64,000 bases of DNA from Planctomycetota bacterium (GTDB lineage: Bacteria; Planctomycetota; Planctomycetia; Pirellulales; PNKZ01): contig JAFEBQ010000032.1 in assembly GCA_018242585.1 (NCBI GenBank), positions 1-64,000 of the forward strand, read 5' to 3'. The position numbers were made by a program, and so were the translations under genes. Positions 1 through 64,000 of this stretch are shown piece after piece. The number at the start of each line of letters is the position of its first letter. Position 1 is the first letter of the stretch. The notes beneath the pieces are model-generated. The model saw nothing but the letters and a program-made list of their open reading frames with translations. It was not told the DNA's origin and did not search any database.

Positions 1-2001
1 TGACAGGCACCCGCGATCTCCCATCGGCACCGCTAGGCGAGCATGAACAAAAGTCTTCCAGAAGTTCGTGTCAAAGATGACGTGGCGCACGGCGCGCTTG
101 CCGTTGACGTTCGGCATCCGCCAGTTATGACCGATACGATCCCCTGGCTTGCGTTTGTATTCCGAAAACGGCTGGCTCGACGCACCGACGAAGCGTCCGT
201 GGCTCGGCATCACCACGCCGGCATGTGCCGATTGCCGGCAGAACTGGTAGATCACATCGGTCGATGAACCCCAGTTGGCGTCAACCAGACAGCGCTCGAC
301 ACGCAGCATAGCGCCGTCGTCACGCCGCCATTCCCGCCCCAGGTATTCACGGGTGAGCGATTCGAGGCCAGCATAAATTGCCCCTTCAAGGCCGCTAGCC
401 TTGGTGGCGACGGTCAAGGTGCTGCGCGCATCTCGCAGTGTGAAGTAAGGTCGCTTCTGGTCAGGGAATGTGCCATAGTCAACAACGTAACCTGTGAAAT
501 CATCCTCCCAGGCTGACACCACGTAGAACAACAGTGTCGCCTGAACGTCAATGAACATGGTGAGGTGGTTACAGCCAATGGGTACTTCGGCTCGCTGCAT
601 TCGATTGAACTTGCTGGCGATCTGGTCGGCGGTCAGTTCGTCGGCATCGACCGTCGCCTCGGGCAAGGGTTCATTCTGGTACTCGGCGAAGAAGGCTGCT
701 TCGTCCTGGAGCTTCAGGTTCATGGCGTGCTGGATAGCTGACAGCTCGTCGTGGTTGAACCGCTCGGGCCAAGCGATCACAGCCCCTTCGTCCATCGCGC
801 TGCGGTTCTGCTCGTAGAACGCTGTCGCTTCGTCGCCACCATGCCCGTTGCGCAGGCTTTCGGCTCGCAGTTCGGCATACTTGGACCAGAGCTTTTCGTT
901 GGTGGGGAACGCATAGACCATCTTGGTCCGCTCGCCATTCCATTCGGGATGCTTATCGCGCGACAGAATGTTGTCGGCCATGTCGCTGGGACGGATCACG
1001 GTGCAGGGCATGATCCCTGAAATCTTGTTGCCGGGGCCGGCCAAGCCGAGTACCGCGCCCGCCAGAATGCTTTCGCGTGTGGCGCACTGAGATAATGACC
1101 GCGCTGATTCGTCGGTTTGAGGATCGTCGAGCACAACCAACGTGGGACGCACCGTGCGGCCATCCGACCGCTTGTACTTCATGCCACGAATACGACCGGT
1201 GATGCCGGCCACCTTGATGATCGCCCCCGAGGCGATGCTGTCGGGCATTGTAGGCAAGACGATCTCGCGGGCGGTCCAGCCAATGTGGGTTCGCTCCCCT
1301 TTGTAAAGCTGACCATTGCAACGGTTGGCGATCCCATCAAGGGCCTGGATCGGATAGACCACCTCGGGGAAGTCTTCGAGTAGCAAGTCATTGCCGTCGA
1401 GTTCCATCTTGATCGACTCGAGCATGTCCATCGCATGCCCTTCGTCGGAACCGATCAAGCAGACGAACTCGCGGTGACCATAAAGCACCGCCCAGATGCA
1501 GGCGCACTCACAGATCGTGGTCTTGCCGCTGCCGCGCGGCATGGCCATCGCAAACAAGCCACCGCGTAGCACCGCCTGCTCGATCTTGGCGATCACCTTC
1601 AAGTGGTCGGGGGACCACGGCAGGTGAAATGTCAGCGGAAAGTAGGCGTCGCAGAAGTAACGAAAGCTCGACGCGGCCTGCGCCTTTCGCTCGGGATTGA
1701 CGACCGCCGGCAGTTCGCCGATGTCACGACCAGCCAGGGCGATCGCCGCATTGCGAGCGCGAGCTCGGTCCTTGAGCGCGGCATAGGGATCGCCCGCCGC
1801 CTCGGGCTTCGGTGTGTGCCTCTGCTGCACGAGCCAAGCCGTGTAGCGCAGCAAGTCAACGTGGCGAGCGTCGCCAATGCGCAGGCCAGCGCGACTGCGA
1901 TGGCGGTGCAATTGCCGTTCGTTGATCACTTCGCCCAGGGGCGTCGAGTTCAACAGTCGGCAGAGTTCCGAGGGTCGTAGCTTGCGCGGGTCAGTCGCCA
2001 T
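1..2001 (-). CDS. Phage terminase large subunit (partial, C-terminus off window)
   Basis: This is the packaging motor ATPase/nuclease that cuts phage DNA and pumps it into proheads. The frame reads open from an ATG at 2001 to the window edge, 667 codons. After an N-terminal module of about 60 residues there is an ATPase domain with a Walker A loop (PRGSGKTT, encoded near 1530-1550) and a Walker-B-like VVLDDPQ (near 1130). A following RNase-H-like nuclease region has acidic segments such as FIDVQ (near 550) and LVDANW (near 285). The start overlaps the end of the small upstream gene by 11 bases, which suggests translational coupling. The N-terminal module resembles that small protein. The family is GpA/TerL-like; the exact subfamily is not certain. 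Confidence 0.85.
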   Translation of the reverse strand, partial: MATDPRKLRPSELCRLLNSTPLGEVINERQLHRHRSRAGLRIGDARHVDLLRYTAWLVQQRHTPKPEAAGDPYAALKDRARARNAAIALAGRDIGELPAVVNPERKAQAASSFRYFCDAYFPLTFHLPWSPDHLKVIAKIEQAVLRGGLFAMAMPRGSGKTTICECACIWAVLYGHREFVCLIGSDEGHAMDMLESIKMELDGNDLLLEDFPEVVYPIQALDGIANRCNGQLYKGERTHIGWTAREIVLPTMPDSIASGAIIKVAGITGRIRGMKYKRSDGRTVRPTLVVLDDPQTDESARSLSQCATRESILAGAVLGLAGPGNKISGIMPCTVIRPSDMADNILSRDKHPEWNGERTKMVYAFPTNEKLWSKYAELRAESLRNGHGGDEATAFYEQNRSAMDEGAVIAWPERFNHDELSAIQHAMNLKLQDEAAFFAEYQNEPLPEATVDADELTADQIASKFNRMQRAEVPIGCNHLTMFIDVQATLLFYVVSAWEDDFTGYVVDYGTFPDQKRPYFTLRDARSTLTVATKASGLEGAIYAGLESLTREYLGREWRRDDGAMLRVERCLVDANWGSSTDVIYQFCRQSAHAGVVMPSHGRFVGASSQPFSEYKRKPGDRIGHNWRMPNVNGKRAVRHVIFDTNFWKTFVHARLAVPMGDRGCLS

Positions 2002-2221
2002 GTGATTCTCCCGCGCTGCGCCCCATCTCTTTCGCCAACCACGCGGCGTAATGGACCAGATTGATCGTCCCGTCGCGGTTGGTCGGTGCCCCCTGGGCCA
2101 GATCTTCGCGCAGCATCGCCTCGGTTACTGCCCGTCCTCCGATTTTCGCCAACAGGCGCGCCGCATCTGCTAGCGCCAGCGCCGTGGGATCGATCCGTAT
2201 CTGGGACGTTTCGCCAGACAT
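1991..2221 (-). CDS. Small terminase-associated protein (putative TerS-like)
   Basis: A 76-residue protein directly upstream of and overlapping the terminase large subunit gene. The position is the one usually held by a small terminase subunit, the DNA-recognition partner. It has a short helical pattern with a segment ARLLAKIGGRAVTEAML followed by HYAAWLAKEMG. A very similar pattern (CRLLNSTPLGEVINERQL, then RYTAWLVQQ) occurs in the first 60 residues of the large subunit. The function is inferred from position and this resemblance; no family was recognised outright. Confidence 0.6.
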   Translation of the reverse strand: MSGETSQIRIDPTALALADAARLLAKIGGRAVTEAMLREDLAQGAPTNRDGTINLVHYAAWLAKEMGRSAGESHGD

Positions 2222-2368
2222 GCGATTTCGGCTCCCCTAAAACGCCCCAGAAAAACCTGCCGAATTCAGCCAGAAAGCAGCGGAACTGCGCTTGAGCTGT
2301 GGCGCAACGCATGGCTCATGTGTGACTGTCCGCAGCGAACAACCGAACCACGCAACGGGAGACCAACG

Positions 2369-2608
2369 ATGAACGCGAAAGACCGCAACAAGAAACCACG
2401 CCTGGAAGCGGAAGCTGCTTACGAGAATGCCCACCTGGTGGCGACCGACCTCCTGCAGTGCATCGGCGAACTGCTGCAAGACATGCCCGCGCCGGGGGAC
2501 GACGAACACCCGATCGATTGGGGGCACGTTGGCAGCCTGTCGCACGTCAACGAGCTGTTGTCGCAGATCGTCTGCTTCCTGGGAAACGTCGACGAAGACG
2601 AGGTGTAA
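2369..2608 (+). CDS. Small acidic phage protein, unknown function
   Basis: A 79-residue protein with a basic N-terminus (MNAKDRNKKPR) and an acidic C-terminus (GNVDEDEV). The ATG at 2369 was chosen because the purine-rich GGGAGACC precedes it; an in-frame upstream start at 2318 lacks such a site. It is probably mostly helical. It lies on the strand opposite to the terminase genes and just before the HARE-HTH gene, so the two may be cotranscribed. No family recognised. Confidence 0.55.
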   Translation: MNAKDRNKKPRLEAEAAYENAHLVATDLLQCIGELLQDMPAPGDDEHPIDWGHVGSLSHVNELLSQIVCFLGNVDEDEV

Positions 2609-2704
2609 GCCGAAACGCGCTGCGCCAGCGCGTCGCCCGTGGATGGTTCCCCGGGCCTGAGGATGGCAGCCACACCATCGTCCACGAAACGAAGGAGACC
2701 GACC

Positions 2705-3022
2705 ATGTCCCCGAAGAAAGCCCCTAAGGCGACCAATGCTGCGAAGCCCGCAGCCAAGAAGGCCAGCAAGCCAAAGGCCGAGGCGAAGCCCAAGAAGCTG
2801 AGCGCAATCGATGCAGCGGCCAAGGTGCTGGCTGGCGCGAAGGAACCGCTGACCACGAAGCAGCTGATCGAAGCGATGGGCTCGAAGGGCCTCTGGTCCA
2901 GCCCCGGCGGCAAGACGCCCCACGCCACCCTCTACAGCGCGATCCTGCGCGAGATCGCCACCAAGGGGAAGGAGGCCCGGTTCAAGAAGACCGAACGCGG
3001 GCACTTCGCCGCCAACGGGTAA
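2705..3022 (+). CDS. HARE-HTH domain DNA-binding protein with lysine/alanine-rich tail
   Basis: A 105-residue protein. Residues 1-35 are a Lys/Ala/Pro-rich, histone-H1-like tail. The rest matches the HARE-HTH winged-helix domain: SAIDAAAKVL, then a segment like LTTKQLIEAM, then a W...GGKTPHATLYSAI segment and a final FKKTERGHF strand. This domain is known from eukaryotic ASXL/HB1 proteins and from bacterial restriction and sigma-like proteins, and is thought to recognise DNA. The start has a good AAGGAG site about 8 bases upstream, while an upstream in-frame ATG at 2639 has none. An intrinsic terminator follows. Its role could be nucleoid-like DNA compaction or regulation; this is inference. 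Confidence 0.75.
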   Translation: MSPKKAPKATNAAKPAAKKASKPKAEAKPKKLSAIDAAAKVLAGAKEPLTTKQLIEAMGSKGLWSSPGGKTPHATLYSAILREIATKGKEARFKKTERGHFAANG

Positions 3023-3055
3023 CGCCTTTGTCGTTTCCAATTCAATCCTCCTACG

Positions 3056-3077
3056 CCCCGGTTAACGCCGGGGTTTT
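3056..3077 (+). terminator. Intrinsic terminator after the HARE-HTH gene
   Basis: A CCCCGG stem, a 6-base loop TTAACG and the matching CCGGGG stem, followed directly by TTTTC. It sits 33 bases after the stop of the HARE-HTH gene and isolates the Fic gene from it. Confidence 0.75.
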
Positions 3078-3098
3078 CTCGTTGGTCGGCGGAAAATC

Positions 3099-3153
3099 GC
3101 TAGTAAAGCACGCTTGACTAGTCGCGGTTCTTAGGCAAGACTTCTTTACTAGC
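3099..3153 (+). promoter_or_regulatory. Palindromic control region of the fic gene
   Basis: Perfect 10-base inverted repeats GCTAGTAAAG (3099-3108) and CTTTACTAGC (3144-3153) surround an 8-base palindrome GACTAGTC (about 3116-3123). All three share a CTAG core. They lie between the upstream terminator and the fic start at 3186. This looks like an operator, possibly bound by the winged-helix C-terminus of the Fic protein itself. A possible -35 TTGACT overlaps the central palindrome; no convincing -10 was identified. Confidence 0.55.
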
Positions 3154-3185
3154 CAGTTCATTCGGTCAAGGGAGCTTAACCAGCG

Positions 3186-4343
3186 ATGCCACGGACAACA
3201 GGTCGATACAAGATCACCCGCGCGGGAAATGAGGAGGTGCGGGCATTCATCCCATACCCGCTTCCACCCACGAAACCTGCTTTGGAAATAACCGGATCGC
3301 TTCACGAACAGAATGTGGCGGCGACGCTGGCCTTGGGCAAACTGTCCGTCGCCGCGCAGATGGTGCCGAGTGCCGATTGGTTTCTCTATGGCTTCGTTCG
3401 CAAGGAAGCGGTGATTTCGTCGCAGATCGAGGGAACGCAGGCCACGCTCACCGATGTGCTGGCCTACGAGACGACTGGGAAGAGCGACCGCCCCGATGAT
3501 GTTGAAGAAATCTGTAATTACGTGAAAGCAATTACTTGGGCACGCAAGGAAATTGGTCGCTCCGGTGGCTTGCCTTTGAGTACGCGTCTGTTGTGCGAGG
3601 TCCACCGGCGCTTGATGCAAGGCGTCCGTGGCGAGGATAAACATCCCGGCGAAATCCGCACGTCGCAAAACTGGATTGGCGGCTCGCGTCCTGGCAACGC
3701 TGCGTATGTCCCGCCGCCACCGGAGGAGGTTCCCGATGCGCTCTCGGCCTTGGATCGATGGTGGCACAGCAGCGATTCTTTGCCGCCGATCGTGCGTGCC
3801 GGCCTGGCACATGCGCAATTCGAGACGATCCACCCCTTTCTGGATGGGAATGGGCGCGTTGGTCGCATGTCGATCACGTTGTTGATTGAACACTGGGGTC
3901 TGCTCTCGACGCCGCTGTTGTACTTGAGCCTCGCGTTTAAGCGCCGTCGCGATGAATATTACCGCCGCTTGACGGCGATTCGCCGGGAAGGCGATTGGGA
4001 GGGATGGACCGAGTTCTTTCTCGATTCGGTATGCGTTGCGGCGGACGACGGCGCCTTGATAGCACAGCGATTGTTCGCGCTGCTCAATCAAGATCGAGTG
4101 GCATTGCTGAAGCATGCCGGCACGACAATCCCGACCCTGCGATTGTTTGAGAAGCTGCCAAGTCATCCGATGGTTACGCTGCCTCAGGTCATGAAAGTCT
4201 TGGACACCACCAAGCCCACTGCGGCCAAGGCCATCGACGCACTGCAGCAGGCCCATGTGCTGGAAGAAATCACCGGCAAGCAACGCGATCGCGTATATGC
4301 CTACCAGCGCTATCTTGACCTGCTGACGAAAGAGACGGACTAG
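3186..4343 (+). CDS. Fic family protein (AMP-transferase type)
   Basis: A 385-residue Fic enzyme, of the kind that transfers AMP (or a related group) from a nucleotide to target proteins. The catalytic motif HPFLDGNGRVGR is intact at residues 216-227, with His216 as the catalytic base. An N-terminal inhibitory helix motif SSQIEG (78-83) fits the (S/T)xxxE(G/N) signature of class II Fic proteins, which hold themselves inactive, so no separate antitoxin is expected. The flap region (GEIRTSQNWIGG, about 155-166) is typical. The last 80 residues resemble a winged helix (LPQVMKVLDTTKPTAAKAID). The gene is monocistronic, with a terminator and a palindromic region upstream. It is an accessory gene within the prophage; targets are unknown. 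Confidence 0.93.
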   Translation: MPRTTGRYKITRAGNEEVRAFIPYPLPPTKPALEITGSLHEQNVAATLALGKLSVAAQMVPSADWFLYGFVRKEAVISSQIEGTQATLTDVLAYETTGKSDRPDDVEEICNYVKAITWARKEIGRSGGLPLSTRLLCEVHRRLMQGVRGEDKHPGEIRTSQNWIGGSRPGNAAYVPPPPEEVPDALSALDRWWHSSDSLPPIVRAGLAHAQFETIHPFLDGNGRVGRMSITLLIEHWGLLSTPLLYLSLAFKRRRDEYYRRLTAIRREGDWEGWTEFFLDSVCVAADDGALIAQRLFALLNQDRVALLKHAGTTIPTLRLFEKLPSHPMVTLPQVMKVLDTTKPTAAKAIDALQQAHVLEEITGKQRDRVYAYQRYLDLLTKETD

Positions 4344-4345
4344 GT

Positions 4346-4831
4346 TCATGGGTTCACCAAATGGTGTGCACTAAATCGCTCCGACTGGCGGGCGTGAACA
4401 TTTGCAGAGGCAACAACGACGGTAGCGTGCTTCGGCTCCCGCTTGTCCCACCGCCGGTGGCAGGACACGCACAACCAGCGCACTTTCAACGGGTCGTCAT
4501 AATTGTCATGCGCGGCCTCAATCCGCCCTGTCGCGCCACAAGCCTCGCAGTGCGTCGCTCGTATTAAATGACCTGCGAGAACGTGGTAACGCACGAGACT
4601 TTGAGCGGACCGCGCCTTGGCGATCGTTTTGCGGATCGTGTTGCGGCCAGTGGATTGTGCAATCCTTTTGCAGGCGGATGAGCAAAACTGGCGCTTCCGG
4701 CGAGGCAGTGGGCCGAACATGCATCCGCAGACCGGGCAAACCGTAAAGGCTGGCCGTCGTTTGTTGCCTCCCTGTTTACCGCTGAGCAAGCGCCGTTGAT
4801 CGAGGGGTTTCAAGACCTTGAGCGTCAACAC
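4346..4831 (-). CDS. HNH-like zinc-binding protein
   Basis: A 161-residue protein with two zinc-binding parts. The N-terminal part has CPVC and FCSSAC, a ribbon like those found before HNH domains. The C-terminal part has CEAC, then IEAAHDNYDDPLKVRWLC and CVSCH, which matches the end of HNH nucleases. The usual leading His-His pair is AAH here, so catalytic activity is doubtful. The GTG at 4831 overlaps the 3' end of the methylase gene by 56 bases; a later non-ATG start is possible. The stop faces the fic stop, two bases apart. Phage HNH proteins often assist terminase cleavage near packaging genes, but this one may only bind DNA. Confidence 0.7.
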   Translation of the reverse strand: MLTLKVLKPLDQRRLLSGKQGGNKRRPAFTVCPVCGCMFGPLPRRKRQFCSSACKRIAQSTGRNTIRKTIAKARSAQSLVRYHVLAGHLIRATHCEACGATGRIEAAHDNYDDPLKVRWLCVSCHRRWDKREPKHATVVVASANVHARQSERFSAHHLVNP

Positions 4832-6125
4832 GATAGGCCTCCTTTCCTGTGAACTTACACCAGCGATCGACGATCACATCCGCGTATAAGGCGTCTAGTT
4901 CCATTAAGTACGCGTGGCGACCCGTCTGCTCGGCGGCAATCAATGTGCTGCCGCTCCCGCCGAAGAGGTCGAGTACGTTTTCACCCGTGCGCGATGAGTA
5001 CTGCATCGCCCGCACGGCAAGCTCAACCGGCTTCTCGGTGAGGTGGACCATCGACTGCGGATTGACCTTCTTGACGTGCCACAGATCGGTGGCGTTGTTG
5101 GGGCCGAGGTAAACGTGGGCTGCCCCTTCGCGCCAACCGTAGAAGGCAATCTCAAACGCGCCCATGAAATCTTTCCGCGTCAGCACGGGGTGCTGCTTGT
5201 CCCAAACGATGCCCTGCGAAAAGTACAGTTCATGCTTCTTGAGAAACGGCGGATAGTTTCCGAGGTTGGCGTAGCCACCCCAAATGTAAAAGCCTCGGCC
5301 TGGTGCCAGCACGCGCGCGAGGTTGCCGAACCACGCATCGAGCAGCTGGTCGAACTCGCCATCGGTCACAAAGTCGTTGACCAGCGGTCGATCTTTGGCC
5401 CGGAGTTTCTTCTGCGTCGGCTTCGACTTCTCAGGGTGGCGAGCGACGTCGAGGCTTTGGTGGTGCGTGGTGCCGGCGAATGATGACAACCCGGCCGCGA
5501 TGGCGTTGTTGCTGCGGGGCTCGACTTTCACGTTGTAGGGCGGGTCGGTGTTCACCAAATGAATCACCGCGCCGTCGAGCAACCGATCGACGTCGGCGGC
5601 CTTGCTACTATCGCCACAGAGCAATCGGTGGTCCCCCAGCACCCACAGATCACCGGGTTGCGTTGTTGCTGCATCGGGAGGCGCCGGCACATCGTCTGGA
5701 TCGCATAACCCATCCTTCAACGTCGGATCGAGCAGCTTGGCGAGCTCGTCCTGGTCGAAGCCGAGCAATCCCAGATCGAAGTTGCACTGCTGCAGGTCTG
5801 CCAGTTCGATCGGCAGCAGATCGTAGTTCCATTCGGCTAGCGACGCCGTCTGGTTGTCGGCGATCCGATAGGCTTTAATCTGCTCGGGCGTCAGGTCCTT
5901 CGCAATATGGACCGGCACCTGTTCCAAGCCGAGTTGCTGTGCCGCCTTGAAACGAGTGTGTCCGCAGATGATCACCCCTGCTTCGTCGACAACGATTGGT
6001 TGTCGAAAGCCGAATTCTTTGATGCTCGCGGCCACGGCCGCCACGGCATCATCGTTCAGTCGAGGGTTGTTGGGGTATGGTTTGATAACAGATAATGGTC
6101 GCAGTTCGATTTGCATGAGCGTCAT
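4776..6125 (-). CDS. ParB-like domain / DNA methyltransferase fusion
   Basis: A 449-residue fusion. Residues 5-95 are a ParB/Srx-type domain (PYPNNPR, then CGHTRFKAA near 54-62). Residues 155-435 are an N4/N6 DNA amino-methyltransferase with catalytic DPPY at 194-197 and the AdoMet loop FGGSG at 388-392. This order is that of beta-class enzymes such as CcrM. The pair is common in phages, where it protects phage DNA from restriction or marks it. No cognate restriction enzyme gene lies beside it, so it is probably an orphan methylase. The HNH-like gene overlaps its 3' end. The target sequence cannot be predicted. Confidence 0.92.
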   Translation of the reverse strand: MTLMQIELRPLSVIKPYPNNPRLNDDAVAAVAASIKEFGFRQPIVVDEAGVIICGHTRFKAAQQLGLEQVPVHIAKDLTPEQIKAYRIADNQTASLAEWNYDLLPIELADLQQCNFDLGLLGFDQDELAKLLDPTLKDGLCDPDDVPAPPDAATTQPGDLWVLGDHRLLCGDSSKAADVDRLLDGAVIHLVNTDPPYNVKVEPRSNNAIAAGLSSFAGTTHHQSLDVARHPEKSKPTQKKLRAKDRPLVNDFVTDGEFDQLLDAWFGNLARVLAPGRGFYIWGGYANLGNYPPFLKKHELYFSQGIVWDKQHPVLTRKDFMGAFEIAFYGWREGAAHVYLGPNNATDLWHVKKVNPQSMVHLTEKPVELAVRAMQYSSRTGENVLDLFGGSGSTLIAAEQTGRHAYLMELDALYADVIVDRWCKFTGKEAYRVDAQGLETPRSTALAQR

Positions 6126-6148
6126 TCCTTTTTCTTGGGAGCAGAATC

Positions 6149-6397
6149 ATGGCCATAAGACCGACCGTTCCACCGGATGTTGAATTGCGTTGCGTGAAAA
6201 AAACGGATGGAACTTTCAATGCGGGTGGTTACGAAATCGGCAACCCAATTACCGATCCCCGATATCAGGTTTACAAAGGCACGTGCGCTGACATTCGGCG
6301 CGTTCACCAAACACTCGTAGATACCTATGGCGAGACGACTCCGATTAAAGTGGGGGCTGATTGCAGCGAGTGTTTGTTAGAAGACTTGCCGACTTAG
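6149..6397 (+). CDS. Small hypothetical protein
   Basis: An 82-residue reading frame divergent from the methylase, starting 24 bases from its start codon. A GGGAG site lies about 9 bases before the ATG. Two Cys residues are close together near the C-terminus (CSECLL) and one lies earlier (LRCVKK); a metal site is possible but unproven. Base composition is lower in GC than the surrounding genes. No family recognised and no strong support beyond the ribosome site and open frame. Confidence 0.45.
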   Translation: MAIRPTVPPDVELRCVKKTDGTFNAGGYEIGNPITDPRYQVYKGTCADIRRVHQTLVDTYGETTPIKVGADCSECLLEDLPT

Positions 6398-6784
6398 TGT
6401 TCGGACGACGAAAACAAACTCTGCTCCCAATGGCGACTGTTCCCGCCGCCATCGGCGGACCGATGTCGCCCGGAAGTACCTATTGGCCCTGGCCTCCGCT
6501 GACCTTCCGTCTGCCAGTCTGGCACTCTCTGCCACTTTGGCACGCGCGCCGTGGGCCAACGTGTGGCGGCGTGTGGCGTTCGATTTCTGTTGCGACGAAC
6601 CGGCCAACCATGCGCTCGTTGGCAATCGTGGGCCAACAGTGGCGACGACACGCCGCAGGCGCGCTGGTCCCGCGCTTCGTCCGCAAGGGCGCTGGGAGCG
6701 CGGTGGTGTCGGTGGTGGGTGGTCCGCCTATATATAGGCGGGACCACCACCGCCAACCCCTGCTGGTCTCGGCGCGCCGGACCA
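6398..6784. other. Gene-free stretch with repeats, possible replication origin
   Basis: No supported gene. It contains two copies of GTGGGCCAAC (6551-6560 and 6628-6637), each followed by TGGCG-rich sequence, several TGGCAC/TGCCAC words near 6520-6545, and a long near-perfect hairpin at 6711-6753. The stretch lies immediately downstream of the Prim-Pol/helicase gene. Repeats next to a replication gene suggest an origin, but they could also be a terminator region. This is inference. Confidence 0.4.
6711..6753. repeat. Long inverted repeat (hairpin) centred on TATATATA
   Basis: The left arm GGTGGTCCGCCTATA (6719-6733) pairs with the right arm TATAGGCGGGACCACC (about 6732-6748) with one bulged G, and GGTGG/CCACC flanks extend it. 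The centre is alternating TA. It lies just past the stop of the leftward Prim-Pol/helicase gene. It has no T-run, so a classical intrinsic terminator is unlikely. Confidence 0.75.
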
Positions 6785-8698
6785 TCACGGACCACCGGGA
6801 CCACCGGCAGCGGGAAGTTGGTATCCGAGCTCCTCGCGCTTGTTCTTTTGCAATTTGCATGTGACGACTTTCCCTTCTTGCACTAGCGCATCCAGAACTG
6901 CCTGGATCGCCCTCGCTCCCACGCCTGCCGTATCGCGGATCACACGCGATGTCTCTCCAGCAGGAAACTTTTCGAGCGCGCTGAAGACCGCATGACGCTG
7001 CCGTTCCAGCTTGGCTTCGTGAACCAGTTGTTTGCGGTCATCGGCTGCTTCGCTGGCAGCGGTGATCCGCTCATGATGAGCCTCGAACGCGCTGATCACT
7101 TCCACCTGCCAGCGACGACCGGCCAGTTCCTGGCGCGTTCCCTCTTCGATGTTCAAACCCCACAATCCGCTATGCCCGGCGCTGCCACCGACCGACATCC
7201 ACAATTCGTGATGCCCGCCCTGGTCCGGGTCGTAACGAGCGCGACGGTTGAGCAGCACCCACTGGCGCACGAATTCTTGAAAGCCAGCCCAGGCGATGTT
7301 TTCCAATTCGGCGGGTTCGTAGGGATCGGCGATGCTCTTCTTGAGGTGATGGCAGAGTAGTGGCGTGCAGCCGGTGGCTTGCGCAATGTCACCCAGCGAC
7401 TTCAAAAACGCGCCGACGACAAACAAATTGCCCGCTTGGTCGGCCAATCCGAGCATCATCAAATACGTCGGGTCAAGAATCAGGACTTCGAGCTGGTGGT
7501 TGGTGATAAAGCGTTCCAGGGCTTGCACCTGTTCCGCTTTGCCGAGCTGCGGGACGGCGAACGACCAGAGAACATTGGTAAAATCGCGCAGGCGACCTTG
7601 TTTGGCCACCGCGATACGACGCGCGGTTTCCTGGATCGTGGCCGCACCGGATTCGCCCGACATTAATCCCACGCGCACTTCCTTCTCGGCCGCGAAGTGC
7701 CCCAGAAACCGACCTCCGGAAGCAAGGGAGAGGGCCAGGTCGATGCTGATGTTCGTCTTGAGTGTTTTTTTGGGGCCAGCGATTACCCCCGGTTGCCCGC
7801 GCACGAGAATGCCGTTGATGAGGTATTCGAGTTCGTACTCGTTGTCATCGAGTTGTTGGGAAGTGATGGCCTCAAACGCCAGCGGCTCGATGGCACCAGA
7901 CGCTGAAACCAGTTGCTCCCAATGATTCTCGGCGATGGCTGTCGCTACCTGATCTGGCGCGTAGCGCGTGACATTCCCAGCAATTCGATCTACTTCGACC
8001 GGAGACAACGACGGAACGCATCGATCGCGATTGACTTGGGTCAGGGCTGCGATGATTTCCGCTTTCGACATCCCGACCCGACGCATCGAGCCTGCTAACC
8101 GAATCAAGGTGCCGTTACGCTGGCCGGCAGGAATGGGATTGACGTCCGAGTTGCCTCTCGCTGCAATTTGTGGCGAGATTTGACCTAATTGGTCAAGCTG
8201 AGAGGTGAGCCAGTCGGGCGGCAGGGGTAATCGGTCTGAAGGGACGTCGAGTTCCGAGCCTGCTATCCAGTGATAAGTCCCATCGGGCCGGCGGGACGGG
8301 GCCACGACGATATAGCCACCATCGGTGCGGGTATCGACCTGTGCCGCAAGTTGCCCCACCGTGCAACGCCAAGTAGCACCAGCAGGTTTACGGAACACGT
8401 AATGCCAACCGCCGCGTGGCGTTCGCGCCGTCGGCGCAATCGAAAGCTCGATCGCACGTTCGGGCGTCAGCCACGGATTGTTCTCACCGTCGACGTCAAT
8501 CACCAGCAGCCCATCGGCTGCCAGCCCGATACAAGCCGAGGGGAATTGCCCCCACCAAGAGGCAATTTGATCGGGGTCGCACGATGCGTCTTTGAAGCCG
8601 TGTCGAGTGAGCGGCGCGGGGTTCAGGCCGTCTGCGCACGGAAACACGCGGTAACCGAGTTCGGCGTAGCGCTGCGCTGCCTCCAGCAGCCTGACCAT
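6785..8698 (-). CDS. Prim-Pol primase / AAA helicase replication protein
   Basis: A 637-residue replication initiator. The N-terminus (residues 1-165) is a bifunctional primase-polymerase domain: VFPC near 18, the metal-binding DVD at 68-70, and His99 in GGWHYVF. A linker helical domain follows. Residues 295-520 form a RecA-fold helicase of the RepA/AAA_25 type, with Walker A GPKKTLKT (308-315) and Walker B LILDPTY (406-412). The C-terminus looks like a winged helix. The ATG at 8698 was chosen because it starts just before the conserved domain; an upstream ATG at 8791 would add 31 unconserved residues. The gene is divergent from the LexA-like gene and probably drives replication of the element. 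Confidence 0.9.
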   Translation of the reverse strand: MVRLLEAAQRYAELGYRVFPCADGLNPAPLTRHGFKDASCDPDQIASWWGQFPSACIGLAADGLLVIDVDGENNPWLTPERAIELSIAPTARTPRGGWHYVFRKPAGATWRCTVGQLAAQVDTRTDGGYIVVAPSRRPDGTYHWIAGSELDVPSDRLPLPPDWLTSQLDQLGQISPQIAARGNSDVNPIPAGQRNGTLIRLAGSMRRVGMSKAEIIAALTQVNRDRCVPSLSPVEVDRIAGNVTRYAPDQVATAIAENHWEQLVSASGAIEPLAFEAITSQQLDDNEYELEYLINGILVRGQPGVIAGPKKTLKTNISIDLALSLASGGRFLGHFAAEKEVRVGLMSGESGAATIQETARRIAVAKQGRLRDFTNVLWSFAVPQLGKAEQVQALERFITNHQLEVLILDPTYLMMLGLADQAGNLFVVGAFLKSLGDIAQATGCTPLLCHHLKKSIADPYEPAELENIAWAGFQEFVRQWVLLNRRARYDPDQGGHHELWMSVGGSAGHSGLWGLNIEEGTRQELAGRRWQVEVISAFEAHHERITAASEAADDRKQLVHEAKLERQRHAVFSALEKFPAGETSRVIRDTAGVGARAIQAVLDALVQEGKVVTCKLQKNKREELGYQLPAAGGPGGP

Positions 8699-8834
8699 GA
8701 AAACGCCCCCACTCGATACGTTCCCAATCGACTTGGCACAAGTGATTCCGCTACTGAATAACTTCCGCAATCGGTGGGCGGGATGCGCCACGGGGAGGGC
8801 AAAGAATATTTTTGCGAGTGGCTTTTTTTGACGC

Positions 8835-8872
8835 TTGTGATCGATACGCCAGACGCCTATAGTATCTGGCGT
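8835..8872 (+). promoter_or_regulatory. Promoter with overlapping operator for the LexA-like gene
   Basis: A -35 TTGTGA (8835-8840), a 17-base spacer and a -10 TATAGT (8858-8863) form a sigma-70-like promoter pointing right. An inverted repeat ACGCCAGA (8846-8853) and TCTGGCGT (8865-8872) straddles the -10 box. This is a likely repressor site, most simply for the LexA-like protein encoded 57 bases downstream, and it could also control the divergent replication gene. Confidence 0.6.
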
Positions 8873-8928
8873 GATAGCTGTCAGGTCTATTTAATGGATT
8901 TATGGGCTAATTAAAACGGCGGTCCGCA

Positions 8929-9591
8929 ATGCCTTTGCAGCCGAAAAAACGTGGCCCTAAGCCAAAACTTGGGATTACCCCTCCGCAGCGGCGAACGCTG
9001 TTGGAGATCGACCGTTACTGCCGTCGTCACCAATTCGCTCCAACGATCCAAGAACTCGCCGACTCGCTGGAGATTTCTCCAGCGAGCGTCCATGAACAAA
9101 TCAACCAGCTGGTGCGCAAGGGTTACCTAAAACGCTCCGGAGGCAAGACCCGCGGCTTGGTTGTCCTCCGCAAGCCCCAGGACCACCCGTCTCGACTGGT
9201 CCCCATACCGCTCGTCGGCACCGTCGCGGCCGGATGGCCTTCCTGGTCCGAGGAAGACGTGCTCGGTGAAGTGCTCGTGGAGCAGGATTTAGCGGCGAGA
9301 GACCGTTGCTTCGCGCTCGCGGTGCGCGGAGAAAGCATGCGTTCAGCGGGAATCGGCGATGGGGACGTAGTGATTATTCGTCAGCAACCGCTGGCTGAGT
9401 GTGGCGACATTGTCGTGGCGCTGGTTGACGGTGAGGCAACCGTGAAGCGGCTGTTCCTGCAGGATCACACCATCGAATTGCAACCCGAAAGTCCATTGAA
9501 AAAATACCGGCCGATTCCGATTGGCCCAGAAACTGATTTTAGAATTGTTGGCAAGGTCGTGGCCGTTCGCGGTCGCCTCGCCACGAATTGA
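8929..9591 (+). CDS. LexA-like S24 repressor
   Basis: A 220-residue repressor with the LexA plan. Residues 15-78 are a winged helix (PPQRRTLLEIDRYC, ELADSLEISPASVHEQI, LVRKGYLKRS). The self-cleavage site is Ala101-Gly102 (TVAAGWP). Ser136 (RGESM) and Lys173 (ATVKRL) form the catalytic dyad. It opens the rightward early region and is divergent from the replication gene, the usual place of a prophage master repressor; RecA-stimulated cleavage after DNA damage would induce the element. The host's own LexA is not excluded by sequence alone, but the phage context favours a prophage regulator. A basic tail (PKKRGPKPK) precedes the DNA-binding domain. Confidence 0.9.
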   Translation: MPLQPKKRGPKPKLGITPPQRRTLLEIDRYCRRHQFAPTIQELADSLEISPASVHEQINQLVRKGYLKRSGGKTRGLVVLRKPQDHPSRLVPIPLVGTVAAGWPSWSEEDVLGEVLVEQDLAARDRCFALAVRGESMRSAGIGDGDVVIIRQQPLAECGDIVVALVDGEATVKRLFLQDHTIELQPESPLKKYRPIPIGPETDFRIVGKVVAVRGRLATN

Positions 9592-9825
9592 AACTTCGCT
9601 GAGCGAACTCCTTGAGGCGCTGGGCCTAAGCCGCTCGATTTGTTGACATCCGTTGAACCGTCTTCTCGTTCGCCCAGCCGTCCCCTCGTCCCGTTGCCTG
9701 TGATTCGGGTGCGCGCCTGCGCGGTGTGTTGAGCTGATCGAGAAAAGATTTTTATGGCGCATTCGATCGCTCGTTTGCGGATGTTTTCAAGTGAGGAAGT
9801 TGTGATGCACTGAGACAGGTGACTG

Positions 9826-10155
9826 ATGACGGTGGATACCAAGGCACTGGATACCAAGGCATTGACGCCCGAGCGGCGTTGGCTGCTGGAACGGATGCAC
9901 CAAACGAATCATGGCACGATGCACAACTTGATCGTTCGCGGCGGCGAGCCCGTGCTCGACCCGCCACCGAAGATCAGGCAAGCGTTCAAGCTGAGTGGTC
10001 AACGGAGTAAGCCGAGAACGATTTCGAGAGAGTTTGTGCTGAAGGATCAGCATGTCGAATTGTTCGAGTTGATGGAAAGCAAACAAAACGGAGTGATCTC
10101 GAAATTGGTGATCCAGGACGGGTTGCCGTTTCTCGCGGAATGGGATGTCGATTGA
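9826..10155 (+). CDS. Hypothetical phage protein
   Basis: A 109-residue protein of unknown function. The N-terminus has a short tandem repeat DTKALDTKAL, encoded by two near-identical copies of GATACCAAGGCA at 9834-9860. The middle has RGGEPVLDPPPKIRQAF. No Cys-rich, membrane or helix-turn-helix segment stands out. It lies between the repressor and the sigma factor gene, in the same direction. Confidence 0.6.
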   Translation: MTVDTKALDTKALTPERRWLLERMHQTNHGTMHNLIVRGGEPVLDPPPKIRQAFKLSGQRSKPRTISREFVLKDQHVELFELMESKQNGVISKLVIQDGLPFLAEWDVD

Positions 10156-10328
10156 AGGCTTGAGGTCTTCGATCGAGAACAAGCTTCACAGATTTTTTTA
10201 GCCAGACAATTCGCCGACCGCCAAGCGGAAGCGATTGTGGGCGACGCCGACAACGGCAGCGCACACAGTCGATCCGCTGTTTTTGTTGGTGCCGCTCGCT
10301 AGCGCCTCCGCCAGCCAGGAGCACCAAT

Positions 10329-10916
10329 ATGCCCACTTTGCATGCGCCGGACGTCACCGATAAGGTGGCCACCCATTTCATTCGCAACGCCGCTCGAGCG
10401 CTCGTCGCCGACGGCAGTTTTCCGCGGTCGGACCTCGAGGACGTGATCCAGGACTTGCAACTGGCGCTGCTGGAACAGTCCGACAATTTCGATCCCGACC
10501 GCTCGCGCTGGTCGACGTTCGTCAAGCACGTCGTCCGGAATACAGCGATATCGCTGCGCCGACGCCAGCGAGCGCTTTGCCGCCAGGCCCAAGGGGAATT
10601 GTCATCGCTTAACGTGTTGATCGCAGATGGCGATGGGCACTTGATCGAATTTGAGGCCACGGTCGGCGAGGAAGAATTCCGCACGGGGCATGGGCAGGAT
10701 TTCGTACCGCATCCCGAGCAGGTTGAGTTAGCGCTCGATCTCGCAGCCCTGCTCGGCACGCTCTCGGAAGAATTGCGAGAGATTTGCGAACTCCTCAAGC
10801 TCCTCACGCCGACCGAGGCGCGCCGCGAATTGGAAATCTCGCGGACCACGATGGACCGCCGTCTGGTCGCGTTACGGGAGCTGTTTCGTGCCGCGGGCGT
10901 CGCTCCGCAGGACTGA
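10329..10916 (+). CDS. ECF-like sigma-70 family factor of the prophage
   Basis: A 195-residue sigma factor. Region 2 covers about residues 15-80: LEDVIQDLQLALL, then FDPDRSRWSTFVKHVVRN, close to the core-binding and -10-binding parts of ECF-type factors. Region 4 covers 140-190: LSEELREICELL, then EARRELEISRTTMDRRLVAL, a helix-turn-helix for the -35 element. The middle insert (about 85-135) is poorly conserved. It sits early in the rightward operon, so it may redirect host RNA polymerase to later element genes. No anti-sigma gene is adjacent. Confidence 0.85.
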   Translation: MPTLHAPDVTDKVATHFIRNAARALVADGSFPRSDLEDVIQDLQLALLEQSDNFDPDRSRWSTFVKHVVRNTAISLRRRQRALCRQAQGELSSLNVLIADGDGHLIEFEATVGEEEFRTGHGQDFVPHPEQVELALDLAALLGTLSEELREICELLKLLTPTEARRELEISRTTMDRRLVALRELFRAAGVAPQD

Positions 10917-10970
10917 AGCGGACGTCGCCGGTCTTTGGCAAGGTTCTCCCACTTGTTCGCGAGAGTTCTC

Positions 10971-11789
10971 ATGTCAGATGCAGTTGCACAATTTGCTCCG
11001 ACCGATGTGCTTGTCCATGAACCGGCGGAGGTTTACCACGCCAAGCGGGGCGAGTATCTCACGAGCCATTTGCTGGGGGACTTTCGCCGTTGTCCACAGC
11101 TTTACTTCCGCCGGCGAGCTGGGCTGATTTCCGACGAGAGCCGCCCCGCGTACCTGGTGGGGCGCGCTGCGCACGCGCTCATTCTGGAAGGGAAGGACGT
11201 GTTTCAAAACACGTTTGCCGTGGGAGGACCGATCAATCCGAAAACTGGCCAACCCTACGGGCCGACCACCAAGGCGTTCAGCGATTGGGCGGCGACGCAA
11301 TCCAAGGAAATCCTCTCCGCCGAACAGTTATCTCTAGTTACGCGCATGGCCGAGAGCGTCGGTCGCCACGAATTGGCGAGCGAGTTACTGTCGGATGGTA
11401 TCGCCGAAGGGGTGGTGCGAACGGATTACTGCGGCGTCCCTTGTCAAATCCGCATCGATTGGCTCGCTCCTCATCGTGCGCTGTGCGACCTGAAAACGGT
11501 CGACAGCATCGACTACTTCGAGGCCGACGCGCGGCGTTATGGCTACTGTCACCAAGTGGCATTTTATCTCGCCGTGCTGCGCCAGCGGATTGGGCTTTGG
11601 ATGCCGGCGTATTTCATTGCCGTCGAAAAGCGAGAACCGTTCCGCACCGGTGTGTGGCGCATCGCGGACGAAGTGCTCCAACATGCGGTCGGTGAAAACG
11701 AAGCGGCCATCCGACGGCTGCGGCAGTGTGCGTCCACCGGGCACTGGCCCACCGGCTATGAGGAGCAACGTTTCTTTGACTACCTGTGA
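10971..11789 (+). CDS. Phage PD-(D/E)XK exonuclease, RecE/lambda-like
   Basis: A 272-residue nuclease of the PDDEXK/RecE-like family that chews DNA ends for recombination. Seen features: an N-terminal SHLLGDFRRCPQLYF segment typical of this group, VGRAAHALILEG with the first acidic residue, the central catalytic IRIDWLAPHRALCDLKT (Asp and Asp-x-Lys), and YCHQVAFYLAVL. The ATG at 10971 has a GAGAG site; an in-frame start at 10935 is less likely. A Sak4-like ATPase and a DUF669 protein follow, forming a recombination set. Confidence 0.85.
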   Translation: MSDAVAQFAPTDVLVHEPAEVYHAKRGEYLTSHLLGDFRRCPQLYFRRRAGLISDESRPAYLVGRAAHALILEGKDVFQNTFAVGGPINPKTGQPYGPTTKAFSDWAATQSKEILSAEQLSLVTRMAESVGRHELASELLSDGIAEGVVRTDYCGVPCQIRIDWLAPHRALCDLKTVDSIDYFEADARRYGYCHQVAFYLAVLRQRIGLWMPAYFIAVEKREPFRTGVWRIADEVLQHAVGENEAAIRRLRQCASTGHWPTGYEEQRFFDYL

Positions 11790-11942
11790 ACTGCTGGCAA
11801 CGCGTGACAGGTGTGGCGGGCAAACACCTATCTTGCTCTCGCGAGCCGTGCCGAATCAGCCGCCTTTCGCGGTTGCCAGCAACTTAATTACCTGCCACCG
11901 AACACCGATTTGACCCAACGATCAAACGAAAGGATAGCCAAC

Positions 11943-12716
11943 ATGGGACAATTACCACACGTCTTAAGCGGTCGCGTTGCCTCTCCCCCACGCCTGCTGG
12001 TCTATGGCACCGAGGGAATCGGCAAGTCAACACTCGCGGCCCGAGCTCCTCAGCCTGTCTTTATTCAAACCGAAGATGGTTTGGGGGAAATCGACTGCCA
12101 TCGGTTTCCCTTGTCACAATCGTTCGCCGACGTGCAAGGATCGCTCACCGATTTGTGCAATGAGCCGCACGACTATCAAACAGTCGTGATTGATTCCCTC
12201 GATTGGTTGGAACGACTGATCTGGGATGCGATTTGCCAAGACTACGGCGCGAAATCGATCGAGAAGGTCGACGGCGGCTACGGCAAGGGGTACGTCTACG
12301 CGCTCACCCCCTGGCGGCAATTGATCGACCAGCTCAGCGTACTGCATCGCCAGCGTTCGATGGCGGTGATTCTCATCGCGCACGCCAAGGTCGAAAAATT
12401 CGACGACCCCGAGTCGAGTCCTTACGACCGCTATTCTCCCCGCTTGCACAAACATGCGGCGGCGTTGCTCACCGAATGGTGCGACGCGGTGCTGTTTGCC
12501 TCGCGTCGCTTGCGCACCCAAACCGAGGACGCCGGCTTCGGCCGCAAGCGGACCATCGCTCACGCGATTGGCAAGGATGGTGGCGAGCGCATTCTGCGCA
12601 CGGTTGGCGGGCCGTCGTGCGTGGCCAAGAACCGTTACAACCTCGACGGCGAACTGCCGCTGGACTGGAACGCGTTGCTGGCGGGCATTACCTCGAGCGC
12701 AGCAATGAACGTCTAA
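11943..12716 (+). CDS. Sak4-like / AAA_24 recombination ATPase
   Basis: A 257-residue P-loop protein. Walker A is GTEGIGKST (22-30). Walker B is in QTVVIDSLDWLE (about 78-89). A further RecA-like strand is MAVILIAHAKV (about 140-150). This matches the phage nucleotide-binding (AAA_24) group, which includes Sak4 single-strand annealing/RecA-like recombinases. A GAAAGGA site precedes the ATG. Position after the exonuclease and before a DUF669 protein supports a recombination role. Confidence 0.85.
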   Translation: MGQLPHVLSGRVASPPRLLVYGTEGIGKSTLAARAPQPVFIQTEDGLGEIDCHRFPLSQSFADVQGSLTDLCNEPHDYQTVVIDSLDWLERLIWDAICQDYGAKSIEKVDGGYGKGYVYALTPWRQLIDQLSVLHRQRSMAVILIAHAKVEKFDDPESSPYDRYSPRLHKHAAALLTEWCDAVLFASRRLRTQTEDAGFGRKRTIAHAIGKDGGERILRTVGGPSCVAKNRYNLDGELPLDWNALLAGITSSAAMNV

Positions 12717-12751
12717 CCCATTCATTCACCAACTTCACGGAGACATCCAGC

Positions 12752-13213
12752 ATGGCGACCCTTAAAGGCTTTAACGCGAACGACGTGGAACCGACGACCG
12801 ATTTTGAACCGATTCCGGCTGGTAAATACCTCGCAGTCATCACCGAAAGCGAAGTTAAACCCAACAAGTTGGGTACCGGAAGTTACCTGCAACTCACTTT
12901 CCAAGTGATCGAAGGAGAATTCAAAGGGCGGTTTCTGTGGGCACGGCTCAATCTCGACAACCCCAACGCCACGGCGGTCAAGATCGCCCGCGCCGAACTG
13001 TCGGCCATTTGCCGGGCGGTCGGCGTCACGTCCCCGAACGACTCGATCGAGTTGCACGACTTGCCGCTCTTGATCTCGGTGAAGTGCAAGAAGCGCGCAG
13101 ACACGGGCGAACTCAATAACGAGATCAAAGGCTATGCCAAGAAGGAAGCTGCCGCTGGTAAACCGGTTCAGGCGGCAGTCGATACGACTCCCCCCTGGCG
13201 TCGCGCGAGTTAG
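12752..13213 (+). CDS. DUF669 family protein (putative ssDNA-binding)
   Basis: A 153-residue protein matching DUF669: FEPIPAGKYLAVITESEVKPNK, then SYLQLTFQVIEGEFKGR and a WARLNLDNPN segment. The family is small, OB-like and usually found beside Sak4-type ATPases; a single-strand DNA-binding role has been proposed for such proteins. The tail PPWRR is basic. The ATG at 12752 lies 12 bases after a GGAG site; longer upstream readings of this frame overlap the Sak4-like gene and are not conserved. Confidence 0.85.
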   Translation: MATLKGFNANDVEPTTDFEPIPAGKYLAVITESEVKPNKLGTGSYLQLTFQVIEGEFKGRFLWARLNLDNPNATAVKIARAELSAICRAVGVTSPNDSIELHDLPLLISVKCKKRADTGELNNEIKGYAKKEAAAGKPVQAAVDTTPPWRRAS

Positions 13214-13309
13214 TGCGGTCGAGGTGCGCGAGGGAGCGGCGCGGACTGACGCGTCGTTCCGTAGCCTGCTCCCCGCGCCGGGACGGGGCGATTACCAAGG
13301 GGTGACGCG

Positions 13310-13651
13310 ATGGGTTTGAAATCACGCAACAAAGGAAAACGTGGCGAACGCGAAGCAGCCGCCGAGTTGCGGCGGCTATTTCGCATCGACGCCAATCGTG
13401 GCTGCCAATATGCCGGTGGCCACGACTCTCCTGATATTCGCACGTCCATCCCTCGAGTTCATTTCGAAGTAAAACGGGCCGAAACATTTCGCCTTTACCC
13501 AGCCTTGAACCAAGCGATCGATGACGCCGGTCAAGCCATTCCGATCGTGTTGCACAAACAGAACCAGCAACCCTGGGTGGCAGTCGTGCGGCTCGACGAT
13601 CTGCCGCAACTGGCCGTCGAACTCTACCTAACCCTCGCACAAAACCAATAG
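13310..13651 (+). CDS. Small PD-(D/E)XK nuclease, Holliday-junction-resolvase-like
   Basis: A 113-residue nuclease-fold protein. The N-terminal basic helix (KSRNKGKRGEREAAAELRRLF) carries the first catalytic Glu. SPDIRTSIPRVHFEVKRAE carries the PD...E-x-K signature. The last part fits the beta-rich end of archaeal-Hjc-like or VRR-type nucleases. It sits between the DUF669 gene and the SF2 helicase gene, so it probably resolves or trims recombination or replication intermediates. The exact substrate is not known. Confidence 0.8.
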   Translation: MGLKSRNKGKRGEREAAAELRRLFRIDANRGCQYAGGHDSPDIRTSIPRVHFEVKRAETFRLYPALNQAIDDAGQAIPIVLHKQNQQPWVAVVRLDDLPQLAVELYLTLAQNQ

Positions 13652-13675
13652 CTCAGTTGTTCATCCCACAGTCGT

Positions 13676-15367
13676 ATGCAACTTCGTCCGTACCAAGCCG
13701 AGGCTGTCGCCGCTGTCTATCGACACCTGCGCGAGCACGACGACAACCCTGTGGTGGTCATTCCCACGGCTGGCGGCAAGACACCGATTTTGGCGACCAT
13801 CTGCCGCGACGCCGTGAATGTTTGGAAGGGACGGGTCCTGGTCGTCAGTCATGTCAAGGAACTGCTTGAGCAAGCTGTTGCCAAACTGAAAATCGTGTGT
13901 CCCGAACTCCTGGTCGGCGTCTATTCAGCCGGGCTGGGCCGGCGCGACATCTCGCAGCACGTGATCGTGGCCGGCATCCAATCCGTCTATAAACGGGCCC
14001 AGGAGCTGGGGGCGTTCGACCTGATCGTCGTCGATGAAGCCCATTTGATTCCCGCCGATGGCGAAGGGATGTACCGACAGTTTCTCTCCGATGCGCGAGC
14101 CATTAATCCTCACCTGCGTGTGATCGGGCTGACGGCCACGCCATTCCGGCTGGACTCGGGATCGATTTGTGCGGCGGATCATTTTTTGAACACTGTTTGC
14201 TATGAGGTGGGGATTAAGGAGCTGATTCGCGATGGCTATCTCTGCCCGCTGGTGAGCAAAGCGGGCGCCTCGACCGTCAACACCAGCGCCCTGCGAGTGC
14301 GTGGTGGCGAGTTCATTGCCGATGAAGTCGAGGCGCTGATGGATGCCGATGCCTTAGTCAACGCGGCCTGCGCGGAGATCGTCGAGCGCACCAAGCAGCG
14401 GCGCGCCTGTCTGATTTTCGCCAGTGGCGTCCGGCACGGAGAGCATGTCACGCGCGTGCTGCACGAACAGTTTGGCGCGGAGTGTGGTTTTGTGTGTGGC
14501 GACACGTCTGCGCCGCTGCGAGAAGAACTTCTGGCCAGGTTTCGTGGTCAATGCTCCTCCGGTCTATTTGAACGTGCCCCGCTCAAATACCTTTGCAATG
14601 TAAATGTTCTGACCACGGGATTCGATGCGCCCAACATCGACTGCGTGGCGATTCTGCGCCCGACGATGTCCGCTGGCTTGTTCTATCAGATGGTGGGCCG
14701 AGGATTTCGGCTGTATTCCGGCAAGCAGAACTGCTTGGTGCTCGACTTCGGCGGCAATCTTCTCCGGCACGGCCCCGTGGATCAGGTGCAGCCCAAGAGT
14801 CGCAACAGCGATGGTTGCTGCCCAGCGCCGGCCAAGGAATGTCCCGAGTGCCATTCGGTGATCGCTGCTGCCTATGCGAGCTGCCCCGACTGCGGCTATG
14901 TCTTTCCGCAACCGGAGCGTCCGGCTCACGAGTCGAAAGCCAGTGAAGCGGGCGTACTATCGGGACAAGCCACGCTTACGACGCATCACGTATGCGACGT
15001 TTATTACTCGATCCACACCAAGCGAGACGCTCGCGAAGGTGACCCGCGCACGATGCGCGTCGACTACAAGGTCGGCTGGAACGACTACAAATCGGAATGG
15101 ATCTGTTTTGAACATTCTGGTTACGCCCGACAAAAAGCGGTTGCCTGGTGGAAGCGCCGCTCTCCTGACCCGGTACCCGACACCATCGAGCGGGCCGTGG
15201 AACTTGCGCAGAGCGAGGCGTTGGCCAAGCCGCTTGCGATCACGGTCCGATCCGTGTCGGGAGAGCCCTATGAACGGATCGCCGATTATGAACTCGGCCC
15301 GCTTCCCGAACCGGTCTCTGTCGAGGGGCTGGCACTTTACGAAGACGATCCTGAGGTGCCGTTTTAA
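13676..15367 (+). CDS. Superfamily 2 helicase, RadD-like
   Basis: A 563-residue SF2 ATPase/helicase. Motif Q-like RPYQ (4-7), motif I PTAGGKT (30-36), motif II DEAH (120-123), motif III TATPF (153-157) and motif VI QMVGRGFR (about 340) are all intact. A zinc ribbon follows (CPECH and CPDCG, about 395-420). The ending region resembles the C-terminal part of RadD/YejH-like phage helicases (DYKVGWNDYKSEWICFEH). It starts 25 bases after the nuclease stop and is followed 12 bases later by the phosphoesterase gene. It probably works in replication or recombination of the element. Confidence 0.9.
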   Translation: MQLRPYQAEAVAAVYRHLREHDDNPVVVIPTAGGKTPILATICRDAVNVWKGRVLVVSHVKELLEQAVAKLKIVCPELLVGVYSAGLGRRDISQHVIVAGIQSVYKRAQELGAFDLIVVDEAHLIPADGEGMYRQFLSDARAINPHLRVIGLTATPFRLDSGSICAADHFLNTVCYEVGIKELIRDGYLCPLVSKAGASTVNTSALRVRGGEFIADEVEALMDADALVNAACAEIVERTKQRRACLIFASGVRHGEHVTRVLHEQFGAECGFVCGDTSAPLREELLARFRGQCSSGLFERAPLKYLCNVNVLTTGFDAPNIDCVAILRPTMSAGLFYQMVGRGFRLYSGKQNCLVLDFGGNLLRHGPVDQVQPKSRNSDGCCPAPAKECPECHSVIAAAYASCPDCGYVFPQPERPAHESKASEAGVLSGQATLTTHHVCDVYYSIHTKRDAREGDPRTMRVDYKVGWNDYKSEWICFEHSGYARQKAVAWWKRRSPDPVPDTIERAVELAQSEALAKPLAITVRSVSGEPYERIADYELGPLPEPVSVEGLALYEDDPEVPF

Positions 15368-15379
15368 CGGGGTTACTGC

Positions 15380-16060
15380 ATGGCTCGAGTACTTGTGATT
15401 GGCGATACGCATTGTCCCGGCATGCGTCGCGGGTACGTCGACTTCCTCCAACGGGTTGCCGACACCCACGATGTTAACCGCGTGGTGCACATCGGTGACC
15501 TAGTTGATTGGGCATCGATCAGCTTTCACGAGAAGAGCCCGGCCTTGAGCAACGCGTCGCGAGAATTCAAGCATGCCAAGCTCCAGGTAGCCTCGCTGGT
15601 TCGCACGTTTCCCAAGGCCGATTGGCTTCTTGGCAACCATGATGCCTTGACCGAGCGGCAGGCGCTTTCGGTCGGGCTACCGCCGCAAGTGCTGCGCGAC
15701 TATGCGGATCTATGGGAACTCGATTGGATCGTGCATCCGCGCTTCTCGAAAATCTGCATCGACGGCGTGATGTACGCGCATGGCGACAGCGGCCGCGCCG
15801 GCCATGACGCGGCACTGGCGCAGGCCAAGGATCATTTTCGGTCGACGGCGATTGGTCACTTTCACGGTCAGGCCGGCGTGAAGTGGTGGGCCAATCCCGA
15901 GTTCCGCGTGTTTGGCCTGTCGGTCGGATGCGGGATCGACGCCGGCCGCCTGCAGTTTGAATACGGCCGTCGGATCGTCGCCAAGCCGATTCTCGGTTGC
16001 GGCGTGGTCATCGACGGTCGTCGAGCGTTTTTCGAACCTTGGTTATTGAAATCACGTTGA
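15380..16060 (+). CDS. Calcineurin-like metallophosphoesterase
   Basis: A 226-residue two-metal phosphoesterase. The full motif series is present: GDTH (8-11), GDLVDW (39-44), GNHD (about 87-90), YAHGD (about 135-139) and GHFHG (about 160-164). It fits the SbcD/Mre11-like calcineurin superfamily in fold but lacks an SbcC partner. Phage versions may act on nucleic acids or on phosphorylated termini; the substrate is not predictable. It is cotranscribed with the helicase gene. Confidence 0.88.
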   Translation: MARVLVIGDTHCPGMRRGYVDFLQRVADTHDVNRVVHIGDLVDWASISFHEKSPALSNASREFKHAKLQVASLVRTFPKADWLLGNHDALTERQALSVGLPPQVLRDYADLWELDWIVHPRFSKICIDGVMYAHGDSGRAGHDAALAQAKDHFRSTAIGHFHGQAGVKWWANPEFRVFGLSVGCGIDAGRLQFEYGRRIVAKPILGCGVVIDGRRAFFEPWLLKSR

Positions 16061-16070
16061 GGACAAAACG

Positions 16071-16268
16071 ATGCGTATCGATGTGAATGATGAAGCGTTT
16101 CGACTCCGGTTGAATCGGACCGACGTCCAGTCGGCCGAGCGCGCACGGGCAAACCTGATCGATCGCACGCCGAAATGCGATCCACGCCCGTGCCGGCCAC
16201 GCTTGCGGGAGTGTCTCGATTGCGGAGGCACATTTTTTACGTGTCGTTGCCGGCCAGGCGAAGGTTAG
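16071..16268 (+). CDS. Small Cys-rich hypothetical protein
   Basis: A 65-residue basic protein whose second half holds six Cys, three of them as CLDCGGTFFTCRC, like a small zinc finger. The ATG lies 10 bases after the phosphoesterase stop, and a GAGGA site overlaps that stop. It is part of the early operon. Function unknown; DNA or RNA binding is possible. Confidence 0.6.
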   Translation: MRIDVNDEAFRLRLNRTDVQSAERARANLIDRTPKCDPRPCRPRLRECLDCGGTFFTCRCRPGEG

Positions 16269-16279
16269 GAGTGCAGCGA

Positions 16280-16684
16280 ATGTGTGACCGCCCTGACACG
16301 ATCAAGTTCCCCACGGGCGAGAATCCCAAAGACCGCCTGGGAATACGCAAGCCGCCGTTGCACCTGATACCTCCCGCTGCCGAAATCCTGGAAGGCGCAG
16401 CGATGGCTCTCGGCGCGCAGAAATACGGTGCATTCAATTGGCGCACGACAAGTATTCGGGCATCGGTGTATATCGCCGCCGCGCGAAGGCACTTGGTGCA
16501 ATGGTTCGATGGCCAAGACAACGATGCCGAAAGCGGCGTCTCGCATCTGGCTCATGCTCGCGCCTGCCTGGGGATTCTGCTGGACGCGCTCGCCACGGGG
16601 AACCTCGTCGATGACCGTCCCTGTCCCGGCGCCTCGGCGCAGTTGATCGAAGAGTTCACACAGCCGAGGGAGTCCAAACCATGA
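16280..16684 (+). CDS. dATP/dGTP pyrophosphohydrolase-like (DUF5664, MazZ-related)
   Basis: A 134-residue protein matching the DUF5664/dNTP diphosphohydrolase N-terminal family. It has GENPKDRLGIRKPPLHLIPP, then GAQKYGAFNWR, then YIAAARRHLVQWFDGQDND and HLAHARACLGILLDA; the acidic residues of the MazG-like helices that bind metal are present. Relatives (MazZ of phages with 2-aminoadenine DNA) convert dGTP or dATP to the monophosphate. The ATG at 16280 has a TAGGAG site. It overlaps the next gene by 4 bases. No PurZ or DatZ homologue is in this window, so a 2-aminoadenine genome is not shown. Confidence 0.8.
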   Translation: MCDRPDTIKFPTGENPKDRLGIRKPPLHLIPPAAEILEGAAMALGAQKYGAFNWRTTSIRASVYIAAARRHLVQWFDGQDNDAESGVSHLAHARACLGILLDALATGNLVDDRPCPGASAQLIEEFTQPRESKP

Positions 16685-17064
16685 TCTATCTCGCCAGTCC
16701 TTATAGCCATCCCAGTACTGCTGTGCGCGAACGCAGGTTCGAAGAGGCGTGTCGTGCAGCTGCCACCTTGCTCCGGTCAGGCCTGGTGGTCTTTTCACCG
16801 ATTGTGCATAGCCACCCGATTGCTGGTCTGGGGTTGCCAACGAACTGGGAATTCTGGTCCCAGATAGACCGCGCTTACTTGGCCCGTTGCGACGTGCTGG
16901 CTGTGCTGACTCTTGCGGGCTGGCAGGACAGTGTGGGCGTTCAGGCAGAAATCGCCTTTGCTCGCGAACTCGGACTGCCGACTGTTTACGTCGCGCCGGG
17001 TGACCTCGCAGTCGAAGGCCAAATTGCCTCGCCAATCGGCGTGCAAGAGGTGCCCGCCGCATGA
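16681..17064 (+). CDS. DUF1937 protein, nucleoside 2-deoxyribosyltransferase-like
   Basis: A 127-residue protein beginning MIYLASPYSHPS, the hallmark of DUF1937, a relative of nucleoside 2-deoxyribosyltransferases. Later features are the ATLLRSGLVVFSPIVHSH strand-loop and CDVLAVLTLAGW followed by GVQAEIAFARELG, where the catalytic Glu of the fold would lie. It overlaps the dNTP pyrophosphohydrolase gene by 4 bases (ATGA) and is overlapped the same way by the next gene. The pairing suggests a role in nucleotide metabolism or salvage. Confidence 0.82.
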   Translation: MIYLASPYSHPSTAVRERRFEEACRAAATLLRSGLVVFSPIVHSHPIAGLGLPTNWEFWSQIDRAYLARCDVLAVLTLAGWQDSVGVQAEIAFARELGLPTVYVAPGDLAVEGQIASPIGVQEVPAA

Positions 17065-17312
17065 CACGTCGTCGCAGGTCTCAAGCAGCCGTCCCCCAAA
17101 CGCTCCCTCTGCATGGCCACGTTATCGAAATGTCCCCCGACCAGCGCCGCCAAGAACTGGCCAGCATTCTCGCCGTCGGGGTTCTTCGCCTCCGGGCGCT
17201 CCGGCTGGCGGCGGGAAAATCGCTAACCGAAGACGCCACTATATCGTTAAATCCTGCCGCAACATGCCTTGAGGTTCCGGGCGAAACCGTGCTCAGTGTC
17301 CACACGGGTTAA
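17061..17312 (+). CDS. Small hypothetical protein
   Basis: An 83-residue protein whose start overlaps the stop of the DUF1937 gene by 4 bases (ATGA), which supports it as a real, coupled gene. It has a basic N-terminus (MTRRRRSQ), a helical middle part (DQRRQELASILAVGVLRLRAL) and no recognised domain. It may be a small DNA-binding protein, by analogy with the helical segments, but nothing shows this. Confidence 0.5.
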   Translation: MTRRRRSQAAVPQTLPLHGHVIEMSPDQRRQELASILAVGVLRLRALRLAAGKSLTEDATISLNPAATCLEVPGETVLSVHTG

Positions 17313-17345
17313 CGGTTTCGAGAGTCCTGAACACAAGGAGCAAAC

Positions 17346-17840
17346 ATGTTGAATGTAGCGAAAGAGGTCGCCGCACTAGAGCGGATGACCGTTGACCAAT
17401 TGCAGGCGAAGTACGCCGAAGTTTTCGGCGAACCCACGAATGGACGCCACAAAGAGTGGCTCATCAAACGGATCATTTGGCGGATGCAGGCCAACGCCGA
17501 GGGCGATCTCTCGGAACGAGCGCGCCGGCGGGCGATGGAACTGGCCAACGACTCCGACTTGCGTATGACGCCACCGCGCGAGCGGACACCCGCCGCTAAC
17601 GTCCCCGAACGAACCCTGACGCTGGCCTCAACCATCCGACCGAGTACCGAACTGCTACCCGGCACCGAGCTCAAGCGCGATTACAAGGGCCGGACCATTC
17701 GCGCCACCGTGCTGGACACCGGTTTTGAATGCGAAGGCCAGCGCTACAAGTCGCTGACCGCGGTTGCCAAGGCGATTACTGGCAAGCACTGGAATGGGTT
17801 TCATTTCTTTGGGCTGCGCCAGAATGGCGGTGGCCAATGA
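17346..17840 (+). CDS. DUF2924 protein, recombinase partner
   Basis: A 164-residue DUF2924 protein: EVAALERMTVDQLQAKYAEVFGEP, then RRAMELAND in the first half, then a central LLPGTELKRDYKGR and a final SLTAVAKAITGKHWNGFHFFGL. This family is almost always found immediately before a large serine recombinase, as here, where the genes overlap by 4 bases (ATGA). It may act as a recombination directionality or accessory factor; this has not been shown. An AAGGAG site precedes the ATG. Confidence 0.88.
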   Translation: MLNVAKEVAALERMTVDQLQAKYAEVFGEPTNGRHKEWLIKRIIWRMQANAEGDLSERARRRAMELANDSDLRMTPPRERTPAANVPERTLTLASTIRPSTELLPGTELKRDYKGRTIRATVLDTGFECEGQRYKSLTAVAKAITGKHWNGFHFFGLRQNGGGQ

Positions 17841-19390
17841 CCCGAAGATCAGCAAAACCCCTCGCCCCGCTGGTGATGCAGTGTGCGATCTACACCCGCA
17901 AAAGCACCGAAGAAGGTCTCGAGCAGGAATTCAACTCGCTGGACGCCCAGCGCGATGCCGGCGAAGCGTATATCAGCAGTCAACGGCACGAAGGCTGGGT
18001 CTGCCTCCCCAACCGTTACGACGACGGCGGATTCACCGGCGGCAACATGGAACGACCGGCGCTCCAGCGCCTGATGGCTGATATCGAAGCGGGCCGGGTC
18101 AATTGTGTCGTGGTTTACAAAGTCGATCGCCTGAGCCGGTCACTGCTGGATTTTGCCCGGATGATGGAGGTCTTCGAGAAACACCACGTCTCGTTCGTTT
18201 CCGTCACGCAGCAATTCAATACCGCCACGTCGATGGGACGGTTGATCTTGAACGTGCTGCTATCGTTTGCGCAGTTCGAGCGGGAAATGATCTCGGAACG
18301 GACCCGCGACAAAATCGCCGCCACCCGCCGCAAAGGCAAATGGTCCGGCGGCATGCCGATCCTGGGTTACAACGTCGTCGAGACCAAGCTGGTCGTCAAC
18401 GAGGCGGAAGCCCAGCAGGTCCGTGAAATCTTCGATTTGTACTTGCAGCGGCAGTCGCTCCTGGCGGTGGCGAAAGAACTCAACGCGCGGGACCGGCGGA
18501 CCAAGCATTGGATCACCCGCAAAGGGACGGCGCGCGGCGGGCGTCGGTTCGACAAGAACGCTATTTACGACCTGCTCACGAACGTGGCCTACGTCGGCAA
18601 GGTTCGCTATAAGGACGAGGTTCACCGAGGGGAGCACAGGGCGATCGTGGACGCCGAAACGTTTAATCAGGCCCAATCGCTTTTGCAACGGAATGGCCGC
18701 GCCGGCGGCAAGTCGACCCGCCACCCACCGGCCTTGCTGCGGGGTGTATTACGTTGTACCGCCTGTGGCTGCGGCATGAGCCACACCTATACCGCGAAGG
18801 GGAATCGGCAATACTGCTATTACGTCTGCCATCGCGCTCAGAAGCAGGGCTGGCAGGTTTGTCCGTCGCCGTCGATCCCCGCTGGTGAAATCGAACGGTT
18901 CGTCATCGACCAACTCAAGGGTATCAGTCACGATCCGCTCTTGATCGAAGAAACCCTGGTTCAGGCCCGCCGCCAAACGGAAGATCAAATCCAACGTCTC
19001 ACGGCGGAACGTCCGCGCCTAATGCGCGAACTCCGCGATGGCCATGTCGAGCTCACGCGGTTGGCGACCTCGGCTGAGCCAGGGGAGCCGGGTCTTCCAG
19101 ATGCCCACGATCGAATTAGGCACGTCGAACGGCGGCTGGCCGAGCTCGATGGCGAACTAGCGTCGATTGAAGCAAGCCCGCTCAACAAGACCGACGTGGC
19201 CGCGGTACTTGCCGACTTTGACGCCCTCTGGGGCTGCCTTGCCCCGCACGAGCAGGCGCGCGCGATCGAGCTGCTCGTCGAGCAGGTCGCTTACGATGGG
19301 AGGGTGGGGAGCATTTCGATCACCTTCCGGCCTGCCGGCCTGACGCAATTGGCGTTGGAATTGGCCCTGCGAAAGGAGCAGGTGGCATGA
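17837..19390 (+). CDS. Large serine recombinase (integrase)
   Basis: A 517-residue site-specific recombinase. The resolvase domain starts with YTRKSTEEG (19-27), with Ser23 as the nucleophile, and has YKVDRLSRSLLDF (94-106) and the E-helix region near 140-165 (LSFAQFEREMISERTRDKI). The recombinase domain follows (about 175-285). A zinc ribbon has CTAC and CHRAQKQGWQVC (307-342). The C-terminal coiled coil runs about 370-430. It is the likely integrase of the element, coupled to DUF2924 upstream and to a small HTH gene downstream (overlap ATGA). Such enzymes need short attachment cores, not long repeats. Confidence 0.93.
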   Translation: MTRRSAKPLAPLVMQCAIYTRKSTEEGLEQEFNSLDAQRDAGEAYISSQRHEGWVCLPNRYDDGGFTGGNMERPALQRLMADIEAGRVNCVVVYKVDRLSRSLLDFARMMEVFEKHHVSFVSVTQQFNTATSMGRLILNVLLSFAQFEREMISERTRDKIAATRRKGKWSGGMPILGYNVVETKLVVNEAEAQQVREIFDLYLQRQSLLAVAKELNARDRRTKHWITRKGTARGGRRFDKNAIYDLLTNVAYVGKVRYKDEVHRGEHRAIVDAETFNQAQSLLQRNGRAGGKSTRHPPALLRGVLRCTACGCGMSHTYTAKGNRQYCYYVCHRAQKQGWQVCPSPSIPAGEIERFVIDQLKGISHDPLLIEETLVQARRQTEDQIQRLTAERPRLMRELRDGHVELTRLATSAEPGEPGLPDAHDRIRHVERRLAELDGELASIEASPLNKTDVAAVLADFDALWGCLAPHEQARAIELLVEQVAYDGRVGSISITFRPAGLTQLALELALRKEQVA

Positions 19391-19791
19391 TCACCATCGA
19401 ACACAAGGTGCATTTCGGATTCGGTCGGCGTGCTCGAAGGGTGCTGCATGAGGGAGACGCTCCGCCCTCGCCCGCCCCAGGACGCGTGCCCCGCGTGGCG
19501 AGGCTAATGGCGTTGGCGATCCGGTTCGAATCGTTGCTTCGCGACGGCGCGGTGGCCGATCAGGCAGAACTAGCCAGGCTGGGGCACGTGACACGAGCAA
19601 GGCTGTCGCAGATTATGAACTTGCTCTGTCTTGCGCCGGATATTCAGGAAGCCCTGCTGTTTCTGCCCGAAGTGGTGCGTGGACGGGCCCCTGTCACAGA
19701 GCGGGATTTGCGGCCGATCGTGGCCACGCCGAGCTGGCAAAAGCAGCGTCAAAGTTGGTCTCGACTCAACGGCCCGGTCGCTTGCGGTTGA
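19387..19791 (+). CDS. Small HTH protein associated with the recombinase
   Basis: A 134-residue protein overlapping the recombinase stop by 4 bases. The middle (AIRFESLLRDGAVADQAELARLGHVTRARLSQIMNLLCLAP) is a helix-turn-helix resembling ParB/KorB-type DNA-binding. Proteins of this type are frequent neighbours of large serine recombinases with DUF2924. It probably binds DNA to control the recombinase or the element; no experimental role is known to me. Confidence 0.75.
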   Translation: MITIEHKVHFGFGRRARRVLHEGDAPPSPAPGRVPRVARLMALAIRFESLLRDGAVADQAELARLGHVTRARLSQIMNLLCLAPDIQEALLFLPEVVRGRAPVTERDLRPIVATPSWQKQRQSWSRLNGPVACG

Positions 19792-20052
19792 CAGCACCTG
19801 CGAGCAACTATTAAATGGCGGCGACTGCCACATCCTCGTTCTCGCTACCGTGAAAAAAGACGGGACGTTTTTGCAACTTCCGCTCGAGACTTCCCGGACC
19901 GTGGTGGGATGAGACGGAAGCCAGGTCAAAGTTCATCTGCGGTGCCGCGATCTAGCCATCGGCATTAGGGGAACCTTGAACGTCAACGTCGAATGACAGG
20001 CCGATGTCGGTGCAACCGGTTGCATCGTAAAAACAGAAGTCGTGGTACGAGT
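19792..20052. other. Gap between recombinase module and cargo operon
   Basis: 261 bases without a supported gene. The first part (19792-19916) stays open in the + frame but lacks a gene-like start. No repeat or terminator was recognised. The cargo promoter probably lies here. Confidence 0.4.
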
Positions 20053-20856
20053 ATGACGCAATCAGCCGCGGCCCGATTCCGAAAACCACCCGTAGTCGAA
20101 GTCTGGATTTCCGTAGAGTTCGACCCGAACGAAAATAAACGCGAGTGGCAATTGGAGTTGGTTCAACAGTACGTCGAACTCTATCAGGCAGAACTTCCAA
20201 AGCTCGAAGCGGTTCACGAGCGACAGATTCAGGTCGATGAAACGTCACCTCAAGCGCTCCCTAAGGTCATCGGACAACAGGTACGCTTGCAGTTCGTTCG
20301 CATGTCGAATGGACGGCGGACACGAGCGCTTCAGATTGGAGACGACCAGTTGTCGTTTCATGTTCTGAAGGAAGATCAGGCTTATCCGGGATACCGGATT
20401 GTGCGTGATGAGATGCAACGAAAGCTCGATGACTATGCTCGAATTTTCCAACCAACTCGAATCCGTAACGCGACGTTGCACTACCTCGACATAATCGACA
20501 TTCCGCGACCGGAAAGTGGCGAGATCGACCTCCCCGACTATTTCGTAGCGTCTATCGACCTTCCGGAGGAACCTTTTGGGCAGATTGGTGGCTTCGCCCA
20601 TCGATTTCAGATGGCGTGCCCAGTGGACCCTGGGCCCTTGCTGCTGCAATTACAGGCCATCCCGTCCCCCCCGGAAAGCAATGTCTTCCGGTTTCGCATG
20701 GACTGGCACAAACAGTCTGCCGCCGTGAACACGCTGGATTTATCGCAAGTGTGGTCGCGGATGGATGTTGCGCACGACTACATGAGGCGATGTTTCCTCG
20801 CGTCGTTTACACAACGTACCCTTGAATTATTCGATCCTGTCTCGGACACTGAATAA
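20053..20856 (+). CDS. TIGR04255-like protein of unknown function
   Basis: A 267-residue protein. The start RFRKPPVVEVWISVEFDP and the later KEDQAYPGYRIVRDEM, RNATLHYLDIID and NVFRFRMDWHK segments fit the sporadically distributed TIGR04255 family, whose function is unknown. No membrane segment, nuclease or helix-turn-helix motif is visible. The ATG at 20053 starts next to the conserved region; an in-frame ATG at 19993 adds 20 basic residues. The next gene begins right after its stop codon, so the two are probably coupled. GC content is lower than in neighbouring genes, consistent with acquisition. Confidence 0.7.
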   Translation: MTQSAAARFRKPPVVEVWISVEFDPNENKREWQLELVQQYVELYQAELPKLEAVHERQIQVDETSPQALPKVIGQQVRLQFVRMSNGRRTRALQIGDDQLSFHVLKEDQAYPGYRIVRDEMQRKLDDYARIFQPTRIRNATLHYLDIIDIPRPESGEIDLPDYFVASIDLPEEPFGQIGGFAHRFQMACPVDPGPLLLQLQAIPSPPESNVFRFRMDWHKQSAAVNTLDLSQVWSRMDVAHDYMRRCFLASFTQRTLELFDPVSDTE

Positions 20857-21567
20857 ATGCCGTTCGTTGCGCTAAATCAAGATTCGGGCTGGGCTACGCC
20901 TGCCTACGTGTCGTCCATCGACGGAACGATGGACGTTTCGTTCCGCCAGTATTTTGAATCCGATATCGTTCGTTCCATCTTGAACGACCTGCGGATTGCG
21001 GGTGTCACGTATCCATTACGGAGACCATGTCCCGCGAGCTATATTCCGGGAGTCGGCGAGTTTCTCGTAGAAGGATTTAGCCCGGTATTTGTTGGTCGCG
21101 GTGCAACGATTGAGGAAGCCCGAAGCGATTGGCTGCTTGCTGTTCATGCGGGGTTTCAAGAATTGATTTCTAAGCGACCGTTCGAGATGGCACCGAGTGA
21201 TGTGCGTCGGTGGCATGTGCTTACTTCCCAGATCGACGTAACGGTGTATCGAAACCAGACACCGATCCTAGTACGTCAGTTTGGAAAGGTCACTCAGGCC
21301 CGGCCGTATCCACAACAGATTCAATGGGAAAATGGCGAACGCGAGGCCATTAGTGTGGAGCAAGTCGAGTCCCCTGATTTCATTACATTCAAGCCGGGCC
21401 AGCCGATCGAGGCCGTCGTTGCTCGCGACCCGCTCAATTTTCACCTCTTGCGGATCGTGCATATCGAGCGCCGCTCAACGCCATCACGGCTTTTACCCAC
21501 CGAAGAAGCAGAGTTGCTTGAGTCGATTGGCTCATCGCAACATTTACCTCCTGCTGGCTGGGAATAG
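20857..21567 (+). CDS. Hypothetical protein, middle gene of cargo operon
   Basis: A 236-residue protein with no recognised domain. It abuts the TIGR04255-like gene (stop then ATG without spacing). Predicted beta-rich segments include ITFKPGQPIEAVVARD and DFITFK near residues 180-200, and a conserved-looking EEARSDWLLAVHAGFQEL helix near 90-105. A helical YFESDIVRSILNDLRIAG segment is near 30-47. There is no signal peptide. The function is unknown; its close packing between two others suggests a shared complex or pathway. Confidence 0.65.
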   Translation: MPFVALNQDSGWATPAYVSSIDGTMDVSFRQYFESDIVRSILNDLRIAGVTYPLRRPCPASYIPGVGEFLVEGFSPVFVGRGATIEEARSDWLLAVHAGFQELISKRPFEMAPSDVRRWHVLTSQIDVTVYRNQTPILVRQFGKVTQARPYPQQIQWENGEREAISVEQVESPDFITFKPGQPIEAVVARDPLNFHLLRIVHIERRSTPSRLLPTEEAELLESIGSSQHLPPAGWE

Positions 21568-21591
21568 TCCAATCGAGGTCGCGGAGTCGGC

Positions 21592-22611
21592 ATGGAAGTC
21601 TTCTTCTTGGATGTAGGCCAAGGAACGTGCCAAATTATTCTCCTGGGGGGCCGGCGCGCGATCGTTCTCGACTGCGGGGTTCCCAATGATCGGCTGGTGC
21701 TTCAATTTCTTCGGCGATTGGGCATAGAATACCTTGACCGCCTCATCATCTCGCATAGTCACAGCGACCACATTGGGGGCGCTGTTTCGGTCCTTGGCGA
21801 GTATCAGGATCGGATCGAAAAAATCTGTTTCGTTCAGGACGACCAATTCCTAGCCAGTTCATTCTGGCGTCGAATCTCAGAATTGGTGCGCGCGGGGACG
21901 CTTACAAAACAGCACTTGATTCGCCTCGAAGCAACGACCGAGCCCCAACTGATCTGGTCAGATGAGCCGCGTTCCGCACGTTTACGGACATATTCCCCTA
22001 CGGCCGCTGAAAATTTGTTAGCACAGGATGCCGGCCAGCAGAATCCGACAAGCGCGGTGCTTTTCTTCGATGTTCGCGATCAGCGTATCATTTTTGCTGC
22101 CGACTCCGAAGTTAGCCAATGGCAAGAGATTCGCGCACAAAGTGGAAGGCGAATGGCTTGCCGCGTACTTGCCGTTCCACATCACGCGGGGCGCGCGCAT
22201 AGTTCGCCACAAGACTTAGAGTGGTTGTTCGGCGAAGCGTTGGCGGCAGAAGTTGCCGTTATTTCCGTCGGCACGAGTAACACGCATGGGCACCCGAGGC
22301 AGGATGTGATCAAAGCGCTGACGGCGCGAGGCGCAAAAATAATGTGTACTCAGATCACGCGCCGATGCAATAACAGTCTCGAAACATTGCGTCCGGCAGT
22401 ATTGCGACCGGTTCTGCATCAGGGCCGGTCATCCTCGGTTCGTGATGTCACACGTGCCGGCAACAGTCGCAACGTTGCGTGCGCCGGTACAGTACATGTA
22501 TTGGTCTCGCCCACGGGGATGGAAATTCAACAGCTTGCTGCACATCAGCAGGCCGTAGACAAGTTGGCTGCCTCATCTGCCCCAATTTGTCCTCTATGTC
22601 GCTTGAGTTGA
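21592..22611 (+). CDS. ComEC-like metallo-beta-lactamase-fold hydrolase
   Basis: A 339-residue soluble metallo-beta-lactamase-fold enzyme. It opens MEVFFLDVGQGTC with the DVGQGT signature of ComEC/Rec2 C-terminal domains (7-12). The metal motif HSHSDH is at 55-60, NPTSAVL at 151-157, Asp171 in FAADSE and HH at 197-198. No ComEC transmembrane part is present, so DNA uptake is not its job. The last 120 residues include a CPLC near the end. Related stand-alone enzymes occur in mobile-element cargo and may act on nucleic acids or nucleotides. It follows the middle gene after 24 bases. Confidence 0.8.
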   Translation: MEVFFLDVGQGTCQIILLGGRRAIVLDCGVPNDRLVLQFLRRLGIEYLDRLIISHSHSDHIGGAVSVLGEYQDRIEKICFVQDDQFLASSFWRRISELVRAGTLTKQHLIRLEATTEPQLIWSDEPRSARLRTYSPTAAENLLAQDAGQQNPTSAVLFFDVRDQRIIFAADSEVSQWQEIRAQSGRRMACRVLAVPHHAGRAHSSPQDLEWLFGEALAAEVAVISVGTSNTHGHPRQDVIKALTARGAKIMCTQITRRCNNSLETLRPAVLRPVLHQGRSSSVRDVTRAGNSRNVACAGTVHVLVSPTGMEIQQLAAHQQAVDKLAASSAPICPLCRLS

Positions 22612-22652
22612 GGCAACTTTTCAATCGGTGACAGCGAGACTCCGAACCCAAC

Positions 22653-22667
22653 CGGGTTGTTAACCCG
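22653..22667 (+). repeat. Short inverted repeat after the cargo operon
   Basis: CGGGTT, loop GTT, AACCCG. It lies 41 bases after the stop of the metallo-beta-lactamase-fold gene. No T-run follows, so it may be a weak terminator or part of an attachment region; neither is shown. Confidence 0.4.
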
Positions 22668-22811
22668 ATGGGGTCTGTTAAACGGAGAGCGCGAGAGTCC
22701 AGGCGCGGGGGTGGCCAAAAACGATGGCCGGGGGAGTTCGTGGCGAGCCGGTGGAGAACTCTCGCCGCGTGGCCCCACGTTGCAAGTCGTTGCCTCGTGG
22801 GCGGAAAACGC

Positions 22812-22843
22812 AAAACGCCGAGGGCTCTCGCTCTCAGCGTTTT
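22812..22843 (-). terminator. Intrinsic terminator downstream of tRNA-Asn
   Basis: Reading leftward, AAAACGCTGAGAG pairs with CCCTCGGCGTTTT (13 base pairs with two G-T pairs) around a short loop, ending in TTTT. It starts 44 bases after the 3' end of the tRNA gene on the same strand. Confidence 0.7.
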
Positions 22844-22886
22844 CTGTAAACCAGCGGGTCAGCGGCAATTTCGCAAACCGGAAAAG

Positions 22887-22959
22887 CTCCCCGACTAGGA
22901 CTCGAACCTAGGACCTAGCGGTTAACAGCCGCGCGCTCTACCAACTGAGCTATCGGGGA
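22887..22959 (-). tRNA. tRNA-Asn (GTT)
   Basis: On the minus strand the acceptor TCCCCGA (5') pairs with TCGGGGA, with discriminator G. The D-arm contains TAGCTCAGTTGGTAGAGC, the anticodon loop is CTGTTAA with anticodon GTT (Asn), and the T-arm contains GGTTCGAGTCC. No CCA is encoded. The total is 73 bases. It lies just right of the phage-like element and may mark its insertion region. Confidence 0.95.
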
Positions 22960-23274
22960 ATAATCCGTAAAATCTAATCCAACTTCGCAATTCAGGCAAG
23001 CCGTGATTTTCCCTGGCCCACGATCGCTAAACGACAGCGGCGCGGGAGGTTGCGAAGCTTCGCCAAACGGGCGCTTCCGCGAGTTCTCGATCGCCGACGG
23101 CTCGTGGCGCAACTGCTCTAGTGCCGCAGGTCGGCAGCTTGTCAAATGAGCGGCGTGCTGGCAGCCGTTCGCGCATTAGCAAATGAAGCGCCGACGAACG
23201 CTCGAGGCGCTTACGCCACCGCCGCCAGTCCCCTGCACCACTCCTTACACCACCGCCGAGGAACGATCGCCGCC
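22960..23274. other. Gene-free spacer between tRNA-Asn and the M42 peptidase
   Basis: 315 bases. The + frame from 23146 is open into the peptidase but is not conserved-looking and has no ribosome site. The tRNA promoter should be at the left side (near 22970-23000, on the minus strand). No repeat was seen. Confidence 0.4.
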
Positions 23275-24333
23275 ATGGAAACCGCCGCCGCCGAGTTTTT
23301 GCAACGCGTGCTCGAAACCCCCAGCCCCAGCGGCTTTGAAGCCCCGGTCCAAGCCCACGTTCGCGATTACCTGGCCGGCACGGCCGACGAGATTCGCACC
23401 GATCTGCACGGGAACGTCATCGCGGTCAAAAATCCCGACGCGCCGCTGCGCGTCATGCTGGCCGGCCACGCCGACCAGATTGGCATGCTGGTTCAATACA
23501 TCGACACCGAAGGTTTTCTCTACGTGCAGATGATCGGCGGTTGGGATCCGCAAGTGTTGATCGGCCAACGGATGACGGTCTGGACCGCCGGCGGGCCGGT
23601 GCCGGGTATCATCGCGCGCAAGCCGATTCATCTGCTGACCGACGAAGAGCGGAAGCAGGTCGTCAAGCTCAAGGATCTGTGGCTCGACATCGGCGCGACC
23701 AGCCGCGAAGACGCGCAAGCGGTCACGCGGATCGGCGACCCGGTCACGATGGACCTCCGCTACCAGCCCATGCGCAACGGCTTTGCCTACGCCACGGCCA
23801 TGGACGACAAGTGCGGCATGTGGACGGTGGTCGAAGCGTTTCGCCGGGCCAGCATGCGGAAACTCGACTGTGCGCTGTATTGCGTGAGCACGGTACAGGA
23901 AGAGATCGGGCTGCGCGGGGCCACGACCTCGACCTTCTCGGTGCATCCGCAGGTCGGCATCGCGGTCGACGTGACCCACGCCACCGACTGTCCCTCGATC
24001 GACAAGAAGCAAGAAGGAGACGTTAAACTCGGCGGCGGCCCGGTGATTTACCGTGGGCCGAACATGAACCCGCGGGTGGTCGATCGTCTGGTCAGTTGTG
24101 CCCAGTCGGCGAACATTCCACACCAGTTGGCCGCCTCGGGCCGCGCGACCGGCACCGACGCCAACACCATGCAAATCGCCCGCGGCGGCGTGGCCACGGC
24201 GCTGGTCAGCATTCCGAACCGTTACATGCACAGCCCGGTCGAAATGATTTCGCTGCCGGATATCGACCGCGCGGCGGACCTGCTGGCCGAGTTCATCGGC
24301 TCGGTCACGGCGAATGATGATTTTACGCCGTGA
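23275..24333 (+). CDS. M42 family metallopeptidase
   Basis: A 352-residue cytosolic aminopeptidase/glutamyl-aminopeptidase-type enzyme (TET/M42). Metal ligands are seen in AGHADQIGM, in TAMDDKCG, in QEEIGLRG and in the VDVTHATD block; a final YMHSPVEM carries the last His. It hydrolyses N-terminal residues from peptides and may form large tetrahedral assemblies. The ATG at 23275 is preceded by GAGGAA and starts next to the conserved AAEFLQRVLETPSPSGFE; the open frame upstream to 23146 is not conserved. It is monocistronic by spacing. Confidence 0.9.
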   Translation: METAAAEFLQRVLETPSPSGFEAPVQAHVRDYLAGTADEIRTDLHGNVIAVKNPDAPLRVMLAGHADQIGMLVQYIDTEGFLYVQMIGGWDPQVLIGQRMTVWTAGGPVPGIIARKPIHLLTDEERKQVVKLKDLWLDIGATSREDAQAVTRIGDPVTMDLRYQPMRNGFAYATAMDDKCGMWTVVEAFRRASMRKLDCALYCVSTVQEEIGLRGATTSTFSVHPQVGIAVDVTHATDCPSIDKKQEGDVKLGGGPVIYRGPNMNPRVVDRLVSCAQSANIPHQLAASGRATGTDANTMQIARGGVATALVSIPNRYMHSPVEMISLPDIDRAADLLAEFIGSVTANDDFTP

Positions 24334-24520
24334 AGACGCGATTAGCGGTTAGCAATGGTGTTGTGAAAGCGAGTGTTCGGAGCGGTCTGACGAAGTGCCT
24401 CGAAGGGCTAACAACAATTGCCTTGTCTTGCCCAGCCTTTTTTCGGTGTTCGTGGCGCCTCGACAAAAACCGTGTCGAACAGTATTGGGCCTAAGGCCGG
24501 TTGGTCTACGATTGATTTCG

Positions 24521-25375
24521 CTAGGCCAATAAGGCGCGATCAGCCGCGGCTTCGTTACTGGCCGCGCTGGGCTCGAGCACGTCGGCCGCCAGCCGGCGAT
24601 AGTCGTCGGCCCCGTGCGAGTCGGCCGCGTACTGAAAGATCGACTGCCCAAAGCTGGGCGCCTCGGCCAGTCGAATGTTCCGGCGGATGCGCGTGGGAAA
24701 AATCTTGGCGGCGGCCCACGGGCCACCCGACGCCTGGGCCCGCTCGAAAAAGTCAGTGACGTCCTGCGTCACTTCCGTGGCCAGTCGGGTCGCCGACTCG
24801 AACATGCACAACACCACGCCCGAGACGTGCAGCCGCGGGTTCAATCGCCGCTGCACCAGTTCGATCGTCTCAAGCAGTTTGCTCAAGCCGTGCAGCGCCA
24901 GGAAGTGAGGCTGCAACGGAATAAACACCTCGTCGACCGCGGCCAGGGCGTTGAGCGTCAGCACTCCCAACGACGGCGGACAATCGATCAGGGTGTAGTC
25001 GAACGAGGCTTCGGCGCTGCTGGGGTCAGCGGGGCGATCTTTGCTGAACTGATCGCGCAGGATTAGTTCGCGCCCCACGACGCCGGCCAATTCCATTTCG
25101 GCGGCGGCCAGATCGATGTGCGAACCGACCAGCCACAGTCGCTCGTCGACCTGCTGGCGCACCTGGGCCAAACTGGCGTGCGACAACAGCACTTCGTAGA
25201 TTGAGCCGGTCTCGCCGCTGGGTTCGACACCCAGGTGGAGCGTGGCGTGGGCCTGGGGGTCCAGGTCGATCAACTGGACGCGCTGACCCGACTCGGCCAG
25301 CGCGGCGCTCAGATTGACGGCCGTGGTCGTCTTTCCCACGCCCCCTTTTTGATTGATGATGGCAATCGAGCGCAT
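24521..25375 (-). CDS. ParA/Soj-type ATPase
   Basis: A 284-residue Walker-type ATPase. The deviant Walker A loop KGGVGKTT (10-17), switch DLDPQAHAT (37-45) and Walker B LIDCPPSLG (about 127-135) identify a ParA/Soj/MinD relative. The start MRSIAIINQ is standard. No parB gene is adjacent, so it may not be the chromosomal segregation ParA; stand-alone versions position other cargo such as chemotaxis clusters or carboxysomes. It is divergent from nagB. Confidence 0.88.
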   Translation of the reverse strand: MRSIAIINQKGGVGKTTTAVNLSAALAESGQRVQLIDLDPQAHATLHLGVEPSGETGSIYEVLLSHASLAQVRQQVDERLWLVGSHIDLAAAEMELAGVVGRELILRDQFSKDRPADPSSAEASFDYTLIDCPPSLGVLTLNALAAVDEVFIPLQPHFLALHGLSKLLETIELVQRRLNPRLHVSGVVLCMFESATRLATEVTQDVTDFFERAQASGGPWAAAKIFPTRIRRNIRLAEAPSFGQSIFQYAADSHGADDYRRLAADVLEPSAASNEAAADRALLA

Positions 25376-25571
25376 CGCAAATCCGTTGGCGAAAGCTGTG
25401 CAATCGGGCTGTTTGGTCCGCCCTTGGCCGCGGCAGTATAGCCCGGTCGGGCAAAACGAGGGAACCCCGCTTCGCCGGTCCCGCAGGCTGCGATAGCGTT
25501 CTGCTGGCGTGGCGATTATCGTATGGGCTGGGGACGTTTGTTGCTGGTTTTTCGCAGGTGGAACCCGTCCG

Positions 25572-26372
25572 ATGCGCGTGATTGTCGAAGCCAATGCCGA
25601 CCAGGTTGCCCGCCGCGCGGCCGATTTTGTCGCTGACCTGGTCCGCAATACTCCCAAGTGCGTGCTCGGGCTGGCCACGGGGGGCACGCCGCTGGGGCTG
25701 TATCGCGAGTTGGCGCGCCGGCACCGGGACGAGGCGCTCGACTTCTCGCGCGTGGTCACGTTCAACCTCGACGAGTACGTCGGGCTCGAACCGACCCATC
25801 CGCAGAGCTACCGGCACTTCATGGACATGAACTTGTTCCGACACCTGAACGTCGACCTGCGCAATACGCACGTGCCCGACGGGCTGGCCGATGACGTCGA
25901 AAAGGCGTGCCGCCAGTACGAGCAGATGATCCGCGACGAAGGAGGGATCGACTTGCAGGTGCTGGGCATCGGCACCGACGGACACATTGCCTTTAACGAG
26001 CCCGGCTCGTCGCTCGGCAGCCGGACGCGGATCAAGTCGCTGACCCATGAAACCGTTCGCGACAACGCGCGATTCTTCGGCAGCGAAGAAGCGGTGCCGC
26101 GGCTGGCGATCACGATGGGGGTGGGGACCATCCTGGAATCGCGGCGTTGTTTGCTGCTGGCCTGTGGCAAGGCCAAGGCCCAGGCCGTTGCCGCCACGGT
26201 CGAAGGACCGGTGACGGCCCAGGTGACCGCCTCGGCGTTGCAACTTCACCGGGAGGTGATTGCCGTCATCGACGAAGAAGCGGCCAGCATGCTGCGCCGA
26301 CGCGAGTATTATTGTCAGGTCGAATCGGCCCAGGCCGAGTTGGAACGCCGCCGCAAGTCCTCGCGCGCGTAA
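25572..26372 (+). CDS. nagB: Glucosamine-6-phosphate deaminase
   Basis: A 266-residue NagB, converting glucosamine 6-phosphate to fructose 6-phosphate and ammonia in amino-sugar breakdown. It carries the ATGGTPLGLY loop (35-44), NLDEY (65-69) and GIGTDGHIAFNEPGS (132-146), which includes the catalytic Asp and His. The length is that of typical bacterial NagB. An upstream in-frame ATG at 25509 adds a Trp/Cys-rich stretch not seen in the family. Its stop faces that of a membrane protein gene on the other strand, 18 bases away. No nagA is nearby. Confidence 0.92.
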   Translation: MRVIVEANADQVARRAADFVADLVRNTPKCVLGLATGGTPLGLYRELARRHRDEALDFSRVVTFNLDEYVGLEPTHPQSYRHFMDMNLFRHLNVDLRNTHVPDGLADDVEKACRQYEQMIRDEGGIDLQVLGIGTDGHIAFNEPGSSLGSRTRIKSLTHETVRDNARFFGSEEAVPRLAITMGVGTILESRRCLLLACGKAKAQAVAATVEGPVTAQVTASALQLHREVIAVIDEEAASMLRRREYYCQVESAQAELERRRKSSRA

Positions 26373-26390
26373 GAGCGGACGGGGCGCGGC

Positions 26391-26984
26391 TTAGCGACTC
26401 AACTCGGTGCGCAGGAAGTCGGCCAGCGCACGACTGAACTTCTTTTCGAGCACGGCTTCGGCCCGCGTCCCCAGCAGGGCAATCCGCCCCGTGTCGGGTT
26501 CAAACAGAAACGTCGTTTCGTGTTCCTCGTGCTCGAAGGTCAGACCATAGCGCCAGGCCGGCGGCGGCGACCCTTCCGGACGCTTGTGGGCCGTGGCTTC
26601 CCAATCGTAGCCCGACTTGTGCAGCAGCGCGTCGCGCAGATAGTCCACTCCCACGGCATGAGTCACCGCGCGATTTTTGAGGACGCGCAGCTTTTGGGGT
26701 GGTACGAAGATGGTCACGATCGAACTCGGCTCTTCCCCCTTGGCCGTGACGGGCGCGTCGACCGCGCCGAGCGGCTGTAATTCGAGGGCGATCACGGGCG
26801 AGCCGCGCGCGATTAGCCAGACGGCCGACTCGCCCCACAGCTCGCGCGTCTGCCGCTGTTGGGTGTAGAAGTAGTATTGCGCGATGGCCGCCCCTGCCAG
26901 GGCGATGAACAGAATGACCAGCAGCGCGGCCCGCCCCGGAATGGTTCGCGCCGGCGACGGCTGTTTTTTCTTGAGCTTGGGCAT
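26391..26984 (-). CDS. Hypothetical single-pass membrane protein
   Basis: A 197-residue protein with a basic start (MPKLKKKQ), one transmembrane helix at about residues 18-37 (AALLVILFIALAGAAIAQYY) and a soluble part likely outside the cytoplasm. The C-terminal half has EHETTFLFEPDTGRIALLG. No family is recognised. It lies downstream of, and on the same strand as, the CoA transferase gene (31 bases apart), so the two may be cotranscribed. Confidence 0.65.
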   Translation of the reverse strand: MPKLKKKQPSPARTIPGRAALLVILFIALAGAAIAQYYFYTQQRQTRELWGESAVWLIARGSPVIALELQPLGAVDAPVTAKGEEPSSIVTIFVPPQKLRVLKNRAVTHAVGVDYLRDALLHKSGYDWEATAHKRPEGSPPPAWRYGLTFEHEEHETTFLFEPDTGRIALLGTRAEAVLEKKFSRALADFLRTELSR

Positions 26985-27015
26985 GCGTTCCTGCGTTTCG
27001 ATTCAGGGTTTTGTT

Positions 27016-28242
27016 TTAACCAGCGATCACGTTCTGCTGACGCAACGTGGTGATTTGGGCTGGTGTGTAGCCGAGCCATTCGATGAGGACTTCGTCGGTG
27101 TGTTCGCCAAGTTCCGGCGGCGCACTTGGTGGGGCGCGCTCCGCGTCGGACCAGTGGATGGGGCTGCCGAGCAATTGGTAGCTGCGCCCAGCGCGATCGG
27201 TGACCGTGTGGATCATCTGCCGCGCGACGACATGCGGCGCGTGGACCGCCTGATCCAGCGGCACGACAACCGTGTGGGGCACTTCGGCCTCGGTGAGGGC
27301 TTGCTGCCAGTCGGCCGTCGTGCGTGTGCGCATCACATGATCGACCAGCGGCACCAGCACGGTGCGATGTTCCACGCGCGCGGGGTTCGTCGCGAACCGC
27401 ACGTCGGTCGTCCATTCATCGCGCCCGACACGTTGGCAGAACCGCACCCATTGCCGATCGGCCCCGATGGCCAGCACCACGTAGCCATCGGCCGTGGGGA
27501 AAACCTCGTACGGGACGATTTGCGGATGGGCGTTCCCCCACCGTTGCGGACGCTGCCCGGTGAGGAGCGTGCTTTGGGCCACGTTCACCAGCGACGCCAA
27601 GGTGCAATCGGCCAGGGCCAGGTCAAACGCCCGGGCTGGTTGTCCCCGCTCGCGAGCCAGCAGCCCAGCCAGCGCACTGGTCGCCGTGTACAAGCCGGTC
27701 AAAACATCGGTGATGGCCACGCCGACTTTCATCGGCGCGCCGGCCGCGTCGCCAGTGATCCCCATCAAGCCGCTGCCCGCCTGAATCATCAGGTCATAGC
27801 CCGGCACGCCGGCCAGCGGCCCTTGGCGTCCATAAGCCGAAATCGAGCAGCAGACCAGCCGCGGGTTCAATTGCCGCAAGCGATCGGGCGTCAGGCCGAG
27901 CGTGGGAAGCGAGTCGGCCAGGAAGTTTTCGACCAGCACGTCGGCCCGGCCGACCAGTCCGTCGAGGACTTCGCGCCCGGCGGCCGACGCCAGGTCCAAG
28001 GCCAGCGAACGCTTGTTCCGGTTGCACGACAGAAAATACGCGCTCGGGCCGCGGCTTCCGTCGGCAAGGCCGGCAACGAACGGCGGGCCCCAATGCCGAG
28101 TGTCGTCCCCCTGCCCCGGCCGCTCGATCTTGACCACGTCGGCCCCCAGATCGGCCAGCACTTGCGTACAGACCGGGCCGGCCAGAATGCGCGACAGGTC
28201 GAGCACTCGAATCCCAGCTAGCGGCAAAGGTTGCGACGTCAT
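27016..28242 (-). CDS. CaiB/BaiF-type (class III) CoA transferase
   Basis: A 408-residue class III CoA transferase. The N-terminus LAGIRVLDLSRILAGP, then ADLGADVVKIERPG and NRNKRSLALDL, are textbook signatures. The catalytic Asp of the family is in the motif YDLMIQA (about residue 165). It moves CoA between organic acids such as formyl/oxalyl, succinyl or carnitine-type substrates; the substrate is not predictable here. The ATG at 28242 starts right at the conserved core, and the frame upstream to 28590 is a chance extension. The next + gene begins 105 bases away, divergently. Confidence 0.9.
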   Translation of the reverse strand: MTSQPLPLAGIRVLDLSRILAGPVCTQVLADLGADVVKIERPGQGDDTRHWGPPFVAGLADGSRGPSAYFLSCNRNKRSLALDLASAAGREVLDGLVGRADVLVENFLADSLPTLGLTPDRLRQLNPRLVCCSISAYGRQGPLAGVPGYDLMIQAGSGLMGITGDAAGAPMKVGVAITDVLTGLYTATSALAGLLARERGQPARAFDLALADCTLASLVNVAQSTLLTGQRPQRWGNAHPQIVPYEVFPTADGYVVLAIGADRQWVRFCQRVGRDEWTTDVRFATNPARVEHRTVLVPLVDHVMRTRTTADWQQALTEAEVPHTVVVPLDQAVHAPHVVARQMIHTVTDRAGRSYQLLGSPIHWSDAERAPPSAPPELGEHTDEVLIEWLGYTPAQITTLRQQNVIAG

Positions 28243-28347
28243 GGTTCGTTCGGGGCGGGCGACGCGCCGCGGCACCTGTTGCCGGCGGCTGCGCGCCAGT
28301 ATATTGTCAGCGACCGCAGATGCAGAGTCGTAAAGTTCGGGAAAAGC

Positions 28348-28575
28348 ATGATGGCCAACGCCTACGATCCTTACCGCGAAGCGCTCGTTGTCGAAACCAA
28401 CACCATCTGGCCGACGGAATTGGCCACGGTCGAGCCCGCGCGCCGCGCGCAGGTTGACCACGCCTTGCACGCCGAGCCCCAGGCGGCGGCGAATCTCGAT
28501 TATGTCCGCCTGCACACCGGCTTCTGTCGCGAGATCACGGTGTCGCCGGCCGACATGGAACGGCTCGCCTCGTGA
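28348..28575 (+). CDS. Small hypothetical protein coupled to aroB
   Basis: A 75-residue protein, beginning MMANAYDPYREALVVETNTIWP. Its stop TGA overlaps the GTG start of aroB (GTGA), a classic sign of translational coupling, which makes it likely to be real. It is acidic and largely helical with no membrane segment. No family recognised. It might be a small regulator or structural partner; nothing in the sequence decides. Confidence 0.65.
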   Translation: MMANAYDPYREALVVETNTIWPTELATVEPARRAQVDHALHAEPQAAANLDYVRLHTGFCREITVSPADMERLAS

Positions 28576-29675
28576 GTAAGCCGGCGTCACGCACCGTCGC
28601 GGTGTCGCTCGGCCCGCGCAGTTACACCATCGAAATCGGCGCTGGCACGCTGGCCGGCGTGGCCGATTTTCTGCAAGCGCGGCGCAAAACCTCGCACGTC
28701 GTCATCGTCACCGATGAAAACGTCGAGACGACCCACGGCAACCAGGTGGCCGAATATCTGGACGGTGCCGACATTGCCGTCGACTTGGTCGTGGTCGAAC
28801 CGGGGGAAGAGACCAAGTCGGTCGACGTCGCCAACCAGATCTGGCAAAAGATGCTCGAGGTCGAGGCCGACCGCAAAAGCATCGTCATGGCCATCGGTGG
28901 CGGAGTGGTCGGCGATCTGGCCGGCTTTGTGGCCGCGTCGTACGCACGAGGGATCGGCTTTGTGCAGATTCCGACCACGCTCTTGGCCCAGGTCGACAGC
29001 TCGGTCGGCGGCAAGGTCGGCGTGAACCTGCCGCGGGCCAAGAACATGGTCGGCGCGTTCTGGCAACCGCTGGGCGTGCTGATCGACACCGACGTGCTGG
29101 CGACGCTGGGCGATCGCGAGTATCGCTGCGGCCTGGCCGAAGTGGTGAAGTACGGCGTGATTCTGGACGCTGACTTCTTCGCCGAACTCGAAGCCAACAA
29201 GGCCGGGCTCGTGAATCGGCATGCCGACACGCTCGAACGGGTGATCGCCCGCAGTTGCGAGCTCAAGGCGCAAGTCGTCACGCAAGACGAACGCGAAGAG
29301 ACGGGCCTGCGGGCGGTGCTCAACTATGGCCACACATTCGCCCACGCCATCGAAGCGATTGCCGGCTATGGCCAGTTCCAGCACGGCGAAGCAGTGTCGA
29401 TCGGCATGATCTGCGCCAGCCTTCTAGCCGAGCGGCTGGGACGGATCGACAGCGAAACCACCCGGCGACAGTTTGAGTTGCTCCGACATTTGGGCCTGCC
29501 GGTGCAATTGCCGGCGCTCGACCACGACCGGCTGATCCAGGCGATGCGACACGACAAGAAAGTCGAGCACGGCAAGCTGCGGTTCGTCTTGCCGTCGAAG
29601 CTCGGCCACGTGGAACTCGTCGGCGATGTCGACGTGGCCCACGTCCGCGCAGTGTTGAAGGACGCTTCGGCTTGA
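28572..29675 (+). CDS. aroB: 3-dehydroquinate synthase
   Basis: A 367-residue AroB, making 3-dehydroquinate from DAHP, the second step of the shikimate pathway. The NAD-binding GGGVVGDLAGF (109-119), QIPTTLLAQVDSSVGGK (132-148) and NMVGAFWQP (158-166) are all conserved. Metal ligands are in AEVVKYGVI and in NYGHTFAHAIE, followed by QFQHGEAVSIGM. The start is GTG and overlaps the stop of the small upstream gene. It ends close to a repeat at 29708. Confidence 0.95.
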   Translation: MSKPASRTVAVSLGPRSYTIEIGAGTLAGVADFLQARRKTSHVVIVTDENVETTHGNQVAEYLDGADIAVDLVVVEPGEETKSVDVANQIWQKMLEVEADRKSIVMAIGGGVVGDLAGFVAASYARGIGFVQIPTTLLAQVDSSVGGKVGVNLPRAKNMVGAFWQPLGVLIDTDVLATLGDREYRCGLAEVVKYGVILDADFFAELEANKAGLVNRHADTLERVIARSCELKAQVVTQDEREETGLRAVLNYGHTFAHAIEAIAGYGQFQHGEAVSIGMICASLLAERLGRIDSETTRRQFELLRHLGLPVQLPALDHDRLIQAMRHDKKVEHGKLRFVLPSKLGHVELVGDVDVAHVRAVLKDASA

Positions 29676-29707
29676 CGTGCTGTAACAATCGTGTGCGACA
29701 TCGCGCG

Positions 29708-29760
29708 AACCCTTCTCCCTCCGGGAGAAGGTGGCGGCGCTAGCCGACGGATGAGGGTTC
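29708..29760 (+). repeat. Palindromic intergenic repeat, copy A
   Basis: It reads AACCCTTCTCCC, then CCGGGAGAAGG, and ends GGATGAGGGTT. The same unit occurs in reverse at 29932-29978, so the pair forms a large inverted repeat with a 170-base loop. It is the kind of REP-like repeat often scattered in bacterial genomes. Confidence 0.65.
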
Positions 29761-29849
29761 CCGCCGCGAGCCGTTCGATAGTGCGCCATGAACTCGGCAC
29801 ACTGCGCGCGAGCTTTGCTCGGCCTGCGACGTCCTTACCCTCCCCCCTG

Positions 29850-29870
29850 CCCCTCCCTGGAAGGGAGGGG
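29850..29870. terminator. GC-rich hairpin between the two repeat copies
   Basis: CCCCTCCC, a 5-base loop and GGGAGGGG, followed by TGTTTGT. It could end aroB transcription, although the T-run is poor. Confidence 0.4.
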
Positions 29871-29923
29871 TGTTTGTCGCGCGTGGCACTTGAGTCGCAT
29901 GCCAGTCTTGCGCGACTCCTGCT

Positions 29924-30688
29924 TCAGACTTGACCCTCATCCGGCCTTCGGCCACCTTCTCCCCGGGGGAGAAGGGTTGGTGCACGCTGGGTAATGATGG
30001 GAGCCGCGTGGGCCAGTGACGTCGCGCGGTCGAGTTCTGGCACGTGATCGTGCGGCTGGGGGGACAGCCAGATCGCCTGCCAACCGGCGGCCCGGGCGGC
30101 CAGATAGTCGTTCGTCAGATCGTCACCGACTAGTAGCAACTGCTCGGGCGGCAACTCCAGCCGACTGGCCACGGCGGCAAAGAAGTCGGCACCCGGCTTG
30201 CGCCAGCCGATTTCCGACGAGATGAACAGCCGGTCGACCGACCGCAGCGCCGGCAATCGCTCACAGATGCCGCGCAGCCGGGCGTCGAAGTTCGACGCCA
30301 TACCCACCGGCAATCTTAAAGCGCCCACGTGCGTCAGGATCGTTTCCGCCGCGGCGTCCAACTGCCAAGAGTCAGCAAGGGCGAAGTGGTCCCACAGTTG
30401 CTCGAAGACGGGCGAAGTGTCAGGCACGTCGTCGAAGACCGCGGCGACGATCCGCTGCCAGCGCTGGCGTTCCAGCGCTTCGTCGGTTCGCTGATTGCGC
30501 TCGGCGTCGCGCGCTTCCTCGGCCGCCAGGGCGGCGCGGAAGCGGTACTTCAAGTCAGCCAGCCCGTACCGCGAGCCGTGCCGCGCACCGGCCACGTGGT
30601 ACGCTTCGGCCACGGTGGGTCGCGCGTGCAGCAGGGTGCCGACGGCGTCGAACAACACCGCGGCAATGGGCGTCGCGGCCGGCGTCAT
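29924..30688 (-). CDS. HAD family hydrolase with repeat-derived C-terminus
   Basis: A 254-residue haloacid-dehalogenase-like phosphatase. Motif I is AVLFDAVGTLL (Asp14 as nucleophile); the second motif-I Asp is Val, as in several phosphatase subgroups. Motif II Ser is in GMASNFD, motif III Lys in IGWRKPG and motif IV in LVGDDLTNDYLAA. The last 17 or so residues (TLLPRGEGGRRPDEGQV) are coded by repeat copy B, so the natural end was probably shorter. It starts 8 bases after the rseP stop, on the same strand, and is likely cotranscribed. An upstream in-frame start at 30736 is not conserved. Confidence 0.85.
   Translation of the reverse strand: MTPAATPIAAVLFDAVGTLLHARPTVAEAYHVAGARHGSRYGLADLKYRFRAALAAEEARDAERNQRTDEALERQRWQRIVAAVFDDVPDTSPVFEQLWDHFALADSWQLDAAAETILTHVGALRLPVGMASNFDARLRGICERLPALRSVDRLFISSEIGWRKPGADFFAAVASRLELPPEQLLLVGDDLTNDYLAARAAGWQAIWLSPQPHDHVPELDRATSLAHAAPIITQRAPTLLPRGEGGRRPDEGQV
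29932..29978 (-). repeat. Palindromic intergenic repeat, copy B (inside HAD gene end)
   Basis: It reads ACCCTCATCCGG, then GGCCACCTTCTCCCC and AGAAGGGTT on the + strand. It is the reverse of copy A at 29708-29760 and it overlaps the 3' end of the HAD gene, where it supplies the C-terminal codons. Confidence 0.65.
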
Positions 30689-30695
30689 CGTGGCG

Positions 30696-32774
30696 CTACT
30701 TTCCGGAAAGCCGGCCGATGTCCAGGTAGGTGACAAAGACCATCAGCGTCAGGATGAACAGCAGCCCGGCGTACTGGAAGCCGATCATCACGCGCTCGCT
30801 GACCGGCTTGCGGCGGATCCCTTCCAAGGTCAGGAAGACCATGTGCCCGCCGTCGAGGACCGGAATGGGCAGAAAGTTGACCACCGCCAGGTTGGCGCTA
30901 AGCATGGTGCAGAACAGCAAGAAGCTGGCCAGGCCTGCCTGGGCCGCGTAGCCGGCCTGCTTGAAGATTTCGATCGGTCCGCCGAACTGGTTGGCCGGCA
31001 GACGACCTTGGAACAGGCGCTGCAAGACGCGATAGATCAAGAAGACCGAGTCCGTGGCCCGAGCGGCACCCAATTGGACCGCTTCACCGAACGTCTCGCC
31101 CTTTTGCAGCACGGAAACTCGCAGGAACAGAAACCCACGATCGTCCGAAAAACGATGATCGTTCAGCCGCGGAACGAGCGCCACTTTGCGCTCGGTCTTG
31201 TTCGATTCGACCGTCATCTCGATCGGACACGTTGGGTTGATCGATTGCAAAAGTTCATCGTGGAAGTAAGCCCAGTTGAACTTCTGGTCGTCGAACTTGT
31301 AGAGCTGATCTTCCCAGTCCTGATAGTCGTCCTTGGTCTTCTCGGTGCGCGGCCCGACAAAGGCCGACACCAGCCGATCGCCCACCTTGATCTCTGCTTT
31401 ATCCGCCGGGCTGCCCGGCTCAACCGCTTGGACCGTGGACAGGACGCGAAAGGCGACTCCCAGCGCCGGCACTGAAATCGGCGCAGCCGGGCTGATCACG
31501 TCGATCCATTCGGCGGCGCGCAACGTGACCGGCACCGTGCGTGTCGTGGTCTGGCCATCTTTCTCGCGCGAAAGCTCCAACTTCACTTCCTTCGTGCCCA
31601 GTTGTCGCAGGCGCTCGGCCAGCGTCAGCGGATCGCCCGCGGGCTGCCCGTCGATGTTGACGATCCGCTCGCCCACTTCCAGCTTGGCGGCGGCAGCCGG
31701 CGAATTGTTTTGAATGGCGACGATGGGGCCAGCCGTGACGGTGAGCCCGAAATCACGCATCGTTTGCGGCGGCACCGTACACTTGACGTCCGCCACTTTA
31801 TCTCCGTCGGTTCGCTTGACTGACAGCTCCAACGGCTTGTCGGCGTCGCGCAGACAAATCGCCGCGAACTCGGCCTGGTTATGCACGCGCTGGCCGTTGA
31901 CGGCTTCGACGCGATCCTTCGGCTTGAGCGCTGGCGACGCCTGGCTGGCCGCCGAGTGGGGGCGCGCCACCACTTCGTTGCCGAACTCCAACCGATAAGC
32001 CATCGCCACGCCAATCGTCGGCGGCGAATCGGCTTCGCTACGCGGGTGCAGAATGACGGGCCGCGGCTCCTTCTCGCCGGGGAACAGCACGACCGTTTTC
32101 AGATCGTCTTCGACGCGGCTCAGCGAGACGCTTTCTTTCAAGTCGCGGAAGACCTGGCTTCGCTTGCCGCCGATTTCGAGGAACTTGGCCCCCAGCGGCA
32201 AACCAACTTGCCACGACGTAGTGCCCGGCACGGTTCCGCCGACGACGTTGGCGATTTCTTCCACGCCCAGCCCGTAGGCGATCGTTGCCATCACGTACGC
32301 GAAGATCAGGTTCATGATCACGCCGGCCGAGATGATCGCCATCCGCTGCGGCACCGTCTTGGCCAAGTAGCTGCGCGGGTCGTGCGCCACGGGCGATTCG
32401 GATGTGGGCTCGGCCGGCAAGTCGCCGTGCGGCACATGATGCTCGTCCCCTTGCCGCGAGCGATCCATTTCGTCGGCCATGTTCTGGGGATTGTCGTCCT
32501 GCCCCAGCATCTTCACGTAACCGCCGAATGGGATCACGCCGATGCCGTACTCGGTTTCGCCCCAGCGGAAACGCGCGAAGCGCAGCCCGTAGGGATCGAA
32601 GCCCAGGTAGAACTTCTCGCACTTCACGCCGCACCACTTGGCGACCAGGAAGTGCCCCAGCTCATGGACGAAAATGACGAACCCCAAGCCGGCGACGACC
32701 GAGGCCATCAGGGGCCAATTGGCCGGGGTGAAGAACCACAAAACCTTGTCCGACAGCGATGCGATCAAGTACAT
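30696..32774 (-). CDS. rseP: Site-2 protease RseP with multiple PDZ domains
   Basis: A 692-residue intramembrane metalloprotease. The zinc site HELGH is at 37-41 in the first membrane helix, and the second metal motif NFLPIPVLDGGH lies near the C-terminus (about residue 635). At least two PDZ-like domains lie between (VNGQRVHNQAEF and VNIDGQPAGDPLTL); the periplasmic part is longer than in E. coli RseP (about 450 residues). It would cleave anti-sigma factors or signal-peptide remnants in the membrane. The ATG at 32774 overlaps the dxr stop by 10 bases; a TTG at 32804 is possible but less likely. Operon with dxr and the HAD gene. Confidence 0.93.
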   Translation of the reverse strand: MYLIASLSDKVLWFFTPANWPLMASVVAGLGFVIFVHELGHFLVAKWCGVKCEKFYLGFDPYGLRFARFRWGETEYGIGVIPFGGYVKMLGQDDNPQNMADEMDRSRQGDEHHVPHGDLPAEPTSESPVAHDPRSYLAKTVPQRMAIISAGVIMNLIFAYVMATIAYGLGVEEIANVVGGTVPGTTSWQVGLPLGAKFLEIGGKRSQVFRDLKESVSLSRVEDDLKTVVLFPGEKEPRPVILHPRSEADSPPTIGVAMAYRLEFGNEVVARPHSAASQASPALKPKDRVEAVNGQRVHNQAEFAAICLRDADKPLELSVKRTDGDKVADVKCTVPPQTMRDFGLTVTAGPIVAIQNNSPAAAAKLEVGERIVNIDGQPAGDPLTLAERLRQLGTKEVKLELSREKDGQTTTRTVPVTLRAAEWIDVISPAAPISVPALGVAFRVLSTVQAVEPGSPADKAEIKVGDRLVSAFVGPRTEKTKDDYQDWEDQLYKFDDQKFNWAYFHDELLQSINPTCPIEMTVESNKTERKVALVPRLNDHRFSDDRGFLFLRVSVLQKGETFGEAVQLGAARATDSVFLIYRVLQRLFQGRLPANQFGGPIEIFKQAGYAAQAGLASFLLFCTMLSANLAVVNFLPIPVLDGGHMVFLTLEGIRRKPVSERVMIGFQYAGLLFILTLMVFVTYLDIGRLSGK

Positions 32775-33928
32775 ACCCAACGTGATATCTCCTGGCGCGC
32801 CCAAGCGTCGAGTTCAAGCAACCGCTCGAGCGACGGCGACGATTCAAAGTGATGATGTTCCAGCACGCTCCGACAGGCCGGAACGATCTCGGTAAATCTT
32901 AGCTCGCCCGCCAAAAAAGCCGCTACCGCGGCTTCGTTAGCGGCATTGACAACTGCACCGGCTGTACCGCCGGCACGGGCCACTTCGTGCCCTAACAAAA
33001 GGGCCGGAAAACGCTCCACATCCGGTGGTTCCAATTCCAGGCGCTGTCCGCGGGTCCAATCGACCCGGGCCGCCGGTCCAACCGTCCGATTCGGCCAATT
33101 CAGCGCATACTGAATGGGCAATTTCATGTCCGGCGGGCTCAGTTGGGCAATCACCGAACCATCGACGAACTCGACCAGGGCGTGGATCACCGATTGGGGG
33201 TGAACCATCACCGAAATCCGATCGACGTCGATGTCGAACAGCCAGCGGGCTTCGATGATCTCGAGCGCCTTGTTCATCATCGTGGCCGAGTCGACCGTAA
33301 TCTTGGGTCCCATCCGCCAATTGGGATGGGCCAGCGCCTGTTCGACCGTCACGTGTTCGAGTTGTTCCCGGCTGTAGGTCCGGAAGGGGCCGCCGCTGGC
33401 CGTCAGGACGATCCGCTCGACCTCCTGTGATCGACCGGCCTGCAGGGACTGGAACACGGCACTATGTTCGCTGTCGACGGGCAAAAGGCGGGCGTTGCGC
33501 CGCCGGGCCAGGTCCATCATCAGCGGGCCAGCCACCACCAGCGTCTCTTTATTGGCCAGGGCCACGGTCTTGCCGGCGTCGAGCGCGGCCCACGTGCTGC
33601 GCAAGCCGGCGCTGCCGACGATGGCCGATAAGACAACATCGACCTCGGGCTGGCGCACCAACTGCTCGAACGTCTCGGCCCCGGTGTGAACCTTGACGCC
33701 CAGGGGCAGATCGGACCAGTCTTGCCGCGCGGCGGCCGATGGATCGGCCACGGCGACCCAAGCGGGCATGTGCTGTCGCGCCTGCTCGGCCAGCAATTGA
33801 GTGCTGCTGCAAGCAGCCAGGCCGGCGGCACGGAGCGTCCCGTGCGAAGCGGCGATCACCTCGAGCGCATTGCGACCAATGCTCCCGGTCGAGCCGAGTA
33901 CCGCGACTTGCCTTGCTTCGCTGGGCAT
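32765..33928 (-). CDS. dxr: 1-deoxy-D-xylulose-5-phosphate reductoisomerase
   Basis: A 387-residue Dxr/IspC, making 2-C-methyl-D-erythritol 4-phosphate with NADPH in the MEP isoprenoid pathway. The NADPH loop GSTGSIGRNAL is at 12-22. Metal and substrate residues are in VDSEHSAVFQSL, ASGGPFR and HPNWRMGPKITVDSATMMNKALE. It overlaps rseP, a common neighbour of dxr in many bacteria. The start ATG lies opposite a 489-base gene-free stretch. Confidence 0.95.
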   Translation of the reverse strand: MPSEARQVAVLGSTGSIGRNALEVIAASHGTLRAAGLAACSSTQLLAEQARQHMPAWVAVADPSAAARQDWSDLPLGVKVHTGAETFEQLVRQPEVDVVLSAIVGSAGLRSTWAALDAGKTVALANKETLVVAGPLMMDLARRRNARLLPVDSEHSAVFQSLQAGRSQEVERIVLTASGGPFRTYSREQLEHVTVEQALAHPNWRMGPKITVDSATMMNKALEIIEARWLFDIDVDRISVMVHPQSVIHALVEFVDGSVIAQLSPPDMKLPIQYALNWPNRTVGPAARVDWTRGQRLELEPPDVERFPALLLGHEVARAGGTAGAVVNAANEAAVAAFLAGELRFTEIVPACRSVLEHHHFESSPSLERLLELDAWARQEISRWVCT

Positions 33929-34417
33929 GAAGAACCGTGGGAAAAGATCAAACTCGCGTCAGCGCGCCACCTGCTGGGCGGCACGCCAAAACCAATCGCC
34001 ACAAGCCATTCGGCACGTTAGCCGAGCATGGCCAGTCCCCTGGGGACCAGGGCGAGCGCGGCATTCTAGCTTGCCCCGCGCAAGGCAAACAACCCAATCA
34101 TACCGGTTATGCGGGCCACCGGCGCGATGCCGCAAACTGTCAAGTTGGTGAATGTTGACCCCCGCCGAGCGTTACAACCTAAATATTCCCATGCGATTGC
34201 CGTCGCCAAGCACTTCTAAGCGTGGTACTCGGGGTGGTCAACGCAGGAATTCGTTGGATAATGGGATGATTCGCTGGGTCGCGCTGGTGCTCGGCAGTTG
34301 CGTCGCGCCCCACGGCGGTGCTAGCAACTTCGGTGAGGACGGCGCGCAGCGGGCTGTTCGACAAACGGCCAATTTCATTGTTCCTTTTCCAGGCATTGAC
34401 GGTTGCAAAGAAACTCT
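33929..34417. other. Gene-free stretch between dxr and ftsH
   Basis: 489 bases between divergent genes. Promoters for dxr and ftsH must be here, but no strong -35/-10 pair was recognised. A small palindrome (CCAGTCCCCTGGGGACCAGG near 34031-34050) is present. No supported small gene. Confidence 0.4.
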
Positions 34418-36502
34418 ATGGATTCACCTCGCCCCGATCCTTCGCGCGGTTCCGAAAAGAAGACTCCTCCGGTCGGGAACAATTTGCTCTGGCTGTTGCT
34501 GCTGGCCGGCGGCATGGTGCTGTTTGTCTTGTATGTCTGGAACCCACGCCAGGAAATCGAGGTTCCCTATGGCAAACTCGGCGAGTTGATCGCCCAAGGA
34601 GCGCCCAGCCGCAACCAGAACGCGGCCATCGAGGTCAATGACAAGCTCGAAAATGAACCGGTCAAGGTGATCTATTCGCGGCTGGCCGAGTTGAAGGTCG
34701 GCACCGCCGAAATCTCCGGCAAGATCGACCGCCGCATTCAAAGTCGCGGCGACGTCCAGGGAAAAAATCCGGCGGGCAAGGTCTTTGACCAGCAAGAACA
34801 GATCGCCTTCCGCACGCCGCGGCTGGGCTTTGAAAACGACGGCGGCCGGTTCGAGCAACTGCTGCGCGACAACGGCTTCACCGATTTCAGCGGCGAAGAA
34901 GCGGCCGGCGCGCTGCGCAACTATGTGCCGATGTTGATCATCACCGGCGCCATGATCGGCGTGCTGTTGTGGATGATGCGCCGCATTGGCGGGGCCGGCT
35001 CGCCCATGGCCTTTGGCCGCAGCCGCGGCAAACTCTATGCCCAGGAAGACATCGGCGTCACGTTTGACGATGTGGCCGGCGTCGAAGAGGCGGTCGAAGA
35101 GCTGCGCGAAGTCGTCGAGTTCCTCAAGAACCCGGAAAAGTTTCAGATCCTGGGCGGGCGCATTCCCAAGGGGGTGCTCTTGGTCGGGCCGCCGGGCACC
35201 GGCAAGACCTTGCTGGCCAAGGCGATCGCCGGCGAGGCGGGCGTGCCGTTCTTCAGTCTGTCGGGCTCGGACTTTGTCGAAATGTTCGTTGGCGTCGGTG
35301 CCGCGCGTGTTCGCGACATGTTCCAACAGGCCGAAGGCAAGGCCCCCTGCATCATCTTCATCGACGAACTTGACGCCCTGGGCAAAACCCGCGGCACCAG
35401 CGTCGTCGGCGGGCACGATGAACGGGAACAGACCCTGAACGCCTTGCTGGTCGAAATGGACGGCTTCAACAGCAACAGCGGCGTGATCGTGCTGGCCGCG
35501 ACCAACCGGCCCGAAACGCTCGACCCCGCCCTGCTCCGCCCGGGCCGCTTTGACCGTCACGTGCTGGTCGATCGCCCCGACGTCCGCGGCCGTGAACAGA
35601 TTCTGGATGTACACGTCAAGAACGTCAAAATCGACGCCGCGGTCAACCTGAAAGAAGTCGCCCGCATTACCTCGGGCTTTGTGGGGGCCGACCTGGCCAA
35701 CCTGGTCAACGAGGCGGCCTTGCTCGCCGCGCGCAAGAGCAAGTCGGCCGTCGGCATGGAAGAGTTCAACGAAGGAGTCGAGCGCGTCACAGCCGGCCTC
35801 GAAAAGAAACAGCGGATCATCCTGCAAGAAGAGAAGCAACGCGTCGCCTACCACGAAAGCGGACACGCCCTGGTGGCGTACAGCCTGCCGAACACCGATC
35901 CGGTACACAAGGTTTCGATCATTCCGCGCGGCTTGGGCGCGCTGGGCTACGTGATGCAGCGCCCCGAAGGGGATCGCTACCTGATGACCCAGGCCGAACT
36001 CGAAAGCCGCATCCAAGTCCTGCTGTCCGGCACGATTGCCGAAGAGATGGTCTTCAGCGACGTGTCGACCGGCGCGCAAAACGATCTGGAGCGAGCCACC
36101 GAGATTGCCCGCAGCATGGTCATGGACTATGGCATGAGCCGGCTGGGTCGCGTGGCTTATCGCGAGAGCGGCCGCTCCGCGTTTCTGCCGGGTGCTGACG
36201 CCGGCCCGCGCGAACGAAGCCACAGCGAGCAGACCGCGCGCGAAATCGACCAGGAAGTCGGCTCGATCATCAACACGGGCTTGGACCGCGTACGACACAT
36301 TCTCGAAACGCGCCGCCCGGCGCTCGAAGCCTTGGCCCAGCGGTTGATCGAGCGCGAGGTGATCGACGCGGACGAGTTGAAGCAGATCATCGAGGCCAAT
36401 GCTCCCGGCCCCTGGGTCGTGCCCGGCACGACGACCGTGAAGCCGCGGCTGGTGGCGAACAAAGAAACGATCACCGACGCCGACATTGCCGAAGGTGGTT
36501 GA
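34418..36502 (+). CDS. ftsH: ATP-dependent zinc metalloprotease FtsH
   Basis: A 694-residue membrane AAA protease. The first membrane helix is at about 22-41 and the second at about 170-187, with an extracytoplasmic domain between. Walker A GPPGTGKT is at 257-264, Walker B FIDELDAL at 314-321, [12 protein letters not shown] near 374-382 and the zinc site HESGH at 479-483. It degrades membrane and unfolded proteins. The ATG at 34418 was chosen; an upstream TTG at 34403 adds five residues. It is monocistronic. Length is slightly above the average for the family because of an extended linker. Confidence 0.95.
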
Positions 36503-36551
36503 GACACGGGCGGCCGAGATTCACGGCTTCAACTTTCGCCGCGGCAGTCCT

Positions 36552-36615
36552 GTAGGTCAGGCCTTGGCCTGACGAAGTTGTGCGCACAATCGTGTCAGGC
36601 CAAGGCCTGACCTAC
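36552..36615. repeat. Perfect 22-base inverted repeat downstream of ftsH
   Basis: The arms GTAGGTCAGGCCTTGGCCTGAC (36552-36573; 22 bases, each itself partly palindromic) and its complement (36594-36615) enclose 20 bases. It may end ftsH transcription, or be a mobile palindromic repeat. Confidence 0.8.
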
Positions 36616-36646
36616 ACCTGCAAGTGCGGATACGCAGAGGCTGTGC

Positions 36647-36892
36647 TTACCAACTGAGTGCCCCATCTGAAAGCAGGGCGAACTCTCGTGGTTCCTCCCA
36701 ACAATCCGTGGTCAGCTGCAAAAGCAGAAAGTCGCCTTGGTCAATTGCCGCAATCAGTTGAATTGAGCGTACGCTGAATCGTTCTTTCAGGTGAAGACAA
36801 ATTTGATCTTCGGCGTCGAAACCCTTGCCGCCCGCCCAATCTTGGACCGCTTGCTTCGTGATCACATCCGCGTAGGTAATGCAAGATTCCAT
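36647..36892 (-). CDS. Small hypothetical protein
   Basis: An 81-residue reading frame with lower GC than its neighbours (MESCITYADV at the start, CWEEPREFALLSDG at the end). It contains a central LHLKERFSVRSIQLIAAIDQGDF. No ribosome site is strong. It may be an immunity-like or other small orphan; no family recognised. It is flanked by palindromic repeats on both sides. Confidence 0.45.
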   Translation of the reverse strand: MESCITYADVITKQAVQDWAGGKGFDAEDQICLHLKERFSVRSIQLIAAIDQGDFLLLQLTTDCWEEPREFALLSDGALSW

Positions 36893-36946
36893 TATTATTA
36901 CCCCTTCCCGAAGTCACGGAATGTCGGATGCCGCGGGATCTGAACC

Positions 36947-37030
36947 GGGTGCCATGCTCAAACTTCTTGTTTGATCATGCGAAGCGCTGACACGGCATGC
37001 TCAAGCCTTAAGGGCTTGAGCATGGCACCC
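36947..37030 (+). repeat. Nested palindromic repeat, copy 1
   Basis: It begins GGGTGCCATGCTCAA, has a middle ATCATGCGAAGC, and ends in a palindrome CATGCTCAAGCC-TTAA-GGGCTTGAGCATG followed by GCACCC. The outer ends GGGTGCCATGCTCAA and TTGAGCATGGCACCC are inverted copies. A second copy lies at 39510-39597 in the same orientation. Confidence 0.8.
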
Positions 37031-37085
37031 CCTGGCGCTTCCGAGAGTCGAGAATTGCTCTCATTCACACTATGGCGCAACAAAA

Positions 37086-37110
37086 AGCCCCCGGTCAATG
37101 ACCGGGGGCT
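37086..37110 (-). terminator. Intrinsic terminator of the DUF11 protein gene
   Basis: AGCCCCCGGTCA and its complement TGACCGGGGGCT are separated by a single A; on the minus strand the stem is followed by TTTTTG. It lies 40 bases after the stop of the leftward gene at 37150. Confidence 0.85.
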
Positions 37111-37149
37111 AATAAGGCGTCATTCTCTTTCTCGGTGACTCGCTCGCCA

Positions 37150-39306
37150 TTACTGGCCGGCCGAGTCGGCGGCATAGAACAGCGTGCTGAGTTGATGCGT
37201 CAATCGAGCGCCGGTCGACTTGCACGACAGCTCGACGCGCATCTGGTGGTTCCCTTCCTTGGCCGACTTGGCGGTGATCTTGTAGATCGTCTCGCCGTTG
37301 GCCGCCAGGGTGGCGATCGGGCGGAACGTCACGTTGCCGGCCTCAATCTGGTGCAGGCCCCCTTCGACCTGCGTGGCTTCGAGCCCGTCGCTGAAGTACG
37401 CCACGACTTCGACCTCTTCGGCGCTCTTGGTGCCGCGATTGCGGACGCGCACCGTGTAGGTCACCGTGTCGCCCACCGGAATGGGGCCCGGCGTGTCCGA
37501 GACATCCATCGCCAAGTCGGCCATCGCCAAGACTTGCGTGCTGGCGCTGGCCACCGTGCGCAGGTCTCCGTCGCCCACGACTTGCGCTTCGATCCGATTT
37601 GAACCGGTGTGCTTGAGCAGGTACTTGCATTGCAGGACTTGCTCGCTGCCCGGTTGCAGATAATCGACCGTCCACGCAACTTCGCCCGAGCGGCTGTCGG
37701 TGCGGCCACCCTGGCCGGCCGAAACCAACTCGGCGCCGCTGGGGAGCAGCGCGGTTACCTTGACCCCCTTGGCCGGGGCGTCGCCTGGATTGGTGACATG
37801 GATTTCAGCCGCCACCGGCGTGCCGGCGTAGTGAACCTTGGGAGCGGCGACCGTCGCGGCCAATTGCGCGCGGCGGACCAGCACCGCCACCGCCGCGTCG
37901 GCCTTCAGGCCGCCGTCGCCAGTGACCTCGGCCCGAATGTTCAACTGGCCGGCCTGGCGGGCGGTCAATTCGATTTCGATCGCCGTGTTCGTGCCGGCCT
38001 TCAACGTGCCGACTCGATGCGTGGCAGTCGCGCCGTCCTGGGCATGAATCGGCAACAGGTGGATCATCACGTCGTCGGCGTCGCCGGTGCCAGGATTGCT
38101 GACCGTCAGTTTGTACAGTTGTTGTTCGCCGTAGTGGACTTCCGACGGCCCCGAGATCGCCATCTGCAACTTCGGTTCCTCGACTTCCACCGTGGCTTGC
38201 GAGGCGGGCGGCGCACAGGTCCAGCGGACCACCAGATCGAACGGCTGGCTGCGGCGCGGCACGATCTTCAGCGTCAGATCCTGCTGTGACTGCGGGGCCA
38301 ACGTATTCAGCTTCCATTGCAAGCCGGCTTCGGGCTGATCGGCGGCGACGCCGGCGGTTCCGAGCGGCGCTCGGGCATCGACGATTTCGGCCCAGGCCGG
38401 GATCGAGACGAACACCGTGACGTCATTGGCGACCGATTCGCCGCTGTTCTTCAGGCTGACCGTGTAAGTCGCCTCCTTGCCGACCGCGATCTTGCGCGGG
38501 CCGACCGTATCGACGCTCAGGTTTGGGCTCTTGCGCGACATGACCAGCCGATCGTTGGTCTTGGGCTGTTCGATCGGGCGCGAGGCGCTGGCGTGATCAA
38601 CGCTGGGTGTCTTGCGCGGCGGCGCGGCCAGGTGATCGTTCGTCGTCAGGGGGGCTAACTGCTGGCTGCGGGCCAATCGCTGGGGCGGCGTGGAAGTCGT
38701 GGTGGTGGCGGCCGGGGTACGGCGGCTGCTGGGCGTGCTGGCGGTCGATTCGAGCACTGTAGGAACTGGCTTGGCCGCGGGCGATGTTTCGGTGTCGGCG
38801 CTGTCACCGATCCAGGCTTGCTTCTTTTCGACTTGCGTGGGTGCCTTGGGCTTGGGAGCTTCAAATGTCGTGCCGGCCGAGCGGCGCGATGAATTGCCAG
38901 CAATGCGTGGCGTTGAGTTGAGCGGCGTCTCGGCGTCTGGCGACTCCTGGTCTGGCGCGGCGCCCGGCTCGGCCGTGTCCTCGAGCGGAGTCGCGACGTG
39001 TGGCGTCCCCACACGACGTTGTGAAGGGGGCACGGTCCCTGGCGGATTTACCTTGGGACCAGTGCCGGTCGTTTTCTTCGACGCGGCCGAGTAAGCGCCG
39101 CGCGACGTGGTGCCGCTGTTGCGGCCATTGGCCGATTGTTCATTTTGCGGCGGCCCGCTGGGCGAGACGCTGAACAGCGACCGGCCAAACTTTTGCAGTC
39201 GATCGCCGAACGGTTGGCGTGGCTCGATTTCGGTTACCTGTTGCGCCCAAGCGCCTCCAGCCGTCAGAGCAACGAGGGTCGCGGCAAGCAAAGCACGGCG
39301 GTTCAT
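37150..39306 (-). CDS. Secreted DUF11-repeat surface protein
   Basis: A 718-residue exported protein. A signal peptide (MNRRALLAATLVALTAGGAWA) is followed by a long Pro/Ser/Thr-rich low-complexity part (about 40-260), then about four DUF11/CARDB-like Ig modules. Each module has the pattern G...YTV.V.N.G...A..V.V, as in ATYTVSLKNSGESVANDVTVFV and DTVTYTVRVRNRGTKSAEEVEVV. Proteins of this design occur in planctomycete envelopes, similar to OmcB-like proteins; an adhesive or cell-wall role is an inference. Flanked by repeat copies and ended by a strong terminator. Confidence 0.85.
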   Translation of the reverse strand: MNRRALLAATLVALTAGGAWAQQVTEIEPRQPFGDRLQKFGRSLFSVSPSGPPQNEQSANGRNSGTTSRGAYSAASKKTTGTGPKVNPPGTVPPSQRRVGTPHVATPLEDTAEPGAAPDQESPDAETPLNSTPRIAGNSSRRSAGTTFEAPKPKAPTQVEKKQAWIGDSADTETSPAAKPVPTVLESTASTPSSRRTPAATTTTSTPPQRLARSQQLAPLTTNDHLAAPPRKTPSVDHASASRPIEQPKTNDRLVMSRKSPNLSVDTVGPRKIAVGKEATYTVSLKNSGESVANDVTVFVSIPAWAEIVDARAPLGTAGVAADQPEAGLQWKLNTLAPQSQQDLTLKIVPRRSQPFDLVVRWTCAPPASQATVEVEEPKLQMAISGPSEVHYGEQQLYKLTVSNPGTGDADDVMIHLLPIHAQDGATATHRVGTLKAGTNTAIEIELTARQAGQLNIRAEVTGDGGLKADAAVAVLVRRAQLAATVAAPKVHYAGTPVAAEIHVTNPGDAPAKGVKVTALLPSGAELVSAGQGGRTDSRSGEVAWTVDYLQPGSEQVLQCKYLLKHTGSNRIEAQVVGDGDLRTVASASTQVLAMADLAMDVSDTPGPIPVGDTVTYTVRVRNRGTKSAEEVEVVAYFSDGLEATQVEGGLHQIEAGNVTFRPIATLAANGETIYKITAKSAKEGNHQMRVELSCKSTGARLTHQLSTLFYAADSAGQ

Positions 39307-39627
39307 GATCGACGTCCTTGGACGAATTCGGTATGGATGCCCCTACGGACCTTCCCCGTATCATTGGGAAGTTATCGACCGTGACGATTGGCGAGATTAG
39401 TACGATTGTTCGCGTCAGTAAAACTTGCGCTAATTTGCGGCGCAAGCGGCGACAGCAGCTAGCGAGTTAGGGCCGTCGAAAACACGACTGCCAAGCGAAC
39501 GCTGGTATTGGGTGCCATGCTCAAGGCCCCCCCAAGGCTTGAGCATGCGAAGCCCGCACAGGCATGCTCAAGGCTTAAGGCCTTGAGCATGGCACCCGCG
39601 CCGTGAGGGAGTCCAATCAAAGCAGGA
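39307..39627. other. Gene-free stretch with palindromic repeat
   Basis: 321 bases between two leftward genes. Most of it after 39510 is repeat copy 2. The promoter of the DUF11 gene is presumably between 39310 and 39470 on the minus strand; no clear boxes were picked out. Confidence 0.4.
39510..39597 (+). repeat. Nested palindromic repeat, copy 2
   Basis: Same architecture and orientation as the copy at 36947-37030: GGGTGCCATGCTCAAG at the left, TTGAGCATGCGAAGC in the middle, then CATGCTCAAGGC-TTAA-GGCCTTGAGCATG and GCACCC. The two copies lie on either side of the DUF11 protein gene. Confidence 0.8.
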
Positions 39628-40200
39628 CTACTCGCCCAACGAGTGCGGCACTCGCGACATGGCCGATGCTTCGCCGAGCGCGCGGAGCGTCGTGTTGAGG
39701 AAGGTGCTGGACAGAAAGCCCAGCAAGCCCCCGAGTGCCGTCGCGCTCGCCCCGCCGACGACCAGCCCGCCGTAGCCGAGCGCGTCTTCGTACAACAGCC
39801 ACAGGGCCAGCAACCCCGCTGTCGCTCCCAGCGTCGCCCCCAGGCCAACGCCCAGCAGGACGGACCAACCCAAAGGCCGGCGCGAGCCCAGCCGTGTAAC
39901 CGGGGCGAATCGAATGCCCGCCGTCGCCGAGGGCTGGGGGCCGTCGTCGCTCGACCGCTCGTGTCGATCTTTCAGTCGGGTGCCAAAGGCGTTGCCGGCG
40001 ACATGAGCTGCCACCAGCAGGGCGCTCCACAGCAACAACGTGGCCCAGACCGCCCCCAGCAGGTGCAGCACCAGCCAGCCAACGCTCAGAACTTCCAGCA
40101 GGGTCAGCCAGTTGCGCAACGACGCGAGCGATGGCCAGCGCCGCGGGCGTGGCGTGCGATCGCTCACCTCGGTCGAACTAGGGGAACTTGCCAGGCTCAT
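39628..40200 (-). CDS. Hypothetical membrane protein
   Basis: A 190-residue protein with a Pro/Arg-rich start and four predicted membrane helices: about 32-47, 50-66, 112-135 and 142-165 (Gly/Ala/Leu rich, e.g. LGVGLGATLGATAGLLALWLL). No family recognised. It is divergent from the SMP-30 gene. Confidence 0.65.
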   Translation of the reverse strand: MSLASSPSSTEVSDRTPRPRRWPSLASLRNWLTLLEVLSVGWLVLHLLGAVWATLLLWSALLVAAHVAGNAFGTRLKDRHERSSDDGPQPSATAGIRFAPVTRLGSRRPLGWSVLLGVGLGATLGATAGLLALWLLYEDALGYGGLVVGGASATALGGLLGFLSSTFLNTTLRALGEASAMSRVPHSLGE

Positions 40201-40356
40201 CGTTCGTCGGCCTTTCCATCAGCCGACCCTCCGCCCAGGGCCGGCTTTGATCTGGGCATTTTACATCCCCCAAGGCCAAACGATAAAGTAATCGCTCGGC
40301 GAATTAACCTGGTTCGATTTTGACCAACTCACATCACCCCTCAAGGCGAAGCTGGC

Positions 40357-41265
40357 ATGGCAAGCGCGTCCCCCCCGCTTGAAATTGTCGCCGACTATCA
40401 ATGCCGAACCGGCGAGAACCCCCTTTGGCATGCCGCCGAGCGGCGATTGTACTGGACCGACATCCCCGCGGGCCGGCTGTTCCGCTATGACCCCGTCACT
40501 GGCGAGCACGAACAAGTGTACCAGGGACGCCAGGTCGGCGGCTTCACGATCCAGGCCGACGGCTCGCTGCTGTTGTTCATGGACCGGGGCACGGTGGCCG
40601 TCTGGCGCGACGGCGAGATCGAGCGCACGATCGTCGCGGAAGTCGCCACCGAACTCGACAGCCGATTCAACGACGTGATCGCCGATCCCGCAGGACGAGT
40701 TTTCTGCGGCACCATGTCGGTCAAGGACTCCGCCGGTAAGATTCTGCGCCACGGCCGGCTCTATCGCCTGGACACCGATGGCACGCTCACTTGTCTGGTC
40801 GAAGGTGTCGGCACCAGCAACGGCATGGGCTTCACGCTCGACACGCAGTCGCTGTACCACACCGATTCCGATGTCACCGTGCGCACGATCTGGAAGTATC
40901 GCTACGAACGGTCGAGCGGAGCGATCAGCGACCGGCAATTGTTCGTCCAGGTGCCCAACGTGCCGGGCGAAGGACGTCCCGATGGGCTGACCGTCGACGC
41001 CGAAGGATACATTTGGTCGGCGCGCTGGGACGGCGCGGCCGTGGTCCGCTATTCACCCGACGGCCAGGAAGTGCAAAAGATCACGTTCCCGACGCGCAAG
41101 ACAAGCTGCCCAGCCTTCGCCGGTGACAGCCTGGCCGAACTGTACGTCACGACGGCGGGTGGCGACAAACGCGAAGAAAACGGCCTGACCGCCGGGGCGC
41201 TCTATCGGACGCGCGTCGGTGTGCGCGGCTGCCCCGAGTTTCTCTCGCGCGTCGGCTTGCAGTAA
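40357..41265 (+). CDS. SMP-30/gluconolactonase family protein
   Basis: A 302-residue six-bladed propeller lactonase. Conserved signatures: CRTGENPLWHAAERRLYWTDIP near the start (Glu20 as metal ligand), DSRFNDVIADPAGRVFCGTM, TSNGMGFTLD and RPDGLTVDAEGYIWSARWDG near the end (metal Asp and Asn). It probably hydrolyses sugar lactones such as glucono- or xylono-lactone. An SDR gene follows 14 bases later, so both may serve a sugar oxidation route. Confidence 0.9.
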   Translation: MASASPPLEIVADYQCRTGENPLWHAAERRLYWTDIPAGRLFRYDPVTGEHEQVYQGRQVGGFTIQADGSLLLFMDRGTVAVWRDGEIERTIVAEVATELDSRFNDVIADPAGRVFCGTMSVKDSAGKILRHGRLYRLDTDGTLTCLVEGVGTSNGMGFTLDTQSLYHTDSDVTVRTIWKYRYERSSGAISDRQLFVQVPNVPGEGRPDGLTVDAEGYIWSARWDGAAVVRYSPDGQEVQKITFPTRKTSCPAFAGDSLAELYVTTAGGDKREENGLTAGALYRTRVGVRGCPEFLSRVGLQ

Positions 41266-41278
41266 GGAACCACACGTC

Positions 41279-42085
41279 ATGGCCGATGCGCCGAAAAGCG
41301 AGCCTACTAACAACGAACCTCGCGCTGCCTTGATCACTGGCGCGTCGCGCGGCATTGGCCGAGCCATTGCCCTGGAACTGGCGCGGTTGGGCTTTGGCGT
41401 TGGAGTAAACTACGCGCGACAAGCCGCCACCGCCGAAGAAGTTGTCACCCAGATCACCCAAGCCGGCGGTCGCGCCGTGGCGCTGGCCGGCAACGTGGCC
41501 GAGGCCGCCGCCCGCGAGCGGTTGGTGGCCGAGATGGTCAAACACTTCGGCCGGCTTGACGTGCTGGTGAATAACGCCGGCATCACCTCGCCGGGACGCC
41601 GCGATTTGCTCGACGCGACCGAAGCTTCGTGGGACGAAGTATTCGCCATCAACCTGAAGGGACCGTTCTTTTTGTCGCAACTGGCCGCGCGGGCCATGAT
41701 CGACCAGATTCGCGCGGGCCGCGCCACCAGCGGCAAGATCATCAACGTGTCTTCGATCTCGGCCTATGCCGTCAGCACGAATCGCGCCGACTATTGCTTG
41801 ACCAAAGCGGCGCAGGGGATGCTCACCTGGTTGTTCGCCGATCGATTGGCCGAGTTCAATATCGGCGTGTTTGAAATTTGTCCCGGCGTCATCGCCACCG
41901 ATATGACGGGCCCGGTCGAGGAGAAATACGATCGCTTGATCAGCGAAGGTCTTACGCCCATTCGCCGTTGGGGCCAGCCCGAGGACGTGGCCCGCGCCGT
42001 CTCGGCCGTGGTCAGCGATTATTTTCCGTTTTCGACCGGGCAACGCATCGACGTGGACGGGGGTTTTCACCTCCGCCGCCTGTAA
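41279..42085 (+). CDS. SDR family oxidoreductase, 3-ketoacyl-ACP reductase type
   Basis: A 268-residue short-chain dehydrogenase. NAD(P) loop TGASRGIGR (20-28), NNAG (about 97), catalytic Ser in VSSIS (about 157) and YCLTK (about 171-175) are intact. A glucose- or ketoacyl-type substrate is possible. It follows the lactonase gene after 14 bases, which favours a sugar dehydrogenase; the annotation as ketoacyl reductase is by fold only. Confidence 0.88.
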   Translation: MADAPKSEPTNNEPRAALITGASRGIGRAIALELARLGFGVGVNYARQAATAEEVVTQITQAGGRAVALAGNVAEAAARERLVAEMVKHFGRLDVLVNNAGITSPGRRDLLDATEASWDEVFAINLKGPFFLSQLAARAMIDQIRAGRATSGKIINVSSISAYAVSTNRADYCLTKAAQGMLTWLFADRLAEFNIGVFEICPGVIATDMTGPVEEKYDRLISEGLTPIRRWGQPEDVARAVSAVVSDYFPFSTGQRIDVDGGFHLRRL

Positions 42086-42259
42086 ATCGGCCCCCTAGCG
42101 GTCGCGCGGGGCACGGGCCTATAATTCGGGCAGAAACTCACTCGCGCGGCATGTTCTGCCCCGCCCGACTCGACGGCGTTTTGCTACCCGGAAGTTATTC
42201 CCGGCGCAACGCCGCCCGAGCCAATCTTGGCCAGCATCGAACCCACAGGGACCGTCCCG

Positions 42260-43144
42260 ATGACCGCACAGTATGTTCATCCCGAGTTGCTCGTCTCGAC
42301 CCAATGGGTGGCCGACCACCTCAAAGATCCCCAGGTGCGAATCGTCGAATCGGACGAAGACGTGCTGCTATTCGGCGGCGGGCACATCGAAGGGGCCGTC
42401 AAGATCGACTGGCACAACGATCTGCAAGATCAACTGGTCCGCGATTACATCGGCCGCGAGGCGTTCGAGAACCTCTGCGCCTCCAAGGGCATCAGCAACG
42501 ACACCACCGTGGTCTTCTACGGCGACAAGAACAACTGGTGGGCCTGCTACGCCTTTTGGGTCTTTAAGCTCTACGGCCACGAGAAGTGTCTGTTGATGAA
42601 CGGCGGTCGCAAGCGCTGGGAACTCGACGGCCGCCCCTGGGTGCGCGGCGCCGAAACGCAGTACCCGCGCGGCGCGTACAAGGCCACGCCGCAAGACAAG
42701 GCGATCCGCGCGTTTCGCGAAGAAGTGTTGCATCACCAGGCGGCCGGCAAGCCGTTGGTCGATGTCCGCTCGCCGGGCGAGTATACCGGCGAGATGTTGC
42801 ACATGCCCGACTATCCGCAGGAAGGGGCCTTGCGCGGCGGCCACATCCCCACGGCCAAGAGCGTTCCTTGGAGCAAGTCGGTCAACGATGACGGCACGTT
42901 CAAAAGTCGCGAGGCGCTTGATCAGCTTTACCTGAATGAGACCAAGCTCGACCCCAAGGCCGACCTGACCATCGCTTACTGCCGGATTGGCGAGCGGTCG
43001 AGCCTGACCTGGTTTGTGCTGAAGTACCTGCTCGGGTTTCCGCGCGTCAAGAACTACGACGGTTCATGGACCGAGTGGGGCAATCTGGTCGGCGTGCCGG
43101 TGGCTAAGGGGCCCGAACCCGGCCAACCAGTGAAGGTCTCGTAA
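42260..43144 (+). CDS. Rhodanese-type sulfurtransferase
   Basis: A 294-residue two-domain rhodanese. The N-terminal inactive domain has [15 protein letters not shown] and [11 protein letters not shown]. The C-terminal active domain has [13 protein letters not shown] and the catalytic Cys241 in YCRIGERSS, whose CRxGxR loop is typical of thiosulfate sulfurtransferases. It moves sulfane sulfur from thiosulfate (or mercaptopyruvate) to acceptors. The ATG at 42260 starts the conserved part. A sufE gene follows after 20 bases, making a sulfur-transfer pair. Confidence 0.92.
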
Positions 43145-43164
43145 TCGCCCAGCGAATCAAACGC

Positions 43165-43602
43165 ATGTCCGAAACCACGGGCCGGCTGGCCGAGATTATC
43201 GCCGACTTTTCCGACGCCGATCCGCACGAGCGGCTGGAAATGCTGCGCGATTACTCGGACGCGGCGCCACCGCTCCCCGAGCGGTGGCGCGCCGAGCGCG
43301 ACGCCGGCGTCGGCCGCGTGCCCGAGTGCATGACGCCGGTCTTTCTGTACATCGACGTCGTCGATGGCCGCGTGCACATGGTGGCCGATGTCGCGCCCGA
43401 GGCGCCGACCGTGCGGGGCGTGGTGGCCCTGCTGGTCGACGCGTTCCACGGCGCGCCGGTGGACGAAGTGCTGGCGATGCCGGCCAACCTGGTCCAACAG
43501 CTTGGCCTGCACGAAGTGCTGGGCATGCAGCGAGCCAACGGCCTGCACGGCATCCTCCGCCGCGTGCTCAACGAAGTGAGGAAGAAAGGGGCTGTCGGCT
43601 AG
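43165..43602 (+). CDS. sufE: SufE family sulfur acceptor
   Basis: A 145-residue SufE, which accepts persulfide sulfur from a cysteine desulfurase for iron-sulfur cluster assembly. The active Cys55 lies in RVPECMTPVFL. The fold shows RLEMLRDYS, then GVVALLVDAFHGAPVDEVL and LGLHEVLGMQRANGLHGIL, all conserved in the family. It sits 20 bases after the rhodanese gene rather than beside sufS, so sulfur could flow from the rhodanese. No suf cluster is in the window. Confidence 0.92.
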   Translation: MSETTGRLAEIIADFSDADPHERLEMLRDYSDAAPPLPERWRAERDAGVGRVPECMTPVFLYIDVVDGRVHMVADVAPEAPTVRGVVALLVDAFHGAPVDEVLAMPANLVQQLGLHEVLGMQRANGLHGILRRVLNEVRKKGAVG

Positions 43603-43670
43603 GAGTATCCGTCCACAGACAGCAGTCTTTCACTCCCCCACGCCCCAACACCCCCACTCCCCCACTTGGC

Positions 43671-44360
43671 TCAAACCGACAACGACTCGCCATTGTCGCC
43701 TGGCCCCAGCCCCAGCAACACGTCCGCCGCTCGGCTGACCCACTGCTCGGGCTTCAGGTACTCTCCCGCCTGGCCGCCGAAGCAACTGCGCAGCATGTCG
43801 GTGTCGATCACACCCGGGCTCAGCGGAACGGCCGCCATCCCCTCGGGCAACTCTTCGGCCAGCGCCTTGGTCAGGCCCTCGATCCCCCACTTGGTCGCGC
43901 AATACGGCGCGACCTCGGGTGACACCGAGCGGCCCCACCCGGAACTCAGGTTCACGATCACCCCTTGGCGACGAGCCACCATGGCCGGCACGAAATGGCG
44001 AATCACGTTCACCGGACCAGCCAGGTTCACTTGCAAGATAGCGTCGATCTCAGCGGCCGATTGCTCCCACAAGGGGCCGTTGTGCGTGATGATCGCCGCG
44101 TTGTTCACCAGAAAGTCAGGCGGCCCGGCCGTACGCAGCACATCAGCCGCCCAGGCTTTCACTTGGGCATCGTTGGTCACGTCGACCTGGGCAAAGCTGT
44201 GTGGCGCCGGAAACCGCTTGGCCAAGGCGGCAATCGCGCCGGCGTCGCGCGCGCAGCCATGCAGCGTTTGCCCGCGCGCGATCAGTTCCTCGACCCACGC
44301 GCGGCCCAGCCCGCGGCTGACGCCGGTGATCACGATTTGCAACGATTTTGACTTGGCCAT
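43671..44360 (-). CDS. SDR family oxidoreductase
   Basis: A 229-residue short-chain dehydrogenase. TGVSRGLGR (12-20), NNAA in place of the usual NNAG, catalytic SSGWGRS and YCATK are present. It is shorter than typical SDRs at the C-terminus. The substrate is not predictable. The ATG at 44360 was preferred to an upstream in-frame start at 44414 because the conserved start follows directly. It is convergent with sufE and divergent from the M19 gene. Confidence 0.88.
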   Translation of the reverse strand: MAKSKSLQIVITGVSRGLGRAWVEELIARGQTLHGCARDAGAIAALAKRFPAPHSFAQVDVTNDAQVKAWAADVLRTAGPPDFLVNNAAIITHNGPLWEQSAAEIDAILQVNLAGPVNVIRHFVPAMVARRQGVIVNLSSGWGRSVSPEVAPYCATKWGIEGLTKALAEELPEGMAAVPLSPGVIDTDMLRSCFGGQAGEYLKPEQWVSRAADVLLGLGPGDNGESLSV

Positions 44361-44495
44361 GCGAGTTCTCCCCCGAAGGTGCATCGTCCGACACCCCGGT
44401 CGCGACGCAGCCATTATCGTAGCGTGCGCAGCCGGGTATGCTAGAAGCTTGGGCAGTGCTCAAGCGTGGCCTGATTCTGCCAGCGGACCCATCGA

Positions 44496-45773
44496 ATGCC
44501 ATCAACATTGACGACTCACATCCATCGATCTGCCGTGGCGATCCTAGTCGCGATACTGCTCGCGGCGTTGGCCCCTACCGCTAGCGCCGACGAAGCGCCC
44601 CGCGCGACGGCCTGTCCGCCGATCAGTCCCGAGGCCGCGGCCTTGCATCGCTCGCTGCTGTTGATCGACGGGCACAATGACCTGCCCTGGAAGGTGCGAT
44701 CGAAATACCAGGGGGACTGGCGCAAAGTCGACATCGCCCAACTGCAAGCGAAGCTTCAAACGGACATTCCCCGGCTTCGCGCCGGCAACGTGGGCGCACA
44801 GTTCTGGGCGGCCTATGTGCCGGCCGAGACCGACCGAACCGGGACGGCGCTACGCGATACGCTCGATCAAATCGCCCTAATCAAGCAAATGATCGAGCGC
44901 TGGCCCGACACGTTCGCCTTGGCCCTCTCGGCCGATGATATCGAGCGGCTGCACAAGGAAGGAAAGATCGCCTCGCTGATCGGCGTCGAGGGGGGACACG
45001 CCATTCAGAACTCGTTGGCCGTGCTCGACCAGTTGTATGGCCTGGGCGTGCGCTACATGACGCTGACGCACAGTGACACCTTGGCCTGGGCCGACGCCGC
45101 GACCGACGATCCACGATCGGGCGGGCTCAACGAGTTTGGCCGCGATGTGGTGCGGCGGATGAACCGGCTGGGCATGTTGGTCGACATTTCCCACGTCGCG
45201 CCGGACACCATGTTCGACGCCCTCGAAACGTCTCGGGCCCCGATCATCGCCTCGCATTCGTCGGCCCGGGCTGTGGCCGATCATCCCCGCAACGTCCCTG
45301 ACGACGTGCTGAAGCAGTTGGCCAAGCAAGGGGGCGTGGTGATGATCAACTTCTACTCGGGCTTTGTCGTGCCCGAGTCGATCGAATCGCGGCGCGAGAT
45401 GTTCGCCGTCAAGCGCAAGCTGCGCGCCGAGTTGCAAGACGAAGCGAAACTCGAAGCGGCGATGAACCAGTGGGAACGGGAACATCCGGTGATTCGCGGT
45501 ACCCTGAAGAACGTCGTGGACCATATCGACCATGTGGTTCGCACGGTCGGCATCGATCACGTGGGGATCGGCTCCGACTTTGACGGCGTGTCGATGACGC
45601 CGGCCGGACTGGACGACGTGTCGTGCTATCCGGCCATTACCCAGGAATTGCTGAGCCGCGGCTACTCGGCCGGCGACATTCGCAAGATCGCCGGCGAGAA
45701 CTTCTTGCGCGTGATGCGCCGCGCCGAAGCGGTCGCCAAGGAACTGGCCGCCGAGTCGCCGCGCGGCAAATGA
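44496..45773 (+). CDS. Membrane dipeptidase (peptidase M19)
   Basis: A 425-residue renal-dipeptidase-like zinc enzyme with a signal peptide (about residues 1-31, SAVAILVAILLAALAPTASA). Metal ligands are in DGHNDLP (59-65) and IGVEGGHAI (bridging Glu), with further His in SHVAP and SHSSARAV, and a final DFDGVS. It hydrolyses dipeptides or beta-lactams outside the cytoplasm. Family members in planctomycetes are typically exported, matching the signal peptide. A small membrane-protein gene follows. Confidence 0.92.
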   Translation: MPSTLTTHIHRSAVAILVAILLAALAPTASADEAPRATACPPISPEAAALHRSLLLIDGHNDLPWKVRSKYQGDWRKVDIAQLQAKLQTDIPRLRAGNVGAQFWAAYVPAETDRTGTALRDTLDQIALIKQMIERWPDTFALALSADDIERLHKEGKIASLIGVEGGHAIQNSLAVLDQLYGLGVRYMTLTHSDTLAWADAATDDPRSGGLNEFGRDVVRRMNRLGMLVDISHVAPDTMFDALETSRAPIIASHSSARAVADHPRNVPDDVLKQLAKQGGVVMINFYSGFVVPESIESRREMFAVKRKLRAELQDEAKLEAAMNQWEREHPVIRGTLKNVVDHIDHVVRTVGIDHVGIGSDFDGVSMTPAGLDDVSCYPAITQELLSRGYSAGDIRKIAGENFLRVMRRAEAVAKELAAESPRGK

Positions 45774-45841
45774 AGATTCCCGATGCAATGACAGTTTCCG
45801 AAGTCAAGACAGCGGCTTGCTGACTGAGAACGGTGAGTCCC

Positions 45842-46273
45842 ATGGTCGCCCCGGCACGCAGCAATCGGACGCTTCGGCATCCCCGCGACGTCGATCCGGC
45901 CAGTCCCACCGCCGAAGAGTACCCGCTCTCGCCCGATGACATTGAGGAACTCGATGCCGCGAAGCGGGCCTTGGCCGTGGCGCGACTCGAAGCGGCCGCC
46001 CAGCGCGTCGACGAGCAACTCAGGCCGCGCCCCTGGCCGCGGGTCTCGCGCGAGTTCGCGTTCTTTCTCAGCCTGGGCGTGATTGGCGGGCTGATGCTGA
46101 GTTGGAATCTGCGCCCAGAATACCTGGCGGCGGCGTGCGGAATGACGGCAATGGCGTGGGTGATTGGCGCCTGGCTGTTCCGACTGCAATCGGCGTACGT
46201 CGAGTGGACCTGGTGGGCCATCCTGACCATGTACGTCGTGGCGGTGATCCGCGCGGCGTATCTCGACGGTTAA
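45842..46273 (+). CDS. Hypothetical small membrane protein
   Basis: A 143-residue protein with a soluble Pro/Glu-rich first half and three hydrophobic helices at about 71-90, 97-113 and 120-138 (FAFFLSLGVIGGLML, AAACGMTAMAWVIGAWLF, TWWAILTMYVVAVIRAAY). ATG at 45842 was taken; a GTG three codons upstream is possible. No family recognised. Confidence 0.65.
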   Translation: MVAPARSNRTLRHPRDVDPASPTAEEYPLSPDDIEELDAAKRALAVARLEAAAQRVDEQLRPRPWPRVSREFAFFLSLGVIGGLMLSWNLRPEYLAAACGMTAMAWVIGAWLFRLQSAYVEWTWWAILTMYVVAVIRAAYLDG

Positions 46274-46307
46274 TTGTTAGCGCGGCCGAGGCTACGCATC
46301 AAGCGTT

Positions 46308-47255
46308 TCACGGCTTCACGTCGCGACGCCGGGCTTCGAGCAGCGTTAAGTTGTGACGCAACGTCGGCTCGTTGTCGGCAAGCTGCAAGCCCCGCTGCAA
46401 CAGCCGCTCTGCATCGTCCCAGCGCTCGGCTTGCAGCCGGTCGATGGCCCAGTTGTTCAGTGTGGCGATCAGGTTCGTTCGAGCGGCGCGATGTTGGCTG
46501 TCGAGGAAGTTGGCTTTCATGCCGGCCGCATAGGCCGCGGCAAAGTCGCGCTGGGCCAGCTCATCAACCGCGCGGTTGTAGTAGAGCAACGAAACGAGTT
46601 GCACCTGATCGAGCCGGCGCACTTCGCGGTGCCGCGTGATGGCGGCATTGGCGGGCCAGATGTGCTCGAAACCCTCGGCGCTGGTGGCGTCGATCAGCAA
46701 CTCGTGATCGCTCAATTGAACGCGCGCCACGACGTGCCCCGGCATGACCGTGGCCACCACCGGCAAGGCGGCCGCTTCGGCCAGCACTTCGTACAGCGTC
46801 GTGGCCGCCACACAGTTGTAGCGGCCCCCTTGAAGGGCCGTGATCACATTGTCGCCGTCGGCGTCGTACGAGCCGCGTAGCACCTGGCGATGCAACAATT
46901 TGAGGGCGGCAATGGCGCGCCGGGCGTCGTTGCGCTCGGTTTGCAGGTCGACCAGCCCCGGCGCAATGGCCTGCTGGAACTGTTGTTCGAGCGTTCGCAC
47001 CTGGGCCCAGTCGTCGGCGCCACTGACCGTCAGAGCGGCCGCCAGCAGCGAGAAACGATCCAACCGCCCGTCAGCCACGTCCGCCAACAACTCGCGTTCT
47101 AGCGGTCCACGGGCCGACTGCATGGCCGAGTCGGGGATGGTCTGCGCCCGGGCCGACGTCGCGCCGACCGCGACCAGGCAAACCGCGAGCACTACCAGCG
47201 GTCGAAACGTAACAACCGTCACCACGCGAGCCACCTGAGCTGACGAAGACCTCAT
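46308..47255 (-). CDS. Transglutaminase-like/SirB1-type secreted protein
   Basis: A 315-residue protein with a signal-like N-terminus (about residues 15-38, VVTFRPLVVLAVCLVAVGATSARA) and a transglutaminase-core-like segment: GGRYNCVAATTLYEVLAEAA (possible catalytic Cys), then MPGHVVARV (possible His) and IDATSAEGFEHIWP (possible Asp). Its second half has TPR-like helices (AYAAGMKANFLDSQHRAARTNL, RLLQRGLQLADNEPTLRHNL). It may hydrolyse or bind peptides; the enzyme activity is not shown. Confidence 0.75.
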   Translation of the reverse strand: MRSSSAQVARVVTVVTFRPLVVLAVCLVAVGATSARAQTIPDSAMQSARGPLERELLADVADGRLDRFSLLAAALTVSGADDWAQVRTLEQQFQQAIAPGLVDLQTERNDARRAIAALKLLHRQVLRGSYDADGDNVITALQGGRYNCVAATTLYEVLAEAAALPVVATVMPGHVVARVQLSDHELLIDATSAEGFEHIWPANAAITRHREVRRLDQVQLVSLLYYNRAVDELAQRDFAAAYAAGMKANFLDSQHRAARTNLIATLNNWAIDRLQAERWDDAERLLQRGLQLADNEPTLRHNLTLLEARRRDVKP

Positions 47256-47581
47256 GGTTCCCAATTCCCTTGGGAACAATAGGTTGCAACTCAGGAGGCG
47301 GAGGGATTTTTCGACCCTTACCTGCGGGCAGAAATGACGAATAGTCGGGCGGAAGGGAATCGCCGACCCAAGAAGCTCGATCGACGGCGGAATTGGGTAG
47401 CCCAGGTAGCTCGCCTACCTGGGCTGGCATCGCCCGCAAGAGGGTTCAGGGCACGCATGGCCTGGATAAAAGCCGCCACACCTGGAACGCGGCGCACGGG
47501 CCTTTTGTTGCCGCGCAACACCGATTGCAAGCAATCGGCGCTATCCGCAAGAGGACGGCTTCGCGTTCATGTGCCCAGACC
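47256..47581. other. Gene-free stretch with hairpin
   Basis: 326 bases between two leftward genes. It holds one clear hairpin at 47399-47425. No supported gene; the promoter of the 46308 gene is expected at its left end, but no boxes were recognised. Confidence 0.4.
47399..47425. terminator. Hairpin between two leftward genes
   Basis: AGCCCAGGTAG, 5-base loop, CTACCTGGGCT (11 bp perfect stem). No T-run follows in either direction, so a terminator role is tentative. Confidence 0.45.
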
Positions 47582-48238
47582 TCAAGCCGGCATGTTGGCC
47601 GTCTGCATCAAGGCGTCGAGCAGTCGCTTGGCGTCGACCCAATCCTGGGGCTTGATATTGTTGATGTTCTTGTTCAATTGGTCCATCATCGCGCTCGACG
47701 CGCGACGCAGATCGCTGATCGCCGACGGCCCGCCCGTGCTCAAGTGCTCGGCGCGCTTGCGAAAGAAGCCGTCAATCGGTTCGCGGTACGAGGCGTACTC
47801 CGGCGACATCAATAGCGGGGTCCAGGCGATCGATCCCGTCACGGGGTCGAGTTGCGTCGCGCTCAATTGCACTGGCTTCGGCGCCAGGCTGGGCGAGCCG
47901 TACATCTGGGCCGGGTAACGGGCGTCGTGCTCGGCCTTTTGCGCTTCGCGATTGACGCGGCGCATCTCGAAATAGGTTTCGGTGGCCTTCAACTTGTTGT
48001 CGAGCGCCATCTGATAAGCCTGCTGCTGGGCTTGCGCGGCTTGCGCGTTCGCCAAATTCGCCTGGCCCTGCGCGGCCGTCATCGCGGCTGCGCCGTACGC
48101 CATGCCTTGCATCGGGCTCGTGGCGTAGCCATAGCCGCCGTAGCCACGGTAACCATGGCGGTAAGGCCGATAGTATTGGGCGCTCGCCACCTGGGCGGTG
48201 GCGCATAGCACGACGAGTGTGAAAATGATTTGTTTCAT
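47582..48238 (-). CDS. Hypothetical secreted Tyr/Gly-rich protein
   Basis: A 218-residue exported protein. A signal peptide (MKQIIFTLVVLCATAQVASA) precedes a Tyr/Gly/Arg-rich stretch (YYRPYRHGYRGYGGYGYA), then a Gln/Ala-rich helical coil (about 55-90) and a C-terminal helical region. This combination is common in uncharacterised planctomycete exported proteins. An in-frame upstream ATG at 48370 lacks a signal peptide. Function unknown. Confidence 0.75.
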   Translation of the reverse strand: MKQIIFTLVVLCATAQVASAQYYRPYRHGYRGYGGYGYATSPMQGMAYGAAAMTAAQGQANLANAQAAQAQQQAYQMALDNKLKATETYFEMRRVNREAQKAEHDARYPAQMYGSPSLAPKPVQLSATQLDPVTGSIAWTPLLMSPEYASYREPIDGFFRKRAEHLSTGGPSAISDLRRASSAMMDQLNKNINNIKPQDWVDAKRLLDALMQTANMPA

Positions 48239-48634
48239 GGCTCGGTATCTCCTGACCTGGTGGCGCGGGCACAAACCCGAATTCGACCCGGCGCCGCCGG
48301 GCATGGATGACAACGCCGGTTCGCCGATCGCCGCTGATCGTTGCATTTTAGTGAGACTGGCCGGGGGCAATTCCGACTTTCTATGGCCACCGAATCTTGC
48401 TCCCAGCGCCTAGTCTTATCATACTAAATTCCACGGCTTCCAAATTCAAATGTTGCCCGGCAGGTTCTTGCGAAGCGGGCCGCCCTTCCGGCGGTCGTAC
48501 GCTCTTTTCGCCTGATCGATTTCGAACCAGCCGCCGCGGCAGACGCTGGATGCACCTGGTGTATCCCGCTGGCGACTTTGGACAGTGCGTCACCGCACCC
48601 CCTGTGGACACTCGGCACCTTTGAGACTTTTTTC
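48239..48634. other. Gene-free stretch between divergent genes
   Basis: 396 bases that separate the secreted protein gene from the HEAT-repeat gene. A short AT-rich segment (about 48412-48435) may hold promoter elements. No repeat or small gene was identified. Confidence 0.4.
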
Positions 48635-50209
48635 ATGCGACCCAGCCCCTTCGCGCTTGCGTTTGGTTTCGGTTTTTTCCTGGGGACGGTGATCTCGGCC
48701 CAGCCCCCCGCGCCACCGGCGCCGGGCGTCCCCGGCAAGCTGCCCAATGACGTGGCGGGTTGGGTCCAGTTGCTGGTCGCGCCGAGCGTCCCAACGCGCG
48801 TGGGCGCGATCGACAGTCTGGCCGGCGCTGGGGTCAATGCCCCGCAAGTCGTCGCCGGCCTGGCGGGCTGCTTGAACGACGACAATGAAGCGGTTCGTTG
48901 GCACGCGGCTAGGGCCTTGGGGGCCATGGGGGCCGACGCCAGCGCGGCCGTACCGGCGCTGGCGGCCAAGTTGGCCGACAACAGCGCGCTAGTTCGCGCT
49001 TATTGCGCCTATGCGATTGGCCGCACAGGTGAAGCCGGCAAGCAAGCGGTGCCCGCGCTCGTGAAGTGCGCCACCGACAGCGATCGGCTGGTGCGCACGC
49101 AAGCCATTAAGGCCATCGCCACCATTCGTCCCGGCCCGGCCGTGTCGGTGCCGTTGTTCGTCGACCTGCTGCGCAATGCGCCGCCGGAGGACATTCCCCC
49201 GGTGCTCCACTCGTTGGCTTCGCTGGGCGCGCCAGCCGTCGACGCGTTGACCAAAGCGCTCGATTACAAGGAAGCCCGCTATTGGGTTTGCCTGGTATTG
49301 GCCGAGATCGGCCCCGCCGCCCGAGCAGCCACGGCCAAGGTTCTAGAATGTACGGCCGACGCCGACCCGCTGGTCCGCCGCGAGGCGCTGCTGTGCCTGG
49401 GGCACATGGCCGCCGGCCCTGAAGTGGTCCCGGCCATCGTCAAGGCGCTCGACGATTCGGAAGAAAGCGTGCGCTACAGCGCTGGCGTCACGCTGGGCCT
49501 GCTCGGTCCCACGGCCAAGTCGGCCGCTTCGACCTTGAAGATTCGTCGCAACGCCAACGATCCGCTGATGAAGACCGTCGCCGCCTGGGCGCTGACGCGC
49601 GTTGAGCCGGACATCGACGCCCACGACACCGAAGCCTTGCCGCTGTTGATCGAATCGATCAAGCACCAGAACCCGCGTGTCCGCGCCGCCGCGGCTCACG
49701 CGCTGGGCGAGCTTGATGGTCTCATTGCGCCGATGGCGCGGGCCACGCCGTTGGCGGGCCTGCTGGGTGACGCCGACGCCCAGGTGCGAATGGCGGCGAT
49801 CGAAGCGTTGATTTCCATCGGCCCGCAGGCGATTCCGGCGCTGACCATGGCGCTGCAGCCTGGCCCGGCTCGTGGCGGCGCCGCCGAAGTGTTGTCTCAA
49901 CTGGGGCCCGAGGCCAAGTCCGCCTTGCCAGCGTTGAATGCGGCATTGGGCGATCCGGCCGCCGACATTCGGGCCGAAGTGCTGGCCGCGATCGGCGCCA
50001 TCGGCCCCGAAGCCGGTGCGATGGTCTCGGCCCTCTCGACGGTGCTGACGAATGATCCGTCGCCAATGGTCCGCCACAACGCCGCCGTGGCGTTGGGGTC
50101 GATCAACCCGCTGGCTGGCAAGCCGGCGCTGCAAAAGGCCGCCAAGAGCGACGCCGACGACGCGGTTCGCAACGCGGCGCAAAAGGCGCTGGATAAGCTG
50201 GCTCAATAG
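48635..50209 (+). CDS. Secreted HEAT-repeat protein
   Basis: A 524-residue protein with a signal peptide (MRPSPFALAFGFGFFLGTVISA) and about 13 HEAT-like repeats, each of some 37 residues, with the pattern VPALVKALxDxxxxVRxxAAxALGxIG, for example AVPALAAKLADNSALVRAYC and NPRVRAAAAHALGELDG. Such proteins act as scaffolds. Function unknown beyond that. It ends near a short inverted repeat. Confidence 0.85.
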   Translation: MRPSPFALAFGFGFFLGTVISAQPPAPPAPGVPGKLPNDVAGWVQLLVAPSVPTRVGAIDSLAGAGVNAPQVVAGLAGCLNDDNEAVRWHAARALGAMGADASAAVPALAAKLADNSALVRAYCAYAIGRTGEAGKQAVPALVKCATDSDRLVRTQAIKAIATIRPGPAVSVPLFVDLLRNAPPEDIPPVLHSLASLGAPAVDALTKALDYKEARYWVCLVLAEIGPAARAATAKVLECTADADPLVRREALLCLGHMAAGPEVVPAIVKALDDSEESVRYSAGVTLGLLGPTAKSAASTLKIRRNANDPLMKTVAAWALTRVEPDIDAHDTEALPLLIESIKHQNPRVRAAAAHALGELDGLIAPMARATPLAGLLGDADAQVRMAAIEALISIGPQAIPALTMALQPGPARGGAAEVLSQLGPEAKSALPALNAALGDPAADIRAEVLAAIGAIGPEAGAMVSALSTVLTNDPSPMVRHNAAVALGSINPLAGKPALQKAAKSDADDAVRNAAQKALDKLAQ

Positions 50210-50257
50210 AGAAATGACGAATGTCGAAATCCGAATGACGAAGGTCATGTAAGCCTC

Positions 50258-50287
50258 AATGACCAAAAAGTCTTCCTTCTGGTCATT
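50258..50287. repeat. Short inverted repeat after the HEAT gene
   Basis: AATGACCA, 14-base loop, TGGTCATT. Further copies of TGGTCATT/AATGAC words occur nearby (50216-50310). It could serve both convergent genes as a weak terminator. Confidence 0.45.
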
Positions 50288-50329
50288 GGACATTGGTGCT
50301 TGGTCATTAGCACGTCGTCTGCACCGCGG

Positions 50330-51967
50330 TTACTTAGGCGCGGCGGCTAGCCAGTTCGGCAACTTGCCCGCTGGCGGCATCTCGATGACCGTCGCGGTCT
50401 TCACGTCGGCGTGAGCCAGCATCTCGTTCAACGCCGCGGCGGGTGGCCGCGCGTCGAGGTTCAGCACGCCGATCGCCTGGCCGCCGGGAGCGCCGCTGTC
50501 GCGGCCGACGACCATCTGGCCGATGTTCACCTTGTGCTGGCCAAAGATCGTGCCCACGCGGCCGATGATGCCCGGCACGTCGCGATGGGTGAAGATCAGC
50601 ATCACACCGTCCAGGAAGGCGTCCAGCCGGTGCTCGTCGAACTGGACCAGCCGCGGCATGTTCTGGCCAAACAACGTGGCCGCGGCCTTGTAAGTCTTGG
50701 CCTCGGTCACCAACTCGGCTTGAATCACCGAGCTGAAGGCTCCCATGTCGGCGCGTGATTCCTCGACCAACTCGATGCCCCGCTCGCGGAGCAGGACTTC
50801 GGCGTTGACGATGTTCACCCCTTCTTCCAGCGCGTTTTCCAGCAACCCGACCGCGACACAGGCGGTGATCAGCTTGGTTTCCTTGCTGGCCACTTCGCCG
50901 CGATAGGTCAAGCGACACGCCTTGGCCGGCGACTTGTCCACCTGGGCCAACAGCAGACCCAGGCGATAGCCCAGGTCCAGGTAATCGCGCAGGGCGGCCA
51001 GCTTCTTGGCGTCAACGGCCGCCATGTTCACGGCGTGGCGAATCGCGCCCGTGCCGAGGAAGTCGACCAACAGGTGCGCCCCTTCGATGGCAACCTGTGT
51101 CTGTGCCTCTTCGGTGCTCGCGCCCAGGTGAGGCGTACATAGCACGCCGGGCATGCCGAACAACGGGCTCGTCTTGCACGGCTCGGTCGTAAACACGTCG
51201 AGCGCCACACCCGCCAGGCGTCCGCTCTTCAGGCCCGCCACGAGGGCTTCTTCGTCGTAGATGCCGCCGCGGGCGCAGTTGATCAGCCGCACCCCCTGCT
51301 TGACGATGTCGAGTTCCTTGTGGCTGATCAGGTTCTTGGTCTCGGGCGTCAGCGGCGTGTGAACCGTCAGATAATCGACGTGCGGCAGCATTTCGACGAC
51401 CTTGCTGAACATTTCAATGCCCAGTTCCTTGCCGCGCTCGCTGCTGACGAACGGGTCATAGGCCAGCACGCGCATCTCGAGCGCCTTGGCCCGCAAGGCG
51501 ACCGCCATGCCGATGCGTCCCAGGCCGACGATGCCGATCGTCTTGTCGGCAAGCTGGGTTCCCATGTACTTGTTCCGGTCCCAGCGTCCTTCGATCAGGC
51601 TCTGGTAGGCCGGGGCGATGTTCCGCGACAGGGCCAGCATCATGGCCACGGTGTGCTCGGCCGTGCTCAGGGTGTTGCCGGCCGGGGTGTTCATCACCAC
51701 GATGCCCAGTCGCGTGGCGGCGTCCTTGTCGATGTTGTCGGTGCCGACGCCGGCGCGGACGATGGCCTTGAGCCGCTTGTTGCCGGCCAGGGCGTCGGCC
51801 GTAATCTTCACGCCGCTGCGGCAGATGGCGCCGTCGAACTCGGCCAGAGCGGTTCGCAGGGCGTCCCCCGCCAGACCAGTTCGCACCTCGTACGACATGC
51901 CAGGGGCCGCCGCCAGAATATCGAGTCCTTCTTGAGCTAACGTGTCGAGAACAATCACGCGGGGCAT
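50330..51967 (-). CDS. serA: D-3-phosphoglycerate dehydrogenase
   Basis: A 545-residue long-form SerA, first step of serine synthesis (3-phosphoglycerate to phosphohydroxypyruvate). The NAD loop GLGRIG is at about 148-153. Catalytic residues are in NCARGGIYDEEAL (Arg), PLTPETK and CTPHLGAST (His). A beta-sandwich ASB domain and a C-terminal ACT domain (IFTHRDVPGIIGRVGTIFGQHKVNIGQM) follow, which should give serine feedback. It is convergent with the HEAT gene. Confidence 0.95.
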   Translation of the reverse strand: MPRVIVLDTLAQEGLDILAAAPGMSYEVRTGLAGDALRTALAEFDGAICRSGVKITADALAGNKRLKAIVRAGVGTDNIDKDAATRLGIVVMNTPAGNTLSTAEHTVAMMLALSRNIAPAYQSLIEGRWDRNKYMGTQLADKTIGIVGLGRIGMAVALRAKALEMRVLAYDPFVSSERGKELGIEMFSKVVEMLPHVDYLTVHTPLTPETKNLISHKELDIVKQGVRLINCARGGIYDEEALVAGLKSGRLAGVALDVFTTEPCKTSPLFGMPGVLCTPHLGASTEEAQTQVAIEGAHLLVDFLGTGAIRHAVNMAAVDAKKLAALRDYLDLGYRLGLLLAQVDKSPAKACRLTYRGEVASKETKLITACVAVGLLENALEEGVNIVNAEVLLRERGIELVEESRADMGAFSSVIQAELVTEAKTYKAAATLFGQNMPRLVQFDEHRLDAFLDGVMLIFTHRDVPGIIGRVGTIFGQHKVNIGQMVVGRDSGAPGGQAIGVLNLDARPPAAALNEMLAHADVKTATVIEMPPAGKLPNWLAAAPK

Positions 51968-52137
51968 AGCTGTGCCTGAATAAGGGTGGAAGCGGCCGAA
52001 CGGTCGTGGCGTCTAATGGCCAACGACCTTGCCAAATAAGGGAAAATGGCAAGATAAGAATTACCCGCCAGAGGGTCAAGCCACCGGAGACTTCGCCCCC
52101 TGCCTGAATCGCCCAGTTTGGCAGCGGTGAGGGAGGG

Positions 52138-52935
52138 TTAGCGGATGATCGGCGACGTGGTCGGGCCGGGGGCGCTCGACGCCGGCATGGTCACATAGCG
52201 CGTGCCCGGAGCGGCCGTCGGCAGGCCGGTCGGTTGGACTAGCGATTGCAGCGCGGCGATGCGGGACTGAACCTGGGGCGAGTTTTCACCGCTGACCACG
52301 GCGCGCTGGTAGTTGGCCAAGGCCTGGGTCGCGTTGCCGGTCTGTTCGTTCAATTGGCCCAGCGCGACCAGCGCGCGGCTGTCATAGGGGCTGGCCGCCA
52401 GGGCTTCGAGCAGTTGCTCGCGCGCCTGGGTCGTGTTGCCGAACTCTTGCGACAAGCGCGCGAGTTCGATTTTGGGGTCGGCCGAGCTGGGATTCTTTTG
52501 CGCCCAGCCTTCGAGCAAGCGGAAGGCTTCTTCATTTCGCTGCTCTTCGGACAGCAGCACCGCCAACGCCCGGTGGCAATCGCGATGGTTCGGATTGCGA
52601 TCGAGGCACAAGTTGTACGTGTCTTCGGCCATCTTCCAATTGGCCGGCTGATTGGTCAGCTTGGCCAACCGGTGATAGGTCGACGCCAGATTGTAGTAGC
52701 CGTCGGCGTCGCCGGGGTTGGTGGCGATGGCTTGTTCAAAGTTGGCAATGGCCGCCTGGTATTGGCCAGTTTGAAACTGCCGCACGCCGTCGGCGTTTTG
52801 CCGATGCGCGACAACGCCGCAGCCCGAGGCACAAAGCAGCGCTACGAATAACAGCACGGCGCCGTGGCGCGCCGTCGAGGGGCGCCGCACCGCAACCGGC
52901 GTCAGAATCAAATGCCTGAACCGCGCGCAAGGCAT
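52138..52935 (-). CDS. TPR lipoprotein
   Basis: A 265-residue exported protein. A hydrophobic helix with a likely lipobox ending at Cys39 (LLCASGC) is followed by about five TPR units, e.g. GVRQFQTGQYQAAIANFEQAI and ALVALGQLNEQTGNATQALANYQRAV. Anchoring in the outer or cytoplasmic membrane and a scaffold role are inferred. The end is Ala/Pro-rich and low in complexity. Confidence 0.8.
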   Translation of the reverse strand: MPCARFRHLILTPVAVRRPSTARHGAVLLFVALLCASGCGVVAHRQNADGVRQFQTGQYQAAIANFEQAIATNPGDADGYYNLASTYHRLAKLTNQPANWKMAEDTYNLCLDRNPNHRDCHRALAVLLSEEQRNEEAFRLLEGWAQKNPSSADPKIELARLSQEFGNTTQAREQLLEALAASPYDSRALVALGQLNEQTGNATQALANYQRAVVSGENSPQVQSRIAALQSLVQPTGLPTAAPGTRYVTMPASSAPGPTTSPIIR

Positions 52936-53151
52936 GGTCAGAGGTCCTGTGGTATCCCGGGAATATCGCCAGACTGGGGGCGAGAGGATACCGACGCGAA
53001 GCGCCGGCGAGAAGGCCAGTTGGAAGAAGAGGGGCTAGGGGTTAGGGACGAGGGGCTAGCAGCACGAAACTGAGTCGCTGCGCGCATGTGGCGATCCCTT
53101 TGCGTGGTATTTCTTACAACTGACCACGGACCACTGACAACTGACCAAAGG

Positions 53152-55197
53152 CTAGCGTGGCGGTTCCAGCGTGACGTACAGCGTTACTTCTTTCCCTTCG
53201 CGGCGGACGACTACGGGAACCTTGTCACCGGCTTTGTACTTGCGCAGGGCGCTGTCGAAGTCTTCCAGGTTGCCGATCTTGCTGTCACCGAGCTTGATGA
53301 TCGAATCGCCCCCTTTCAGACCACCCTTCTCGGCTGGCCCGCCCGGCGTGACCCCCTCAAGCGTGTAGCCCGGCTCCTCCGACGCGAAGCTCGGCCGGCT
53401 GCCAAAGTAGGGGCGATCGCCGCCGCCCCCCATGCCGCTCTTCGACGCTTTGACCTCGACGTACGTGGGGCGCGCGTCGGCTTCGGCCAGGGCGACCGCT
53501 ACCTCGGTGACAAAGTCGGCGACACGGCGCATGCCCTGGGCGTTGATCTTGTCGATGTCGTCGCTGGGGCGGTGATAGTCCTTGTGCGTGCCGGTAAAGA
53601 AGTGCATCACCGGAATCTTCTTGCCGTAGAACGAGGAGTGATCGCTGGGGCCAAAGCCGCCCGACTGGCGCGTGATCTTGAACCCGGCCGTTTCATTCAG
53701 TCGGTCCACGATGGGCCCGAATTCGGTTCCCGTGTCGGCCCCTTGCACGATCAGCTTGTCGTCGACCATTCGGCCGACCATGTCCATATTCAGCATGGCG
53801 ACCGTCTGGTCCAACGGGAAGATCGGGTTGGCACAGTACTTCGCGCTGCCGATCAGGCCCCGCTCTTCGCCGGTGAAGGCGATGAACACGACCCGCCGGG
53901 GCAAGGGCTTGCCGCGCGCGGCCAGTTGCCGAGCCACTTCGATCAGCGTCGACGTGCCCGAGGCATTGTCGTCGGCGCCGTTGTGGACTTCCTTTTCGCC
54001 CGGCGCCAAGCTCCCTTCGCCACCCATGCCCAAGTGGTCATAGTGGGCGCCAATGACGATCGTCTCGTCAGCCTTCGGCCCCGAGCCGGGCAACACGCCG
54101 ATCACGTTCTTGACCGTGGCCTGGGTGCGTGTGACCGAAATCTCACCCTTGGCGCGCCAGCCGGGGAGTTCGCGGCTCGCGGGCTTCGGCCCTTTGTCGA
54201 TCTCGCGTTCGAGCGTGGCCAAGTCGGTCTTCAAAGCCGCGCGGACAATCGGATCGATCGCCGCGCGCCGGCAAAAGACCACGGGAATGCGGCCCGTGTC
54301 GCCGCCGCCGGCGCCGCGGAACCCGAGCAGCGGATCGTACTCATGCTTCAGCTTGGCGGCCTGATCGTCCAGGTTCTTGAGCCATTCGGCGTTGACTTGC
54401 TTTTGCACCCACTCGCGGTGCGCTTCAATCTGTTCGAGCGTTGGGTTCTTGAGCTGCGCGAACTCCTGCTGTGCTTCGACCAACTCGTCCAACGGCTTGC
54501 GCCACAGCTTGAGCCGCTGGGCCACACGTTCTTCGATCTCGTACTCGTCGGTTACAAAGATCACCGCCGCCGCGCCATGCTCGTAGGCGTTGGATAGCTT
54601 CCGCGAGAATGGGGCGTATTGCGAGTGGGACGTGCCGTTGAATTCGCTGTGCGGGTTGTTCTGTTGCGGCTCGTGCCGCAGGACGATCACGACCTTGCCT
54701 TCGACGTTCAGGCCGGCATAGTCGTCGTATTTCAGATCCTTGGCCGTGATGCCATAGCCGACAAATACCAGCGGCGCGTCGATCTTGCCCGAGCCGCCGA
54801 TGCTAAGTGGTGTGAAGTTCTCGCCCAAGGTCAGCGTCGCCGTCTCGGTCTTTTCATCAACACCGACGCGGGCAAAGCTCAAGGTGTTCGTCTGGCCCAA
54901 CTCGGTGCCAACCGTCATCGAGAACTCTTGGAACGGCTTGCCCTCGACGACATTGGTCTTGAGGCCGGCCGCGGCGAATTGCTCGGCGACGTACTCGGCC
55001 GCCTGATCGATGCCCGGCGTGCCGACGCCGCGGCCGCCCAACTCGTCGCTGGCCAGATGGCGCACCCCGTCGAGCACGCGCGTTTCGACCGCCGAGTTCG
55101 AGAACCGATTCTCTTCGGCCGCGCTCAACCATGCGACGCAGGGCGCCAGAACCAAAGCCGCCAGCGCGGCAAACCAGCGAGGGCGAGACCGTGACAT
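53152..55197 (-). CDS. M28 family aminopeptidase with PA and PDZ domains
   Basis: A 681-residue exported peptidase. Signal peptide at about 1-26, a PA-like insertion (about 95-250) and a M28 zinc peptidase domain with GAHYDHLG, NGADDNASG, FTGEERGL and MLNMDMVGR, then a C-terminal PDZ domain (GLKGGDSIIKLGDSKIGNLEDF). Metal ligands in the first, second, third and last of these fit the family. It would cut free N-termini of peptides outside the cytoplasm. The ATG at 55197 was chosen; an in-frame start at 55281 lacks a signal peptide. Confidence 0.9.
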   Translation of the reverse strand: MSRSRPRWFAALAALVLAPCVAWLSAAEENRFSNSAVETRVLDGVRHLASDELGGRGVGTPGIDQAAEYVAEQFAAAGLKTNVVEGKPFQEFSMTVGTELGQTNTLSFARVGVDEKTETATLTLGENFTPLSIGGSGKIDAPLVFVGYGITAKDLKYDDYAGLNVEGKVVIVLRHEPQQNNPHSEFNGTSHSQYAPFSRKLSNAYEHGAAAVIFVTDEYEIEERVAQRLKLWRKPLDELVEAQQEFAQLKNPTLEQIEAHREWVQKQVNAEWLKNLDDQAAKLKHEYDPLLGFRGAGGGDTGRIPVVFCRRAAIDPIVRAALKTDLATLEREIDKGPKPASRELPGWRAKGEISVTRTQATVKNVIGVLPGSGPKADETIVIGAHYDHLGMGGEGSLAPGEKEVHNGADDNASGTSTLIEVARQLAARGKPLPRRVVFIAFTGEERGLIGSAKYCANPIFPLDQTVAMLNMDMVGRMVDDKLIVQGADTGTEFGPIVDRLNETAGFKITRQSGGFGPSDHSSFYGKKIPVMHFFTGTHKDYHRPSDDIDKINAQGMRRVADFVTEVAVALAEADARPTYVEVKASKSGMGGGGDRPYFGSRPSFASEEPGYTLEGVTPGGPAEKGGLKGGDSIIKLGDSKIGNLEDFDSALRKYKAGDKVPVVVRREGKEVTLYVTLEPPR

Positions 55198-55561
55198 CGT
55201 GAGTTCTCGATTCGTCAAAGAGGATTCTCCTGCCGGCATGCTAGCGCCCGGGGCCGCTGTCTTCGCTCGCGGCGCAATCAACGACCGGATCGACGATTGG
55301 CCAAGTCAAATGGCAAAAACACTGTCGAGCGGTAAAGCTGAAGGGAAACCAGGGCGGGCGCGGGGGCAGGCGGTCATCGCCCGGCGGCGAGACTCCCTGA
55401 ATTGTCAGCGGCGTTCCCTACCCGGTCAAGCTTGAATCTGGCTTTGACCGCCGGGGCCGGCGTCGGTATTCTTCGCCTCCCGCCCGAGACTTCCTCCCCT
55501 ACGCTGCACGCACCTCGCGATTACGCGCCCCCCGCCTGTGCGTGCCACTGGAGCCAACCCG

Positions 55562-55936
55562 ATGGACGCTCGCCACTCGGTCCTGGTTGTCGACGCCGCT
55601 GATACCGGCGCGGTTCTTTGCACGGCGTTGGCCAAGCGCGGCTGGCGCACCTTGTGCGCCACATCGAGCGCCGAGGCGTTGGCCCTGGCCGAGCGTCACG
55701 CGCCCGGGTGCATTGTCGTCGATCTGGAAAGCGCCGACCTGCACCACGATCGGGTCAATTGCGAGCAGTTGGCCCGGTCGAGCGAGCGACCGTTGGTCTT
55801 ATTGGGCAATCTGCGGCAAGCTGCGCGTCTAGCCGCGACACGCGGCGCCGAGTTCGTGGCCAAACCCTATCACTATGCCCCGCTGATTCGTAAAATCGAA
55901 GCGTTGCTGGCGGCGCGGACGTCGAACGCGGCATAG
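55562..55936 (+). CDS. Receiver-domain protein (degenerate)
   Basis: A 124-residue stand-alone receiver domain. The phosphate-acceptor Asp54 (VVDLES) and the Lys101 (VAKPY) are conserved. The N-terminal acidic pair is only partly kept (VVDAADTG) and the conserved Thr/Ser after beta-4 is missing (LLGN), so phosphorylation chemistry may be altered. It lies 45 bases before a histidine kinase gene and is likely its partner. Confidence 0.75.
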   Translation: MDARHSVLVVDAADTGAVLCTALAKRGWRTLCATSSAEALALAERHAPGCIVVDLESADLHHDRVNCEQLARSSERPLVLLGNLRQAARLAATRGAEFVAKPYHYAPLIRKIEALLAARTSNAA

Positions 55937-55981
55937 CGTTTTGATCGTCGCGCGGCCAGCCGTTTCGCTCACTATCGAATC

Positions 55982-57733
55982 GTGCGCGGAGTCGCAAGCG
56001 TGCCATCGCTGTTTGTATTTCGAGGCCATGACCAGGGCTTGCGCTTCGAGCTCGACGCTCCGAGCACCACCATCGGCCGCGACAGCGACAACTCGCTGCA
56101 GTTGCACGACCACGAAGTCTCGCGCCGGCATGCGATCATCAGCAACGCCGACGGCGTCTGTACCGTGACCGATCAGCGCAGCTCGAACGGCACGTTCATC
56201 AACGGCCGCCAAATCACGGCGCAAGAGCTGCGCACCGGCGACGAAGTGCAGATGGGTGGCACGCTGATGCTGTTCACCGGGGCCACGGTCGAGCCCCCTG
56301 GCGCCGCCAACACCAACGTCGACATCGTCCCCTCGGCGGCCCAAGACGACCGCTCGCGCATCGTCCGCTCGATTGCGCCCGAGGAACAGAGCCCGCTGTT
56401 CAATCTCGGTGCCGACGCCGCCGGAAGTCCCTGGCTGGCGCGAGCGCGCAGCAATTTGCAGATCATGTACCGGACGGCTCTGGCCGTCAGTCACACGCTC
56501 GACATCGATCAACTGCTCGACCGGATCATGCAGTTGATCTTTGAATGGGTGGAAGCCGACCGGGGCGTGATCATGCTGGTCGATCCCGAGACCCGGCAGC
56601 TTGCGCCGCGCGTGCGTCACAACCGGCCGGGTGTCAAAATCGACGAGCGGATGGCAATCAGCCGGACGATTCTCGACCACGTCATGCAGACGCGCGAAGG
56701 GGTGCTGACCAGTGACGCCCAGGACGACGCCCGCTGGAAGGCGGCGCAAAGCGTGGTGCGGTTCGGCGTGCGCGAAGCGATTTGCGTCCCCATGCAAGGG
56801 CGCTACGAAACCGTCGGCGCGATCTACATCGACACGTCGTCGTCGGTGCAGCAACTGATGAGCCAGGGTGGCTCGCGATTCTCGGACGAGCACCTGAAAC
56901 TGATGGTGGCCATCGCTCACCAGGCGGCCTTGGCCGTCGAGGATACGCACTACTACTCGGCCATGCTCCAGGCCGAACGACTGGCCGCTATGGGGCAGAC
57001 GATCGCCACTCTGTCGCATCACATCAAGAACATTTTGCAAGGCATCCGCGGCGGCAGCTACCTGATCAAGGAAGGGCTGTCCAACAACAATCAAGAAATG
57101 CTACGACGGGGCTGGGAGTTCGTCGAGAAAAACCAGGAGCGGATCTCGAGCCTGGTAATGGACATGTTGACGTTCAGCAAGGAGCGAGAGCCGGAGCTGA
57201 TCGTTGGCGATTTGAACCGCACGGTTGGCGAAGTGGTCGAGTTGGCGCAGAACCGGGCGGGCGAACGCTCGGTCGAGTGTACCTTCACGCCGGCGGCCGA
57301 TGTGCCGCAGTTCACGTTCGATCCCGAGGGGGTTCATCGCGCGGTGCTGAACATCGTCAGCAACGCCATCGACGCCTGTGACCCGGCCACGTGCGAAAAG
57401 CCCGACCATGCCGGGCACGTGAAGGTCAGCACCCAGTACGACGCCAGTGCGCACATCGCTCGGGTGATCATCGAAGACAACGGCGTGGGCATCCCGGCCG
57501 AGGACGTCGACAACATCTTCACGTTGTTCACGTCGTCGAAGGGCTCGCGCGGGACGGGACTGGGCCTGCCCGTCAGTCAGAAGATCATGCGCGAACACGG
57601 CGGGCGGATTTACGTCGAGAGTGCCGAGGACCAAGGGAGCCGGTTCGTCTGCGAGTTGCCGTGCCAGGTCGCCAGCCCTCTGCACCCGACCGAGTTGATG
57701 CCAGTCGACGACCCGCACGAGAAGACGTTGTAG
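55982..57733 (+). CDS. FHA-GAF sensor histidine kinase
   Basis: A 583-residue kinase with an unusual sensor. Residues 8-98 are an FHA domain (GRDSDNSLQL, SRRHAII, SSNGTFING), which binds phospho-threonine. About 165-330 is a GAF domain. The dimerisation/H-box is LSHHIKNILQGIRGGS (about 345) and the ATPase has NIVSNAIDA (N-box), DNGVGIP (G1) and GTGLGLP (G2). The start used is GTG at 55982; GTG at 56000 is equally possible. It is likely paired with the receiver gene upstream. Phospho-threonine input from a Ser/Thr kinase would link two signalling types. Confidence 0.9.
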   Translation: MRGVASVPSLFVFRGHDQGLRFELDAPSTTIGRDSDNSLQLHDHEVSRRHAIISNADGVCTVTDQRSSNGTFINGRQITAQELRTGDEVQMGGTLMLFTGATVEPPGAANTNVDIVPSAAQDDRSRIVRSIAPEEQSPLFNLGADAAGSPWLARARSNLQIMYRTALAVSHTLDIDQLLDRIMQLIFEWVEADRGVIMLVDPETRQLAPRVRHNRPGVKIDERMAISRTILDHVMQTREGVLTSDAQDDARWKAAQSVVRFGVREAICVPMQGRYETVGAIYIDTSSSVQQLMSQGGSRFSDEHLKLMVAIAHQAALAVEDTHYYSAMLQAERLAAMGQTIATLSHHIKNILQGIRGGSYLIKEGLSNNNQEMLRRGWEFVEKNQERISSLVMDMLTFSKEREPELIVGDLNRTVGEVVELAQNRAGERSVECTFTPAADVPQFTFDPEGVHRAVLNIVSNAIDACDPATCEKPDHAGHVKVSTQYDASAHIARVIIEDNGVGIPAEDVDNIFTLFTSSKGSRGTGLGLPVSQKIMREHGGRIYVESAEDQGSRFVCELPCQVASPLHPTELMPVDDPHEKTL

Positions 57734-57819
57734 CACGGAATGAATCGTTCCGCTATTTGCCAAGGATGTAACGGAAGTCGCTTAGCTTCTTCCGGTTCTC
57801 GTGTTGATTAGCGTGGCCG

Positions 57820-58029
57820 ATGACCGATAATTCAGGTATGAGCACGACCACGGAACGACAAGCCGATCATGAGGAAGCCGACCGAGCTCGCGCCGAGAAG
57901 CGTCCGGTCGCTGCTGAAGCGGCCAAGCGGATTCATGACCGCGCCGAGAGAATCCGCGAGCGGCTCTACAAAGAGCACGGCTTGCTGAACGTTGCTGTCG
58001 AACTCGTCCGCGAAACACGCGACGAATGA
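57820..58029 (+). CDS. Putative antitoxin of a PIN-type toxin pair
   Basis: A 69-residue, strongly charged, helical protein (EADRARAEKRPVAAEAAKRI, RERLYKEHG). Its stop overlaps the start of the PIN-domain toxin by 4 bases (ATGA), the usual layout of VapB-VapC pairs. A clear ribbon-helix-helix or AbrB motif is not visible, so the antitoxin assignment rests mostly on context. A start at 57838 is also possible. Confidence 0.6.
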   Translation: MTDNSGMSTTTERQADHEEADRARAEKRPVAAEAAKRIHDRAERIRERLYKEHGLLNVAVELVRETRDE

Positions 58030-58445
58030 GATACGTCATCGATTCGTCCGTGGGCCTCAAAACGGTCTTGCCAGAGGTCGATTCTCCGCACGCGATTGCA
58101 TTGTGCGATGGATTCCGGCAGGGCATCCATGAGTTGATCGCTCCTGACGTGTTCGCCGTAGAGGCTGCTCACGCGCTGGCAAAGGCGGAACGCAAACGAT
58201 TGCTGATCGTTGGAGAGGCTTCCGTACTCTTCGATGATCTGATCCTGCCTGATCTGCACCCCTCGCTTCCGCTTGCCGCTCGGGCTTTGGAGATTGCCTC
58301 TCACGCCAGGATCGGCGTCTACGACTGTCTCTATGTTGCGCTCGCCGAACGAGAACAAACCGAATTAGTGACGGCCGATCACCGGCTCATTCGGGCATTG
58401 CGGCAAGACTTTCCATTCATCGTGGACTTGGCGTCGTTGCCGTAG
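58026..58445 (+). CDS. PIN-domain toxin (VapC-like)
   Basis: A 139-residue PIN nuclease. Acidic residues are seen in YVIDSSVGLK (Asp6), LIAPDVFAVEAAHAL (Glu in the second motif), RIGVYDCLYVALAE (Asp) and LVTADHRLIRAL (Asp), the four-acid pattern of ribonuclease PIN toxins. It probably cuts RNA such as tRNA. The gene overlaps the upstream small charged protein, forming a toxin-antitoxin pair. Confidence 0.88.
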   Translation: MRYVIDSSVGLKTVLPEVDSPHAIALCDGFRQGIHELIAPDVFAVEAAHALAKAERKRLLIVGEASVLFDDLILPDLHPSLPLAARALEIASHARIGVYDCLYVALAEREQTELVTADHRLIRALRQDFPFIVDLASLP

Positions 58446-58531
58446 GGCAACGCCAAACGAGCGTGATGGCGCACTGGGCATCGATCAGACTGCCAGCGCC
58501 GCAAAGCAGTGCGTCACGCTAGCACCGCATG

Positions 58532-59191
58532 CTACGCCCCATCGCCGACCCAGGGGTTCGTCCGCCGCTCGACGCCAACCGTGGTCGCTGGCCCGTGACC
58601 GGGATACACGATCGTGTCGTCGGGCAGCGTGAACAGATGCTGGCGAATGCCGGCTGCTAGCAACTCGCCATCGCCGCCGGGAAAGTCCGAGCGTCCCACG
58701 CCGCCCGCAAACAGCGTATCGCCAGCAAATACCACCGGCGGTTCTTCCGTCCGCAAGATGAACACCACATGCCCCGAGGAATGCCCCGGGATCTCTCGCA
58801 CTTCGAGCGTAAAGCCTGCCCACTCGACGACTTGACCACCATCAACCAGCACGTCGGCCGCGGCGCTAACGAACGAAAAGCCGAAGCTGCTCGACAGATT
58901 CAACCCGGCGTCCGTCAGCTTGGGCGCGTCGCCGCGACCGATCACCACGGGGCACTCGGGCCAAAGCTGCTTCACGCCGGCATTGCCAGCAAAGTGATCG
59001 ACGTGCCCATGCGTGTTCAAGATGGCGGCCGGCCTCAGTCGCCGCTGCTCCAGGTAATCGACAATGCTGTCCACGTCGAAGCCCGGATCGATCACCAGAC
59101 AATCATCACGCTCGCGGCGGTGAACGAGGTAAGTGTTTTCCCCAAAGGGGGGAGAGACAATCATTTTCAGCAGAAAACTCAGCTCAGGCAT
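58532..59191 (-). CDS. Glyoxalase-II-like metallo-beta-lactamase-fold hydrolase
   Basis: A 219-residue enzyme of the GloB group. The motif THGHVDH is at 60-66 (His61, His63, Asp65, His66), GHSSGHVVF supplies another His, and FAGDTLFAGGVGRSDF and YPGHGPAT complete the metal site. It would hydrolyse thioesters such as lactoylglutathione or related persulfides. An in-frame upstream start at 59347 adds 52 unconserved residues. Confidence 0.9.
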   Translation of the reverse strand: MPELSFLLKMIVSPPFGENTYLVHRRERDDCLVIDPGFDVDSIVDYLEQRRLRPAAILNTHGHVDHFAGNAGVKQLWPECPVVIGRGDAPKLTDAGLNLSSSFGFSFVSAAADVLVDGGQVVEWAGFTLEVREIPGHSSGHVVFILRTEEPPVVFAGDTLFAGGVGRSDFPGGDGELLAAGIRQHLFTLPDDTIVYPGHGPATTVGVERRTNPWVGDGA

Positions 59192-59680
59192 AAACTGCTC
59201 TCGGGCGGTGGGATGGTTTTGGGTTAAACTACGCGGGCAGTTATGCCTGTGCTGTCGCCAGCGCCTGAACAGCGCACGGATGGGCGGCATTGCATGTGGC
59301 ACATTGTAAATTGGTGATTCCATTGTGGCGATACTTACCAATGCCACGGACGGCCGAGAGCAGTTTCTTTGCGCAACTTGTCAATGTTGATGCCCGCTAA
59401 CCCCCAGTGATCGTCCGCCGCGCGAACCGTCGTCGCGGACGCCACTTCCGCCGAAATCAGCCCCACGTTTTCGGTGCGATACCAAGCCGGGCAAGACCGC
59501 AACAGGGAAGTTGCACGAATCAAATCTGGCGCTCGCCACTCCGCTCGTTTGTATTCGGCATGGACGTTGCAATACAACACGCTGCCTAAACCACTGTTGC
59601 GAAGAAAAACTGTCAAGTTCCGCGCCTGTGTCTTGAACCTGCTCGACGCTCGCGCTGCTTGATCCCCGAGGAGCTTTGTA
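59192..59680. other. Gene-free stretch
   Basis: 489 bases upstream of the DUF1571 gene. Open frames here are not gene-like (no ribosome site, no family). Promoters of the two divergent genes are expected; none was recognised with confidence. Confidence 0.4.
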
Positions 59681-60847
59681 ATGACGTTATTGGGTTGGAT
59701 GGCGAATCGCCGCACCGCTTGCGTGGGCACGTTGAGCCTGGTGTTGGCCGGAGCGACCGCGGCCGTCGCACAGCAATACTTGCCCCCCCAGCAACCGACG
59801 AACACTCAGCCGACCCAATGGGGACCGGCCACGGCCCAGCCGCGCACCGACGCGCGGCGGGGCATTCCGGCCGCCGCGGCGCCTCGCGCCGGGGTGCCCG
59901 TCGCCCAGCCCAACTATGCCGTCCAGCCGATTGGCGCCTTTGACCCCAACAACCAGGGGCGTCAGGTGCAGCCGGTCGAGCACCAAGAGCCGGTTCGCAC
60001 CGCGTCAACCAATGGCGTAGTGCCGGGCGTGTCGGCGGCTCCCGCCCCGGCGACCACGGGCTTGGCCGCCGCGCCGGGTACGTTGGCCACTCCGGCCACG
60101 GGTGAAGCCGCCCAGGGAGATCTGGCCGCCAGGTTGCAACCGCTGCCGGGCGAGCACCCGCTGGCCAACGCCATGCGTTGGGCCAGCCAACAGGCGATCG
60201 AAATCAACAAGATTCAGGACTACACCGCCACGTTGGTCAAGCGCGAGCGAATTGACGGCACGCTCAACGATCATGAATACATGTTCGTCAAGGTCCGCAA
60301 CCGGCCCTTCAGCGTCTACCTCTACTTCCTTGGCCCGGCCAAGTTGAAGGGGCAAGAATGCTTGTACATCGCCGGCCAGAACGACGGCAAGCTGTGGGCC
60401 CACGCCAACGGCATGCGTCACAAGCTGATCGGCACGGTCTCGCTGCTGCCCACTGGCTCGTTCGCCATGGCCGGCCAGCGCTACCCGATCACCGACTTGG
60501 GCATTCTGAAGCTGACCACGCGACTGCTCGAAGTCGGCGAACAGGACATGAAGTTCGCCGAGTGCGAAGTCAAGACGATCGCCGGCGCCAAGATCAACAA
60601 CCGCGATTGCACCTGCCTGCAGGTGACGCACCCCACGCCGCGCAAGGAGTTCCTCTATCACATCGCCCGCGTGTACATCGACAACGAACTGAATCTGCCG
60701 GTTCGGCACGAAGCCTATGAATGGCCCAAGGCCCCCGGCGAACAACCGCCGTTGTGCGAAGAGTACACCTATTTGAACCTGAAGCTGAACAACGGCTTCA
60801 CCGACGCCGACTTCTCGATCGAGAACCCGAACTACCAGTTCAAATAG
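59681..60847 (+). CDS. Secreted DUF1571 protein
   Basis: A 388-residue exported protein. A signal peptide (TLSLVLAGATAAVAQ, about 17-31) is followed by a Pro/Ala/Gln-rich stretch (about 35-150) and the DUF1571 domain (about 170-385): YTATLVKRERIDGTLNDHEY, then KVRNRPFSVYLYFLGP, KGQECLYIAG and LPTGSFAMAGQRYPITDLGI. DUF1571 is frequent in planctomycetes and has no known activity. A strong terminator follows. Confidence 0.88.
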   Translation: MTLLGWMANRRTACVGTLSLVLAGATAAVAQQYLPPQQPTNTQPTQWGPATAQPRTDARRGIPAAAAPRAGVPVAQPNYAVQPIGAFDPNNQGRQVQPVEHQEPVRTASTNGVVPGVSAAPAPATTGLAAAPGTLATPATGEAAQGDLAARLQPLPGEHPLANAMRWASQQAIEINKIQDYTATLVKRERIDGTLNDHEYMFVKVRNRPFSVYLYFLGPAKLKGQECLYIAGQNDGKLWAHANGMRHKLIGTVSLLPTGSFAMAGQRYPITDLGILKLTTRLLEVGEQDMKFAECEVKTIAGAKINNRDCTCLQVTHPTPRKEFLYHIARVYIDNELNLPVRHEAYEWPKAPGEQPPLCEEYTYLNLKLNNGFTDADFSIENPNYQFK

Positions 60848-60870
60848 CCGTGGCGGACAAGCCAGCGTAA

Positions 60871-60906
60871 ACAAGAGCCGGGGCGTCAGCCCCCGGCTCT
60901 TGTTGT
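60871..60906 (+). terminator. Intrinsic terminator of the DUF1571 gene
   Basis: ACAAGAGCCGGGG, 7-base loop, CCCCGGCTCTTGT (13 bp perfect stem), then TG. It is symmetric and may serve the convergent deacetylase gene as well. Confidence 0.75.
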
Positions 60907-60934
60907 GCGCGTTGCCAAGCGGCGACCACGGCCC

Positions 60935-61660
60935 TCACTCGAACAGCGTCCGCATGATGTTCTTCGAGCCCAGCGTCCGCGGCGTGGTGAACAGCTCGCC
61001 GGCGCGATAACCGGCGGCCATTCCAAAGTGCATCGCCGCCGCGCGGACTCGGTCGAAGACGTGAGCCTTGTTGGGCGGAAACTGCGTTTCATAGCAGCGA
61101 ATCGCGGCCAGCTTCTGGTCCAGCTCTTCGCCAATGTCAGCCACGAAATGCCCGGCCCCGTGCGGCAGTTCCAGCGATTGCAACTGCAGCGTGTAATACA
61201 ACTGCATCGGCACCGCGTGAACTTCGAGCCCTTCAAAGTGCTCGTCCCACTTTGACAGCCGCGAGTAGAACACGGCCGCGTCGGTGATCTGCATCGCTTG
61301 CCAATGGTCGGGCGAGGCGAGCGGTGTCTTTTCGCCAAAGCCCAGCACCAGCTTCGGGCGGTAACGGCGAATCTCTTTGCCCAGCGCGACGCGGGCTTCA
61401 AAAGTGTCGAACAGCCGCCGGTTATTCAGATTCAACTGCACGCGCACATGCACGCCCAGCGCAACCCGGGCGCTCTCGGCCTCGGCCAGTCGCACATGCG
61501 GCCCCGGCGACAACGGCGTCGGCTCGCCATCGGTCAGGTCGATGATGCCGACGCGGTAGCCCTGCTTGACCAGCCGCGCCAACGTGCCGCCGCAAGCGAT
61601 CTCGACATCATCCGGATGCGCGCCAACCGCAATCACATCCAAAGACTTGGTGTCAGTCAT
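60935..61660 (-). CDS. bshB1: PIG-L/LmbE deacetylase, BshB1-like
   Basis: A 241-residue N-acetyl-glucosaminyl deacetylase-type enzyme. The AHPDD motif is at 14-18, DLTDGEPTP and the [10 protein letters not shown] (metal His) follow, and [11 protein letters not shown] is typical of the bacillithiol group, where the enzyme removes the acetyl group from GlcNAc-malate. The gene symbol reflects that resemblance; other PIG-L roles are not excluded. No other bsh genes are in the window. Confidence 0.85.
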
Positions 61661-61774
61661 AGCCTCTCAACGCATTCTTCAACGACAGCTCAAGAGAATC
61701 GCCCAATGAATGCACCCGCTAAAAGTACCGCCGCATTGCTCTAGCAACTAGGAACCAGCAACTAGCAACTTCCT

Positions 61775-63022
61775 CTAGCCCTTCTCCCCCTTCACCACCG
61801 ACACCAGGAACGTGGGATTCAGCGCCTCGAACCGCACGCGCTCCAGTTGATTCGTGCCGCGGGCCAGGTTGATCATCCAGACATTCACGCGCGGCTGGCG
61901 CGCTTGCAACGTGCTGTGAACCGCGGCCAGGCTTTCCAGCGAACCAACGCTGGCCACCAATCGCCCCCCCGCCTTCAAGCGCTGATAAGCCGAATCGACC
62001 AACGGGCTGATTTCGCGCCCGCTGCCGCCGACGAAAATCGCGTCCGGGTCGGGCAGGTTCGCCCAAGCCTCGGGCGCGCGCCCCAGAATCGCCACCAAGT
62101 TCCCGACCTGAAATCGCTCGGCGTTGGTTTGAATCAGGGCATGGTCCTCGGGGTCCATCTCAATGGCATAGGTCGTGCCCCCCGAGGCGATCTGCGCCGC
62201 TTCGATCGCCACCGAGCCGCTGCCGGCGCCGATGTCCCACACGGTGCTCGTCGGCCCCAAGTCCATTTCCGACAGCGCCATACTCCGCACCTCGGCCGGC
62301 GTGAGCAGTCCCTTCTTGGGCTTGGACTGCAGGAACGCATCGTCCGGGTTGCCGAACAACCGCTTGCCAATCGAATCGCGCGGCCGGTCGGGCGCATTGG
62401 GGCGGCGGACCAGGATCATCACGTTCAACGGCGCGAACTCTTGCTCGATCAGCTCCGCCAACTCGGCGTGCGTCACGCGCTCGTCGGGCGAGCCCAAGTT
62501 CTCACAGACATACGCCGAGAAGTAGTCGATTTTCCGGCGTAGCAGTTCCTCGGCCACCGCGCCCGGCGAGTGACGCTCGGTGGTGAACATGCCCGCCTTG
62601 GTCGCCACGCGCACCTTGTCGACCACCAGGTCCAACGGCTGGGTGGCCAAGTTGGCCAGGTAGGCGTCCTCCCAACTTTCCTTCACGCGGGCAAAGGCGA
62701 GCTGCATGCTGCTGACGTGGGGCACCACCTCGAAGCGATCCTTGCCGAGCCGATCGCACAGATACCGGGCCAGGCCATAGAACAGCGGATCTCCCGACAC
62801 CAGCACGACCACGCGCGACTCGCGCGGCGCTGACAAGCGCTCGGCCACGCGCTCCAGATCGCTGCCGACGACAAACCGCTGGGCACGCCCGTCCGATACG
62901 AGAGCCAGCAGGCTTTCCGGCCCCACCAACAGATCGGACTCGGCCACCAGTTGTCGCGCGGCTCCGGTCAAACCGGCCAGCCCGTCGTCGCCAATGCCGA
63001 CAATATGAATCTTGTTGCTCAC
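61775..63022 (-). CDS. cbiET: Precorrin-6Y C5,15-methyltransferase, CbiE-CbiT fusion
   Basis: A 415-residue fused enzyme of the CobL type. The first 200 residues are a tetrapyrrole methylase (IVGIGDDGLAGLTG, VLVSGDPLFYGLA). About 225-415 is the CbiT part, a class I methyltransferase with WDIGAGSGSVAIEAA and AIEMDPED. It adds methyl groups at C5 and C15 with decarboxylation in the cobalamin route. The start is GTG at 63022 (VSNKIHIVGIG); the open frame upstream is not conserved. No other cobalamin gene is in the window. Confidence 0.92.
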   Translation of the reverse strand: MSNKIHIVGIGDDGLAGLTGAARQLVAESDLLVGPESLLALVSDGRAQRFVVGSDLERVAERLSAPRESRVVVLVSGDPLFYGLARYLCDRLGKDRFEVVPHVSSMQLAFARVKESWEDAYLANLATQPLDLVVDKVRVATKAGMFTTERHSPGAVAEELLRRKIDYFSAYVCENLGSPDERVTHAELAELIEQEFAPLNVMILVRRPNAPDRPRDSIGKRLFGNPDDAFLQSKPKKGLLTPAEVRSMALSEMDLGPTSTVWDIGAGSGSVAIEAAQIASGGTTYAIEMDPEDHALIQTNAERFQVGNLVAILGRAPEAWANLPDPDAIFVGGSGREISPLVDSAYQRLKAGGRLVASVGSLESLAAVHSTLQARQPRVNVWMINLARGTNQLERVRFEALNPTFLVSVVKGEKG

Positions 63023-63423
63023 GTACGGAGTTCCTCTCGGTTGACTGCTGGCCCAGTTAGTTGCTGGGGCAATTCTCGGGAGTATGTATCGTCGGCTCAC
63101 CCAAGCCGGCGGCTCTGCCGCCGACCTCGGTGGCAAAGCCACCGGCTTGGTAGATACGCACGCTACATGGAATCGAGAAGTGCTCTGGCCCAGTTGGCTG
63201 CGGGCACGTCCTTGCTGACGCCGATTCTAAGCCGCCGCCGGCGGAAAGAGAACCCGCTGCCCCGTACCGCTTGGCTGGCCTCGGGTTACAACCGGTTGAC
63301 CGACGCCTTGTTCGCGCTGTCTGGCTGCGGTAAAAACACTTCGAGTCGCTTGCCAGCCGCGCCTCGCTTCGCATCACCCTCGCATAGGACGGCGCCCGTC
63401 ACCACTCGGCGCCGAAGCTCAGT
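63023..63423. other. Gene-free stretch with palindromic repeat
   Basis: 401 bases between divergent genes. The imperfect palindrome at 63101-63150 is the main feature. No supported small gene; promoters not resolved. Confidence 0.4.
63101..63150. repeat. Imperfect 24-base inverted repeat
   Basis: CCAAGCCGGCGGCTCTGCCG..., two-base centre, then the near complement ending CCACCGGCTTGG. Each arm itself is a small palindrome (GGCGGC...GCCGCC and GGTGGC...GCCACC). It differs in sequence from the other repeat families in the window. Confidence 0.75.
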
Positions 63424-64000
63424 ATGCCCCGCATTCTGGTCATGCCCGCTCACTTTCGCCACGCGCCCGGTCCCTATCGCCAGGTTCTCGAACAGGCCGG
63501 CTTTGACATCCGTTGGCTGCCGGTCGATCCGCTCAGCCTGTCGCGCGGGCAATTGATCGAACAACTGCAAGGGATCGACGGCGTGATTGCTGGCGGCGAG
63601 ATTTACAGCGAAGAGGTCTTCGCCAACACCAAGCTCCGCTGCGTGGCCCGCGCCGGCGTCGGTTACGACGCGGTCGATGTGCCCGCCGCCACGCGCCACG
63701 GCGTGCCCGTGGTCATCACGCCCGGCACCAACGAACACTCGGTGGCCGAGCAGGCGTTGGCGATGATCTTTGCCTGCTTCCGCAACGTGGTCGAATTGGA
63801 CAGGTTGATGCGCGAAGGAACGTGGAAGCGAACGGCGCTGCGCCGACTGGCCGGCAACACCCTGGGCATCGTCGGCCTGGGGCGAATCGGCAAGGCGCTG
63901 ACCGTGCGCGCTCGGGGCCTGGGGCTGAACGTCGTCGGTTACGACCCGTTCGCCGACCAGAAGTTCTGCGCCGAGAACGGCGTCAAGCTTTGCACGTTCG
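63424..64000 (+). CDS. D-isomer-specific 2-hydroxyacid dehydrogenase (partial)
   Basis: The first 192 residues of an NAD-dependent 2-hydroxyacid dehydrogenase; the 3' end is off the window. The catalytic-domain start (MPRILVMPAHFRHAPGPYR), RAGVGYDAVD, TPGTNEHSVAEQALAMIF and the NAD loop GIVGLGRIGKAL are all conserved with SerA-like enzymes. It differs from the full-length serA in the window and may act on phosphoglycerate or another hydroxyacid. It is divergent from the cobalamin gene. Confidence 0.85.
   Translation, partial: MPRILVMPAHFRHAPGPYRQVLEQAGFDIRWLPVDPLSLSRGQLIEQLQGIDGVIAGGEIYSEEVFANTKLRCVARAGVGYDAVDVPAATRHGVPVVITPGTNEHSVAEQALAMIFACFRNVVELDRLMREGTWKRTALRRLAGNTLGIVGLGRIGKALTVRARGLGLNVVGYDPFADQKFCAENGVKLCTF

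Follow-up and report, generated by a model that had tools for sequence, protein, structure and literature searches.

The locus described here raises the question of what three adjoining genes, placed between a recombinase module and a tRNA gene, do in a planctomycete. It lies in a 64,000-nucleotide stretch of DNA (the window) from a Planctomycetota genome of 5.57 Mb. A sequence-only reading had taken the three genes to be anti-phage or element-maintenance cargo at the end of a mobile element, with the product of the third gene as a possible effector and the other two as sensor or regulator. We examined the genes, their relatives and the element that carries them.

Results

The three genes form a compact operon

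All three open reading frames were found where they had been placed, on the forward strand (Table 1). The TAA stop codon of the first gene (20854-20856) is followed directly by the ATG of the second at 20857, and exactly 24 bases separate the stop codon of the second from the ATG of the third, as had been described. The lower GC content that had been claimed also held, since the operon has 54.2%, its upstream flank 59.7% and its downstream flank 63.9%, and the count of 29 of 60 bases for 20341-20400 was exact. Only 2 of 615 segments of the same length in the 64 kb have a GC content as low, and GC3 is 0.55-0.59 in the three genes compared with 0.68-0.80 in neighbouring genes. The neighbours were likewise those named before, a serine recombinase gene on one side and a tRNA-Asn gene on the other. 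A compact, low-GC operon of three genes is therefore confirmed.

Table 1. Features of the operon and of its host element (window coordinates)
Feature	Position	Strand	Basis
DUF2924 protein of the recombinase module	17346..17840	+	PF11149, 1.3e-42
Large serine recombinase of the element	17831..19390	+	Resolvase/Recombinase/Zn_ribbon_recom; phrog_95 integrase, 3e-125
134-aa recombinase-associated protein, last conserved gene before the slot	19387..19791	+	Homologues after the recombinase in relatives
Cargo slot, filled by the operon	about 19750..22641	no strand	DNA homology breaks in L212, L213
Gene 1, TIGR04255 family protein, 267 aa	20053..20856	+	TIGR04255 profile match
Gene 2, middle protein, 236 aa	20857..21567	+	OB-fold-like C-terminal domain (predicted); no family match
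Gene 3, soluble ComEC-like metallo-beta-lactamase (MBL) protein, 339 aa	21592..22611	+	PF00753
Conserved right end of the element	22642..22885	no strand	blastn and alignment
tRNA-Asn(gtt), 3' end abutting the element	22886..22959	-	ARAGORN

The MBL protein resembles the nuclease domain of ComEC

Gene 3 had been called ComEC-like, and this is borne out by matches to PF00753 (43.8 bits) and TIGR00361 (73.2 bits) and by an HxHxDH motif that includes H55 and H57. The TIGR00361 match is limited to the C-terminal nuclease region and lies below the cut-off of 190 bits, so this 339-residue protein is not a ComEC/Rec2 competence protein, which would exceed that score and carry the channel domain. It does have the ComEC-type nuclease motif (HxDxDH-type) together with the other metal ligands. 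In 11 members H55, D59, H60, D171, H197, H198 and H234 are invariant, and position 57 is either H or D. Among solved structures the ComEC nuclease domain (9ic4, 1e-16) comes closest. Its two-metal DNase activity with Mn2+ depends on H-x-D-x-D-H and D700, and H725 has been examined there as a residue that contacts DNA (PMC12455585). Since the ligands of the MBL protein (H55, D/H57, D59, H60, D171, H197/H198) match the ComEC DNase residues, they count in favour of a nuclease.

The 11 members also have a nearly invariant C-terminal tail (C252-x6-C259...C297-x-G...H318...C336), and this C-C-C-H-C pattern suggests a structural metal site, predicted to be for zinc. In a maximum-likelihood tree the planctomycete MBLs, together with MBLs from methyltransferase-containing cassettes (see below), are set apart from 67 ComEC-type sequences (99/95). 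The planctomycete MBLs form a clade (100/99), and the placement of a Pseudanabaena sequence is unsure. Orders and classes are intermixed in the tree, for example a Gemmatales with a Pirellulales sequence (100/95), as would be expected of horizontal spread. Scores to the MBLs of known defence systems are weak: 34.5 bits to Avs1a, 29.4 to 6A-MBL, 41.6 to LmuA and 36.7 to RTasMBL.

The partner proteins

The middle protein gave no family match in Pfam, NCBIfam or PADLOC. In its AF2 model (pLDDT 80) the N-terminal part is beta-beta-beta-alpha and the C-terminal domain (residues 135-208) is OB-fold-like; residues 137-208 match OB-fold proteins (EF-P/IF5A, cold-shock and SSB proteins) with Z scores of 6-8. 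These matches are middling (best Z 8.0, best Foldseek E 7e-3), and we regard an OB fold in the C-terminal half as predicted. Two other likenesses of the middle protein were set aside: that of its N-terminus to HicB was seen by eye and Pfam gave nothing, and that of its OB region to the tail of the receiver-like proteins was plausible by eye but not significant in profile-profile comparison (P 0.05-0.07).

In ComEC the OB fold is a DNA-binding domain; tethered, it speeds up the nuclease about seven-fold, but added free it does not (PMC12455585). Since the C-terminus of the middle protein is a predicted OB fold, the middle and MBL proteins together resemble the OB and nuclease domains of ComEC placed on separate soluble chains. 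The operon thus has in common with ComEC/Rec2 the MBL sequence, the metal ligands and, in the predicted pair, an OB-like domain alongside. It differs in the lack of a membrane channel, in the separate chains, in the extra Cys/His tail and separate clade of its MBL, and in its non-competence setting. Furthermore, since the OB domain of ComEC gave the nuclease no stimulation when supplied in trans, the analogy with a split ComEC needs a stable complex between the middle and MBL proteins.

Gene 1 had been assigned to TIGR04255, and it is a clear member, with 92.8 bits against a cut-off of 30 and a match that spans positions 1-251 of 252 (NCBIfam). Its AF2 model (pLDDT 85, pTM 0.82) shows a pseudo-twofold alpha/beta fold. 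Guanidino kinases matched this model with a Z of 9.5 at 3.9 A, and TBP and AdoMetDC matched also; these matches are middling (Z 7-9.5 at ~4 A), and relationship to any of the three was rejected. Many TIGR04255 genes (L005-L094) closely precede one of several small partner families, among them a large one (~20) and another that includes XRE-like proteins; the pattern would suit a general module whose partners can be exchanged. The genome that carries the operon has a further TIGR04255 gene (G000:C19:97988-98707; L026/L081), which has neither a middle nor an MBL partner.

The three genes recur together

The same three genes in the same order were found in seven other Planctomycetota loci, giving eight complete loci with the window (L104, L109-L113 and L115). 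Since these seven loci are divergent, the operon is more than a chance arrangement. In a distant planctomycete (G142, the source of L115) all three genes are present in unchanged order, with pairwise identities to the window of 27% for gene 1, 32% for gene 2 and 35% for gene 3. Among 397 genomes of the class of G142 there were four further MBLs, three in complete operons and one cut by the end of its contig. Scanning 84,980 species genomes yielded ten loci of the family. Nine were labelled planctomycete and one only "bacterium", and after them came a sharp fall to ordinary ComEC.

The middle gene lies directly upstream of the MBL gene in all 11 family loci that have upstream DNA, and TIGR04255 lies upstream of the pair in 8 of the 11. 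The other three (L114, L116 and L117) have the pair without a recognisable TIGR04255 gene. The constant core is therefore the middle gene with the MBL gene. The three families recur together, and in different mobile elements (see below), as had been predicted, and no housekeeping partner of the MBL was found. TIGR04255 itself is not dedicated to the operon, since only two of the ~80 TIGR04255 genes among 382 Planctomycetota genomes (spread over 62 of them) carry the middle/MBL pair, namely those of the window and G142. This makes TIGR04255 unusable as a marker of co-occurrence, and most other members of the family have different neighbours.

A scan of genome contigs with a single middle-protein sequence gave nothing, as did scans of viral contigs with two-sequence alignments; larger alignments found loci in the former and matches in the latter. 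A tblastn search of plasmids with genes 1 and 2 gave no match. In L117 (5006-6937) a middle-type domain and an FG-GAP-like region share one open reading frame of 643 residues, possibly a fusion or a wrong start.

The operon occupies a variable slot in a serine recombinase element

To the left of the operon the DNA is prophage-like, with genes for a helicase, a metallophosphatase, a DUF2924 protein and a serine integrase. The module of DUF2924, recombinase and 134-aa protein has relatives in L212, of the same genome (77% DNA identity over 17143-19748), and in L213 of G1118 (70%). Homologues of the 134-aa protein follow the recombinase in L212, L215, L221 and L229, as judged by eye and by DNA alignment. 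In L212 and L213 the homology ends near the end of the 134-aa gene (19748 and 19649) and restarts at 22641 and 22642, so that the operon fills a slot between two conserved parts. The first ~57 bp of the right end are common to ten elements (the window, L212, L213, L216, L221, L222, L224, L226, L228 and L229). The slot of L212 holds genes for a 367-aa protein and a nucleotidyltransferase-like protein (named by eye), and that of L213 holds 5.3 kb with PADLOC PDC-M30/M41 proteins and a type II cytosine methyltransferase. The recombinase of this second element in the same genome (L210/L212, G000:C14:14634-16181) is 74% identical to that of the window.

Twenty further relatives of the recombinase were found, seven of them with the same right end. 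Three of these slots are empty, at ~400 bp (L222, L224 and L226), and the others hold 1.7 to 9 kb of other genes, low-GC ones among them. In L221 (3066-9347, minus strand), from a planctomycete, the slot encodes a full-length Avs3 homologue of 2093 residues, scoring 2075 bits to SeAvs3 (8dgc), an experimentally established anti-phage protein. The position at an element end had been thought typical of cargo, and this was upheld, since in homologous elements the same slot is either empty or differently filled, in one case with the Avs3 homologue. We conclude that this is a defence-type cargo slot beside the likely integration site, with the operon as one occupant. As to the other slots, that of L216 encodes a helicase-like protein of 1641 residues, and the uncharacterised cargo of L216, L228 and L229 includes a 511-aa DUF4365-like protein and a multi-gene set with AlbA-2/Schlafen-like and DnaQ-like proteins (both named by eye).

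Six of the seven elements adjoin tRNA-Asn or tRNA-Arg, oriented as in the window. Among the relatives the arrangement is seen with tRNA-Asn in L214, L216, L228 and L229 and with tRNA-Arg in L222, L224 and L226. The tRNA-Asn(gtt) gene is thus the likely integration site of the element. A second copy of its 3' end was found neither in the window nor in the genome, and for this reason the far end of the element could not be placed.

Other settings of the operon

In G503 the operon is part of a 19-kb prophage that also encodes a tyrosine integrase, a capsid protein and a minor tail protein, and whose two ends carry identical 68-bp copies of a tRNA-Asp 3' end (C221:3863-3930 and 22818-22885). The operon of G429 is close to a tRNA-Met gene with an adjoining tyrosine integrase, and no repeat of this tRNA was found in the stretch searched. 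The viral contig L202 carries a truncated MBL gene followed by small terminase, large terminase and portal genes. The chance that two or more of 11 loci would lie within 6 kb of a tyrosine integrase is 0.04, a modest result, and the evidence from the slot and the att repeats weighs more. No clear element or defence island was present in the examined flanks of most chromosomal copies (L104, L109, L110, L111 and L114-L117); around them were only scattered kinase, Fic-type or phage genes.

Related MBL proteins in methyltransferase cassettes

The same Cys/His tail is invariant in MBLs of Burkholderia, Hymenobacter and Streptomyces that are encoded in cassettes with a methyltransferase, a kinase and a receiver-like protein (L095 and L096 on plasmids, L123, L125, L135 in Streptomyces); such cassettes were also seen in L196-L200 and L203. 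The tail is invariant too in the MBL of a methylase-MBL pair of Pseudanabaena, and it recurs on viral contigs. Cassette and operon have in common the tail (C-C-C-G-H-C), an MBL gene directly after a small regulator-like gene, and carriage by phages or plasmids. They differ in that an HATPase kinase, a receiver-like protein and a DNA methylase replace TIGR04255 and the middle protein. The cassette is not recognised as a system by PADLOC; it is possible that it is a two-component-controlled defence.

On the viral contig L199 (877-6035; compare L200, also viral) the genes for an N6-methyltransferase, HATPase kinase, receiver-like protein and MBL stand in series, next to the convergent portal and terminase genes of a P2-like phage, at a site where P2 phages carry defence genes. 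The viral contig L203 (2176-8736) has the same cassette with a different methylase: a kinase (apparently split into two open reading frames), a receiver-like protein, the MBL and a cytosine-5 DNA methyltransferase beside a phage integrase. On another viral contig (L198) a receiver-like protein and an MBL accompany a phage replication initiation protein (phrog_453), and the contig is filamentous-phage-like in look. A survey of 349 Burkholderiales genomes found none of this sister MBL clade, which is uninformative as the survey had no positive control.

Discussion

We propose, with a probability of roughly 0.6, that this mobile operon, carried by prophages, serves in defence against phages (or mobile elements) and that an MBL DNase would be its effector, under the control of the OB-like and TIGR04255 proteins. 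This proposal is made because a recurring mobile cassette sits in a swappable slot, and the same slot of a relative holds an Avs3 homologue. MBL nucleases are established DNA-cutting effectors in Hachiman and AVAST, and an MBL is also paired with a protease in Lamassu and DRT, with Canu as a related caspase-linked system (PMC12799240). An MBL effector in the operon would be consistent with these published DNases, which we count for a role in defence, as we do the sister MBLs with the same tail in phage and plasmid cassettes. Several points count against the proposal: the OB-fold match is middling, TIGR04255, a family with no known function, is missing or unrecognisable in 3 of 11 loci, most chromosomal copies have no clear element or defence island in the flanks examined, and the OB domain of ComEC failed to stimulate its nuclease in trans.

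DNase activity, complex formation, a sensing role and phage defence are what we infer for this operon. The MBL effector, as a soluble relative of the ComEC nuclease domain, would cut DNA with two metal ions. The OB fold of the middle protein may hold or present nucleic acid to the nuclease, as the OB domain of ComEC does, and within a complex it would thus either feed or mask the nuclease. The N-terminal part of the middle protein together with TIGR04255 may detect infection and hold the nuclease inactive until it is called for; in L114, L116 and L117 the sensing would fall to whatever replaces TIGR04255. In the known defence systems a partner protease un-gates the MBL nuclease (PMC12799240). 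No protease family was found in the operon or in the scanned neighbouring genes, which sets it apart from the protease-gated HamM, Avs1a and CanC, and since no protease is encoded, release would come from binding or a conformational change.

The operon therefore shares with AVAST type 1, Hachiman (HamM), Lamassu, DRT and Canu a soluble ComEC-type MBL beside sensor or regulator genes (PMC12799240), whereas it lacks a trypsin or caspase gene and has an OB protein and TIGR04255 as partners. Its MBL is not Avs1a, since the score to NF041809 is far below the >420 bits required. The relation to 6A-MBL (NF058524) is likewise of a low level, the score being under the cut-off of 220, and the operon lacks a methyltransferase. 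The effector is of a known kind and the partners are new.

Since the operon is compact and mobile, it could instead be a toxin-antitoxin or addiction module, with a toxic MBL neutralised by the middle protein, TIGR04255 or both, which would keep the element in place. The HicB-like look of the middle N-terminus and the short partners, XRE-like proteins among them, that follow some other TIGR04255 genes would suit such a module. Against this, there is no HicB match in Pfam, and defence is the better fit for three subunits in a slot that in relatives houses an Avs3 homologue or an R-M-type methylase, so we consider addiction unlikely; addiction and abortive defence are not mutually exclusive. As the operon is phage-borne, its MBL might also hydrolyse a cyclic-nucleotide-like signal and shield the prophage from host CBASS or Pycsar, like Apyc1. 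There are weak matches to Apyc1 (Pfam, 12.6 bits; PDB 7u2r, 1.5e-4), but the ComEC match is far stronger (1e-16), there are copies in chromosomal settings, the MBL always comes with an OB-like partner, and a relative's slot houses an Avs3 homologue, all of which makes counter-defence improbable.

The combination of an OB fold with a nuclease, and the nearness of recombinase or packaging genes in several elements, would also be compatible with a part in the element's own replication, integration or packaging. We think this very improbable, because the operon is missing from sister elements that share the recombinase, some of which have empty slots, has a GC content much below that of the element core, and occurs in chromosomal settings too. 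Least credible is that the MBL acts on RNA or a cell-wall or teichoic-type substrate, in a system with some other role. The breadth of the MBL superfamily and the match to the phosphorylcholine esterases Pce/CbpE (1e-7) speak for it, but the best match is ComEC, none of the ComEC metal ligands has been lost and the partner resembles an OB protein.

Beyond the anti-phage reading, we tentatively put forward a wider and more doubtful idea, that the ComEC machinery has been split and re-used for immunity. An OB adaptor and a soluble, tailed nuclease would then make up an effector pair that is interchangeable. Its control would lie with TIGR04255 in Planctomycetota and with a methyltransferase, a histidine-kinase-like ATPase and a receiver in the sister lineage of phages and plasmids. 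If true, MBL-nuclease defence would include a class that works without a protease and joins one common effector to exchangeable sensors.

The operon adds an uncatalogued candidate defence system in a phylum whose immunity is little studied, and the family of serine recombinase elements with its defence-type cargo slot can be mined for further systems. The findings point to protease-free control of ComEC-type nucleases, and they would give some members of the widespread orphan family TIGR04255 a first testable function.
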